NCBI RefSeq assembly: GCF_000735345.1
Contig: NZ_JMPJ01000073.1
Span: forward strand, 1-44,983
From: Ewingella americana ATCC 33852
GTDB lineage: Bacteria; Pseudomonadota; Gammaproteobacteria; Enterobacterales; Enterobacteriaceae
Reading direction: 5' to 3'
DNA length: 44,983 nucleotides
The first letter of the stretch is position 1; each line of letters starts with the position of its first letter. The notes beneath the pieces are model-generated. The model saw only the letters and a list, made by a program, of their open reading frames with translations. It was not told the DNA's origin and did not search any database. Positions 1 to 44,983 of this stretch are shown piece after piece. A program made the position numbers and the translations under genes.

Positions 1-115
1 AGCGGTGGTCATCAAAGCGATAAATGACCTGCGTGGGTGTCTCTTGCGGGCGGCTGCAGCCCGACAGTACGAGTAAGCTGGCCATCATGACCAGAGACAG
101 TCCTTTGATTTTCAT
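1..115 (-). CDS. Tli3-like T6SS immunity lipoprotein, third tandem copy (5' part only)
   Basis: Only the first 38 codons lie in the window; the rest runs off the left edge. The start matches the two full copies downstream base for base around the ATG and the ribosome binding site AAGGAAG. The signal peptide is a lipoprotein type ending in a good lipobox (LSGC, Cys about residue 19), followed by SRPQETPTQVIYRFDD as in the other copies. The mature protein would be anchored in the periplasm and should neutralise the Tle3-type lipase encoded upstream. Whether this copy is intact cannot be judged here. Confidence 0.75.
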   Translation of the reverse strand, partial: MKIKGLSLVMMASLLVLSGCSRPQETPTQVIYRFDDHR

Positions 116-144
116 ACAGTCTTCCTTTTCGACCACGCCAACAG

Positions 145-858
145 TTACCGCAAACCCTTACTCGGGTCACACTGCATTCGGCTCCAGCCCTTATAATTCT
201 TCACTTCTGGGACCGTGGTCGGCAGTTCCTGCCAGTTGGAAAGGTATTCTGCGGTCAAGCCACCTATGGCCTTTATGGCGATGTATTGCAACCCCCAGCC
301 TGGACCTGCTGAGCCATAATTTAAGTGGTGTGGATCACCGTCATCATCAACATAATCAATACCTGGCCCACCCGGCATAACTCGCGGATCATCAAAGGGT
401 TTGGAACTCATATACAGATTACCCTGACGGGTGAGTAGGAAACCCTGATCGTTGACCACGGTGAAGGAAAGCATATTCTCTCTTAACGGACTCCAAGTCC
501 CGTTTGGCTCAACGGTATGAGTGTTGGTAGCGAAATCACCGCTACGCCAGGTTTCACCGTAATCTTTTGATACGGCGAAGGCGTCTGTATCCCATGAAGG
601 GATGGCGATATAGCGCTCAGATGGATGGACATATTTATCGGCAAAAGCACGGTAAAACTGGCTGGCCACCTCAGAACGGATTCCGCGAGTGGGGTCAACG
701 TAATACAGTGCACCCTCGCAGTACCACCCCTTTAGCTCAAGATAGCGGTGGTCGTCAAAACGGTAGATGACCTGCGTGGGTGTCTCTTGCGGGCGGGAGC
801 AGCCAAACACTGTAAGTAATCTGGCCATCATGACCAGAGACAGTCCTTTGATTTTCAT
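145..858 (-). CDS. Tli3-like T6SS immunity lipoprotein, second copy
   Basis: A 237-residue protein with an N-terminal lipoprotein-type signal and a mature domain nearly identical at both ends to its tandem neighbour. The start at 858 is preferred over an in-frame upstream ATG at 879, because AAGGAAG lies about 8 bases before it and the length then equals the sister copy (237 aa). The lipobox reads VFGC, with Phe at -2 where a small residue is usual, so lipidation may be weaker. Two segments diverge from the sister: about residues 100-120 (ATNTHTVEPNGTWSPLREN) and about 180-190. By position it is an immunity protein to the adjacent Tle3-type lipase, or to a related toxin. Confidence 0.8.
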   Translation of the reverse strand: MKIKGLSLVMMARLLTVFGCSRPQETPTQVIYRFDDHRYLELKGWYCEGALYYVDPTRGIRSEVASQFYRAFADKYVHPSERYIAIPSWDTDAFAVSKDYGETWRSGDFATNTHTVEPNGTWSPLRENMLSFTVVNDQGFLLTRQGNLYMSSKPFDDPRVMPGGPGIDYVDDDGDPHHLNYGSAGPGWGLQYIAIKAIGGLTAEYLSNWQELPTTVPEVKNYKGWSRMQCDPSKGLR

Positions 859-887
859 ACAGTCTTCCTTTTTGACCACGCCAACAA

Positions 888-1601
888 TTACCGCAAGCCC
901 TTACTCGGGTCACACTGCATTCGGCTCCAGCCCTTATAGTTTTTCACCTCTGGCACGCTTGTGGGCATGTCCTGCCAATTTGTAAGAAGCTCTGCCGTCA
1001 GGCCACCTATGGCTTTTATAGCAATATACTCGAGCCCCCAACCGGGGCCCGCTGAGCCAGGAGCAATGTTCTGCTTTTCACCGTCCATATCCACATAATC
1101 AACGCCGGGGCCGCCCGGCATAACTCGCGGATCATCAAAGGGTTTTGAACTCATATACAGGTTTCCCTGACGGGTGAGCAGGAAACCCTGATCGTTGACC
1201 ACGGTGAAGGAAAGCATATTTTGTCTGGTAGGCCGCCGAGTCTTGCTCGGTTCTACGGTATTAGTGTTGCTTGCATACTGCGCGTTGCGCCAGGTTCTGC
1301 CGTAATCTTTTGATACCGCGAAGGCGTCGGGGTCCCACGAAGGGATAGCGATGTAGCGCTCAGATGGATGGACATATTTATCGGCAAAAGCGCGGTAAAA
1401 CTGGCTGGCCACTTCAGAACGGATTCCGCGAATGGGGTCAACGTAATACAGTGCTCCCTGGCAGTACCATCCCTTTAGCTCCAGATAGCGGTGGTCGTCA
1501 AAACGGTAGATGACCTGCGTGGGTGTCTCTTGCGATCGGGAGCAGCCCGAGACTGTGAGTAAGCTGACCATCATGACCAGAGACAGTCCTTTGATTTTCA
1601 T
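888..1601 (-). CDS. tli3: Tli3-like T6SS immunity lipoprotein, first copy
   Basis: A 237-residue lipoprotein (lipobox VSGC, Cys about residue 19) whose start codon overlaps the lipase stop in a TCAT/ATGA 4-base overlap, so the two are translationally coupled. Tle3 lipases act in the target periplasm and are countered by periplasmic Tli3 proteins; the gene order vgrG, tle3, tli3 is the known arrangement. No enzymatic motif is visible. Being closest to the effector, this copy is the best candidate for the cognate immunity protein. Family assignment rests on position, lipoprotein signal and size rather than on a database search. Confidence 0.82.
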   Translation of the reverse strand: MKIKGLSLVMMVSLLTVSGCSRSQETPTQVIYRFDDHRYLELKGWYCQGALYYVDPIRGIRSEVASQFYRAFADKYVHPSERYIAIPSWDPDAFAVSKDYGRTWRNAQYASNTNTVEPSKTRRPTRQNMLSFTVVNDQGFLLTRQGNLYMSSKPFDDPRVMPGGPGVDYVDMDGEKQNIAPGSAGPGWGLEYIAIKAIGGLTAELLTNWQDMPTSVPEVKNYKGWSRMQCDPSKGLR

Positions 1602-3871
1602 ACAGTCTTCCTTCTTGGTTGAGCAGGCACTCTGTCATAGCTTTCTACTCGCGGCATCGACCACTGCAGGTTAGCCACCTCTTTGTTATGAATCTCCGGA
1701 TAGCGTGCCGGTACAACGCGGGTGGCGTTCATAAACAGATTCACTACGCCAAATTCACCAGTCGGTAAAATTTGGTCTGGTTTATTCATAAATTTTTTTG
1801 TATTTTCGAAAGGTAATATTCCTGTTTGATAATACTCTCTGGCGTCTTGATCATCTGACCATTCACGCCAGTCGGCAAATTTTATCAATCTTTTCCAGAA
1901 GTCACCGTGGTCCATATCGAATGCTTTACAGGGCCCGATGGCCAAATCGTAGGCCATTGCCAACTCGGGGACTTTGTCTGACATCACTATCGAGGAGTGC
2001 TGGCTAAACATCACGTCGTCGGACTTGCTGTATAAATCATGCAGCTCCGCCTCGGTCAGCCTGCGGCGAAAAACAATCTTTTTATTCGCCTCGTTTACGC
2101 CGACCACTTTGGCACTGACGATATCCACGTTGCGCCAGTATTTGAGCGTATCGAGTTCTCGCTGGGTCATTACGTGCCCCGGCCGCAAATCCTTGAAGGG
2201 GTGATACGGCGGGCAATCAACGGTTTCTTCCACGGTTCGCTGAGACGCACCCGTCGCCCCCGCGCGGGCGTTATAGGAGACCATGGCGTCATTCCCACCC
2301 ACCGGAGCATGGTAGGCCTTGTTTTTATCACCCGCGTCATCCAATGGGTCAGGCTGGCCCATCAGGGTAAAAATAAACGGCTCGGGAAGCGTCTCACCGT
2401 TGGGGATCACGTCGCTGAAGGACCAGCGGGCATTGGTCGCCGTGGAGTACTCAAAGTCCCCTTTAGCGGCAGGGGGTCTTCTAAAGGCTTTGCCGTCAGG
2501 CGGTAGCCCGACGCTGCTGTTCTGAAAGAAGACTCGCTGTTTGAGATTGGGAAGCGTCTTGGCAATCTCTTGCGGTACGCCTCGCCAGCCAAAACCCTGT
2601 ATCGGCAACAGCGACACCGTGCCGTCATTGGGGCAAAAGTAGTTATAGACCTTGCCGAAGTTATTACGCTGATTGAGCGGCGTGCTGTACCAACTGTTAT
2701 TAAACTCTTTGCGAGGCAGCGCCATGGTATCCAGCAGTTTCTTTTGCTCTGCAGGACTGACTAAGCCGTCGCCGTCGGCACAATATTTGCTGTTGGTCGC
2801 CATCAGTTTGCAGAAATTTTCAAAGGTCTTCTGCCGCGCCGCGTCCGTCTGGTGATGACCCGGCTGGCCGTTCTCCAGCCAGCGATTTTCCAGCGAATAA
2901 GGGGAGTGATTGAGGATCACGCAGTCTGCGGGGTTTATACCCTCAGCTTTGAGTATCATATTTGCAAGCATGGTAATGATCGTACCCTGACTATGCGCCA
3001 CGATATTGATCGTATCTTTGGACGTTTCTCTCCTGCTACGAATGGTCCTTATAAGACTGGCAAGACGCTGCGCGGCATAGAACTGGTAAATCCGGTGAGG
3101 ATTGTTGTACACGGGGTGGGTAAAGTCGCCGCCGTTAGCGAGCTCGGCGCGGCTGAGAAACCCGACCACGCCTAACGTCGCTCCGCCCGCGCCCGGCCCA
3201 AGCATATCGGGGATGTTTGTGGTCGCGTTGGCAAAGGTTCCGCCGCCCCAGACACCTTTTAAATCCAGAGTGTTATGGAAACAGTCCATCGGATATTTCG
3301 CACCAAAATGGCGCAGTATTTCCGGGTTATTTTCTCGATACGCATCGTAAGGCAGAGGCGTATCAGGGTTTTTACCGTTTTGGACCATCGCTTCACGATA
3401 CTGGCGTTGGTCCTCTTGCCACGTCTCGTAGTCAACAGGACGATAGCCCCAGTAGAAAGGAATGATCGGCGAACGGGCGCTGTCTGAGCATGTCATCTGT
3501 TTTTGCTGCGGCTCGTGGCAATCCTCCATCACGCCGGACGCGCTGCGAATGCGGTACTTTTTCTCTTCCCACTGGTGCGGCCACAGGTCATCACGTCCCA
3601 AACGCTTTTTCAGCCCCTCAATGATGCCGCGCTCCTGATTCTGATAGGCCTCCCCCACATCATTTACGCCGTGGACCAGAATGACGATGCCCGGCATCGG
3701 CCGATTCACCGGACAGTTGGTGGTATAGCTTTTCTTGCCCGCGCTGACCGGCACGCCGATGCAATCGCTGGCCAGAAAACGCGGAGTATGCACTTTCTGG
3801 CTTTGTGGGTCGTGCGGCTCTGGCGCGTCATCAAAGGGGTTGGAGTTTTGTTGTTCAGGTTGTTCAGTCAC
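1598..3871 (-). CDS. tle3: T6SS lipase effector, Tle3/DUF3274 type
   Basis: A 757-residue alpha/beta-hydrolase effector without signal peptide, as expected for cargo loaded onto VgrG. The oxyanion-side motif ILVHGVN is at 64-70. The nucleophile elbow AHSQG is at 292-296 (predicted Ser294), and a probable acid motif CPNDGTVS has Asp416. A late DHGDFW motif (654-659), likely supplying the catalytic His, sits in the C-terminal region typical of this family. Known Tle3 proteins attack phospholipids from the periplasmic side. The start overlaps the vgrG stop by 4 bases (ATGA) and the stop overlaps the immunity gene start by 4 bases, giving a compact vgrG-effector-immunity operon. The GC-poor stretch near the 3' end differs slightly from the flanks. 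Confidence 0.9.
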   Translation of the reverse strand: MTEQPEQQNSNPFDDAPEPHDPQSQKVHTPRFLASDCIGVPVSAGKKSYTTNCPVNRPMPGIVILVHGVNDVGEAYQNQERGIIEGLKKRLGRDDLWPHQWEEKKYRIRSASGVMEDCHEPQQKQMTCSDSARSPIIPFYWGYRPVDYETWQEDQRQYREAMVQNGKNPDTPLPYDAYRENNPEILRHFGAKYPMDCFHNTLDLKGVWGGGTFANATTNIPDMLGPGAGGATLGVVGFLSRAELANGGDFTHPVYNNPHRIYQFYAAQRLASLIRTIRSRRETSKDTINIVAHSQGTIITMLANMILKAEGINPADCVILNHSPYSLENRWLENGQPGHHQTDAARQKTFENFCKLMATNSKYCADGDGLVSPAEQKKLLDTMALPRKEFNNSWYSTPLNQRNNFGKVYNYFCPNDGTVSLLPIQGFGWRGVPQEIAKTLPNLKQRVFFQNSSVGLPPDGKAFRRPPAAKGDFEYSTATNARWSFSDVIPNGETLPEPFIFTLMGQPDPLDDAGDKNKAYHAPVGGNDAMVSYNARAGATGASQRTVEETVDCPPYHPFKDLRPGHVMTQRELDTLKYWRNVDIVSAKVVGVNEANKKIVFRRRLTEAELHDLYSKSDDVMFSQHSSIVMSDKVPELAMAYDLAIGPCKAFDMDHGDFWKRLIKFADWREWSDDQDAREYYQTGILPFENTKKFMNKPDQILPTGEFGVVNLFMNATRVVPARYPEIHNKEVANLQWSMPRVESYDRVPAQPRRKTV

Positions 3872-6426
3872 GCGGTTCCCTCCGGGCTGTCATTATCGTG
3901 CAGTATTTCAAGCGACCAGGTATCCAGCTCACTGCTGTTCAGTAACGGGGACTCCCCCTGATCGTCGGTTATCCCCTCAATCACCTCGCCTTTTCTATGC
4001 AGCCTGAAGCGTTGCTGGGTCAAGATGTGGCCGGGGTCGTTGGGGGCATGTAGGCGAAACTGCTGGGCAAGTTGGCCCTCATTGAAGGAGGGTTTCACCT
4101 GATCGATACTGGCTTGTGACATGTAAGCGACATGCTGCGTTTTGAAAGAAATGTCGCCAGGCGCGATAACCTCCACCCTGCCATTCATGAGCCGAATACC
4201 CGCGCCGCCACACATCAACAGCAACTCTTTTTGCGCGTTGAGGACAATCCGCCCCTGCGAACTGGTGAGGTTGATATCCTGACTGGCGACTTGAATTATC
4301 TCACCCTGCTGGGCAGTCAGCTTGATCGGGCCTTTGGCGGCGGTGAAGACCATCCCCGCCTTGCGTACCAGCACCGAGAACACGTCGCCTGCGGCCATGG
4401 TGAGCCGCCGGAAGGTATTAATGTTCATATCCCGCTTGGCGGTCGATGCCAGATCTTCACCTGCATGCACCATCACGCTGGCCGGAGAGGTCACCGTCAC
4501 ACCTGCTTCACCGTGCATTGACAAGGTTGGCTTCTGCGCCTCGGCAATGTGTTGGCGCAGTTCAGTCACGGATGACAGATCAGCCGCCGGCGTGTCGGCA
4601 ATTTCCGCGCTGGCAGCAAGGGATCGCGCTAGCTGTAATGCTGACTCGAGCTGCGCGATGGTGGCGGCCATGTCATTTTGCTGGCCCGCAGCCTTGGTTT
4701 GCCGCTCGGTGGTGATATGAAAACTTTCTGCGGAACGCAGGGCTGCCTGTTTATCAGTGCGAAGCTCAACCCCTTCGCCTCGTGGCTCGCCCTGAGCATT
4801 AACCAGATGGCCTAAATTCAGCTGACTCTTGCCGTATTCGGTAGCCAGCTTGATGTGCTCTTTGCCCGCCTTATCTTCCATGCGCAATTTGTTATTGCGC
4901 AATGTGCGGATCACGTTGCGGGTTGAGTTAAAATCTGTGACCAAATCTGGGTTGATTTCATCATGGAAGGCATGAGCAATATAAGGCCGTTCGGGGTCCC
5001 CTAGTTGGAAGCCTATACCGACCTCGGTATTATCCTGCAAAGGAAAATGAATGCCGTATCGGTCACCAGCGTACTGGCGGCCAAGGCGCACCGGCATACT
5101 CTCCAGCCCCTTTTTCCAATCGGCTTTATCGAAATCGAAATGCACCCGATAGCGCCCGATATTATCAATTCTGGCCAGCTGGTCATTGAGCTTTTGCCCG
5201 GATATTCGGGCGGGAATAGTGCCGCTAATCACTGGCCGCGCTATACGAGCCGGGCGAAAACAGACTCTCTCGTTGTAAGGGATCCCGGTGAGTTGGCATT
5301 GAAAGCTGGATTGACGAGAGCCACTAAGCCGCATTTTCGTCACGACCATAGCGTTGATAAATGCCTGAGGGATAGCCCCTTCTATTTTGACTTCGGTACC
5401 CGGAACGATGCCAGGATCGTCGGTGGTAGCGGTTAAGATCGTCATGCCGTTGAGCGCCAGCTCGTTTCTCATTTTGGCGTAGTGCCAGCTGGTTTCCGCC
5501 TGCTGGTTTTTGCCAATCTTCCAGCGGTCACCGCCTTCGAGATGGATATCACCATAGTGATATTCGCCGCCGTGGGTTAAATCCTCGTCACGAAGCGAGT
5601 CGGCTTGCTGATCCAGTTGGTGATAACCTTTACTGGACACATAACTGTAGTTTCTGACGTCAACAGAACCGGGGACAACAACATGTTTTGCCACCAAATT
5701 CTGGATGCTATAACCCGCTGCGACATTACCTGACGGGTTAGCCGCTGTGATTTTATGGTCAAAAAGATAACTAGTCTGTAAATCGCCAAATACGATGACG
5801 ACAATATCGGCATGCTCAGGATGAGCCTCAAACCGGAACCATATGCCCACTTCTGCTAATAGTCGCCGGATAAAAGCCAGATCCGTTTCTCTCCACTGCA
5901 CAATCATTTCGCGGCGCGGGTAAATGTAGCTTAGAGAATCAAAATTAATCTCATATCCCTCGAAACGGTGCTCCTTCAGAATGCTTTTGACCACTTCTGG
6001 AACGGACATTTCCTGATAAATCGCACAACGCAGGCGAGTATCCAATAGCGCCAGAGGGTGCTCCAGCACGGCTTCGTATAACGTTTCATCCACACTGGTG
6101 CTGATACGTTCAAGTGAAGTGATCACGCCACAAATTTGGCGCAAGGCTGTCCATCGATTGGCCGTTTGTATCAAGCTTGACCAATCAGGATTGAACCCTC
6201 GCATTCTGAATGAGGCACTCTTTTTCAGCAAACTGGCTGCGGCGACGTCAGCCTCATTTGAGGTAAAGCGGATGCAATACCGGTAAGGTTCGCTGAGGGC
6301 TTCCTCGCCGTGGAAAGACTCCACATCAGCGACAAATTCAGAGTTGGGGATATCTAATAAGTATTTATTCAGCGACTCTTCTGGAATAAATTTAGGTTGC
6401 TGAGGAGTTAGCGAGTATCCGTACAT
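3868..6426 (-). CDS. vgrG: Type VI secretion spike protein VgrG with C-terminal extension
   Basis: VgrG forms the trimeric needle tip that carries effectors into target cells. The N-terminal two thirds is the gp27/gp5-like core, including the PVRLGRQYAGDRYG and FPLQDNTEVGIGF motifs. A DUF2345-type beta-helix region follows (repeated short strands around SPASVMVHAGEDLA and GRIVLNAQKELLLMCGG). The last 60 or so residues (FRLHRKGEVIEGITDDQGE) resemble the transthyretin-like tail used by some VgrGs to recruit effectors. The start at 6426 (852 aa) is preferred over an ATG two codons upstream because AAAAGGG then lies 6 bases away. The gene is followed directly by the lipase, its predicted cargo. 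Confidence 0.92.
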   Translation of the reverse strand: MYGYSLTPQQPKFIPEESLNKYLLDIPNSEFVADVESFHGEEALSEPYRYCIRFTSNEADVAAASLLKKSASFRMRGFNPDWSSLIQTANRWTALRQICGVITSLERISTSVDETLYEAVLEHPLALLDTRLRCAIYQEMSVPEVVKSILKEHRFEGYEINFDSLSYIYPRREMIVQWRETDLAFIRRLLAEVGIWFRFEAHPEHADIVVIVFGDLQTSYLFDHKITAANPSGNVAAGYSIQNLVAKHVVVPGSVDVRNYSYVSSKGYHQLDQQADSLRDEDLTHGGEYHYGDIHLEGGDRWKIGKNQQAETSWHYAKMRNELALNGMTILTATTDDPGIVPGTEVKIEGAIPQAFINAMVVTKMRLSGSRQSSFQCQLTGIPYNERVCFRPARIARPVISGTIPARISGQKLNDQLARIDNIGRYRVHFDFDKADWKKGLESMPVRLGRQYAGDRYGIHFPLQDNTEVGIGFQLGDPERPYIAHAFHDEINPDLVTDFNSTRNVIRTLRNNKLRMEDKAGKEHIKLATEYGKSQLNLGHLVNAQGEPRGEGVELRTDKQAALRSAESFHITTERQTKAAGQQNDMAATIAQLESALQLARSLAASAEIADTPAADLSSVTELRQHIAEAQKPTLSMHGEAGVTVTSPASVMVHAGEDLASTAKRDMNINTFRRLTMAAGDVFSVLVRKAGMVFTAAKGPIKLTAQQGEIIQVASQDINLTSSQGRIVLNAQKELLLMCGGAGIRLMNGRVEVIAPGDISFKTQHVAYMSQASIDQVKPSFNEGQLAQQFRLHAPNDPGHILTQQRFRLHRKGEVIEGITDDQGESPLLNSSELDTWSLEILHDNDSPEGTA

Positions 6427-6432
6427 TGGCAT

Positions 6433-6656
6433 CCCTTTTATTGCGTCGTTATCGTCAATGATAACGAAATTTGCTAAATCATAATAAATATATAATTATA
6501 ACCCTAGCTTTTTCATCATTTAATTTTCACTAATAGTAAAGATGCAAAACCACATCAGAATTTTCTTAGGAACTTTGCATTTTTATATTTAATCGCCTTC
6601 ACCTTAAGAATTTTCTTGGGGAGTGGCGAATAGAGTGAAGTATAAAGAGAGCCATA
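6433..6656. promoter_or_regulatory. AT-rich divergent promoter region between vgrG and PAAR gene
   Basis: A strongly AT-rich 224-base spacer between divergent T6SS genes. It holds a 14-base direct repeat with one mismatch, AGAATTTTCTTAGG at 6557-6570 and AGAATTTTCTTGGG at 6607-6620, 50 bases apart (about five helical turns). Promoters for both directions must lie here, but no single -35/-10 pair stands out. Confidence 0.45.
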
Positions 6657-6926
6657 ATGAGTCAATCCTTTATTGTTTTAGGTGATACCACCACCCACGG
6701 CGGCACAATATGCGAAGGTGAACCCCTGCTGAGCATCGATGGCGCAGCGGCAGTATTGACCGGGCATAGATTCGATTGCCCCAAGTGCGGCGTGGAGGCC
6801 ATGCTCATTGGCACCAGCCCTGTTTCAGTCTTGGGTAGGTCTCGCGTACTTGAAGGGGATGAAGCAACCTGCGGGGCGATTGCCTTACATTATGGCAGCG
6901 CCGTATCTGAAAGTTTTTATAAATAG
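6657..6926 (+). CDS. PAAR-domain T6SS spike tip protein
   Basis: An 89-residue PAAR protein, the usual size of a bare PAAR tip that caps the VgrG trimer and sharpens the spike. Typical features are the Gly-rich opening (GDTTTHGGTICEG), the repeated small beta turns, and Cys and His residues (HRFDCPKCG and late DEATCG) that bind the structural zinc. There is no C-terminal toxin domain. AAAGAGA precedes the ATG. It is divergent from vgrG and ends the island on this side. Confidence 0.92.
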   Translation: MSQSFIVLGDTTTHGGTICEGEPLLSIDGAAAVLTGHRFDCPKCGVEAMLIGTSPVSVLGRSRVLEGDEATCGAIALHYGSAVSESFYK

Positions 6927-7306
6927 TGGAATAGATCCCTTCGCGCGAGAATCAGAATTGAATTAGCGTAATGCGAAACTCAATGCGTTAATAATACTTA
7001 ATCTATTAAATCATTCGAGTAAGTTGATACTTATTAAGCATGAAAACCCGAAAAACGCATCTGGCCACATTCCCCCTACTTCTGTATAGCACTGGAATAT
7101 CCTGAAATATTAAAGCAAGTAATGGCATGAGCGACATTATTTACTTCCCCCTGCTTTTGTTTTGCCAGCATACCTCTCATTCCGCCATCAGATTCAAGAC
7201 AGCCTGCCAGCAGAAATAGAGTCTTGCACTTCCCCCATTTCCTCCTCGCGGTTGTGAATATAAGCTGTTGCGAAATCCCACCAGCAGCCACTCACAGGAA
7301 CGCCCG
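6927..7306. other. Intergenic region with repeated TTCCCCC motifs, no gene recognised
   Basis: This 380-base AT-rich spacer separates the T6SS island from the aromatic genes. A 16-base motif occurs at 7070-7085 (TTCCCCCTACTTCTGT) and, with two changes, at 7145-7160; a shorter third match starts at 7230. A minus-strand open frame of 71 codons exists but has no ribosome binding site or protein-like composition. Confidence 0.4.
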
Positions 7307-8374
7307 ATGTCATTGATGGAATTCACTTTTGTTTCGCAACCCGGCCGGGTTGTTTTTGGTCAGGGCACGCTGAGTCAACTGGGCGAGGAGCTGGACCGGC
7401 TGGGCGCGGCTCGCGTGCTGATTTTGTCGACAGCGGGGCAACGCCCGCAGGCGGAGAATATCGCCGCACGACTCGGCAACCGCGCCGTGGGCATTTTCGA
7501 CAAGGCGGTGATGCATGTGCCCATTGAGACAGCCCGCGAGGCCCGCGACGTGGCACGCAGCCTCGGTGCTGATTGTGCAATTGCCATTGGCGGTGGTTCC
7601 ACGACCGGCCTTGGCAAAGCCATTGCGTTGGAATCCGGCTTGCCAATTTTAGCCATCCCCACTACCTATTCCGGCTCGGAAATGACCCCGGTTTATGGGC
7701 TGACCGAGAAAGGCGTCAAGCGGACCGGCAAAGACTCGCGCGTTTTGCCCAAAACCGTGATTTACGACCCCACGCTGACTTTGCAGCTTCCCGTCGAACT
7801 CTCAGTCACCAGCGGCATCAACGCCATCGCCCACGCGGCTGAAGGTCTGTACGCACAAGACGGCAACCCGGTGATGTCGCTCATGGCCGAAGAGGGTATT
7901 CGCGCACTGGCTCAAGGGCTGCGCAAGGTGGTCGAGCAGCCCCAAGACCTTGCCGCTCGCGGCGACTGCCTTTACGGCGCGTGGCTGTGCGGCACCGTGC
8001 TTGGCAACGTTGGAATGGCCTTGCACCATAAGCTTTGCCACACCTTGGGCGGCAGCTTCAATCTGCCTCATGCCCCAACTCACACCGTCGTGCTGCCCCA
8101 CGCGCTGGCCTACAACGCGTCGCAAACCCCAGAAGCTTCAAAACGCATCTGTCGGGCTTTAGGAATTGAAGGCGCCAATGCTGCACGAGCAATCTACGAT
8201 CTGGCCGCCTCGCTGGGCGCGCCGCTGTCGCTAAAAGCATTAGGAATGAAAGAGGCCGAATTAGACCGCGCGACTGACATCGCGCTCGCCAATCCATACT
8301 GGAACCCAAGGCCGGTCGAGCGCGAAGCCGTGCGCGAACTGTTACAAGATGCGTTTGCGGGCAATCGACCATAA
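7307..8374 (+). CDS. Maleylacetate reductase
   Basis: Reduces maleylacetate to 3-oxoadipate with NAD(P)H, feeding ring-cleavage products to the beta-ketoadipate route. The 355-residue length fits the family, a branch of iron-containing alcohol dehydrogenases. An N-terminal nucleotide-binding half contains AIGGGSTTGLGKAIAL. A C-terminal half has the metal-site region HHKLCHTLGGSFNLPHAPTH. The ATG at 7307 is chosen because AGGAA lies 6 bases upstream; the frame is open from a TTG at 7268 but that has no such site. The next gene encodes the enzyme that makes its substrate. A terminator follows, so the two genes probably have separate transcripts. Confidence 0.9.
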   Translation: MSLMEFTFVSQPGRVVFGQGTLSQLGEELDRLGAARVLILSTAGQRPQAENIAARLGNRAVGIFDKAVMHVPIETAREARDVARSLGADCAIAIGGGSTTGLGKAIALESGLPILAIPTTYSGSEMTPVYGLTEKGVKRTGKDSRVLPKTVIYDPTLTLQLPVELSVTSGINAIAHAAEGLYAQDGNPVMSLMAEEGIRALAQGLRKVVEQPQDLAARGDCLYGAWLCGTVLGNVGMALHHKLCHTLGGSFNLPHAPTHTVVLPHALAYNASQTPEASKRICRALGIEGANAARAIYDLAASLGAPLSLKALGMKEAELDRATDIALANPYWNPRPVEREAVRELLQDAFAGNRP

Positions 8375-8393
8375 CGTGATCTACATCTCAAAA

Positions 8394-8420
8394 GCTGGCG
8401 CGCTGCCGCCAGCCTATTTT
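8394..8420 (+). terminator. Rho-independent terminator after maleylacetate reductase
   Basis: A perfect 7-bp GC-rich stem, GCTGGCG at 8394-8400 and CGCCAGC at 8407-8413, with a 6-base loop, followed by CTATTTT. The rest of the spacer up to 8685 shows no gene. Confidence 0.75.
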
Positions 8421-8685
8421 GTAGACTTTCCCCGCCGATCTTGACCCTCGCGCACTTCACCTCGCTAGCCAGTTCCGCTGTTACGAACTGCCCGTCATCG
8501 CCCCTCATTATCGCTAAATCGCTGTTGCAGGTTTTGGTTACACCTTGTTGAAAATGCACACTTTTAGCTCAACTAGTATGGCAGTGGATTTTCTGCCTTG
8601 TGACCAGTGATAGCACGAGGTTTACGACCCCAGCGATGGGTCAACACTGCCCTGCAAAAATAAAAAACCGGAGATATGAGTCAAG

Positions 8686-9561
8686 ATGCAGAACCTCGAT
8701 GAACACACCATCACGCAGGAAGTTCTCTCGCGAATGACAGGAACGGAAGACAAGCGTTTACACCACGTCTTCAGCAGTTTGATACAGCATCTGCACGACT
8801 TCGCCAGAGAAGTGCATCTCACCGAGCAAGAGTGGGAAAAAGGCATCGAATTTTTGACCAGCGTGGGCCAAACCTGTAGCCCGGTGAGGCAGGAGTTTAT
8901 TCTGCTTTCTGACATCCTCGGATTCTCGACGCTGGTCACCGCGCAGAATCATCGCAAGCCGCAAGGCTGCACCGAAGCGACGGTTTTCGGCCCGTTCCAC
9001 GTGGCTGATGCCCCGGCCATTGAGCCGTGGGGGAATATTTCGCCCAATATGCCCGGCAAGCCGTGGTTTGTCAGTGGCACGGTAAGAGGGTTGGATGGCG
9101 AAGTTGTCCCCAACGCAATGCTGGAAGTGTGGCAAGCCGATGAAGAAGGTTTCTACGACGTGCAAAAATCCGACCTTGAAGCAGCCCAAGGCCGCGGCAT
9201 TATCAGGGCCGATGCACAGGGCTATTTTAACTTTCAAACCATCGTGCCCGTGGCCTATCCAATCCCCGACGATGGCCCGGTAGGTAGGGTGCTACGAGCA
9301 CTCGATCGCCACCCTTGGCGCCCTGCTCATCTGCACTTTATGGTCCACGCCGACGGCTACCAAAGACTGGTTACCCATATCTTCAAACAAGGGGATGAAT
9401 ATCTGGATTCCGACGCGGTGTTTGGCGTGCGCTCATCGCTGATTGAAGAGTGGGTAATGCATGATGCCGGCATCGCGCCTGATGGCAGCTATTCAGCACA
9501 ACCTTTCTGCACGCTGAATTTTGATATTGTCCTCAACCCAAGCTCGGCTGAGGTTAATTAA
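8686..9561 (+). CDS. Hydroxyquinol 1,2-dioxygenase (intradiol ring cleavage)
   Basis: Cleaves hydroxyquinol (1,2,4-trihydroxybenzene) between the two ortho hydroxyls to give maleylacetate. The 291-residue protein has the helical N-terminal dimerisation domain and a beta-sandwich catalytic domain. The four non-haem Fe(III) ligands are visible: Tyr157 (EGFYDVQ), Tyr191 (VAYPIP), His215 and His217 (RPAHLHF). The QGCTEATVFGPF motif is usual for hydroxyquinol and catechol 1,2-dioxygenases. The maleylacetate reductase next door argues for hydroxyquinol rather than catechol. The start is fixed by an in-frame stop at 8677; a GGAG lies about 12 bases upstream. No monooxygenase that makes hydroxyquinol is nearby. 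Confidence 0.9.
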   Translation: MQNLDEHTITQEVLSRMTGTEDKRLHHVFSSLIQHLHDFAREVHLTEQEWEKGIEFLTSVGQTCSPVRQEFILLSDILGFSTLVTAQNHRKPQGCTEATVFGPFHVADAPAIEPWGNISPNMPGKPWFVSGTVRGLDGEVVPNAMLEVWQADEEGFYDVQKSDLEAAQGRGIIRADAQGYFNFQTIVPVAYPIPDDGPVGRVLRALDRHPWRPAHLHFMVHADGYQRLVTHIFKQGDEYLDSDAVFGVRSSLIEEWVMHDAGIAPDGSYSAQPFCTLNFDIVLNPSSAEVN

Positions 9562-9570
9562 CGCAAAAAA

Positions 9571-9600
9571 GCCAAGGGAAAAACGCCCTTGGCTTTTGTT
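9571..9600. terminator. Bidirectional terminator between dioxygenase and SDR genes
   Basis: Perfect 8-bp stem GCCAAGGG (9571-9578) and CCCTTGGC (9586-9593) with a 7-base loop. It is followed by TTTTGTTTT on the plus strand and flanked by a run of A before it, so it can stop both convergent genes. Confidence 0.88.
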
Positions 9601-9624
9601 TTACGCACTAAATCGCGGGAAATC

Positions 9625-10443
9625 TTACTGGCCGACTTTGCCTGTAATGCCATAGCGCGGAGCAGGTTTGGCATTGGAGAATTTTGCGGAGATCGCGCGG
9701 CGACCGGCTTCCCATGCTTGCCAGTCCTCGCCGTCGTGCAGAGAAGGGATGGTCACCAGTTCGCCTTTATCCAGCCCGGCCAGCGCAGCGTCAACCATGT
9801 CGGCCGCGCTCATGGTGCTGGCTGACTCTTTCTGCTTGGCGTAGCCCGCCACGTCCCAAAACTCTGTCGCGGTGGCCGCTGGCAGCACGGTTTGAATACG
9901 CACGCCTTTGTCAGCAAGGTCACGTTGCAAGGTATGACCAAAGCTCAACACGTAAGATTTTGAGGCGCTGTAGACCCCATTAAGCGCTTCAACCGCAATG
10001 GCCACCGCCGAGCTGATATTAATAATGGTGCCGCTCCCCTTGGTAGCAAAACTCGGCGCAACGGCGTAGGTCAGGCGAGTCAGCGCGGTGATGTTAAGCG
10101 CAATCATCGCTTCCATCTCATCAACATCGCTGTTCAGCACGGAAGCCACCGAACCGATACCGGCATTGTTGACCAGCATGGTGATGCTTTTATCTTCGCG
10201 CAGCAGGCTCTCGACCTGACGCAGCCCGGCTTTATCATTAAGGTCGGCTACCACCGTGGTGACCGAGCGACCGGTGTCAGCACTCAGGCGTTCGGCCAGC
10301 GCCTTTAAACGCTCGCCGTTGCGGGCAACCAAAATCAGGTCATAACCGCGTTTGGCCAAACGATCTGCGTAAATCGCACCGATGCCCGCAGAGGCTCCGG
10401 TGATCAGTGCTTTGCCTTTTTGGGAAGTTGTTGAGTTGCTCAT
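9625..10443 (-). CDS. Short-chain dehydrogenase/reductase
   Basis: A 272-residue classical SDR with the Rossmann motif TGASAGIG (15-22), NNAG (92-95), catalytic Ser144/145 and YSASK (Tyr158, Lys162). The substrate cannot be read from the sequence. The start at 10443 is preferred over a longer frame reaching 10539 because a GAGAG ribosome binding site lies just upstream and the Rossmann fold then begins at the usual position. It is divergent from a GlxA-type regulator, the normal arrangement for a regulator and its target. Confidence 0.88.
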   Translation of the reverse strand: MSNSTTSQKGKALITGASAGIGAIYADRLAKRGYDLILVARNGERLKALAERLSADTGRSVTTVVADLNDKAGLRQVESLLREDKSITMLVNNAGIGSVASVLNSDVDEMEAMIALNITALTRLTYAVAPSFATKGSGTIINISSAVAIAVEALNGVYSASKSYVLSFGHTLQRDLADKGVRIQTVLPAATATEFWDVAGYAKQKESASTMSAADMVDAALAGLDKGELVTIPSLHDGEDWQAWEAGRRAISAKFSNAKPAPRYGITGKVGQ

Positions 10444-10629
10444 TTCATCATCTCTCTTTTCATAGGGTAGCCCGCAAAATATCGGGAATGGGGCTATTCT
10501 GCCCCCTACTCGAGTCAGCCTCAATGACGTATATGCCACGTTTTAGGACATTGTTTTTGCCCTCTGGCACAATAGAAATATCTGTTTTATGCTCAATGCA
10601 ATGAATTACGCCACTTCAATAAGAAGGGA

Positions 10630-11574
10630 ATGATGCACACTGTTGGCTTTGTTGTTTTTGCAGACTTTCAGGCTCTGGGACTCGCCGTCTCCAGCGTGTT
10701 TGAATACACCAATATTTTGCGTGGTGAAAAAGTCTACCAGTTCAAGCTCGTCTCCGAGGCGGGCGGCCCGGTGATGACCTCGCAAAGCTTCTCGGTCAAC
10801 ACTGAGCGACTCAGAGACTCCACCTATGACACCCTGATTGTTGCCGGTGACAATGAGTGCAACTTGCCGCCGCAGAGCTTGCTGGATTATCTGCATAACG
10901 CGCCCAACGAAAGCCGTCGCGTCACGGCGATTTGTACCGGAGCTTTTATTCTCGCGGCGGCCGGGCTGCTGGACGGCAAGCGCGCAACCACCCACTGGAT
11001 GCACGCGCAGAGATTCAGAAAAGAGTACCCCAACGTCATGCTCGACGAAGACCGCATTTTCGTTACCGACGGGCAAATCTGGACGTCGGCCGGAATGACG
11101 GCGGGTATCGACCTCGCACTGGCTATCGTCGAGAAGGATTTTGGATTGGATACCGCGCGTCAGGTTGCGCGCAAACTGGTGGTGTACCAGCGCCGTGGCG
11201 GCGGGCAGTCGCAATTCTCCGCGCTATTGGAGCTGGATGCTAAATCTGATCGAATCCAAATGGCGCTCTCCTACGCCAAAGAGAACCTGAATTCTGACCT
11301 GTCGGTAGAATCGCTGGCCGAGGCCGCGAGTATCAGTCCGCGCCACTTCAGCCGGGTATTTCGCGAGGAGACCGGGCAGTCTCCGGCGAAGGCCATTGAG
11401 CGGCTGCGGGTTGAGGCCGCACGCCTGATGATGGAAACCACCAATCATCCGATTGAAATCATCTCGCGAGAAACCGGCTTCGGCGACCGCGAAAGAATGC
11501 GCCAAGCCTTTCTCCGTGCCTTCGGCATGCCGCCGCAGGCCATCAAACGCACTTCCAGCGGGGCGGTCTCTTAG
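10630..11574 (+). CDS. GlxA-family AraC-type transcriptional regulator
   Basis: A 314-residue regulator with an N-terminal DJ-1/PfpI-like amidase domain (AICTGAF, Cys102 at the nucleophile elbow; ATTHW following) and a C-terminal AraC double helix-turn-helix (about 210-310, SPRHFSRVFREETGQSPAKAIERLRVEAAR). Such proteins usually sense small metabolites and control neighbouring catabolic genes. AGAAGGG precedes two adjacent ATG codons (10630 and 10633); either may be used. The likely target is the divergent SDR. Confidence 0.88.
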   Translation: MMHTVGFVVFADFQALGLAVSSVFEYTNILRGEKVYQFKLVSEAGGPVMTSQSFSVNTERLRDSTYDTLIVAGDNECNLPPQSLLDYLHNAPNESRRVTAICTGAFILAAAGLLDGKRATTHWMHAQRFRKEYPNVMLDEDRIFVTDGQIWTSAGMTAGIDLALAIVEKDFGLDTARQVARKLVVYQRRGGGQSQFSALLELDAKSDRIQMALSYAKENLNSDLSVESLAEAASISPRHFSRVFREETGQSPAKAIERLRVEAARLMMETTNHPIEIISRETGFGDRERMRQAFLRAFGMPPQAIKRTSSGAVS

Positions 11575-11594
11575 CCTCAACTGAGGTTTTGGGG

Positions 11595-11945
11595 TTACAA
11601 AAGCTCGATACCGAAACGCCGCACTACCAAAGCAAACAGCCCAAAAAGTAGGGTCGTCATCACCACGCAAACGCCAAGCGTGGGCCAGAACCCCAACCGT
11701 GAAAGCAGTGCAGGAAAAACCAGAAACATCGGCAGCGTCGGGATCACATACCAAAAGGTATACCAGGCATGATTGGCAATTTTCTCCATCGGTTGCTTTT
11801 CGACATACAGCCAAACCAAGGCAAGAATGGTGATCAGCGGCAAAGCCGCCATAAAACCGCCGAACTTATCGCTGCGTTTTGCCGCTTCAGAGACCGCCAC
11901 CACGACTGCCGCAGTCAGGATGTACTTTGTGATGATCCAGAGCAT
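11595..11945 (-). CDS. DUF3147 family inner-membrane protein
   Basis: A 116-residue hydrophobic protein with about four membrane segments, including TKYILTAAVVVAVSEAA, MAALPLITILALVWLYV and VCVVMTTLLFGLFALVV. It matches the small DUF3147 membrane family, whose function is unknown. The ATG at 11945 has a strong GGAGGG site just upstream, so the longer open frame to 11975 is not used. It lies 77 bases downstream of a metal-responsive repressor on the same strand and may belong to its operon, which would hint at a role in metal or ion handling; this is inference only. Confidence 0.75.
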   Translation of the reverse strand: MLWIITKYILTAAVVVAVSEAAKRSDKFGGFMAALPLITILALVWLYVEKQPMEKIANHAWYTFWYVIPTLPMFLVFPALLSRLGFWPTLGVCVVMTTLLFGLFALVVRRFGIELL

Positions 11946-12022
11946 ATGCCCTCCGGTAAACCTTCGATTGTTCAACGCCTTGAAGCTGCCAGCGGCGCAA
12001 ACGCCGCCTCAGCCAGTCAGCC

Positions 12023-12292
12023 TTAAAGATACTTAGTGATCTCTTTAAATTCGCGGATCAAATCCGGCGACCCTTCCCCATCGGCCTTTACGGCATGGTC
12101 CAGACAGTGGTCGAGATGGTCATGGATCAGCGTCTTTTTGGCGTTACTCACCGCTTTTTCAACAGCTTGCAGCTGCTGAGCTATATCAAGACAGGTTCTT
12201 CCGCTCTCCAGCATGGTTATGACGCTGTTGAGATGGCCCGTCGCGCGTTTTAAACGTTTGATGATCTCCGGGTGGGTTTCGTGCAAATGCAT
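12023..12292 (-). CDS. CsoR/RcnR/FrmR-family metal-responsive repressor
   Basis: An 89-residue all-helical repressor of the DUF156 family. Cys34, His59 and Cys63 have exactly the spacing of the copper-binding C-H-C triad of CsoR. Extra histidines at 2, 4, 7, 57 and 62 could also support nickel or cobalt sensing as in RcnR/DmeR. The metal is therefore uncertain. A long palindrome lies directly upstream of the gene and includes its ribosome binding site, so autoregulation is likely. The only gene downstream on the strand is the DUF3147 protein; no metal efflux pump is seen nearby. Confidence 0.85.
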   Translation of the reverse strand: MHLHETHPEIIKRLKRATGHLNSVITMLESGRTCLDIAQQLQAVEKAVSNAKKTLIHDHLDHCLDHAVKADGEGSPDLIREFKEITKYL

Positions 12293-12298
12293 ATTTTT

Positions 12299-12320
12299 AT
12301 CCTATCGGGGGGGATAGGAT
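12299..12320. promoter_or_regulatory. Palindromic operator for the CsoR/RcnR-type repressor
   Basis: ATCCTATC (12299-12306) and GATAGGAT (12313-12320) form a perfect 8-bp inverted repeat around six G. G/C-tract centres flanked by AT-rich dyads are known for this repressor family. The right-hand arm, read on the minus strand, supplies the AGGA ribosome binding site of the repressor gene. Confidence 0.75.
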
Positions 12321-12528
12321 GAGAATAGATGATTTCTGTTTTGGCCGCACTGAATTTCTACCCATTTTCTTTCGATCAGACTTTGAGGAGGGATCACAGC
12401 TTCTCATCAGCTTGCACAGCAGATGAATACTCGATAAACAATATAAATTACTTATGGTTTTGGAATGTATTTTAAATAATAAAAGGCATTTAAATAAAAT
12501 TTCTGTTTTTTTGCAATTCACTTCAAAG

Positions 12529-12545
12529 TAATTCGGCGGGAATTA
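12529..12545. promoter_or_regulatory. Inverted repeat upstream of the microcin-like gene
   Basis: TAATTC (12529-12534) and GAATTA (12540-12545) are separated by GGCGG, 38 bases before the start codon and next to a TAGTAT/TATTAT stretch that could serve as a -10. A regulator site is plausible but unidentified. Confidence 0.4.
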
Positions 12546-12582
12546 TCAAATAGTATTATTTCACATAACAAAGGAGTTGTTT

Positions 12583-12918
12583 ATGAAAGTATTAGAATCC
12601 TCTCAACTTGATGGAATCTCGGGTGGCGGTGGCCGTAATGATAGTGCAGCCCAGCGTGGAACGCGTAATAGAAACAACTCAAGAGGCGGGCGAAATAATG
12701 GCGACTATTATTCCAGACACACCAATCCTAACTGCGTTAATGGCGTATTTACCGGAATGCTAGGCGGTCTTCCAGGCGTTGCTGTTGGTGCTTTCAAAGG
12801 AGGTTGCTTTGATAATGGCGATAAAGGTGGCGGCAATGTTGGCATGGGTAAAGGTGGCAATAAAGGCGGTGTGGGGAACTGCGCAGGCAAGAACGACTCC
12901 GGTGGCTGTAGCTGGTAA
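12583..12918 (+). CDS. Candidate class II microcin precursor with double-glycine leader
   Basis: A 111-residue peptide beginning MKVLESSQLDGISGG, which closely follows the double-glycine leader pattern of class IIa microcins such as microcin V. Cleavage after Gly15 would leave a 96-residue product. That product has an Arg/Asn-rich cationic start, a hydrophobic Gly-rich centre (VFTGMLGGLPGVAVGAF) and a Gly/Lys/Asn-rich tail. Four Cys (51, 75, 100, 109) could form two disulfides; the end is GGCSW. The ATG at 12583 has a textbook AAGGAG 6 bases upstream; the frame also opens at a TTG at 12577. A small membrane protein follows, as immunity genes do. No peptidase-ABC exporter is in the window, so export would rely on genes elsewhere. 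Activity is unproven. Confidence 0.78.
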   Translation: MKVLESSQLDGISGGGGRNDSAAQRGTRNRNNSRGGRNNGDYYSRHTNPNCVNGVFTGMLGGLPGVAVGAFKGGCFDNGDKGGGNVGMGKGGNKGGVGNCAGKNDSGGCSW

Positions 12919-12957
12919 AAACCTGTTAAAACAGTAGTAAACCCTATTTTTCAGCTC

Positions 12958-13179
12958 ATGGTAAACGGTATGTATCAATTAATTCGTGCAGTGTTTGTCT
13001 TCATCGGATTCACCTTAGCCACTTGTTTTCTCGGCGGTGCCGGAGTGACTTTTACTCACGGCTACAATGCCCCAAAAGAATTATCAATAATTATCGTTAC
13101 GGTGGTTTTCTCAGGGTGCTTCATTCTGGCTGCTAACTTCTTGGTTAAATATCTGTTTGCTGAGAAATTTAAAAAATAA
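12958..13179 (+). CDS. Small two-TM membrane protein, putative microcin immunity protein
   Basis: A 73-residue protein with two clear membrane segments (about 8-29, LIRAVFVFIGFTLATCFLGG; about 43-64, SIIIVTVVFSGCFILAANFL) and a Lys-rich end. Size, membrane topology and place 39 bases after the microcin-like gene match known class II microcin immunity proteins, but no homology is recognised. An alternative start is ATG at 12970; neither has a strong ribosome binding site, which suggests coupling to the upstream gene or modest expression. Confidence 0.65.
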   Translation: MVNGMYQLIRAVFVFIGFTLATCFLGGAGVTFTHGYNAPKELSIIIVTVVFSGCFILAANFLVKYLFAEKFKK

Positions 13180-13200
13180 AATAGCTAAAATTCTAGAACA

Positions 13201-13238
13201 TTGCTCCAGAAAATATATTCTTACTGGAGCAATTATTT
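13201..13238 (+). terminator. Probable terminator after the microcin-like pair
   Basis: Perfect 9-bp stem TTGCTCCAG (13201-13209) and CTGGAGCAA (13224-13232) with a 14-base loop, then TTATTT. The T-run is short. Confidence 0.6.
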
Positions 13239-13371
13239 AATGGAATAAGTTACTCGTTTATTTAACTCGCCGCCTATTGAATTGAAAGCAGAGATCATTG
13301 GATACTTGGATAAAATAGCTGATTCTCGGTAACATAGAGAATTAACCGATTCAACGAAGACAGAGGTCGCT

Positions 13372-13710
13372 ATGGATGAAATCACTTTCCCTGAGTTTCT
13401 GAAAGTTGAGCTGCGGGTGGGTAAAATCGTTAAAGCCGAGGCGTTCCCCAAGGCCAGAAACCCTTCTTACATTCTGCACGTCGACTTTGGTGAAGAGCTG
13501 GGCGTGCGCAAAAGCAGCGCGCAGATAACCAAGCATTACCAGCTTGAAGAGTTGGTGGGTAAAAAGGTGGTGGCGGTGGTGAATTTCCCCAAAAAGCAGA
13601 TTGGCCCGATCCAGTCAGAGTGTCTGGTGACCGGCTTCCACGACCAGAATGGCGACGTAGTGCTGTGCGTCCCCGACGGCGACGTGCCGCTGGGGACCAA
13701 GCTGCTTTAA
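13372..13710 (+). CDS. csaA: CsaA-type tRNA-binding protein
   Basis: A 112-residue single OB-fold protein of the EMAP-II/CsaA type. The RVGKIVKAEAFPKARNPSY and SSAQITKHY motifs and the NFPKKQIGPIQSE segment are characteristic. The family binds tRNA as a dimer and has been described as a secretion-related chaperone in Bacillus; its role in enterobacteria is unclear. AGAGG precedes the ATG. It stands alone, between the microcin-like pair and a convergent periplasmic protein gene. Confidence 0.88.
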   Translation: MDEITFPEFLKVELRVGKIVKAEAFPKARNPSYILHVDFGEELGVRKSSAQITKHYQLEELVGKKVVAVVNFPKKQIGPIQSECLVTGFHDQNGDVVLCVPDGDVPLGTKLL

Positions 13711-13721
13711 TTGGCAGCCGG

Positions 13722-14111
13722 TTACCCCCGAGCCTTGCACTGGGTTGCCATTAGGCCCGGAAAGATCTTCTTCGCCGTGGGTTTATCGACGGCGATTTGG
13801 ATCTCCTGCATGGCTAGCTCGGTCTGCACGGTGGCGGTGCTGACTTTGGTGCCATTAACATAAAAATTCAGGCTTTGATGCAGATGGTCACGCGTCACCT
13901 GTGCCATGCGGCTCACCGCCTTATCTTGCAGCTTAATTTCCAACAGCACGCTGCCCGGATTCACATTATCCTCTTCCAGCACTCTCAGATTTAACGCTTT
14001 GAAATCACAAGCTGAATCAAAGCGCAGCTCGGCGTTTTTGCTGGCTGCCATGGTCGGCGATATGGCTAAAAGGCTACCAATCATTAGCGAATATGAGATG
14101 AAATGGCGCAT
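13722..14111 (-). CDS. Small periplasmic protein with SecD P1-like domain
   Basis: A 129-residue protein with an N-terminal signal peptide (cleavage near TMAAS, about residue 23). The mature part includes VLLEIKLQDKAVSRMAQVTRDHLHQSLNFYVNGTKVSTATVQTEL. This follows the pattern of the head subdomain of the SecD/SecDF P1 periplasmic region (strand, helix with a conserved Thr, strand-turn-strand with NG). There are no membrane segments besides the signal and no SecD partner nearby. The mature protein has two Cys (near its start and end) that could pair. Function unknown. Confidence 0.7.
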   Translation of the reverse strand: MRHFISYSLMIGSLLAISPTMAASKNAELRFDSACDFKALNLRVLEEDNVNPGSVLLEIKLQDKAVSRMAQVTRDHLHQSLNFYVNGTKVSTATVQTELAMQEIQIAVDKPTAKKIFPGLMATQCKARG

Positions 14112-14201
14112 AGAGTGAATCCCTTCTGTTGGTCATGATGTCGCGCAGTAAGAGTTAAAATCTGGCAGGGGCGGTGATTGCCGTCAAGCGGGTCCCGCCA
14201 G

Positions 14202-15107
14202 CTATGACTCTTTCACCAACCCTAAAATCGCTTCTCGCACCCAGCGCTGCCCGGCGTGGCCGTGGTTGCGCTCGTGCCAGATTAGGCTGACCTCGAACTG
14301 CTCCACCAGCCACGGGACTTCGGCCTGCGAAAGGCGATCGGTCATCACCTGCTGTAGCAGCCGACGAGGAACCAGCGCGACCAGCTCACTGATGGCAACG
14401 ATTTGCGGCACGAACAGGAAGGACGCCGCCGACATCACTACCCTGCGCTGAAGGCCAAAAGTCGCCAACGCGTCATCAATCGGGGTGGTAAAACCGCCGC
14501 CCGAGGGGGAAACAATCACCTGCTCCAACTGGGCAAATGCCTGCATGCTCAACTCGCCATTCAGCGCCGGATGCCCGCGCCTTCCCACCAGCACATAGTC
14601 TTCATCAAATAAATGGCGGGTTCGCAGCTGGGCGTGGCGGCTCTCCGGCGTGACGATTGCCAGATCAATCTCACCGCTGGCCAGCTGTGGCTCCAGCTGG
14701 TCGGGGATATAGTGGCGCAGCGCAATGCGCACGCCGGGCGCTGATTGGCGCAGAGCCAGCACCAGCGGCATCGCCACGGCGGCCTGAATATAGTCGGTGC
14801 AGGCGATGGTCACCGTCAACTGTGCGCTCTGCGGATGAAAATCTTGATGAGATTGCAGCGTGCGCCGCAGTTGGTCCATCGCCTCGCGCAGTGGCCCCAG
14901 CAGCTCGAGCGCCTTGGCGGTGGGCGTCATGCCGCGCCGAGCGGGGACCAGCAGCGGGTCGTCAAACATCTCGCGCAGTCGATTGAGCTGTGCGCTGACC
15001 GCAGGCTGGCTGAGGTTGAGCCGCGCCGCCGCCTTAGTGACATTCTGCTCGGCAAGCAGGGCTTCGAAGGTGACCAGCAGGTTGAGATCCATGCGCGTGG
15101 TATCCAT
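14202..15107 (-). CDS. LysR-family transcriptional regulator
   Basis: A 301-residue regulator with a typical N-terminal winged helix-turn-helix (about 6-65, NVTKAAARLNLSQPAVSAQLNRLREMFDDPLL) and a periplasmic-binding-protein-like effector domain. The ARRGMTPTAKALELL segment resembles the NodD/NahR/PcpR-like branch that responds to aromatics. An AGGAATCC ribosome binding site precedes the ATG. It is divergent from the NmrA-like gene, which it probably controls. Confidence 0.88.
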   Translation of the reverse strand: MDTTRMDLNLLVTFEALLAEQNVTKAAARLNLSQPAVSAQLNRLREMFDDPLLVPARRGMTPTAKALELLGPLREAMDQLRRTLQSHQDFHPQSAQLTVTIACTDYIQAAVAMPLVLALRQSAPGVRIALRHYIPDQLEPQLASGEIDLAIVTPESRHAQLRTRHLFDEDYVLVGRRGHPALNGELSMQAFAQLEQVIVSPSGGGFTTPIDDALATFGLQRRVVMSAASFLFVPQIVAISELVALVPRRLLQQVMTDRLSQAEVPWLVEQFEVSLIWHERNHGHAGQRWVREAILGLVKES

Positions 15108-15126
15108 AATTTGGATTCCTTAATAT

Positions 15127-15140
15127 AAATCAATCGATTT
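15127..15140. promoter_or_regulatory. Possible LysR binding site
   Basis: Inverted repeat AAATC-N4-GATTT (15127-15140), in the 94-base spacer between the divergent LysR and NmrA-like genes. Location and symmetry fit a LysR site; the arms are short. Confidence 0.4.
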
Positions 15141-15201
15141 CTGTTATCCCTGAGTTCTGCTGATAATGCAAGTTCAACCCCCTATCAGGCAGGAAAAGTC
15201 G

Positions 15202-16176
15202 ATGAACTCCTCTCAAAAACCCCTTGTTACCGTCGTCGGTGCGCTGAGCAAACAGGGCCGCAGCGTGGTGCAGACTCTGTTGCAAAGTCAGCGTTATCGA
15301 GTGCGAGCTTTAACCCGGCGGGTGGACTCCCGCGAGGCACAGGAGCTGGCGCGTCTTGGTGCCGAGCTGGTGGCGGTGCCCCTTGAGTTAGGCCATAAAC
15401 CGCTGTTTGTTGAGGCTTTTCAAGGGGCGCGGGCCGCCTTTCTGATGACGCCGCCCATTGCGCCGGATGCCAATTATGCTGAAAGCGACGAAGCCCCGCT
15501 GGGCAAAGAGCTGGCCGATGCCGCCGTCGAGGCGGGCGTGGAGCATATCGTTTTCACCGCGCTGGAGAATGTCGACAGCATCACTGCAGGCAAAAAGTGG
15601 GTGCCGCACTTCACCGATAAAGGCCGGGTCGAGGAGTATATCCGCGCCCTGCCGGTGACCAGCTCCTTCATTTATATGGCGTTCTTCTACACCAATATTT
15701 TGGAGTATTACCCGCCACGCCTTGAAGGCGATACGCTGATTTTCCCCCTCTATCTGCCGGAAAATCACCGCGCGCCTTTTGTCGATCCCCTGACCGCAAC
15801 GGGGCCAGCGGTGTTAGAAATTTTGGATAATCGCGAGAAATATGCAGGCCAGTCATTGCCGGTGATTGGCGAATTCCTCTCACCCAGAGAGATTGTCGAC
15901 ACCTTTAGCCGCGTCACGGGCCGAAAAGCGGCCTACAGTTCGGCCTTTACCCGAGAAGAGCTGGTGCAGCATTTCCCGTCATTCGCCGGGATGAATGCGC
16001 TGGTTGATGAAGTGGTGGGCATGGCCGAGTACGCCGTGGAGCACGGCTACTATCGCCCGAACCGCGATACAGAATGGAGTCGACGCGTTAATCCCGCCAG
16101 CCTGACGTGGGAGCAATTTCTGAAAGCCACTGGCTGGCAAGGCGAAAGCGCTCGCTTCGGGCTACCTCAAGACTAA
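15202..16176 (+). CDS. NmrA-like NAD(P)-binding protein
   Basis: A 324-residue atypical SDR. The N-terminal Rossmann motif is VVGALSKQGRSVVQTLL, followed by VRALTRRVDS and the FLMTPP strand. The family includes redox sensors (NmrA) and quinone or isoflavone-type reductases, so enzymatic activity is uncertain. The ATG at 15202 with AGGAAAA upstream is chosen over the open frame from 15166. Expression is likely under the divergent LysR protein. Confidence 0.82.
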   Translation: MNSSQKPLVTVVGALSKQGRSVVQTLLQSQRYRVRALTRRVDSREAQELARLGAELVAVPLELGHKPLFVEAFQGARAAFLMTPPIAPDANYAESDEAPLGKELADAAVEAGVEHIVFTALENVDSITAGKKWVPHFTDKGRVEEYIRALPVTSSFIYMAFFYTNILEYYPPRLEGDTLIFPLYLPENHRAPFVDPLTATGPAVLEILDNREKYAGQSLPVIGEFLSPREIVDTFSRVTGRKAAYSSAFTREELVQHFPSFAGMNALVDEVVGMAEYAVEHGYYRPNRDTEWSRRVNPASLTWEQFLKATGWQGESARFGLPQD

Positions 16177-16488
16177 GCTGCCCGTTGGCGAAAAATGTCG
16201 CAAAAGGTGCAACAAAAGTGGCAATGCGCCTTAATGATCGCCCCTGCGCACCAAACTGGCGCAGGGGAAACTGCCGCAAATTCTGCGCAAAATGGCGCAA
16301 AGCAAAACAGTCACCACTATTTTTAACCTGCCGTGAATCATTCAAATCATCCACTTAATCCCCCCACCACTTTTTAGGCTTTTCGCGCAAAAAATATCCA
16401 GCCAATTTTGATTCAACTGTTTCACCTTGGAAAAAATTTGGCATGGCCGTTGCAACCATCATGAGAGAGATATCGATGGCGAGGCCCT
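16177..16488. promoter_or_regulatory. Intergenic region with strong hairpin and dyad before the RpiR-type gene
   Basis: No gene. A 9-bp perfect stem CCCCTGCGC (16241-16249)/GCGCAGGGG (16259-16267) lacks a T-run, so it is not a simple terminator. GCGCAA or CGCAAA recurs several times between 16190 and 16310. A near-symmetrical dyad, GCCAATTTT (16401-16409) and AAAATTTGGC (16433-16442), lies close to the regulator and could be its own operator. Confidence 0.45.
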
Positions 16489-17364
16489 ATGGAACAGCAA
16501 GCACTGATTCAGAAAATCAAAGATCAATATGAGTCTTTACCCAAGCAGGTAAGGCTGGTGGCAAGCTTTGTGCTGAATTACCCGCAGGAAGTGGCGGTGA
16601 TGTCGATGCGTGAGCAGGCCAAGCTGGCCGGGCTTCCCCCTTCGACCATGACCCGTTTCGCCAAGCGATTGGGCTTCTCCGGCTATGACGACATTCGCGA
16701 GATTTTTATCAATGCCTTGCGCAATAAAGGCAATGAATACAGCTCGCGAGTCTCGGCGCTGGTCGAAATGAAGCAGAAGGTCGGCGAAAGCTCACTGGTG
16801 CTGGATTTGGCGAACACCACCATCTCCCACATTCAGTCGCTGTGTCAGGCCAGCAATCTGGCTTCGATTGTCAGCGCGGCCAAGACCCTGTCGCAGGCGC
16901 GCAATATTTACTGCGTGGGCATGCGCGCCTCTTTCTCCATCGCATTTCACTTTTATCACGTGGCCTCTTACTTCCAGAGCAACCTGATTTTGGTGGAGGG
17001 CGCCGGTGAAAGCGGCCTGATGACCCTGATGCACAGCATCGGTCCGAAAGACGTGCTGCTGGTGTGCAGCCTATCGCCCTATTCGCGCCGCGCCGTGGTG
17101 CTGACCCGCTACATGGCGCAGCAGAAAGCCAAAATCGTCGCCATCACTGATGACGCCAGTTCGCCCGTCGCGCGTTTGGCCAGCGACACCATTTTAGTTC
17201 AGAAGCAAACCACCTCGTTTTTTGACGCCATGACGCCGGCTTTTTTAGTCAGCGAACTCTTAGCCACGCTGATGGCGGCCACGGCGAAAGTCGATGTCCG
17301 CGCCTGCGTGACGGACACCGAAGAGAAGCTCTGGCTGATGGGCGAATGGTGGAGCCACAAATAG
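16489..17364 (+). CDS. MurR/RpiR-family transcriptional regulator
   Basis: A 291-residue regulator with the N-terminal RpiR helix-turn-helix (about 1-75, MSMREQAKLAGLPPSTMTRFAKRLGFSGYDDIRE) and a C-terminal SIS sugar-isomerase-like domain (about 125-265). RpiR proteins usually sense phosphosugars, but a branch controls amino-acid and amine uptake. It is the first gene of an eight-gene same-strand run, 43 bases before the agmatinase-family gene, so it probably controls that operon. A GAGG site precedes the ATG. Confidence 0.88.
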   Translation: MEQQALIQKIKDQYESLPKQVRLVASFVLNYPQEVAVMSMREQAKLAGLPPSTMTRFAKRLGFSGYDDIREIFINALRNKGNEYSSRVSALVEMKQKVGESSLVLDLANTTISHIQSLCQASNLASIVSAAKTLSQARNIYCVGMRASFSIAFHFYHVASYFQSNLILVEGAGESGLMTLMHSIGPKDVLLVCSLSPYSRRAVVLTRYMAQQKAKIVAITDDASSPVARLASDTILVQKQTTSFFDAMTPAFLVSELLATLMAATAKVDVRACVTDTEEKLWLMGEWWSHK

Positions 17365-17407
17365 ATCTTACCCGGCCCTTGGCAACCCTAATTGATAGGA
17401 AATAAAG

Positions 17408-18376
17408 ATGAGCGTTTACAAACCAGAACTGACTACCGCCCCGAAACATGGCCACAAAAGCCTGCTCTACTCAGAAGTGGTCAGCGACCTGAACACCTTG
17501 GATTCCGTGGATATCGCCGTGCTGGGCATTCCTTATGGCTCGCCGTATTCGATTGATGAAGTGACCAACGATCAGACCAACGCCCCGACCGCCGTGCGTC
17601 AGGCGACCGACCGCGCCGTGCGCAGCATTGAGCGTTATGACTTTGATATCGGCGGCCCGCTGATGGACAACCAGCCTATCCGCATGGTCGATTGCGGCGA
17701 CATCGCCGGTGACGCCCGCCAGCTCAACGGCCATTACGACGCGGCAGAAACCGTGGTGCGCAAAATTCTCTCCCTCGGCGGCATGCCACTGATCATCGGC
17801 GGCGACCACGGCGTGCCAATCCCGGTACTGCGCGCGCTGGACGGCGTCGGCCCGATCACCCTGATTCAGATCGACTCCCATCTGGATTGGCGTCAGGAGG
17901 TCAATGGCGTGACCGACGGCTACTCCAGCCCAATCCGCCGCGCCTCTGAAATGGCCCACATCGGCGAAATCTTCCAGATTGGCCTGCGTGCCAACGGCTC
18001 CGCGCGTCAGGAAGAAGTCGACGCCGCGCTGGCCTATGGCGCACATCTGATAACCGCCCACGAGCTGCATGACGAAGGCGTCGAGGCCATTCTCAGCCGC
18101 ATTCCCGACGGCGGCAATTACTACCTGACCATGGATGCCGACGGCATCGACCCGACCATTATGCCCGCCGTGGCAGGCCCGGCGCTGGGCGGCGTGACCT
18201 ACAGCGAAGCGCGCAAACTGATCCACGGGTTAGTCAAGAAAGGCCGCGTGGTGGGGATGGATATCGTTGAAATCACGCCGAAAAAAGACCTTAACGGCAT
18301 TACCGCCATCACCGCCTGCCGGTTCTTCGTCAACCTGATTGGCATGGCCGTGCGGGCCGGGTACTTCAAAAAATAA
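17408..18376 (+). CDS. Agmatinase/arginase-family ureohydrolase
   Basis: A 322-residue ureohydrolase that should hydrolyse a guanidino compound to urea and an amine, using two Mn (or Ni) ions. Metal-ligand motifs are present: GGDHG (131-135, His134), DSHLD (156-160; Ser replaces the more common Ala of DAHxD) and DADGIDP (243-249). The true substrate (agmatine, guanidinobutyrate, guanidinoacetate, guanidine or another) cannot be told. AGGAAATAAAG precedes the ATG. The neighbouring amino-acid ABC transporter and ArgE-like deacylase suggest an imported, possibly N-acylated, guanidino amino acid. Confidence 0.85.
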   Translation: MSVYKPELTTAPKHGHKSLLYSEVVSDLNTLDSVDIAVLGIPYGSPYSIDEVTNDQTNAPTAVRQATDRAVRSIERYDFDIGGPLMDNQPIRMVDCGDIAGDARQLNGHYDAAETVVRKILSLGGMPLIIGGDHGVPIPVLRALDGVGPITLIQIDSHLDWRQEVNGVTDGYSSPIRRASEMAHIGEIFQIGLRANGSARQEEVDAALAYGAHLITAHELHDEGVEAILSRIPDGGNYYLTMDADGIDPTIMPAVAGPALGGVTYSEARKLIHGLVKKGRVVGMDIVEITPKKDLNGITAITACRFFVNLIGMAVRAGYFKK

Positions 18377-18490
18377 AGTGCCAAACAACAGTAAAGCGTC
18401 AACACCAGGGAGCCTTCACCGGCTCAACTTATAAGCGCAGCCGACTGCGCAACAAAAACATTCATCACTTCACTACACAGGATAACCGCA
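18377..18490 (+). promoter_or_regulatory. CA-rich leader before the binding-protein gene
   Basis: The spacer holds CA-rich stretches (CCAAACAACAG near 18381-18391 and GCAACAAAAACA near 18449-18460), of the kind that pair with the GU-rich seed of the sRNA GcvB in other amino-acid binding-protein mRNAs. It also contains a 19-base motif repeated elsewhere in the window. AGGATAA serves as ribosome binding site for the next gene. Confidence 0.4.
18396..18414 (+). repeat. 19-base motif shared with the operon at 41883
   Basis: GCGTCAACACCAGGGAGCC here and GCGTTAACACCAGGGAACC at 41883-41901 differ at two positions. Both lie in untranslated spacers directly before a gene for amino-compound uptake or catabolism. 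Confidence 0.55.
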
Positions 18491-19291
18491 ATGAAAACTC
18501 GTCGTGTACTTGCTGCTTATGTCCTACCCGTCTTGCTCGGCGCGGCCAGCGCCATGTTTAGCCTGACCGCCAGCGCTGAAAACGTGCTGGATAAGGTGAT
18601 GGCGGACAAAAACCTGCGCGTCGCCATCCCGGTGGACTACCCGCCGTACGGCTATGTCGGCGCGTCCATGGAGCCGGAAGGCATTGATGTCGACGTCGCC
18701 AAGCTGATCGGACAGAAGCTGGGAGTGAAAGTCACCCTAATTCCGGTCACCGCGCCCAACCGCGTGCCTTACCTGCAAACCGGCAAGGCGGATATGACCA
18801 TCTCGTCACTAGGCAAAACCGCAGAACGCGCCAAAGTGATTGATTTCAGTATTGCCTATGCTCCGTTCTTCGACGCGGTATTTGGCAGCAGTAAGCAAAA
18901 TATCACCACTTTCGCCCAGCTGGCCGGGCAGAAAGTTGGGGTGACGCGCGGCTCCATGGAAGACCAAGAGCTGACCAGCCAGTCGCCAAACGCCATTCCT
19001 CAGCGTTTTGAAGATAACAACAGCACCGTGGCAGCTTATCTCTCCGGGCAAACGCAGTTTATGGCGATTGGTACTCCGGTGGCGGGCGCCATGATGAAGA
19101 AGAACCCGAAGCTCGACCTGCATATGAAAGTGATGCTAGCCAACTCGCCGTGCTACGTCGGGATGCCGAAGGACCAGCCGCAGCTGGTTGCCAAGGTGAA
19201 TGACATTATCCGCGCCGCCAAGGCAGACGGCACGCTGGACAAGCTTTCTGAGAAATGGCTGGGTGCGCCGGCAGGCAACTTACCGGAATAA
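18491..19291 (+). CDS. Amino-acid ABC transporter periplasmic binding protein
   Basis: A 266-residue solute-binding protein of the polar amino-acid family (SBP_bac_3). A Sec signal peptide ends at about residue 29 (SLTASA). The mature start NVLDKVMADKNLRVAIPVDYPPYGYV and the TISSLGKTAERAKVIDFS motif are typical. A ligand carboxylate/amine site is implied, but the ligand is not identifiable. It begins the transport module of the RpiR operon, and a strong hairpin after it may raise its mRNA level over the permease genes. Confidence 0.9.
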   Translation: MKTRRVLAAYVLPVLLGAASAMFSLTASAENVLDKVMADKNLRVAIPVDYPPYGYVGASMEPEGIDVDVAKLIGQKLGVKVTLIPVTAPNRVPYLQTGKADMTISSLGKTAERAKVIDFSIAYAPFFDAVFGSSKQNITTFAQLAGQKVGVTRGSMEDQELTSQSPNAIPQRFEDNNSTVAAYLSGQTQFMAIGTPVAGAMMKKNPKLDLHMKVMLANSPCYVGMPKDQPQLVAKVNDIIRAAKADGTLDKLSEKWLGAPAGNLPE

Positions 19292-19299
19292 CCCGCAGT

Positions 19300-19337
19300 C
19301 ACTTCCCCCTGCCGCACTGCGTTGGCGGGGGGAAGTG
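19300..19337 (+). other. Strong intercistronic hairpin
   Basis: CACTTCCCCC (19300-19309) pairs with GGGGGAAGTG (19328-19337), and an inner GCC/GGC pairing extends the helix. No T-run follows. Such hairpins between a binding-protein gene and its permease genes commonly stabilise the upstream message, as in malE-malF. Confidence 0.7.
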
Positions 19338-19383
19338 AATTGCCAATATCGGGCATCTATGCCACTTGAGGAGCCGAGTCTCT

Positions 19384-20055
19384 ATGTTTGATTTTACTAC
19401 CGTGCTACAGCAGTGGCCGTTATTGCTGAGTGGCACCCTGATCACGCTAGTCATGACGCTGATATCAACCTTCTTGGGTATTTGCCTGGGGATTGCCAGC
19501 GGCTGGGCGCGCGCTAACGGCCGCGGCCTGTTGCGGCTGTTGGTGGCCTGCTATGTCGAACTGCTGCGCAACACGCCTTACGTGGTGCAGCTGTTCTTTA
19601 TCTTTTTCGGCCTGCCGGTGCTGGGCATTCACTTGTCGGCCATTGAGGCCAGCACCCTGTCTCTGGTGCTCAACCTCGGCGCTTATACCTCTGAAATCGT
19701 CCGCGCCGGGATTCAAAACACCCCGCGCAGCCAGATTGAAGCGGCGCAAAGTCTGGCGCTTGACCCATGGCAAATCTTCACCCGCGTGGTGCTGCCTCCG
19801 GCCTTGGGTCGCGTCTGGCCGAGCATGATAAGTCAGGTGGTGATCATCATGCTCGGGTCGGCGGTCTGTAGCCAAATCTCCACTCAGGAGCTCTCTTACG
19901 CGGCCAACCTGATTGCCAGCCGCTCTTTCCGCAACTTTGAGTCTTACATTGTGGCGACGGCGATTTACCTGCTGCTTGCCATCGCGGTGCGTCAGTTTCT
20001 TGGGTGGTTCGGCCCGCGCTTTATCTTTGGTCCACAAACAGGAAAAAGATCATGA
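19384..20055 (+). CDS. Amino-acid ABC transporter permease (first)
   Basis: A 223-residue inner-membrane permease of the HisM/GlnP type with about five membrane segments. The EAA loop that docks on the ATPase reads EAAQSLALDPWQIFTRVVLPPALGRVWP. The ATG at 19384 follows a GAGGAG about 10 bases upstream; the frame is open from a TTG at 19366. It overlaps the second permease by 4 bases, consistent with a heterodimer made in equal amounts. Confidence 0.9.
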   Translation: MFDFTTVLQQWPLLLSGTLITLVMTLISTFLGICLGIASGWARANGRGLLRLLVACYVELLRNTPYVVQLFFIFFGLPVLGIHLSAIEASTLSLVLNLGAYTSEIVRAGIQNTPRSQIEAAQSLALDPWQIFTRVVLPPALGRVWPSMISQVVIIMLGSAVCSQISTQELSYAANLIASRSFRNFESYIVATAIYLLLAIAVRQFLGWFGPRFIFGPQTGKRS

Positions 20056-20720
20056 GTGATTTCTCGCTGTGGGATATCTACCGCAACCTGCTGCTGGCGC
20101 TGCGCTGGACCGTCGGACTGTCGCTGATTGCCTTTATCGGCGGCGGTATCGTCGGCGCAATCCTGCTGGTCATGCGCCTGTCCCATCGCCGCTGGCTGCA
20201 AACCATCGTGGTGATTTACGTCAACCTGTTTCAGGGCACGCCGCTGTTGATGCAGCTGTTTTTGACCTACTTCGGACTGGCGCTGTTTGGCATTGATACC
20301 ACCCCGCTGGTGGCAGCCAGCCTCTGTTTAACCCTTTACGCCAGCGCCTATCTGACCGATATCTGGCGGGGCAGCGTGGAGAGCATTTCAAAGCAGCAGT
20401 GGGAGGCCTCCGCCAGTCTGGCGCTCTCTTTCGGCGAGCAGCTGCGCTACGTGATTTTGCCGCAGGCGGTGCGCGTGGCTATCGCCCCGACCGTGGGCTT
20501 TATGGTGCAGGCCGTCAAAGCCACCGCGCTGGCCTCGGTGATTGGCTTCGTCGAGCTGACGCGCTCCGGGCAGATTATTGCAAACGCCACTTTCTCACCA
20601 TTTTTGGTATACGGCAGCGTGGCGCTGCTCTATTTCATCCTCTGTTTCCCGCTCTCGCTGTGGAGCAGGTATCTCGAAAAACAAGTAATGCGTGGAGCTG
20701 ATAACCATGACCGACACTAA
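20052..20720 (+). CDS. Amino-acid ABC transporter permease (second)
   Basis: A 222-residue HisQ/GlnP-type permease, partner of the preceding protein. The family motif [17 protein letters not shown] and the EAA loop ([29 protein letters not shown]) are clear. It starts at the ATGA overlap with the first permease gene (AGGAAAAA upstream) and overlaps the ATPase gene by 14 bases, so the three are translationally coupled. Confidence 0.9.
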
Positions 20721-21459
20721 CCACACCGAGGCCGGTTTTGCGGTCGTTGATATCACCGGTTTGCACAAACGCTTTGGCGACAATGAAGTGCTGAAGGGCA
20801 TTGATCTGAAGATCAAACGCAAAGAAGTGGTATGCATTCTGGGCAAAAGCGGCTCGGGTAAAAGCACCCTGCTGCGCTGCATTAACGGGCTGGAGAGCTT
20901 CCACAAAGGCACGTTAACCGTCGACGGCCAAGCCTTGCGCCATGACGACCCGGCCGCCATGCGCGAGCTGCGCCAAAACGTCGGCATGATTTTCCAGAGC
21001 TTCAATCTGTTCCCGCATCTCACCGTGGGCCGCAACATCATGCTCGCGCCGACGCTGGTGAAGAAGATGCAAAAAGAGTCGGCGGAGCGCGCCGCGCGAA
21101 CCCTGCTGGCCCGCGTCGGTCTAGAGGAAAAATTCGACATGTGGCCCGCCAGTCTCTCCGGCGGCCAGCAGCAGCGCGTGGCCATTGCCCGCGCGCTGGC
21201 GATGAACCCGGAGGTGCTGCTGTGTGACGAAATCACCTCGGCGCTCGACCCCGAGCTGGTCGGCGAAGTGCTGCAGGTAATCGAAAACCTCGCCGAAGAG
21301 GGGATGACCATCATCATGGTGACCCATGAGATGAACTTTGCGCGCAAAGTCAGCGATCGCATCGTCTTTATGCATCAGGGGAAAGTCCACGAGGTGGGCA
21401 CCCCGGAGCAGATTTTTACCGCACCACAAACGCCGGAGCTAAAGCAGTTCCTTGCCTAG
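20707..21459 (+). CDS. Amino-acid ABC transporter ATP-binding protein
   Basis: A 250-residue ATPase of the GlnQ/HisP type. Walker A is GKSGSGKS (46-53), the Q-loop is FQSFNLFPH, the signature is LSGGQQQR (150-157) and Walker B is LLCDE (Asp174, Glu175), followed by the switch His in VTHEM. ATG at 20707 with GGAG 9 bases upstream gives the usual length. It energises the two permeases before it. Confidence 0.93.
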
Positions 21460-21546
21460 CTTCGGCAGCAGCATTACGCAGTTTTACGGGGCATTCCCCC
21501 ACCTTGAGTCCAACACCTTAATGCAGTAAACCAGGAGAAAAGCATC

Positions 21547-21954
21547 ATGGCACATACTCGTATTCGCCCGTTTAACACCAAAGTCACCTACCCTGAACAG
21601 AATCTGGATAATGATTTATGTCAGGCGGTGGTCGCCGGAAATATGGTGTTTTTGCGCGGTCAGATTGGTCAAGACCTTGATACCCGCGAGTCGGTTGGCA
21701 AGGGCGACGTCGCGGCACAGACCGAGCAGGCGATGTACAACATTAAAATGCTGTTGGAAGAGTCGGGCAGCAAGCTGGAAGACATCTGCAAAATCACCGT
21801 GTACCTCACCGATGTGCGCTATCGCGAGACGGTTTACAACATCATGGGCCGCTGGCTGAAAGGCGTTTTCCCAGTCTCTACCGGCCTGATGATCACCTCG
21901 CTGGCGCGCCCTGAGTGGTGGGTTGAGATTGACGTAATCGCAGTAAAATCATAA
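21547..21954 (+). CDS. RidA-family protein
   Basis: A 135-residue YjgF/RidA-family protein. RidA proteins hydrolyse reactive enamine/imine intermediates released by PLP enzymes and other amine-forming reactions. The C-terminal signature LARPEWWVEIDVIAV is present, with the conserved Arg. Trp residues in the signature make it a divergent member rather than housekeeping RidA. AGGAG precedes the ATG. Its place in the operon fits detoxification of an imine formed during breakdown of the imported compound. Confidence 0.88.
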   Translation: MAHTRIRPFNTKVTYPEQNLDNDLCQAVVAGNMVFLRGQIGQDLDTRESVGKGDVAAQTEQAMYNIKMLLEESGSKLEDICKITVYLTDVRYRETVYNIMGRWLKGVFPVSTGLMITSLARPEWWVEIDVIAVKS

Positions 21955-21961
21955 GGAAAGC

Positions 21962-23125
21962 ATGATGCAGACCGTGGTAGATATCCTGTCTAAATTGGTG
22001 AGTTTTAACACCATTAGCCTCCAGTCCAATCTGGCGATGATTGACTATATCGACACTTATCTGGCCGATTATGGCATCGCGGCTCGCCGGGTTTATAGCG
22101 AAGACGGTCTGCGCGCCAACCTTTACGCCACCATTGGCAACCCTCAGCGCGGCGGGATCTGCTTTTCAGGCCACTCCGACGTGGTTCCGGTTGAAGGCCA
22201 GCCGTGGTCGCAAGACCCCTTTGTGCTGACCGCCCGCGATGGCCGCCTCTATGGTCGCGGCAGCGCCGACATGAAAGGCTACTTGGCCTGCGTGCTGGCG
22301 CTGGTGCCCGAATTTATTGAAGCCACGCGCCACCCGGACGCCACGCCGGTACATATCGCGGTCAGCTACGATGAAGAGATTGGCTGCGTCGGCGTGCGCG
22401 GCCTGCTGGATGAATTATCGCGCGACGCCGTGCGCCCGAGTGGTTGTATCGTCGGTGAGCCGACCCTGATGAAAGTTGCTACCGCGCACAAAGGCAAAAG
22501 CGCGTGGCGCTGCGCGGTGCACGGGCAGGCTGCCCACTCTTCTCAGCCCGATTTGGGGGTGAATGCGATTGAAATTGCCGCCGAGCTGGTGACATTTTTG
22601 CGCCAGCAGGGCAAAGGCTGGCAGCAGGAGACGGGCGACGCGCGCTACGATCCGCCGTGGTCCACGGTGCAAGTCGGCACCATTAAAGGGGGAACCGCCG
22701 TCAACGTGGTGCCGGACCACTGCGAATTCGACTTTGAAATTCGCGCCCTGCCCGGCTCTCCCCACCAGCAGCTGCCCCAGAGCTTGCAGCAGTGGGCGAG
22801 CCAAGAGTTGCTCCCCGATATGCGCCGCGTCAGTCCGGACACGGATATTCACCTGTCGCAGCAAGTCGCCTATCCGGGGCTGCAAGACGATGAGTCGATG
22901 GACGCCCTCAAGCAGCAATGCGCCAGCGCGCTGCCCCAGCACGACTTCGAATCCGTGGCTTTTGGCACCGAAGCCGGGCTGTTCCAGCAGGCTGGCATCC
23001 CTACCGTGATTTGCGGCCCCGGCTCCATTACTCAGGCGCACAAGGCCGACGAATACATTGAGCTGTCGCAGCTGGAACTCTGCCTGACTTTTTTACGCAA
23101 GATGGTTAGCGGCGGTAGCCTGTAG
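21962..23125 (+). CDS. ArgE/DapE-type M20 deacylase (acetylornithine deacetylase-like)
   Basis: A 387-residue M20 metallohydrolase with all usual zinc-site residues: His71 and Asp73 (FSGHSDVVP), Asp103 (GRGSADMKG), catalytic Glu138 and Glu139 (YDEEIG), and a late FGTEAGLF region. ArgE-like proteins remove acyl groups from the alpha-amino group of ornithine or similar amino acids. Being last in the RpiR operon, it more likely acts on an imported N-acyl compound than on arginine biosynthesis. The start has AAGGAAAG upstream and two adjacent ATGs. Its 3' end overlaps the convergent gene by 33 bases. Confidence 0.87.
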   Translation: MMQTVVDILSKLVSFNTISLQSNLAMIDYIDTYLADYGIAARRVYSEDGLRANLYATIGNPQRGGICFSGHSDVVPVEGQPWSQDPFVLTARDGRLYGRGSADMKGYLACVLALVPEFIEATRHPDATPVHIAVSYDEEIGCVGVRGLLDELSRDAVRPSGCIVGEPTLMKVATAHKGKSAWRCAVHGQAAHSSQPDLGVNAIEIAAELVTFLRQQGKGWQQETGDARYDPPWSTVQVGTIKGGTAVNVVPDHCEFDFEIRALPGSPHQQLPQSLQQWASQELLPDMRRVSPDTDIHLSQQVAYPGLQDDESMDALKQQCASALPQHDFESVAFGTEAGLFQQAGIPTVICGPGSITQAHKADEYIELSQLELCLTFLRKMVSGGSL

Positions 23126-23731
23126 CCCCGCTTTCAGCTGCTCTTGATTGAGCGGCACGCAATAGACTGGCGTTCCGGCTTCGAAACGCCAACCTTCCGC
23201 CAACCCACCGGCGTCCACCACGTCAAAACCGAACTCGTCGAGCAGCGCCGTAACTATCGCCTTGCCCTGCGCGTCATCACCGGCAATCGGCAAAGCGCGG
23301 CGCTCCGCAGCGGAAGCAGGCAGTCCGTCATTCAGCAAATCATCCATTCTGATGGCATTAAAAGCTTTGATAATCCGAGACTCGGGCAAGTGCTTTGCCA
23401 ACATTTCGCTGGTGGTGGTCTGATGCTGGTCGAGCTCAGGGATGCGCCCGTCGCGGTCGGGATAGTAGTTGTTGGCGTCAATCACCACCTTGCCCACCAG
23501 CGGCGCGGCGGGCACGCTGCGATACGCCTCTAATGGAATGGCGATCACCACGATATCGCCGAACTCGGCCGCCTGCTGCGGAGTTCCCGCCTGACACTGG
23601 GTGGTGCGGGTTAAGGTGAATAATGTTTTGGGATCGCGTGAATTGCTCAACATCACCTGATGCCCCGCTTTTAAAGCCAGCTTGCTGATAGCCCGGCCGA
23701 CAAACCCTGCCCCAATAATGCCTATCTTCAT
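23093..23731 (-). CDS. NADPH-dependent F420-reductase-like (Rossmann) protein
   Basis: A 212-residue protein beginning MKIGIIGAGFVGRAISKLALKAGHQVMLSNSRDPKTL. This is the NADP-binding motif of the F420-dependent NADP reductase-like family; the bacterial members do not use F420, and many act as NADPH oxidoreductases of unknown substrate. GGAGAGAAG precedes the ATG. It is divergent from a LysR regulator, its likely controller, and its end overlaps the convergent deacylase gene. Confidence 0.83.
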   Translation of the reverse strand: MKIGIIGAGFVGRAISKLALKAGHQVMLSNSRDPKTLFTLTRTTQCQAGTPQQAAEFGDIVVIAIPLEAYRSVPAAPLVGKVVIDANNYYPDRDGRIPELDQHQTTTSEMLAKHLPESRIIKAFNAIRMDDLLNDGLPASAAERRALPIAGDDAQGKAIVTALLDEFGFDVVDAGGLAEGWRFEAGTPVYCVPLNQEQLKAGLQATAANHLA

Positions 23732-23832
23732 GATCTTCTCTCCGAGGTTAATGACACAGAGAGCTTGATTGATATAGATTCGAAGATAAATGGCCGTTTA
23801 TTTTGATAACTAACAACCCAGAGTGGTGAATC

Positions 23833-24723
23833 ATGGACAGACTGACCAGCATGAACGTGTTTGTGAAATCAGCCGATTTAGGCTCTTTCGCCGCGACAGC
23901 GGACGCGCTGGACATGTCGCCGCAAATGGTGGCGAAGCACATCGCCGCGTTGGAAGCGCAGCTCGGCATTACCTTGCTCAACCGCACCACCCGCCGCCAG
24001 CAGCTGACCGACGTGGGCCGCGCCTACTATGAACGCTGTAAACGCGTGCTGTCTGAGGTTGAAGCCGCAGACTCGCTGGCGCTGGATATGCAAACGCATC
24101 CCAAAGGCATTTTGAAAGTCAGCGCGCCCATCACCTTCGGCGCTTTTACCATGCCCGCCTTTGTCACCCGTTTTCTGGCCCAGCACCCGGATATGCAGAT
24201 TGACCTCTCCCTCGACGACCGTTACGTGGATCCGCTGGAAGAGGGCATAGAAGTGATTATTCGTCTGGGGGATTTGGTGGATTCATCGCTGATTGCCCGC
24301 CAGCTCAGGCCATACCGGCTGATCGCCTGCGCCTCGCCGGACTATCTGGCCAAGCGCGGCACGCCGGAAACGCTGGAGGAGCTGGCTCACCACGACTGCC
24401 TGCACTATGGCTCTTCCCCCGCCTCGCAGCCCTGCCGCTGGCTGTTTAGCCGCGACGGCAAAACGCAGGAAGTGCATATCGCCGGGCGTTTTCACTGCAA
24501 TAATTGGAATGCCTTGCTGCACGCGGCGATCAGCGGCTTTGGCATTACGCTCGGCCCGGAAATCGTGTTAGAAAGTGAAGTCAAATCAGGCCGACTAGTG
24601 CAGGTGTTAACCCAGTACCAAGGCCCGGCCCGCCCGATGCACATTGTCTACCCGCCCACTCGCCGACCAACGGCCAAACTCCGCAGCTTTGTGGATGCGA
24701 TGGTGGCGGAGTTCGGCCATTAA
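23833..24723 (+). CDS. LysR-family transcriptional regulator
   Basis: A 296-residue LysR regulator. The N-terminal helix-turn-helix is MDRLTSMNVFVKSADLGSFAATADALDMSPQMVAKHIAALEAQLG and a substrate-binding domain follows. The opening is typical of the YafC/DmlR/AaeR-like group that often controls a divergent oxidoreductase gene, as here. The 101-base divergent spacer should hold its binding site. Confidence 0.9.
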   Translation: MDRLTSMNVFVKSADLGSFAATADALDMSPQMVAKHIAALEAQLGITLLNRTTRRQQLTDVGRAYYERCKRVLSEVEAADSLALDMQTHPKGILKVSAPITFGAFTMPAFVTRFLAQHPDMQIDLSLDDRYVDPLEEGIEVIIRLGDLVDSSLIARQLRPYRLIACASPDYLAKRGTPETLEELAHHDCLHYGSSPASQPCRWLFSRDGKTQEVHIAGRFHCNNWNALLHAAISGFGITLGPEIVLESEVKSGRLVQVLTQYQGPARPMHIVYPPTRRPTAKLRSFVDAMVAEFGH

Positions 24724-24733
24724 GTGAGTGAGA

Positions 24734-25603
24734 TCAGCCGCCGAGCTGCCCGCGATGGCGCTCGATGAACTCGGGCAAGGTCATCAGCGGCTGGCCGATA
24801 ATCTCCCTGCCGAAGTCATCCAGCCCGGCCAGCAAACCTTCATGCTGATCTTGCCGGATAGCCGTGAAATGGCTGCGCAGCGTCGGGTTATCCGGCGCAC
24901 CCAGCAGGCTCAGGAACTCATCAACTTCCACCTGTTCGAAGCGAATCGGCTTATCTAATACCGACGCCAACAGCTCTGAGATATCGAGATGGCTGTGCTC
25001 GCGCGGCCCGTGCAGTGGGTAAACCTTGCCGACGTGCGGCTCGGGGTTGAGCAGTATCGCGGCAATCACCCGTGCAATATCACTGGCCGCAATCGGTGCA
25101 AAGCGGCTGTCTGCCCCGAACGGCGTGACATAGCGCCCTTCGCGGATCAGGTGCGAGGTGTAGAGCAGCCACTCGGCGAACAACGTCACCCGTAGATGCG
25201 TGGTCGGCACGCCGGACCAGTTCAGCACCTGCTCGGCCATCCAGTGGTTGAGCGTCTGCTGGCTGGTGGCGTTCGAGCGCGACTGCTTTTGCGACATATT
25301 CACAATCAGCTCAAGATGCGCCTCTTTCGCCGCCTGAGCGAAAATCGCCGTGGCTTCCACCAACCCGTCAGCCAGCGGAAAGCAGAGATAGGCGGCAGAC
25401 ACCCCGTCAAGCGCCGCACGAACCTGTTTCAGCTTCAGCATGTCGGCGATCACCACTTCCGCCCCCAGTGCGCGCAGCTGCTCGGCGCGCTCATCGTCCC
25501 GGCGCACCAGCGCACGGACCTTGTGCCCACTCTCGCGCAGGAATTTTACCGTCGCCGCGCCCGTGTCCCCCGCCGCAGCGGTTACCAGAAAGGTTTTCAT
25601 CAT
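24734..25603 (-). CDS. NmrA/SDR-type NAD(P)-binding reductase
   Basis: A 289-residue atypical SDR: MKTFLVTAAAGDTGAATVKFLRESGHKVRALVRRDDERAEQLRALGAEVVIADM gives the nucleotide-binding half, then LCFPLADG. It resembles NmrA-like and quinone-reductase-like (QorB) proteins. Two adjacent ATGs (25603 and 25600) are possible; the longer open frame to 25678 begins inside the upstream SDR stop region and is not favoured. It is probably the last gene of a tetR-SDR-NmrA run on this strand. Confidence 0.82.
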   Translation of the reverse strand: MMKTFLVTAAAGDTGAATVKFLRESGHKVRALVRRDDERAEQLRALGAEVVIADMLKLKQVRAALDGVSAAYLCFPLADGLVEATAIFAQAAKEAHLELIVNMSQKQSRSNATSQQTLNHWMAEQVLNWSGVPTTHLRVTLFAEWLLYTSHLIREGRYVTPFGADSRFAPIAASDIARVIAAILLNPEPHVGKVYPLHGPREHSHLDISELLASVLDKPIRFEQVEVDEFLSLLGAPDNPTLRSHFTAIRQDQHEGLLAGLDDFGREIIGQPLMTLPEFIERHRGQLGG

Positions 25604-25674
25604 CAATGCCCCAGATTTAAGATTTCCAGCGGCCTGCGGGTGTGAGTCAACCGCGCAGGCCGCCGCGGTGTGAC

Positions 25675-26391
25675 TCACAGACTGGCGAAGTGGTGCTCCA
25701 GACCTTTAGGGTTGCTGCCCCAAAAACCAGAAACTTGCTGGGAAACCGGATCGGGATAGATATCCTCGAGATCGTCGATAAACCCTTGAACGATGGCCTC
25801 GGCGGCGACGTCAGGAGAAGTTTTATCAATTGGCAGGCCGGAAGATAATTCCGTGTCGATAGGGCCAGGGAAGATGCCGACAACCTTGATATTTTTAGCT
25901 TTTAACGCGCCGCGTGCCGCCTGAGTGGCTGAGTGCAACGCCGCTTTTGAGACAGAATATCCAGCAACCGGTGCCATAGGTGCCAACGCCAGCACGCTGA
26001 GCACGTTGGCAATTACGCCACCGCCGTTCTTTTCGATTAACGGCGCGAAGGTCTGAATGACGCGCAGAGTGCCGTAGTAATTGACCTCGATATCCCCGGC
26101 CAGCTCGGCGCTGGTGGCGGTCAAAATACCATTAACGTGCATCACGCCCGCGTTGTTCACCAAAATATCCACGCCACCGACGCTGGCCGCTGCGGCGGTC
26201 ACTTCATCCGCTTTCGTGATATCAATTTTGATGGCGGAAACGCGGTTATCGCCGAAGTCAGGCAGCGTCTCAGGGTTACGCGCCCCGGCATAGACTTTGC
26301 CCACGCCGTGCTTGAGCAGCGCGCGCACTAACTCAGCGCCGATACCGCGATTGGCACCTGTAACAAACACCGTTTTGCCTTGAATATTCAT
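25675..26391 (-). CDS. Short-chain dehydrogenase/reductase
   Basis: A 238-residue classical SDR: TGANRGIG (11-18), NNAG (79-82), catalytic Ser132 and YSVSK (Tyr145, Lys149). AGGTAAATAAG precedes the ATG. It begins 29 bases after the TetR gene stop, so the two are very likely co-transcribed. Substrate unknown; similar SDRs act on small carbonyls. Confidence 0.88.
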   Translation of the reverse strand: MNIQGKTVFVTGANRGIGAELVRALLKHGVGKVYAGARNPETLPDFGDNRVSAIKIDITKADEVTAAAASVGGVDILVNNAGVMHVNGILTATSAELAGDIEVNYYGTLRVIQTFAPLIEKNGGGVIANVLSVLALAPMAPVAGYSVSKAALHSATQAARGALKAKNIKVVGIFPGPIDTELSSGLPIDKTSPDVAAEAIVQGFIDDLEDIYPDPVSQQVSGFWGSNPKGLEHHFASL

Positions 26392-26420
26392 CTTATTTAC
26401 CTATTGAGTTGTGCTCACCC

Positions 26421-27017
26421 TCAGGTGAGATTTTTAACTTCCGAGGCATGCCTTAATGCGTTGGCGATGCCGTCTTGCAGAAGCTGCGTTGACAGCTCCT
26501 TATCTGGAACCAAACGGGAGAGCTGAAGCGTCCCGACCATCACCGCCCAGATAGAGCGGGCCGTTCTCTGGCGGATCTCGTCACTTGCCTCTGGCGGCAG
26601 GCAGTCGGCGATGCGCCCAATGAAATCCAGGGTCTTGTTGGCAATCATGGCGCGCGTCTCTGGTGGCCGATTTTTCAGCTCCGAAGCCAGCGCCGCTACC
26701 ACGCAGCCCGCCTCTGGCGTGTCGCGGTGCTCGACGCTCAAATAGCGAGTTAGAATCAACTCAAGGTCGACTTTCGCCGCGTCTTCAGGACGCCCGAAAA
26801 TGCGGCAGTAAGTCTCGTCCGCCGCGCTGCCTACGGCTTCCTGAATCAGCTCTTCCTTGGATTTAAAGTGGCTGTAGAAGCCACCTACGGTAAGATTTGC
26901 GTGGCCCATCAGGGCAGCAACCCCCACCTTTTCAATTCCTTCCTCGCGGAATCGCTGCGACGCCACCTTGACGATGTGCTTGTGCGTCTCTTCTTTATGG
27001 TCTTTTGCATAGCGCAT
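26421..27017 (-). CDS. TetR-family transcriptional regulator
   Basis: A 198-residue TetR repressor with the N-terminal helix-turn-helix (about 10-57, RFREEGIEKVGVAALMGHANLTVGGFYSHFKSKEEL) of the NemR/AcrR-like group and a ligand-binding C-terminal domain with Cys at about 111 (EAGCVVAAL). A GAGGAGAG ribosome binding site lies upstream. A perfect palindrome 38 bases before the start codon also occurs before the MATE gene, so this repressor probably controls its own operon and the exporter. Confidence 0.9.
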   Translation of the reverse strand: MRYAKDHKEETHKHIVKVASQRFREEGIEKVGVAALMGHANLTVGGFYSHFKSKEELIQEAVGSAADETYCRIFGRPEDAAKVDLELILTRYLSVEHRDTPEAGCVVAALASELKNRPPETRAMIANKTLDFIGRIADCLPPEASDEIRQRTARSIWAVMVGTLQLSRLVPDKELSTQLLQDGIANALRHASEVKNLT

Positions 27018-27054
27018 GAAATCGCTCTCCTCGGGTTATCTTCATCTTCATTAA

Positions 27055-27068
27055 ATTATGATCATAAT
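27055..27068. promoter_or_regulatory. Predicted TetR operator upstream of tetR
   Basis: ATTATGATCATAAT is a perfect 14-bp palindrome in the leader of the tetR gene. The identical sequence lies within a 16-bp palindrome before the MATE gene (29592-29607) and nowhere else that was noticed in the window. Confidence 0.8.
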
Positions 27069-27161
27069 ATAAGAAGGCGTCAGTAAGTCATCATCTATTT
27101 AATGTTCGCCAAAGATAACCCTAATTAAGTGCTGCGATAGCCTTTATGCATCAGGCAAGTG

Positions 27162-28049
27162 TCAGAAATCGAACAGGAAACCTTGCCCGTTGTGGCGAAT
27201 GCGCCCGGCGTGCGGCGCGCCAAAATGGCCGGGGAATATCAGCGAATCATGCTCCGCGCAGTGCTCGAGCAGCTGCTTGCGGGTGGTCACCGCCTGCTGC
27301 GGATCCATGCAGAACCGGCTGTTCCACTCGGGCCGATAAATTTGTATCGGATGGTGCATCACGTCGCCGGTAAATATCCCCTCATTCTGCCCGCTGACCA
27401 GACGCAGGCTGATGTGGCCCGGCGAATGGCCCGGCGTTGGGTCGATTAACAGCGTGTCACTGAGCTGGTCACTCATGTTCACCACCTGCGCCTGATTGGC
27501 GGCAATCACCGGCAGCACCGAGTCGGTGAACACGTCGCGCGGCTCCTGCGGCAGATGCGGGTTTTTCTCCGGATCCCAGAAATTCAGCTCCTCGAGGGAG
27601 AAAACGTACTTGGCGTTGGGGAAGGTCGGCACCCAGCGCCCGTCCACCAGCCGCGTATTCCAGCCCACGTGATCCACATGCAGGTGGGTACAGAGCACGT
27701 AATCCACCTCTTCCGGCGAGACGCCCGCGCTTTTCAATCGGTCGAGATAAGGCTCGTTCAACTGATGGAAGTGCGGCGACGCCGGGCGCTGTTTGTCATT
27801 GCCGCAGCAGGCATCAACCAGAATGGTGTGATGCGGCGTGCGGATTAACCACGAGTGTACCGACATCACAATCTGGTCGGTGGCAGGCTGGTAAAAGTGC
27901 GGCGCCAGCCAGTGGCCGTGCTCCTTGAGCACCTCTGGGTCCCAGTTGTCGAACAGCTCCGCTGGCCTAAAGCTTGGGCCGTGCAACTCTTCAATTCGCG
28001 TGACAATCGTCTGCCCAATTTTCCAGGTCGCCCCGATTTGCGTATTCAT
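27162..28049 (-). CDS. Metallo-beta-lactamase-fold hydrolase
   Basis: A 295-residue MBL-fold enzyme with the zinc motif HLHVDH (122-127), then PTPGHSPGH, FTGDVMHHP and FPGHFG supplying the later ligands. Two-zinc lactonases (AHL lactonase-like), aryl-ester and other hydrolases share this pattern, and the sequence alone does not separate them. GAGG precedes the ATG. The gene follows the MATE exporter by 56 bases on the same strand, so the two probably share a transcript and a role in removing a toxic compound. Confidence 0.85.
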   Translation of the reverse strand: MNTQIGATWKIGQTIVTRIEELHGPSFRPAELFDNWDPEVLKEHGHWLAPHFYQPATDQIVMSVHSWLIRTPHHTILVDACCGNDKQRPASPHFHQLNEPYLDRLKSAGVSPEEVDYVLCTHLHVDHVGWNTRLVDGRWVPTFPNAKYVFSLEELNFWDPEKNPHLPQEPRDVFTDSVLPVIAANQAQVVNMSDQLSDTLLIDPTPGHSPGHISLRLVSGQNEGIFTGDVMHHPIQIYRPEWNSRFCMDPQQAVTTRKQLLEHCAEHDSLIFPGHFGAPHAGRIRHNGQGFLFDF

Positions 28050-28105
28050 GGTTTACCTCTTCCTCATTCAGCGTTAAAACTTATTTTTCAAAACTATTGG
28101 AGCAA

Positions 28106-29518
28106 CTAGGCCAGTTGGGCTTTCGCTGAATCGTCGGGGGAGGTTCGCGGCCACATCGCCCCTGAAAGCTCAGTCACCACGCAAATAACCGCCGAGATAA
28201 CCATGCCCGATAACACGATGATAAACAGCGCTTCCAGACTCGCGCCGAAGGCCGAGACGGCGAGCCAGCCACCTCCCGCCGCTATCGCCAGACGCACCGT
28301 GCCTGCCAAGAAAATGCGCCACATATGACCACTGCCCTGCGCCGCAAAACCGAGCGCGAAAACAATGGCGTTGGCCGCGTACAGAGGGGCGATGACGTGC
28401 AGATAGAGTGCGCCGGTCTGTTTAATCGCCGCGTCGTGGGTAAACAGACCCAGCCACAGGTCAGGGAACAGCGCCACCATCAGACCGATTGTTTCAGTGA
28501 TAACCACGCTGGCTGCCACGCCAATCCAGGCAATCTTCCGCGCTCTGGCAATCTGCCCTGCCCCGATATTGGTGCCGACCATGGTCAGGACGGCGGTTCC
28601 CAGACCAAACAGAATGGGGATCAATACATAGTCGAGTCGCGACGCCGTGCCGTAACCGCCAATGGCTTCAACGCCGAACTTGCCCACCGCGCCAGTGACC
28701 AGCAACACCATGATATTCAACTGAATAGTGCCCAGCGCCGCCAAAATGCCGACTTTCAAAATGTCGCGGAATAAGTCCACACGCAGCGGAGAGCGGCGAA
28801 GGTGCAGACCCGAGCGCCCGCTAGCCATGTAGCGAATCAGCACAATGGCCGCCAGCCAGTAATAGAGGCTGATGGCGATACCGGCCCCGGCCAATCCGAA
28901 GCCGTGGAAAGGCCCCAGCCCGAAGATAAACAGTGGCGAAAGGGGGATCAGCACCAGCGCGCCGACCAGCGTCACCGTGGCGGGAACCTTGACATTCCCC
29001 ACCCCGCGCAGCACTGCCGACAGCAGATTGACGATCCAAATCGGCACGGCGGCTAAGAAGACAAAAATCGAGTAGGTTTGCGCCGACTTCAGCGCCTCAC
29101 CCGTGCCGCCCAGCGCGGCATACAGGTGCGGCCCGAATCCGATAACCAGCACCGAAAAGGCCAGCCCGAAGGCAACGGCAATTACAATGGCGTGCAGGAT
29201 CAACGCGTCCACGTCAGCATGTCTGCCCGCCCCTGCGGCCCGCGCCACGGCGGAAGCCACGCCGCCGCCAATCCCACCGGCGGCCATCATGGTCATTAGC
29301 ATCCACAGTGGGAAAACCATTGAGACGCCGACCAGCGCGGATGTGCCCAGAAACGACACATAGTAAGTCTCGGCCACGCTCACCAATGTCTGTGCCACCA
29401 GCACGCCAATGGTTGGCAGCGCGAGGCGCATCATGGTTTTAAACACAGGCCCGTTAAGCATCGCTTCGCGCTTTTGGCGCTTCACAGCCTCACTGCTTGG
29501 TTGGACATTCGCGTTCAT
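28106..29518 (-). CDS. MATE-family multidrug efflux protein
   Basis: A 470-residue inner-membrane exporter with about twelve membrane segments in two homologous halves, of the MATE (NorM/DinF-like) superfamily; the opening MMRLALPTIGVLVAQTLVSVAETYYVSFLG is characteristic. MATE proteins expel cationic or amphipathic compounds using Na+ or H+ gradients. AGGGTG lies upstream of the ATG. A 16-bp palindrome 74 bases upstream matches the operator before the nearby tetR gene, so induction by that repressor's ligand is expected. Confidence 0.9.
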   Translation of the reverse strand: MNANVQPSSEAVKRQKREAMLNGPVFKTMMRLALPTIGVLVAQTLVSVAETYYVSFLGTSALVGVSMVFPLWMLMTMMAAGGIGGGVASAVARAAGAGRHADVDALILHAIVIAVAFGLAFSVLVIGFGPHLYAALGGTGEALKSAQTYSIFVFLAAVPIWIVNLLSAVLRGVGNVKVPATVTLVGALVLIPLSPLFIFGLGPFHGFGLAGAGIAISLYYWLAAIVLIRYMASGRSGLHLRRSPLRVDLFRDILKVGILAALGTIQLNIMVLLVTGAVGKFGVEAIGGYGTASRLDYVLIPILFGLGTAVLTMVGTNIGAGQIARARKIAWIGVAASVVITETIGLMVALFPDLWLGLFTHDAAIKQTGALYLHVIAPLYAANAIVFALGFAAQGSGHMWRIFLAGTVRLAIAAGGGWLAVSAFGASLEALFIIVLSGMVISAVICVVTELSGAMWPRTSPDDSAKAQLA

Positions 29519-29591
29519 TTTTTCACCCTGGTGTGGTTAAGGCTGCTCGCTACGCGGCATGAAGGGCAACGCCCATCAGCTCACATCATTA

Positions 29592-29607
29592 TATTATGAT
29601 CATAATA
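29592..29607. promoter_or_regulatory. Predicted TetR operator upstream of the MATE gene
   Basis: TATTATGATCATAATA is a perfect 16-bp palindrome. Its core of 14 bases is identical to the one before tetR at 27055-27068. Confidence 0.8.
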
Positions 29608-29689
29608 CTATGAGTGGTGAAATCTGAACGCAAGAGGGGGAATGATAAATATTTTTGGGGAGATGAGTGACGGGGAAAGTAAGCAAGGA

Positions 29690-29716
29690 TCACATGAATA
29701 AAATTTTCTCATGTGA
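29690..29716. terminator. Stem-loop after the flavin reductase-like gene
   Basis: TCACATGA (29690-29697) and TCATGTGA (29709-29716) form a perfect 8-bp stem with an 11-base AT-rich loop, just beyond the minus-strand stop at 29732. The T-run is weak, so it is only a possible terminator. Confidence 0.45.
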
Positions 29717-29731
29717 CCCTATGTCGTCTGG

Positions 29732-30310
29732 TTACTCTCTTTCGACTTGCAGTGACTCGCCAATGGCATAGAAGTTGCCGCCAGCGATGTAGTGCAAACT
29801 GCGGAAATCTGGGTCGGAGCTTTCAAACGCCCAGTGGCCGTTTTTAAACACGCGCGTATCGGCCCATGCGCCAATCACTTCGCCAATAAACATGTCGTGG
29901 GCCTGCTGGTTGTGCGGCTCATTGATTAACCGGCAGGACAACCACGCCGAGCAACCTTCGACAAAGGGGCCGTCGTGGCCTTCAATGCTGAACAGCTGCA
30001 CGCCGGTTTTCGCCAATTTCTCCGGCTCGGTAAACAGGCTGCTGCGGCCTAAATCATAAGTCAGTTGCAACTGAGCCACGGTCGGAACCTGCAACACAAA
30101 GGTGCCGCTCTTTTCGATCAGCTCGCGGGTTTTAGTGATTTTATCCAGCACCACCATCACTTTGGACGGGGTAAAGTCCAGCGCGCACGACCACGCGGCG
30201 GTCATCACGTTATCCACCCCGCCGTGGCTGCCAGACACCAACACCGTCGGTCCGTGATTGAGTAAGCGGTATGATTTTTCGAGTTCAACGGGCGCAATAA
30301 ATTCGTTCAT
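29732..30310 (-). CDS. Flavin reductase-like FMN-binding protein
   Basis: A 192-residue protein of the flavin reductase-like domain family. The FMN-binding pattern includes NVMTAAWSCALDFTPSKVMVVLDKITKTRELIEKSGTFVLQVP, and the length is usual. Such proteins reduce FMN or act directly on small electrophiles. AAGGAACC precedes the ATG. It lies 98 bases after an NAD(P)H oxidoreductase gene on the same strand, so both may be regulated by the LysR gene divergent from that pair. Confidence 0.85.
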   Translation of the reverse strand: MNEFIAPVELEKSYRLLNHGPTVLVSGSHGGVDNVMTAAWSCALDFTPSKVMVVLDKITKTRELIEKSGTFVLQVPTVAQLQLTYDLGRSSLFTEPEKLAKTGVQLFSIEGHDGPFVEGCSAWLSCRLINEPHNQQAHDMFIGEVIGAWADTRVFKNGHWAFESSDPDFRSLHYIAGGNFYAIGESLQVERE

Positions 30311-30408
30311 CAGGGTTCCTTGGCGGCTAGGCTCGCTTCTGTTTGTCGTTCGTTAGGCGGCATAACAATAGCAAAAGTCAGTTACCCAGAAAAACCCTTG
30401 AAGGTGAA

Positions 30409-30960
30409 TTATTCACTCTGCATCCATCCACGCAGCGCCTGTGCATATTCCTCACCTTTGGCCTGTAAAACATCAGCCTCCAGCTTGTCGGCGGTATACA
30501 CCACAAAAGGCGTGTTCCACGCTAGCCCACAGCGATGAGCAGTGGCTTGCAGCGGCGCCAGCAGGGACTCAATGCTGAACAGATTTCTCCCCCCGCGGCG
30601 ATAAGACTCTTCAACATTGCCCGCGGTGGCGGCAATAAATAGCGGTTTACCCTCGAGCTTACTGCCCTCTTGCAGATAACACAGATAGAACATCCGCGTC
30701 AGTACCGCCGCCTGCCATTGCAACATTACGGCTGGCATGCTGTACCAGTGAAGTGGGAATTGCAGCACGATGCGATCGGCAGACAGCAGCCGCGCGGCTT
30801 CGCGCTCGCCGTCAGCATGGATGTCCATCCCCTGCGGGTAAAGTGACTGAACATCAACGATTTCAACTTCTTCAAGCTTGGACGCTTCGGCGATTAGGGC
30901 TGCATTCGCCTTGGAAGTGGTCAGGTCTGGATGGAAAATCAGGATTAATGTTTTACTCAT
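30409..30960 (-). CDS. NAD(P)H-dependent oxidoreductase, flavodoxin-like fold
   Basis: A 183-residue flavodoxin_2-fold protein of the KefF/MdaB/NQO group: the opening strand MSKTLILIFHPDLTTSKANAAL and FPLHWYSMPAVMLQW (FMN and quinone pocket) are clear. The family reduces quinones by two electrons. AGGAGA lies 7 bases before the ATG. It is divergent from a LysR regulator, the usual setting for inducible quinone reductases. Confidence 0.88.
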   Translation of the reverse strand: MSKTLILIFHPDLTTSKANAALIAEASKLEEVEIVDVQSLYPQGMDIHADGEREAARLLSADRIVLQFPLHWYSMPAVMLQWQAAVLTRMFYLCYLQEGSKLEGKPLFIAATAGNVEESYRRGGRNLFSIESLLAPLQATAHRCGLAWNTPFVVYTADKLEADVLQAKGEEYAQALRGWMQSE

Positions 30961-31028
30961 GGCGCGTCTCCTTAGGTTGATAAGGAGATAATGAGCAGCG
31001 GTGAGAAATTACTCCAACAGATAATAAA

Positions 31029-31042
31029 GATAATCTATTATC
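31029..31042. promoter_or_regulatory. Inverted repeat at the LysR start
   Basis: GATAAT-CT-ATTATC, perfect 6-bp arms, ending 7 bases before the LysR start codon and within the 88-base divergent spacer. It is a candidate autoregulatory site. Confidence 0.45.
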
Positions 31043-31048
31043 GATGAG

Positions 31049-31936
31049 ATGAATTTAAGAACGCTCGACCTCAACTTGTTGGTGGTGCTCGACGCCTTAT
31101 TGGACGAAGCACACGTCACCCGCGCGGCGGACAGATTGTGCATGTCACAGTCTGCGACCTCGGCTGCTCTCGCGCGCTGCCGCTCTCTGTTTAATGACCC
31201 TTTACTCGAGCGCGGGCGAGGCACCATGCGCCTCACGCCTTATGCCCAGACGCTGCGCGCGCCGCTCAAATCGCTGCTGGGAAACGTGGTCGAACTGATC
31301 AATCCGCCTTCGCTTCCTCTCAATCAGATCCAGCAGACATTACGCATCACCATGGCGGATTACCCGGCACTTTTTGTGATCGGGCCGCTGATGCAGACTT
31401 TGCAGGTGTCTGCGCCAGGAATTAACTTAGTTATTCAGACATGGGCCGGAGCCGACAGTGCAAAAACGGCACTGCTTAACGGTTCAACTGACATTGCAGT
31501 TTCGGTTTTCCCACAGGTGGAAGAGGAGCTTTACTGCAAAACGCTGCTGGAAGAGGAGTACGTGGTTGCCATGCGCGAGCAGCATCCCGCCGCCGCGAAC
31601 TTCGACATTGATGGCTGGTTAGCCTATCCGCACATTGTGGTTTCAGGTAAAGGTGAGAATACGACTCCGGTTGACGCCGCGTTAGCACAAAGGGGGTTGA
31701 GCCGCCGGGTCGGGCTGGTGCTGCCAAATTTCCAGATGGTGCCGCCGTTGCTGTCCAGGTCAGATTTAATGGCGCTGCTCCCTTCACGGGTTGTGCCTTT
31801 AACCCAAGGCATTACTGCACTTCCCCTGCCGGTACCCGTGGCGGGCTTCCCGCTACACATCGCCTGGCATCAGCGCCGCTCGCAGGACATCGCGTTGCAG
31901 CACGTCGCCGAGATCCTCGGCCAACTGCTGCACTGA
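31049..31936 (+). CDS. LysR-family transcriptional regulator
   Basis: A 295-residue LysR protein with helix-turn-helix MNLRTLDLNLLVVLDALLDEAHVTRAADRLCMSQSATSAALARCRSLFNDPLL, of the NodD/NahR-like branch, followed by an effector domain. No strong ribosome binding site precedes the ATG. It probably regulates the divergent NAD(P)H oxidoreductase gene. A terminator follows. Confidence 0.88.
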   Translation: MNLRTLDLNLLVVLDALLDEAHVTRAADRLCMSQSATSAALARCRSLFNDPLLERGRGTMRLTPYAQTLRAPLKSLLGNVVELINPPSLPLNQIQQTLRITMADYPALFVIGPLMQTLQVSAPGINLVIQTWAGADSAKTALLNGSTDIAVSVFPQVEEELYCKTLLEEEYVVAMREQHPAAANFDIDGWLAYPHIVVSGKGENTTPVDAALAQRGLSRRVGLVLPNFQMVPPLLSRSDLMALLPSRVVPLTQGITALPLPVPVAGFPLHIAWHQRRSQDIALQHVAEILGQLLH

Positions 31937-31971
31937 TAAGAGAAAACAAAGTATTTCTGTAGCAGAAATGA

Positions 31972-32002
31972 AAAAGCCCCAGCGATATTTGCCGGGGCTT
32001 TT
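31972..32002. terminator. Bidirectional terminator after the LysR gene
   Basis: AAAAGCCCC (31972-31980) pairs with GGGGCTTTT (31994-32002), with a 13-base loop that has further pairing. A-runs and T-runs on both sides make it usable on either strand. Confidence 0.85.
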
Positions 32003-32606
32003 AAGGTACTACAGTGTTAGTAATTAACATTCATCAACTTATAACTTAATACTACTTCAAATGATGTACATAGCTTCACAGGATATATTAGTAACTCAGG
32101 TACTGCCGTCCTCCTATAATAAAATGGAATAAAGCATCAATCCTGTGTCATTTATCGGTTTCTCTGTTCGAAATAGAGAAGCGGATAAGTACATCTCCCA
32201 CGCGATATATACTCTTTGATGCGTTGCCTTACTTTCATCGCGACATTCTCGATCACATACTTTCGTACCCAAATCGCGAACATTACTCTTAACAACAAGG
32301 CCTTACATCATCGCGCATTCCCATGCGTGCGATTGTGAAGATTAACTACGTGGCCTGAAATCGTCATCACTCGAATTGGTTTTCATCCCTCTCCGCGGTG
32401 AATCGCCCAAACAACAATATTTCGTGGCCCGTATCGCACTCTATTTTATAGAGTATTTAAAACTCTCTATATAACGATGAAGGAGGGGTAAGAAATACTT
32501 GTTACTTCAAACTTCGCTTCACCGTTAAGTCCCAATCTACTCGTTCTTAGCGAGGTGTCAACACTGTATTTAAGAACATGTTTTTATTCTCAGCCATACC
32601 CGAAAA
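32003..32606. other. AT-rich 600-base region without a recognised gene
   Basis: No convincing protein gene. Visible structure: stem TTCTCT/AGAGAA (32160-32165/32175-32180); stem ACTCTAT/ATAGAGT (32438-32444/32448-32454), whose right arm can instead pair with ACTCT at 32462-32466; a minus-strand TTGACA at 32556-32561; a minus-strand AGGAGG near 32111-32117. A 43-codon minus-strand frame (32152-32283) with AAGAG upstream is the only short frame with some start signal. The bidirectional terminator at 31972 would end a minus-strand transcript. Confidence 0.5.
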
Positions 32607-33026
32607 TTAAATCAAATTTTTGATATTTCCCACTTTTTCTATCAAGTCTTCAAGTGGTTGAAAAAGCGGCTGTGGCAGCTGCTCGCAATCATACCAACCC
32701 CAGCCTTCGCACTTCTCAGGCTCGGTGTTAATCGGCTCGCCCTGCCCGGCTTTTGATTCCGCGATACAGAACAGGGTCACATAGTGTTTTTGTTCAGCAG
32801 TGAAAATGTCGTTGACCCACGGGCCGGGCTGCACCACGTCAAGAGACAGGCCGGTTTCTTCGAGGGTTTCTCTCATGGCGCACTGCTCTGGCGTTTCACC
32901 AAACTCTAAATGGCCGCCGGGAGCCGACCAAAAACCCGCTCCGTGGCTGCCTTTCCTGCGACCTAACAACAATTTCCCTTCGCGGAAAACCAGTACCCCA
33001 ACGCCGATTTTAGGCATTAAGCTCAT
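32607..33026 (-). CDS. Nudix hydrolase
   Basis: A 139-residue Nudix enzyme that should cleave a nucleoside diphosphate linked to another moiety. The Nudix box is complete: GGHLEFGETPEQCAMRETLEETGL (38-61), with the REtLEEtG metal-binding glutamates. The start at 33026 is preferred over an adjacent ATG at 33029 because GGAGAGA is then 5-6 bases away. Substrate unknown; the short N-terminal part and the GFWSAPGG motif are common in dNTP/ADP-sugar-type members. Confidence 0.9.
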   Translation of the reverse strand: MSLMPKIGVGVLVFREGKLLLGRRKGSHGAGFWSAPGGHLEFGETPEQCAMRETLEETGLSLDVVQPGPWVNDIFTAEQKHYVTLFCIAESKAGQGEPINTEPEKCEGWGWYDCEQLPQPLFQPLEDLIEKVGNIKNLI

Positions 33027-33175
33027 CATTTCTCTCCGTTAATTTCGCTCTGCTGGCAGCTATTTCTCCCCTCCAACATAGTTCTCACCGAGTGGTTTGC
33101 CAACCAGCCCCGCCGCTTTCTCCAACAATATCCTCGGAGTTGCAACTTGGCGCGCAAGTCAGCTAAGATACGGAA

Positions 33176-33208
33176 CATATACGAATCATATATAAACCAT
33201 ATATTGCG
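33176..33208 (+). promoter_or_regulatory. Three 11-bp-phased repeats before the ParD-like gene
   Basis: CATATA occurs at 33176, 33187 and 33198, spaced exactly 11 bases, with an AT-rich filler, ending 10 bases before the ParD-like start. Phased tandem sites are how ribbon-helix-helix proteins bind DNA cooperatively, so autoregulation is plausible. Confidence 0.6.
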
Positions 33209-33217
33209 AGAACCCCG

Positions 33218-33475
33218 ATGGGCATTATCAAAATCTCAGAAATGATGCATGAAAACCTGCGTATCGCCAGCATGGCATTCACTCGTTCAATGAATGCTCA
33301 GGCCGAGCATTGGATGAAAGTCGGCATGCTGATGGAAATGCACCCAGACCTTTCTCACCGTGATATCTGCCAGCTATTGGTAAAAGCCAGCACGGAATCG
33401 AACGAGCAGTTCGATGGCATAAAGACACTACTTAACGATGGCGTGACAACAAGGAAGAGTGTTAATGAGCAATAA
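33218..33475 (+). CDS. ParD-like (ribbon-helix-helix) protein
   Basis: An 85-residue protein of the ParD-like family. The N-terminal MGIIKISEMMHENLRIASMAFTRSMNAQAEHWMKVG has the short strand, then two helices of a ribbon-helix-helix DNA-binding fold; the C-terminal part is helical. ParD is an antitoxin elsewhere, but no ParE toxin gene is here: the next gene, overlapping by 11 bases, is a methionine aminopeptidase. It may repress its own operon through the phased repeats just upstream. GAGAA precedes the ATG. Confidence 0.78.
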   Translation: MGIIKISEMMHENLRIASMAFTRSMNAQAEHWMKVGMLMEMHPDLSHRDICQLLVKASTESNEQFDGIKTLLNDGVTTRKSVNEQ

Positions 33476-34226
33476 CTCCTTTATTAAATCCCCCGAAGGC
33501 ATCATCAAGGCGCGCGCCGCCGGGCACCTTGCCGCCCGTGTGCTGCAAATGATTGAGCCACACGTGCAGCCGGGCGTCACCACAGATCATCTGGACGCGC
33601 TGTGCCACGACTTTATCGTCAACGAGCTGGGCGCTATCCCGGCCAACATTGGCTATCAGGGCTACACCAAAACCACCTGTATCTCGGTGAATCACGTAAT
33701 TTGCCACGGTATTCCTTCCGATAAAGTGTTGAAAAAAGGCGATATCGTCAACGTTGACGTGGCGCTGATCAAAGACGGTTGGTACGGCGACACCAGCCGC
33801 ATGTTCTATGCCGGTGAGCCTTCAATCCTCGCCCGCCGACTGGTGGACACCACCCTCGAAGCCATGCACGCGGGTATTGAAGTGGTTCGTCCGGGCGCCA
33901 CCCTTGGCGACGTGGGCTTTGCGATTGCCGCCGTTGCCAAGCGCGAAGGCTTTAGCGTGGTAGAAGAGTATTGCGGCCACGGCATCGGACAGGGCTACCA
34001 CGAAGATCCGCAGGTGCTGCACTACGGCCAAAAAGGCCAAGGCTTAGTGCTGAAAGAGGGCATGCTGTTCACCATCGAGCCGATGATCAACGCCGGCCAG
34101 CGTTTCTCCAAACTGTTAAAAGATGGCTGGACAGTGGTGACCAAAGACCACTCCCTCTCCGCGCAGTGGGAACACATGGTGTTAGTCACCAAAGATGGCT
34201 ATGAAATCCTCACCCCTTGGCCATAA
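33465..34226 (+). CDS. map: Type I methionine aminopeptidase (second, non-housekeeping type)
   Basis: A 253-residue MetAP that removes N-terminal Met. All five metal ligands are present: Asp98, Asp109, His172, Glu205 and Glu236. The ATG at 33465 with AAGGAAGA upstream is preferred to the in-frame GTG at 33459. Housekeeping map normally lies beside rpsB, so this is probably an additional copy. Coupling to a ParD-like gene with operator-like repeats suggests conditional expression. A terminator follows. Confidence 0.9.
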   Translation: MSNNSFIKSPEGIIKARAAGHLAARVLQMIEPHVQPGVTTDHLDALCHDFIVNELGAIPANIGYQGYTKTTCISVNHVICHGIPSDKVLKKGDIVNVDVALIKDGWYGDTSRMFYAGEPSILARRLVDTTLEAMHAGIEVVRPGATLGDVGFAIAAVAKREGFSVVEEYCGHGIGQGYHEDPQVLHYGQKGQGLVLKEGMLFTIEPMINAGQRFSKLLKDGWTVVTKDHSLSAQWEHMVLVTKDGYEILTPWP

Positions 34227-34231
34227 AATTT

Positions 34232-34257
34232 AAGGCCCATTCACTTGGGCCTTTCTT
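34232..34257 (+). terminator. Terminator after the MetAP gene
   Basis: AAGGCCCA (34232-34239) and TGGGCCTT (34246-34253) form a perfect 8-bp stem with a 6-base loop, followed by a short T-rich tract (TCTT). Confidence 0.8.
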
Positions 34258-34266
34258 GACCTATTT

Positions 34267-34291
34267 TGTCCTTTTTTGTATTTTAAGGACA
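34267..34291 (+). promoter_or_regulatory. Inverted repeat spanning the GlxA-type start site
   Basis: TGTCCTT (34267-34273) and AAGGACA (34285-34291) are perfect 7-bp arms 11 bases apart. The right arm is the ribosome binding site and the first base of the start codon, so it could act as an operator or as an RNA hairpin that masks the start. Confidence 0.5.
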
Positions 34292-35271
34292 TGCACACAT
34301 TCCTGATTATTGTCCCCGAAGGGGGCATGCTGTTCGAGCCTACCGGCATCGCCGACATCCTGATGCAAGCCAATCGCTTGAGGCCCAAGGATTCCCCTCA
34401 TCCGCCCTATCAGGTGGAAATCGCCACCACCCAGTCGCATCGCGTGATCCGCGGCATGTCCGGTTTGAACCTGCTGGCCGACCATCGGCTGGAGGACCTC
34501 GACCCCGCAGTGCCTCGCGATACCGTGATGATCACCGGTAAAGGCTCGACTCCTGAGGAATCCGCACTGGTCGCCAACTGGATCACCCGCGCGGCGCCTC
34601 ATACCAAAAGAGTGGTGTCGATTTGCGGCGGTGCGCTGCTGCTGGCGCAGGCGGGCTTGCTCGACGGGCGTCGCGCCACCACCCACTGGCGGCAGCTGGA
34701 TAACCTGCAAAATACCTATCCCAACGTGCTGGTCGAGAAAGGCCCGATTTATCTGCAAGACGGCAATGTCTGGACCTCGGCGGGTGTCAGCTCCGGCTTT
34801 GACCTCACGCTGGCGCTGGTGGAAGATGATCACAGCTTCACGCTGGCCCGCGACGTTGCACAAGACTTGGTGATGTTCCTGCGCCGCCCCGGCGGGCAGT
34901 CACAGTTCAGCCGTTTCCTGCTCAGCCAGTCCAACACCCCCGGCCCTATCCGCGACCTGCAAAGCTGGATCCTGCAAAATCTTTCCGGCGACCTGTCAGT
35001 GGAGAAACTGGCCGAGCGCGTCGCCATGAGCCCACGCAACTTCACCCGCGTCTTCACCCGAGAAACCGGCAGCAGCCCGGCGAAATACGTTGAAGAAGTG
35101 CGTCTCGACGTCGCCCGCCAGCACCTTGAGCAAAGCTCAGACAAAATCGAGCAGATCGCCGCCATGACCGGATTTGGCAATAGCCTGAATCTGCGCCGGG
35201 TGTTTGAACGCAATCTGCAACTCACGCCGTCGGATTATCGCGAACGCTTCTATGCGCGCAATATGGCCTAA
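34291..35271 (+). CDS. GlxA-family AraC-type transcriptional regulator
   Basis: A 326-residue protein with a DJ-1/PfpI-like domain (VSICGGALLLAQ, Cys112; ATTHW) and a C-terminal AraC domain (SPRNFTRVFTRETGSSPAKYVEEVRLDVARQHL and a second helix-turn-helix). ATG at 34291 is the best start; the frame opens at a TTG 15 bases upstream, but the protein fold begins at HTFLIIVPEG. It precedes a GAPDH gene on the same strand by 77 bases and may regulate it. It resembles the GlxA protein at 10630 in domain order, not closely in sequence. Confidence 0.88.
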   Translation: MHTFLIIVPEGGMLFEPTGIADILMQANRLRPKDSPHPPYQVEIATTQSHRVIRGMSGLNLLADHRLEDLDPAVPRDTVMITGKGSTPEESALVANWITRAAPHTKRVVSICGGALLLAQAGLLDGRRATTHWRQLDNLQNTYPNVLVEKGPIYLQDGNVWTSAGVSSGFDLTLALVEDDHSFTLARDVAQDLVMFLRRPGGQSQFSRFLLSQSNTPGPIRDLQSWILQNLSGDLSVEKLAERVAMSPRNFTRVFTRETGSSPAKYVEEVRLDVARQHLEQSSDKIEQIAAMTGFGNSLNLRRVFERNLQLTPSDYRERFYARNMA

Positions 35272-35348
35272 ATTGATTCTTATTTGTCATTTACGCCAAC
35301 CAGCCAAAGCACTATTTTGAAACCAGACAACTCACCAAGGAGTACATC

Positions 35349-36359
35349 ATGGTCAAAGTAGGCATTAATGGTTTTGGTCGCATTGGTAGAAACGTTCTGC
35401 GCGCCGCGCTCGGCCGCAGCGATTTTCAAGTCGTGGCAATCAACGACCTGACCGACAGCAAAACCCTCGCACACCTTCTTAAATATGACTCACTGCAAGG
35501 CACCCTCGCGGCCGATGTCGAAGCCTCCGAAGGCCAGCTGAAAGTGAATGGCGACGCCATCCGCGTTTTCTCTGAGCGCGATCCGGGTGCAATACCATGG
35601 AGCAGCGTGGGCGTCGAACTGGTCATTGAGTCCACCGGGTTCTTCACAGAAAAAGCCAAAGCCGAAGTGCACATCACCAAAGGCGGCGCCAAGCGCGTGA
35701 TCCTCTCCGCGCCGGGCAAAGACGATGACATCACCGTGGTGATGGGCGTGAACCATGAGAAATATGACCCGGCGCAGCACAAAATTGTCAGCAACGGCAG
35801 CTGCACCACCAACGGTCTGGCTCCGGCCGCGCAGGTTCTGCATCAGAGCTTCGGCATTGAGCATGGCCTGATGAACACCACCCACGCCTACACCAACAGT
35901 CAGGCACTGCACGACCAGCCAGAAAAAGACCTGCGCGGCGCGCGTGCGGCGGCCCTGTCGATTGTTCCTTACTCCAGCGGCGCGGCCAAAGCCTTGGGCA
36001 AAGTCATTCCTGAACTAGATGGACGCCTGACCGGCTACTCACTGCGCGTGCCGGTGCCGGTGGTTTCTATCGTTGACCTGACCGTGACGCTAAAACGCGA
36101 CGTCACTGCCGAAGAAGTGAATAACGCCTTCCGCCAAGCCGCAGGATCCGGTCCGTTGAAAGGCATTTTGGGCTACAGCGACGAGCCGCTGGTGTCGAGC
36201 GACTATCAGGGAGATGCGCGTTCGTCGATTATCGACGGGCTGTCCACGCTGGTGATTGGCGGCAATCTGGTGAAGATCCTCGCGTGGTACGACAACGAAT
36301 GGGCCTTCTCCAACCGTCTGGTCGATTTAGCCGTGCTGATGGACCAACGCGGCCTGTAA
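35349..36359 (+). CDS. gap: Type I glyceraldehyde-3-phosphate dehydrogenase, variant
   Basis: A 336-residue phosphorylating GAPDH that interconverts glyceraldehyde 3-phosphate and 1,3-bisphosphoglycerate. The Rossmann start INGFGRIGRNV, the NAD-preference Asp (INDLTD), catalytic Cys152 and His179 are present. The normally near-invariant SNASCTTNCLAP reads SNGSCTTNGLAP: Gly for Ala and Gly for the second Cys. The second Cys may assist redox sensitivity in other GAPDHs, so this form may resist oxidation. AAGGAG precedes the ATG. A strong terminator follows. It is unlikely to be the housekeeping gapA. Confidence 0.88.
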   Translation: MVKVGINGFGRIGRNVLRAALGRSDFQVVAINDLTDSKTLAHLLKYDSLQGTLAADVEASEGQLKVNGDAIRVFSERDPGAIPWSSVGVELVIESTGFFTEKAKAEVHITKGGAKRVILSAPGKDDDITVVMGVNHEKYDPAQHKIVSNGSCTTNGLAPAAQVLHQSFGIEHGLMNTTHAYTNSQALHDQPEKDLRGARAAALSIVPYSSGAAKALGKVIPELDGRLTGYSLRVPVPVVSIVDLTVTLKRDVTAEEVNNAFRQAAGSGPLKGILGYSDEPLVSSDYQGDARSSIIDGLSTLVIGGNLVKILAWYDNEWAFSNRLVDLAVLMDQRGL

Positions 36360-36381
36360 TGGCAGTGTGAAGCAACAGTTG

Positions 36382-36407
36382 AGGCCCGCCGTCGTGCGGG
36401 CCTTTTT
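36382..36407 (+). terminator. Rho-independent terminator after the GAPDH gene
   Basis: AGGCCCGC (36382-36389) and GCGGGCCT (36396-36403) with a 6-base loop, followed by a TTTTT run. Confidence 0.93.
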
Positions 36408-36425
36408 GTATCAGTAAATCAATCA

Positions 36426-37085
36426 TTAAGCGAAATAGTGCTTTTCGAGAATGGCGGCGCCGTCGTCGATGGCTTTATGAATCGACGCCACGCAGCGCGC
36501 GCTGTCCCCCGCCTTCAGCCCCAGCAACAGCTCATCATAGTTATGGTGGCCCTGCGCCATGTCGGCAGATTGCGGATATAAGTAGTTGAAGCACGGACCA
36601 ATCTGCACCCAAAGCTGCTCAATCAGCGAGGTCAGGGTCGGCATCTCGGCATACTCATACAACGCAAAACGGAACTCGCGGTTGGCCTGCAACGCCTGCT
36701 CGGTATCCTGCGCCAGCTTGGCTTTCATAAAAGCGGCATTGAGCGCGGTCAGGCGTTTTAGCTTGCTGGCATCCATCTTCTGGCTGGCCTGCGCAATCGC
36801 TAATCCTTCGAGATTTTTGCGGATCAGGGTGATCTCCTGATACTGAGCCAGAGAAATATCCGGCACCAAAAAAGCCTGCGCGGGGGTAGCATCCAACGCA
36901 CCGGCGGCCACCAGCCGCAGCAAAGCCTCGCGCACCGGCGTCACGCTGGTTCCCAACTGTCCAGCAATTTCCTTGGTCACTAACCGCGCGCCCGGCTTCA
37001 ACACGCCGACAATTAGCGCGCTCTTCAGATTGGCTTCAACCTGCATGGTGAGGCTAACCCGCTGCGCTTTTTCCATCTCAAACAT
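36426..37085 (-). CDS. GntR-family regulator (FCD domain)
   Basis: A 219-residue FadR-type GntR protein with winged helix (about 10-70, KSALIVGVLKPGARLVTKEIAGQLGTSVTPVREALLRLVAAGAL) and an all-helical FCD ligand domain. In the FCD metal-site region the usual Asp-x3-His is Asn-x3-Arg (NREFRFAL), so metal binding may be lost. ATG at 37085 with AAAGGAA upstream is chosen; the open frame continues to a TTG at 37103. It is divergent from the seven-gene uptake operon and very likely controls it. Confidence 0.9.
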   Translation of the reverse strand: MFEMEKAQRVSLTMQVEANLKSALIVGVLKPGARLVTKEIAGQLGTSVTPVREALLRLVAAGALDATPAQAFLVPDISLAQYQEITLIRKNLEGLAIAQASQKMDASKLKRLTALNAAFMKAKLAQDTEQALQANREFRFALYEYAEMPTLTSLIEQLWVQIGPCFNYLYPQSADMAQGHHNYDELLLGLKAGDSARCVASIHKAIDDGAAILEKHYFA

Positions 37086-37158
37086 GTGAATTTCCTTTAG
37101 CAAAAAATTGACTTTGCTTTTGCGGTTTTATGCATGGCTTGCAAAAAATACATTATAT

Positions 37159-37170
37159 AGGATATATCCT
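37159..37170. promoter_or_regulatory. Palindrome in the GntR/operon divergent spacer
   Basis: AGGATATATCCT is a perfect 12-bp palindrome, 101 bases before the binding-protein gene and 74 bases before the GntR start. It is a candidate GntR site. Confidence 0.5.
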
Positions 37171-37270
37171 GTATTAAGAAATCGAACAGTGAGTAAACAA
37201 CCACGCGCCGTCAAAGACGCATTCTACTTTCGCCAACCGCTTGTTGACGACATCATATTGGGGAAATGCT

Positions 37271-38764
37271 ATGAGACTACCTGCCTTCAAACTTGCCTCG
37301 CTGGCTGTGTTAATCAGCCTGATATCACCTCTGGCTTCAGCTTCTGAATTAACCATTGCTCAGGCGACCTCGGCCACGGCCATGGATCCGGGCTTTTTGA
37401 AAGAGCCCGCCACGCTGGTTGATAACCTGTTCGATACGCTGGTGCTGCGCGACCCGCAGATGAAATTACAGCCGGGGCTGGCGACGAGTTGGAAAGCCAT
37501 TGATGCCTCGACTTGGCAATTTGACCTGCGCCAAGGGGTGAAGTTTACCGACGGCGAGCCGGTTGATGCCAAGGCAGTGAAGTTCTCCCTCGACCGCATT
37601 CTCGACCCGGCCAACCACGCGCCGACCATCTCTTACATCCGCACCATCAAGTCGGTCGAAGTGACCGGCGATTATCAAGTTCGCATCCACACCGATGGGC
37701 CGGACCCTCTGCTGCCAACCCGCATGAGCCGCTACCCGGCCTACATCGTGCCACCGGCCTATGTCAGTAAAGTCGGTGCCGCCGAGTTCGCGCGTAAGCC
37801 AATTGGCAGCGGTGCTTACACACTGTCCGAGTTCGTGCCTGACGAGAAAGTGGTGATGAAAGCCAACCCGGACTACTGGCGCGGCAAACCGGCTATCGAC
37901 ACGGTGACTTGGAAGCCTATTCCTGAAGCCACCGCCCGCGTCACGGCCTTGCTGACCGGGGAAGTACAGCTGGTGGACAGCGTGCCGGCCGACTTGGTAC
38001 CGGCGTTGAAAAACAAGCCGGGCATTCATCTCGAACAGGTAAAAGGCGGCGGCCTGACGATTTATCTCGGCCTGAAGAACGATCAAAAGCCGCTGAATGA
38101 TGTGCGCGTGCGCCAAGCCCTTTCGCTGGATCTCAACCGCACGGCTTACACCACCCAGCTACTGCACGGCTTTGGCACCCCGACCGGCACTATGGCGGGG
38201 GAAAAAGATTTTGGTTATCAGCCGATTGCCGCACCGGCGCAGGACATCGCCAAGGCCAAGCAGCTGCTGGCAGAGGCGGGCTATCCGAACGGATTTAGCC
38301 TGAAGTTTCAGGCTCCGCGCCGCTACATCGCCAGTGCTGACGTGGCGCAGGCCATCGTGCAGGACTTAGCTGCGATTGGCGTCAAAGCCGAGCTGGAGGT
38401 GCCGGAGTGGTCGGTTTACACCCAGCAAGTGGCGGCGCAAAAACAGGCTCCGCTCTATATGCTGGCGTGGGGCTCCACCCAAACGCTGGACGCCGACGCC
38501 GCCTTGTACCCAATTCTGCACTCCGGCGAGCCTTACTCAACCGTCAGCGACCCCGATCTGGACAAATTACTCAATGAGAGCCGCCTGACGGTTGACCCCG
38601 CCAAGCGCGAGAAAATCTTGCAGCAGATTCAGCAGGTGGTGGCCGACAAGCAGCCGCTGATCCCGTTGTACCGTGAGGATTCGATTTACGCCAGCAGCGA
38701 CGCCCTGACCTTCTCCGGTCGCCCGGATGCGCGTATTTCCCTGTTCACAATGAGCATTAAATGA
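37271..38764 (+). CDS. Peptide/opine-type ABC transporter binding protein (SBP_bac_5)
   Basis: A 497-residue periplasmic protein of the DppA/OppA/NikA family. A Sec signal peptide ends near residue 25 (SPLASAS). TSWKAIDASTWQFDLRQGVKFTDGEPVDAKAVKFSLDRI and VMKANPDYWRGKPAIDTV are family hallmarks. The ligand may be a peptide, a modified amino acid or a thiol compound. ATG at 37271 has GGGGAA 6-7 bases upstream. It is the first gene of the GntR-controlled operon and overlaps the first permease gene by 4 bases. Confidence 0.92.
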   Translation: MRLPAFKLASLAVLISLISPLASASELTIAQATSATAMDPGFLKEPATLVDNLFDTLVLRDPQMKLQPGLATSWKAIDASTWQFDLRQGVKFTDGEPVDAKAVKFSLDRILDPANHAPTISYIRTIKSVEVTGDYQVRIHTDGPDPLLPTRMSRYPAYIVPPAYVSKVGAAEFARKPIGSGAYTLSEFVPDEKVVMKANPDYWRGKPAIDTVTWKPIPEATARVTALLTGEVQLVDSVPADLVPALKNKPGIHLEQVKGGGLTIYLGLKNDQKPLNDVRVRQALSLDLNRTAYTTQLLHGFGTPTGTMAGEKDFGYQPIAAPAQDIAKAKQLLAEAGYPNGFSLKFQAPRRYIASADVAQAIVQDLAAIGVKAELEVPEWSVYTQQVAAQKQAPLYMLAWGSTQTLDADAALYPILHSGEPYSTVSDPDLDKLLNESRLTVDPAKREKILQQIQQVVADKQPLIPLYREDSIYASSDALTFSGRPDARISLFTMSIK

Positions 38765-39621
38765 TTTCACCGCTCTCCGTTTTGCGCAGAAAACCTCGTC
38801 GCCGCCTGTATGGCGACGGGATTCTGGGCGGCCTGCTGCTGGCGCTGATTATCCTCGCCGCGCTGCTTTCGCCGTGGCTGCCGCTACCCGACCCACTGAC
38901 CAACAGTCTGGCCGATACCTTCTTGCCGCCCGGCAGCCACACGGCGTCCGGCATGCACTGGCTGGGCACTGATCAGCTCGGGCGCGACATGCTTTCGCGC
39001 ATTTTGGCCGGTAGCAGGCTGTCGCTGTTTATCGTGCTGATGTCGGCATCGATTGCCGCCGTGGTCGGCTCGCTGCTGGGCATGCTGGCGGGTTACGTCG
39101 GTGGCTGGCTGGACGCCACTATTATGCGTTTGATGGATATCCAGCTCGCCGTGCCCTTTATCCTGCTGATTTTACTGGTGATGGCGCTGTTCGGTGCCTC
39201 TCTCAGCAACATCATCGTGATCATGGGCGTCACCAGTTGGGCGATTTATGCCCGCGTGGCGCGTGCCAAAACGCTGGAAATTCGTGAGCTGGAATATATC
39301 GAAGCCGTGCGCGCGATGGGCTTTTCCACTCCGCGCATCCTGCTGCGCCATCTGTTACCCAACCTTGCTACGCCGCTTATCGTGTTGTTAACGCTGGATA
39401 TTCCTCGGCTGATCGTACTGGAAGCGTCCATCGGTTTCCTCGGGGTGGGCATTCAACCGCCGACCCCGACGCTGGGTAATCTGATTGGTGAAGGCCGCTC
39501 GTACATGCTGCTGGCGCAGTGGCTGGTGCTCTATCCGGGGCTGTTTATCGTGGCGCTGGTGGTTGGCTGCAACCTGCTCGGTGACAGTTTGCTGCGCAGA
39601 ACGCAGATAAGGCTGGATTGA
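38761..39621 (+). CDS. ABC transporter permease, DppC/OppC type
   Basis: A 286-residue inner-membrane permease. It has the N-terminal extra segment of the C-type (GGLLLALIILAALLSPWLPLPDPLT) and the LGTDQLGRDMLSRILAGSRLSL motif, then an EAA-like loop (YIEAVRAMGFSTPRILLRHLLPNL). It starts in the ATGA overlap with the binding-protein gene. Here the C-type permease precedes the B-type, the reverse of dppBC. Confidence 0.92.
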   Translation: MISPLSVLRRKPRRRLYGDGILGGLLLALIILAALLSPWLPLPDPLTNSLADTFLPPGSHTASGMHWLGTDQLGRDMLSRILAGSRLSLFIVLMSASIAAVVGSLLGMLAGYVGGWLDATIMRLMDIQLAVPFILLILLVMALFGASLSNIIVIMGVTSWAIYARVARAKTLEIRELEYIEAVRAMGFSTPRILLRHLLPNLATPLIVLLTLDIPRLIVLEASIGFLGVGIQPPTPTLGNLIGEGRSYMLLAQWLVLYPGLFIVALVVGCNLLGDSLLRRTQIRLD

Positions 39622-39622
39622 T

Positions 39623-40537
39623 ATGCTGAGCTACATTTTGGCCCGCCTCGGCCAGTCAGTTTTAGTGATGTTTGGCGTCTCGGTGCTGATTTTCTTGAGC
39701 CTGCACCTGACCGGCGATCCGGCGGCGGTGATGATGCCCCCCGGCTCCAGCCAGCAGGAAATCGACGCATTTCGCCACAGCATGGGCTTCGACCGTCCTC
39801 TGCTGTGGCAATACGGCCACTATCTCAACGGCGTACTGCACGGCGATTTAGGGGATTCCCTGCGCTACAGCCAGCCGGTCACTAGCCTGATTAGTCAACG
39901 CATCCCCGCCACCCTGCTGCTGGCGGTTACCGCGCTGGCGTGGAGCACGCTGGTCGGCTTGGCGCTCGGCATCCTGAGCGCCCTCAAGCAGAACAGCTTA
40001 TGGGATCTGTTCTCGCGCCTGATAGCCTTCAGCGGACAGGCGGTGCCGGTGTTTTGGCTGGGACTGATGATGATCATCCTGTTTAGCCTAAACCTGCGCT
40101 GGCTGCCCTCGGGCGGCTATGGTCAGGCGGCAAATCTGGTGATGCCCGCCCTGAGCCTCGGCGCTTACTACATGAGCGCCATCGCGCGATTAGTGCGCGC
40201 CAGCCTGATTGACGTCCTCCAGCAAGATTACATCCGTACCGCGCGCGCCAAGGGCCTCAGCCAGTGGCGGATTGTGGTGCGACACGGGCTGCGCAACGCC
40301 TTAATCCCGGTTATCACCGTGCAGGGGATGTATTTCGCCTCGCTGCTAGGCGGAGCGCTGGTCACCGAGATCATTTTTGCTTGGCCGGGGATTGGCCGAT
40401 TGGCGGTGCAAGCCATCCAAAACCGCGACTTCCCGCTAGTTCAGGCCATTGTCCTGCTGGCCGCGCTGGTGTTCGTCGGCATCAATTTGCTGATTGACCT
40501 GCTGTACGTGGTGCTCAACCCGAGGATCCGCCTGTGA
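39623..40537 (+). CDS. ABC transporter permease, DppB/OppB type
   Basis: A 304-residue inner-membrane permease opening MLSYILARLGQSVLVMFGVSVLIFLSLHLTGDPA, the N-terminal signature of the B-type, with an EAA-like loop DYIRTARAKGLSQWRIVVRHGLRNALIPV. One base separates it from the C-type gene; its stop overlaps the next GTG start. No DppD/DppF-type ATPase gene follows, so its motor must come from elsewhere. Confidence 0.92.
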   Translation: MLSYILARLGQSVLVMFGVSVLIFLSLHLTGDPAAVMMPPGSSQQEIDAFRHSMGFDRPLLWQYGHYLNGVLHGDLGDSLRYSQPVTSLISQRIPATLLLAVTALAWSTLVGLALGILSALKQNSLWDLFSRLIAFSGQAVPVFWLGLMMIILFSLNLRWLPSGGYGQAANLVMPALSLGAYYMSAIARLVRASLIDVLQQDYIRTARAKGLSQWRIVVRHGLRNALIPVITVQGMYFASLLGGALVTEIIFAWPGIGRLAVQAIQNRDFPLVQAIVLLAALVFVGINLLIDLLYVVLNPRIRL

Positions 40538-41862
40538 TTGATATCAAACCCACGCTGCAACTGCTCGCCGACATCACCCCTTTTCGCAGCGTCGCCGGGG
40601 AAATTAACCAACAGCGCGAGTTGGCCCAGTGGCTGGAAAACTGGCTGCTCGACGAGTTGGGTGCCGAGCCGGTGCTGCCGGTCAGCGCGCAGCTTTCGCA
40701 GCCTGCCCCGCCGCTGGTTCACGCCCGCTTAGAACGCGGCGCGGCCAAAACGCTGGTGCTCTACAACATGTATGACGTGATGCCCGCCACCGACAGCGGC
40801 TGGGATATTCCGCCGTTTTCTGGCGGCGTGGTGGAGTGGCCGGAACTGGGCGAAGTCTACGTGGCGCGCGGCGCGGAGAACAATAAAGGCCCGCTGGCGG
40901 GCATGCTGATGGCGGTGAAAAACCTGCTGGATACTGGCCTGCTTAACGTCAATCTGGAATTTATTCTTGAAGGTGAAGAGGAGATCGGCAGCGGCTATTT
41001 GCGTCGCTATCTGGCCCGGAGTCCCTGCCCGATTGCTCCGGCAGAGGCCGTGCTGTTCCCCTCTCTGTGCGAATACGGCGGCGGCGCGCCGCGCGTTTAC
41101 CTCGGCTTTACCGGGCTGGCTGGCGGCAGACTCAGCGTCAGCGGCGGCGCGTGGGGTGGCCCGCATGCGGCCATTCACGCCAGCAACGCCAGTTGGATAG
41201 CCAACCCGGCATGGCGCTTAGTCGAAGCCCTTGGCCAAATCGCTCCGGCAAGCGCCAACGGCGTGTTGGCAAAAATCTTGCCCGATGCCCCGGCCAATGC
41301 CCTGCTTGGCGAGTTGGCGAAGACGTTCAGCATTGAAGAAGAACTGCGTTTTCGCCGCAGCGAGGCGCTGTCAGTCAGCGGCGACACCCTGAGCTGCCTG
41401 CAACAGTGGCTAGGCAGCGCGGTGCTGAACATAGCCGAGATCCACACGCAACCTCAGGGCGGGCGCGGAGTGATCCCACATCACGCCGAGGCCGAGTTCG
41501 CCCTGCGCACGCCGCCGGGCATTGACTCTGCCGCCCTGCTGTCTGCGATTCAACAGCAGCTTGCTACCTTGCCCGGCGCAGCATTACAGCTCGACGACAG
41601 TTACCCCGGATGCCGCTTTGGCCTAGAGGCCACGGGCGTCGAGCCGCTACTCGCCAGCTACCACCAGCAACAGGCCGTGCCACAGATCTGGCCGTGGGCG
41701 CCGGGTTGCGCGCCCGCCTACGCCTTCGCCCCCATCGCCCCGGCTTTTCTGATTGGCGGTCTGGGCCACGGCGGCAATGCCCACGGCGTCAACGAGTTCG
41801 TTACGCTGCGCGGTTTGCAGCGTTTTCAGCAATCCATTAGCGACTGGCTGACCGCATTTTGA
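40534..41862 (+). CDS. M20-family peptidase homologue with substituted metal ligands
   Basis: A 442-residue protein with M20 peptidase architecture: catalytic domain, lid domain (about 190-320), and a late AHGVNEFVTLRG. Catalytic Glu149 and ligand Glu150 (EGEEEIGS) are kept. In the motif usually written GHxD the His is Met79 (LYNMYDVMP), and the bridging Asp is Asn116 (ARGAENNKGP). The Asp that normally follows the next strand is also absent (LFPSLCEY). A standard dinuclear zinc site is therefore unlikely. It may be a divergent enzyme or a binding protein. A GTG start in a GTGA overlap couples it to the permease. Confidence 0.82.
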   Translation: MIDIKPTLQLLADITPFRSVAGEINQQRELAQWLENWLLDELGAEPVLPVSAQLSQPAPPLVHARLERGAAKTLVLYNMYDVMPATDSGWDIPPFSGGVVEWPELGEVYVARGAENNKGPLAGMLMAVKNLLDTGLLNVNLEFILEGEEEIGSGYLRRYLARSPCPIAPAEAVLFPSLCEYGGGAPRVYLGFTGLAGGRLSVSGGAWGGPHAAIHASNASWIANPAWRLVEALGQIAPASANGVLAKILPDAPANALLGELAKTFSIEEELRFRRSEALSVSGDTLSCLQQWLGSAVLNIAEIHTQPQGGRGVIPHHAEAEFALRTPPGIDSAALLSAIQQQLATLPGAALQLDDSYPGCRFGLEATGVEPLLASYHQQQAVPQIWPWAPGCAPAYAFAPIAPAFLIGGLGHGGNAHGVNEFVTLRGLQRFQQSISDWLTAF

Positions 41863-41882
41863 TTTTTCCGGCTTCTGGCCGG

Positions 41883-41901
41883 GCGTTAACACCAGGGAAC
41901 C
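41883..41901 (+). repeat. 19-base motif shared with the operon at 18396
   Basis: GCGTTAACACCAGGGAACC lies between the M20-like gene and the D-cysteine desulfhydrase-like gene and matches 18396-18414 at 17 of 19 bases. The two host operons are otherwise unrelated in sequence. Confidence 0.55.
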
Positions 41902-41928
41902 ACCCAACCTGACTTCAGGATAAAAAAT

Positions 41929-42927
41929 ATGCACAAGACAGATGATTTTGAACGCGTAGAACTCGGTTTCTTCCCCACGCCGCTTGAGCCGTTAACCCGC
42001 CTCGGCGAGTCGCTGGGTATCCAGCTGGACATCAAACGCGACGATTACACCGGCTTTGGCGGCGGCGGCAATAAAGTCCGTAAGCTGGAATATCTGATGG
42101 CCGACGCCGTGCGCCAGGGGATCAATGTGATCATTACCACCGGTGGGCACCAGTCCAACCATGCGCGCATGGTGGCAGCCGCGGCGCGTAAATTTGGCAT
42201 GAAGCCGGTGCTGGTGCTGCGCGGTAACTCGCCGGAGAGCTATCAGGGCAACCTGCTGCTCGACAAGCTGTTTGGCGCAGAGCTAGAGTTTCTCGACCCG
42301 GACGGCTATTTCACCCAGATTGCCGATGCGATGCAGGCTCACGCCGATGCTGCCACCGCGCGCGGCGAAAAGGCGCTGATTATCCCCCTCGGCGGTGCAA
42401 CCCCGCTGGGCGCGTTGGGCTATGTGCGAGCCGTGGAAGAGCTAGACGCGCAGCTCAAAGCCCGTGGCCAACAGCCGCCAGACGTCATTGTCGCCCCGAC
42501 CGGCTCCGGCGGCACGCTGGCGGGTTTGTATGTCGGCGCACGCCAGTATTGGCCACAGACCAAAATCGTTGGTATCAGCGTGAGTGCCAAGGCGCAGTGG
42601 TTTCAAGAGCGGATCTCCGCGATGGCGCAGGATTGCGCAGACCTGTTGCAATGGCCGCAAAGCTGGTCGCCAGAGGACATTTGGATTGAAGACGGCTTTG
42701 TCGGCGCGGCCTACGGCGTGCCTTCTGAAGGCGGGATCGAGGCCATCTATCGCGTGGCGCAGGCCGAAGGGGTGCTGCTTGACCCGGTTTACACCGGCAA
42801 AGCCATGCACGGCCTGATTTCACTGGTGCAGGAGGGCAAAATCCAACCCAACTCGCGAGTGATTTTCGTCCACTGCGGCGGCTCTCCGGCCCTCTATCCC
42901 TTCGCTCAAAAACTGCTGGAGCGCTGA
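41929..42927 (+). CDS. dcyD: D-cysteine desulfhydrase-like PLP enzyme
   Basis: A 332-residue fold-type II PLP enzyme of the D-cysteine desulfhydrase/ACC deaminase family. Predicted PLP lysine is Lys49 (GGGGNKVRKLEYL); GGHQSNH (72-78) is the substrate-side motif. Family members convert D-cysteine to pyruvate, H2S and ammonia, L-cysteate to pyruvate, sulfite and ammonia, or open ACC. The choice cannot be made from the motif alone, but the rhodanese downstream favours a sulfur substrate. The ATG is preceded by AGGATAAAAAAT, about 8 bases to the site. Confidence 0.85.
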   Translation: MHKTDDFERVELGFFPTPLEPLTRLGESLGIQLDIKRDDYTGFGGGGNKVRKLEYLMADAVRQGINVIITTGGHQSNHARMVAAAARKFGMKPVLVLRGNSPESYQGNLLLDKLFGAELEFLDPDGYFTQIADAMQAHADAATARGEKALIIPLGGATPLGALGYVRAVEELDAQLKARGQQPPDVIVAPTGSGGTLAGLYVGARQYWPQTKIVGISVSAKAQWFQERISAMAQDCADLLQWPQSWSPEDIWIEDGFVGAAYGVPSEGGIEAIYRVAQAEGVLLDPVYTGKAMHGLISLVQEGKIQPNSRVIFVHCGGSPALYPFAQKLLER

Positions 42928-42928
42928 G

Positions 42929-43945
42929 ATGTTGCCGATGCTGCGTTATCTGACTGCGCGAGACGTGCTGGCACTCGGCGGCGACAGCCCGCAGCGGGCG
43001 GTGCAGGACGTGACCGACGTGGTGCATTTGATGCGTAGCAATGCGGCACAGATGCCCGCCGAGACGCATGTCGATTTAGCATCACCGCGCGCCAAGGCTT
43101 ACGCGCTGCCCGCCAGCGTCGGCGGGCGGTTTAACGCCGCGGGCGTCAAATGGACGGCTCACCGCCCGCAGCCGCAAGACGGTTTTCCGCTGGCGCTGAC
43201 CATGACGCTGATAAATCAGGCCGACAGCGGCATGCCCGTCGGGCTGGTGGAAAGCGGCGGGCTGACCGCCACCCGCACCGCCGCAGTTTCCGCGCTGGCT
43301 CTGCGTTTAGCCGCACCGCGCCCGGTCAGGCGGGTGCTGTTGCTCGGCGCAGGCGTGCAGGCGCAGGCTCATCTGCATATGTTAAAAGCGCTTTTCCCTG
43401 AGTTGGATGGCCTGATCTGCTGGAACCGTTCCGCCGAGAAGCGCGACCAATTAGTGCAAAATTCCGGCCCTCTGCCTTGGCCAGTGGCGCTGCCGGACAG
43501 CCTCGAACAGGCGTTGTCGCAGCCTTTCGACGCGCTCATTACCTGTACCAGCGCCGCGGAGCCATTTCTCGGCCCCGAGGTGATGCAGCAGGGGCGAATC
43601 ATTCTGCAAGTGGGCTACCACGAGATGAGCTTTGAGGGTATTCGGCAAGCCAGCAAGGTCGTCGCCGATTTATGGGGCGACTTCTGCCAGACCAGCGCTA
43701 AAAGCCTGTTCCAGATGTATCGCGCCGGAGAGTTTAGCGCCGAACAGCTGGACGCCGACCTCGCGCAGTTGCTTATCGACCACTGGCGGCCTTCGGCAGA
43801 TGACTGCGTCTATTTCTCCTCATTTGGCCTGAACGTGTTTGATATCGCCCTCGCCGCCCGCCTGTTGCATGACGCCCAGCAGCAAGAGATCGGCCAGCTG
43901 TTACCCCTATTCAACGGAGCGCCTGATGCTCATTCAAGCCGCTGA
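42929..43945 (+). CDS. Ornithine cyclodeaminase/mu-crystallin family protein
   Basis: A 338-residue NAD(P)-binding protein: N-terminal substrate domain (RFNAAGVKWTAHRPQ) and a Rossmann motif (VLLLGAGVQAQAHLHMLKALFPEL). The family includes ornithine cyclodeaminase, alanine dehydrogenase (archaeal), and mu-crystallin, a ketimine reductase that acts on cyclic sulfur-containing ketimines. One base separates it from the PLP gene. It overlaps the rhodanese gene by 20 bases. A reductase for a cyclic imine from a sulfur amino acid would fit the setting, but is inference. Confidence 0.85.
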   Translation: MLPMLRYLTARDVLALGGDSPQRAVQDVTDVVHLMRSNAAQMPAETHVDLASPRAKAYALPASVGGRFNAAGVKWTAHRPQPQDGFPLALTMTLINQADSGMPVGLVESGGLTATRTAAVSALALRLAAPRPVRRVLLLGAGVQAQAHLHMLKALFPELDGLICWNRSAEKRDQLVQNSGPLPWPVALPDSLEQALSQPFDALITCTSAAEPFLGPEVMQQGRIILQVGYHEMSFEGIRQASKVVADLWGDFCQTSAKSLFQMYRAGEFSAEQLDADLAQLLIDHWRPSADDCVYFSSFGLNVFDIALAARLLHDAQQQEIGQLLPLFNGAPDAHSSR

Positions 43946-44747
43946 CTTATTGGCCCAATTGGCACGGGGCGAGCAATTTTTACTGATTGACGTGCGCGAA
44001 CAGGCTGACTGGCAGCAGGCTAGCTTGCCGAACGCGGTCAATCTCAACGTTTACGACTATTTTATCCCCGACTGCACCGAGGCGGGCCTCGCCACCATGG
44101 CGCACTCTTTCCAACAGGCTTGGCGGCAGCTTCCACAGGCAGAAAACCGCATTCCGGTATTCTTCGAGCAACGGGTGGGAATGCGCTCCCCGCGCGGCGC
44201 GTGGTTTGCGTGGTTTATCGGCTGCGAAGAGGCACTGATCCTTGACGGCGGGCTAGAAGCTTGGGTCGCTGCCGGAGGCCCATTAGCGCCGGGGCAAGGC
44301 GCATCGGCAGTTGTCTCGCCAAGCGAAATCCCCGCCCCCGCACTGACACCAAGGCAGCGCCAATGGGTTGCCAGCCGCGACGAAGTGATTGCCGCCGGTG
44401 GCGTGCAGAGTGTGATTTTGGACGCCAGACGCCCGAGCGAATTCGACGGCAGCTTTGTCCACGACTGCTGCCACCGCGCAGGCCGCATTCCTGGCGCACA
44501 CTTGCTGTTCTGGGAAGATGTACTGGAAAACGGCGCATTTCGACCCGCCGCTGAAATCGCCCAACGCGCCGAGCAGGCGGGTTTACACTCGCGACAGCGC
44601 ATTATGATTTACTGCCATCGCGGCGCTAGAGCCGCCACCGTTCTCGCCGCCCTCAGACTGGCGGGCTACCAAAACCTCGCAATTTACGTTGGCTCGTGGC
44701 ACGAATGGGCCGAGCACGAGGAGTTGGGTTCAGTGACGGGGAAGTGA
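43926..44747 (+). CDS. Two-domain rhodanese (sulfurtransferase)
   Basis: A 273-residue protein with two rhodanese domains. The first domain is inactive in its catalytic loop (FFEQRVGMRSPRG, no Cys). The second has the catalytic Cys230 in the loop CHRGARA. Rhodaneses move sulfane sulfur from thiosulfate or mercaptopyruvate. ATG at 43926 is chosen because GGAG lies 7 bases upstream; the open frame from 43839 lies inside the previous gene. Its position after a cysteine desulfhydrase-like gene suggests handling of released sulfur. Confidence 0.9.
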   Translation: MLIQAADLLAQLARGEQFLLIDVREQADWQQASLPNAVNLNVYDYFIPDCTEAGLATMAHSFQQAWRQLPQAENRIPVFFEQRVGMRSPRGAWFAWFIGCEEALILDGGLEAWVAAGGPLAPGQGASAVVSPSEIPAPALTPRQRQWVASRDEVIAAGGVQSVILDARRPSEFDGSFVHDCCHRAGRIPGAHLLFWEDVLENGAFRPAAEIAQRAEQAGLHSRQRIMIYCHRGARAATVLAALRLAGYQNLAIYVGSWHEWAEHEELGSVTGK

Positions 44748-44763
44748 TGCTAAAGCACGGCCT

Positions 44764-44983
44764 CTACCAGCTGCCGTAGGGGTAGATTTTGTTTTTGATG
44801 AAAGCCTTTGTTTCTTCTCCATATTCATAGCCATTAGAAAATCGGGTAATACCTTTACATGCATTTAACTGGTCACCTGAAAGTGTTTCTATGGCTAAAG
44901 GTGTAACATGGTAATTAGGATACTTACCCACATCTTGCAGCCAGACCGTGACTTTTCCTTCGGGTGCCAAACCTATAATCATG
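44764..44983 (-). CDS. DUF2931 family protein, C-terminal part
   Basis: The last 73 or so codons of a gene that starts beyond the right edge. IIGLAPEGKVTVWLQDVGKYPNY and the final YPYGSW-like end are typical of the DUF2931 family, lipoproteins of unknown function common in enterobacteria. It is convergent with the rhodanese gene, 16 bases apart. Confidence 0.7.
   Translation of the reverse strand, partial: MIIGLAPEGKVTVWLQDVGKYPNYHVTPLAIETLSGDQLNACKGITRFSNGYEYGEETKAFIKNKIYPYGSW

Follow-up and report, generated by a model that had tools for sequence, protein, structure and literature searches.

A candidate class IIa microcin of the PDI/S family and its immunity gene on a short insert in a probable Ewingella plasmid

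The DNA analysed in the current work, a 44,983 bp contig (C73, referred to as the window in its entirety) of a 4.87-Mb Ewingella americana genome (G000), carries a pair of small genes which very probably specify a class IIa microcin of the PDI/S family and its McpI-type immunity protein, arranged as an exporter-less cassette on a pB61a-like replicon, the product of which would probably be exported in trans by a C39 exporter, enter target cells by way of a porin and kill at the membrane. At the sequence level, this reading is supported by homology, the pairing of the two genes, a paralog accompanied by an exporter, the boundaries of the insert and the co-divergence of core and immunity.

A divergent relative of microcins PDI and S

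The initial annotation had described a precursor with a double-glycine leader, a 96-residue mature part and four Cys, preceded by a textbook ribosome binding site and followed by a small protein with two transmembrane segments, and all of these elements were recovered (Table 1), the small protein displaying two hydrophobic segments in a Kyte-Doolittle scan. The mature part is rich in Gly, Asn and Arg, with Cys at positions 51, 75, 100 and 109. The leader MKVLESSQLDGISGG is similar to the leader MKVIDNSLVEYISGG of an exporter-linked paralog encoded on contig C76 of the same genome, is conserved in that paralog and in a second Ewingella genome (G001), and has the form expected of a class II microcin leader (15-18 aa with a GG or GA end). 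The precursor stop and the immunity ATG are separated by 51 nt, the latter start being favoured over an ATG at 12958 because a 1-base insertion at 12962 in the 97%-identical G001 sequence breaks the 12958 frame. Searches of Pfam and NCBIfam (E up to 10) returned no match for the precursor, and sub-cut-off matches only for the small protein (T4SS_pilin, DUF6726, Ycf70 and SecE).

Table 1. Positions of the microcin gene pair and associated features in the window
Feature	Position	Strand	Basis or remark
Insert, roughly 962 bp	12362..13323		alignment with pB61a; absent at the homologous pB61a site
Ribosome binding site AAGGAG	12571..12576	+	6 nt before the ATG; read directly
Microcin precursor, PDI/S family by sequence, 111 aa	12583..12918	+	ATG 12583 to stop 12918
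Double-glycine leader MKVLESSQLDGISGG, 15 aa	12583..12627	+	predicted cleavage after Gly15
Gly/Asn/Arg-rich N-terminal segment of mature peptide	12628..12732	+	more loosely coupled to the immunity gene than the core is
Hydrophobic glycine-spaced core, Cys51 to Cys75	12733..12807	+	aligned with McpM Cys57 and Cys90
Gly-rich tail ending C-x8-C-SW, putative uptake tail	12808..12915	+	sequence; role suggested by PMC13174018
Candidate immunity protein, McpI-like, 69 aa, two predicted TM helices	12970..13179	+	best start ATG 12970
Inverted repeat, terminator-like	13200..13233		13-nt arms, 92% complementary; 3' of the immunity gene

Both proteins are statistically significantly similar to their counterparts in microcin PDI (McpM and the protein at the McpI position), and 0 of 1000 composition-preserving shuffles reached the scores observed for the precursor against McpM or microcin S. 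The earlier statement that the mature part does not resemble microcin PDI is contradicted by this McpM similarity, and the argument for novelty built upon it fails; the assignment as a class II (IIa-like) microcin with an immunity protein was retained, being supported by the PDI/S and McpI-position homology, by the paralog pair linked to a C39 exporter and by recurrence in other genera. These comparisons place the peptide in the microcin PDI/S family as a divergent member, with the 69-aa protein as its probable cognate, an McpI-type immunity protein with a candidate protective role. An unrelated Gly-rich structural protein, the alternative raised in the initial annotation, or a chance open reading frame with no microcin kinship, is considered extremely improbable: strong Gly/Asn richness does inflate scores against Gly-rich proteins, but the shuffle test led to rejection of this explanation, and the paired partner gene is conserved in several genera. 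A class IIb assignment was rejected by eye, the C-terminus AGKNDSGGCSW containing Cys and having neither a Ser-rich end nor a siderophore motif.

Microcin PDI (McpM/McpI of E. coli; plasmid Plm, NC_019097.1) shares with the window pair the GG leader, the four Cys and the neighbouring small two-TM protein, as well as a glycine-rich core bounded by the first two Cys, a Cys-containing tail and a distance of 9 residues between the last two Cys (McpM Cys109/Cys118; window Cys100/Cys109). The two precursors differ in that they are 30% identical over their aligned length, and in that the first two Cys are 33 positions apart in McpM as opposed to 24 in the window precursor (Cys51, Cys75). The assignment of the Cys51-Cys75 core is based on McpM mutants (PMC5311971), and C51, G62, G65, G69, G73 and C75 are invariant in 14 of 14 aligned rows. 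This alignment (A4) leaves out L046, L047 and L053 (precursor relatives with internal stop codons, situated by open immunity-like genes), the loci with another core type or a weak match (L040, L042, L054 with both its genes, L055, L056, L030, L031, L037 and L038) and, as another core type or weak match, the second L051 gene. McpM undergoes a second leader cut at Gly35/Ala36; G35 G36 R37 N38 of the window precursor share these numbers, are unaligned by MAFFT and are missing in the C76 paralog; the site is not clearly conserved, and a McpM-like second cleavage was not kept as a firm claim.

With regard to gene content, microcin PDI is encoded on an IncI plasmid with CPBP, adaptor and exporter genes, whereas the window pair lies on a pB61a-like Ewingella replicon and has none of these in cis. 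The cluster of CPBP gene (mcpA position), mcpD and mcpB was not found in the insert, where only the pair was recognised, and the C76 paralog locus contains MFP and PCAT genes and no CPBP-sized open reading frame. Microcin S (mcsS of E. coli G3/10 pSYM1, NC_019013.1; row L050) is 32% identical over the aligned precursor and, unlike the window pair, its operon has a CPBP-type mcsI and an exporter in cis.

The pSYM1 record of this verified operon also contains, between mcsS and mcsI, a McpI-like 65-aa open reading frame with a GTG start (L034:7389-7583), which is omitted from the gene table of NC_019013.1. McsI (216 aa), the published microcin S immunity protein, is identical at 114 of 205 positions to the CPBP protein encoded after the Plm small open reading frame. 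According to the primers given in PMC3316575, the mcsS clone pAZ9 appears to contain the 65-aa frame, and the protective clone pAZ8 begins at its end; as pAZ8 protects from this starting point, McsI protects without the 65-aa frame, which may be a second, overlooked immunity gene of microcin S.

The closest named relative found is a pair from Serratia ureilytica (NZ_JABXOF010000011.1, L057), in which precursor and immunity protein are 49% and 48% identical to those of the window, respectively, and in which 35 of 44 core residues (Cys51 to Lys94) are identical. As at the window pair, no C39 exporter or adaptor is present (within 12.2 kb); the S. ureilytica precursor differs by a GA leader, another N-terminal segment and a CSR ending where the window precursor has CSW. 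The same class is represented in Serratia, another Yersiniaceae genus, by SM001-SM080 of Serratia marcescens, PMC13101503 reporting 93 unique candidates in that species, some of which are located apart from the main microcin locus (SM020 and SM064 in strain SM39).

A 962-bp insert and its recurrence

The replicon carrying the pair is probably a large, pB61a-like Ewingella plasmid, as judged from alignment of the window with pB61a (331 kb, Ewingella americana), which yielded 95.5% identity over 59% of a 12-kb query in four pieces. The genes on either side of the window pair, for a tRNA-binding protein and a metal-sensing repressor, are neighbours in pB61a, where no microcin lies between them and about 5 other bases take the place of the insert. 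The G+C content of the insert is 39.6% as compared with 55.9% for the window, being 30% upstream of the precursor and 50% within it, and the pair represents the sole genes recognised inside this insert. Direct repeats near the insert consist of short two-copy families only and were not regarded as evidence for a mobile element. The inverted repeat downstream of the immunity gene overlaps a minus-strand terminator-like site (13211-13191); two such sites were found in the region versus 0.9 expected by shuffles, the second being inside the immunity gene, while a sigma-70 scan of the region returned three sites versus 3.0 expected, which is no better than shuffles.

Elsewhere in the window, the minus strand specifies a VgrG-type T6SS protein (3868-6432), next to which follow a phospholipase effector of the Tle3 family (1598-3871) and two lipoprotein-like open reading frames that resemble each other and lie in tandem (888-1601 and 145-879), perhaps the immunity genes of that effector.

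The pair is present in two of six genomes of the genus, i.e. that of the window and G001 (one of the five others), and in G001 it is located on the same 232-kb contig as the exporter locus, at a distance of about 132 kb. In the four genomes without the pair, the flanking tRNA-binding gene had no DNA match either, and the replicon region is therefore probably missing there. Between the window and G001, 12 substitutions were counted in 533 bases of open reading frame (a count that stops 13 bases short of the 3' end of the immunity gene) versus 24 in 416 non-coding bases of the insert (Fisher p 0.006), the non-coding part differing by four indels in addition, and a 1-base indel within those 13 bases gives G001 a slightly longer C-terminus. 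For the immunity gene alone, four synonymous and two non-synonymous changes were observed (p 0.03); the precursor alone displays three of each (dS 0.038, dN 0.012), which is not significant (p 0.14). Recurrence in G001, the presence of a paralog pair elsewhere in the genome and the lower divergence of the open reading frames relative to the non-coding DNA mark the pair as more than a chance arrangement.

Candidate exporters and exchange of core and immunity

In agreement with the earlier observation that no export genes adjoin the pair, neither a C39 exporter nor an HlyD-type adaptor was detected in the window by phmmer with the C76 proteins as queries, the single match being an ordinary ABC ATPase (20692-21459). 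Looking beyond the window for an exporter of the CvaA/CvaB type, as had been suggested, gave a positive result: contig C76 contains a precursor paralog (51% identical) with its own two-helix partner, directly followed by genes for an HlyD-type adaptor and a C39 ABC exporter. The latter has Cys32, His105 and Asp121, matching the numbering of the CvaB triad in PMC9746304, and its gene is 96.2% identical to one on pB61a. Four C39-peptidase matches were found in the genome, three of which possess the Cys, His and Asp of the peptidase, the C40 exporter having Asn at the catalytic Asp position; an MFP gene adjoins a PCAT gene on C76, C53 and C66, none of these being adjacent to the window pair, and the TolC family is represented by seven matches, two of them over the cut-off. 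As the window leader is closer to the C76 leader (MKV...ISGG) than to those of the C53 and C66 peptides, which end in GA, the C76 exporter is regarded as the best candidate for export of the window precursor. These other exporters are accompanied by further small peptides, namely two similar 77-aa GA-leader peptides on C66 (L011:9991-10860), a 63-aa double-glycine-type peptide on C53 (L010:10789-10980) and, by the Asn-containing C40 exporter, a Cys-containing 66-aa GG peptide (L012:5926-6126).

At the exporter locus, the window's own genome was aligned with G001 or pB61a and identity was taken per 100-bp segment: it is 81-100% in the upstream DNA and the first part of the precursor gene, falls to 25-62% over the core and the immunity gene, and returns to 88% or more from inside the adaptor gene onward, with lower values in the two terminal segments, where the alignment is ragged. 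The precursors at this locus are alike over the leader and the first ten or so residues of the mature part (25 residues in total, with one difference in G001), while the core of the G001/pB61a peptide is of a different type and the small membrane protein encoded behind it in G001 has no detectable relation to the window immunity protein (Z -0.1). By these alignments, strains retain leader and exporter and differ in the cassette composed of core and immunity gene. Across 14 intact pairs (A4 minus L039 and L045, plus L057 and L040), the Spearman correlation of immunity distance was higher with core distance, at 0.68 (0 of 2000 permutations), than with N-terminal distance, at 0.30 (25 of 2000), and the distances of core and N-terminal segment are themselves correlated at 0.38 (4 of 2000); the partial correlations with immunity distance were 0.64 for the core and 0.06 for the N-terminal segment. 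With 11 pairs (L040, L043 and L050 removed) the contrast was weaker, at 0.55 (5 of 2000) and 0.36 (18 of 2000), with partials of 0.47 and 0.17. Taken with the S. ureilytica core and immunity match behind another leader, this correlation indicates that core and immunity tend to travel together.

A modular view of class II microcins has already been published, PMC13174018 describing the C-terminal part of PDI as an uptake domain, along with candidate hybrids of PDI and H47 modules. We tentatively propose, with less than even confidence, that the PDI-type microcins of Ewingella form a cassette system in which the exporter slot keeps the leader and about ten residues while core and immunity are swapped, mini-cassettes such as that of the window being satellites on the same exporter.

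Distribution, proposed mode of action and significance

A tblastn search of plasmids with the window precursor gave no match, and neither did a scan of viral contigs with the precursor and immunity alignments. Scanning of genome contigs with the precursor alignment produced 239 pattern-matching stretches, none of which was confirmed, perhaps owing to the Gly-rich query, while the immunity alignment recovered one locus, that of Serratia ureilytica. A class-level search returned two of 369 genomes, the window's own and G510, the latter with a weak, core-only match in a 287-aa open frame which was read as chance. McpI-like genes were matched in 18 of 392 genomes. In G385 (L041:5278-5799), two such genes lie in tandem behind a single precursor. 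Eight McpI-like loci, picked from those of the 18 genomes where a precursor had not been seen earlier together with a second G280 locus, were scanned over approximately 800 nt upstream; L079 and L080 have a precursor, whereas L078, L083 (which has an internal stop), L084, L085, L086 and L087 were without a recognisable one and are possible orphan immunity genes. In the literature, class II microcins are described as widespread by PMC9746304, which presents a phylogeny with 39 hits to PDI and S and a hit in 51.9% of sampled Yersiniaceae species, and PMC7281767 mentions hits to microcins for plasmid pB61a and for four genomes of E. americana.

That the pair is instead a decayed or unexpressed satellite relic, no longer exported and at most kept for immunity, is judged unlikely. 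Consistent with decay are the missing exporter in cis, the internal stops or absent GG leader of relatives elsewhere and the six of eight McpI-like loci without a precursor close by; against it stand the two genomes in which both open reading frames are intact, with lower divergence than in the insert's non-coding DNA, the clear ribosome binding site and the exporters present in the genome. A C39 exporter was found in 18 of 20 further genomes, chosen as the five of the genus (G001-G005, of which G001 alone matches) and 15 other matching ones, the matching G060, G277 and G342 being omitted. In the two exporter-less genomes (G406 and G412) the precursor has an internal stop or lacks the leader motif; however, G170 and G418 (precursors with internal stops) and G353 (no clear leader) do possess exporters, and the coincidence of exporter absence with such precursors therefore proves nothing.

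For the preferred reading as a functional microcin with immunity, we infer a course of secretion in trans, cleavage, disulfide formation, porin entry, membrane killing and protection. Export of the precursor, with a cut after Gly15, would probably be carried out by a C39 peptidase ABC exporter located outside the window, that of C76 being the most likely, in concert with the HlyD-type adaptor and a channel of the TolC family. Once outside the cell, the Cys51-Cys75 disulfide and the glycine-rich hydrophobic core would form the killing unit, with the Cys-x8-Cys tail as the likely uptake part. Microcin PDI uses OmpF, and PDI products are reported to permeabilise the inner membrane (PMC10233263; PMC5311971); the same route is expected here because of the homology to PDI, so that, by analogy, an OmpF-like porin would be the way into relatives and their inner membrane would be permeabilised by the peptide, while the 69-aa protein would protect the producer at its own. 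For GG-motif peptides secreted by a cyanobacterium, a biofilm role is documented (PMC4997328); a signalling or biofilm function in place of a bacteriocin one is very improbable here, given the homology to two microcins with shown killing and the co-diverging McpI-like partner.

The window pair adds an intact Ewingella member to the microcin PDI/S family and, along with it, matched natural material consisting of two paralog pairs in a single genome, one shared candidate exporter and between-strain cassette exchange at the exporter locus, with which one may ask what part of a class II microcin the exporter recognises, what part does the killing and how specific the immunity is. If the reading as cassette and satellite is true, a replicon would gain a weapon with under 1 kb of DNA.
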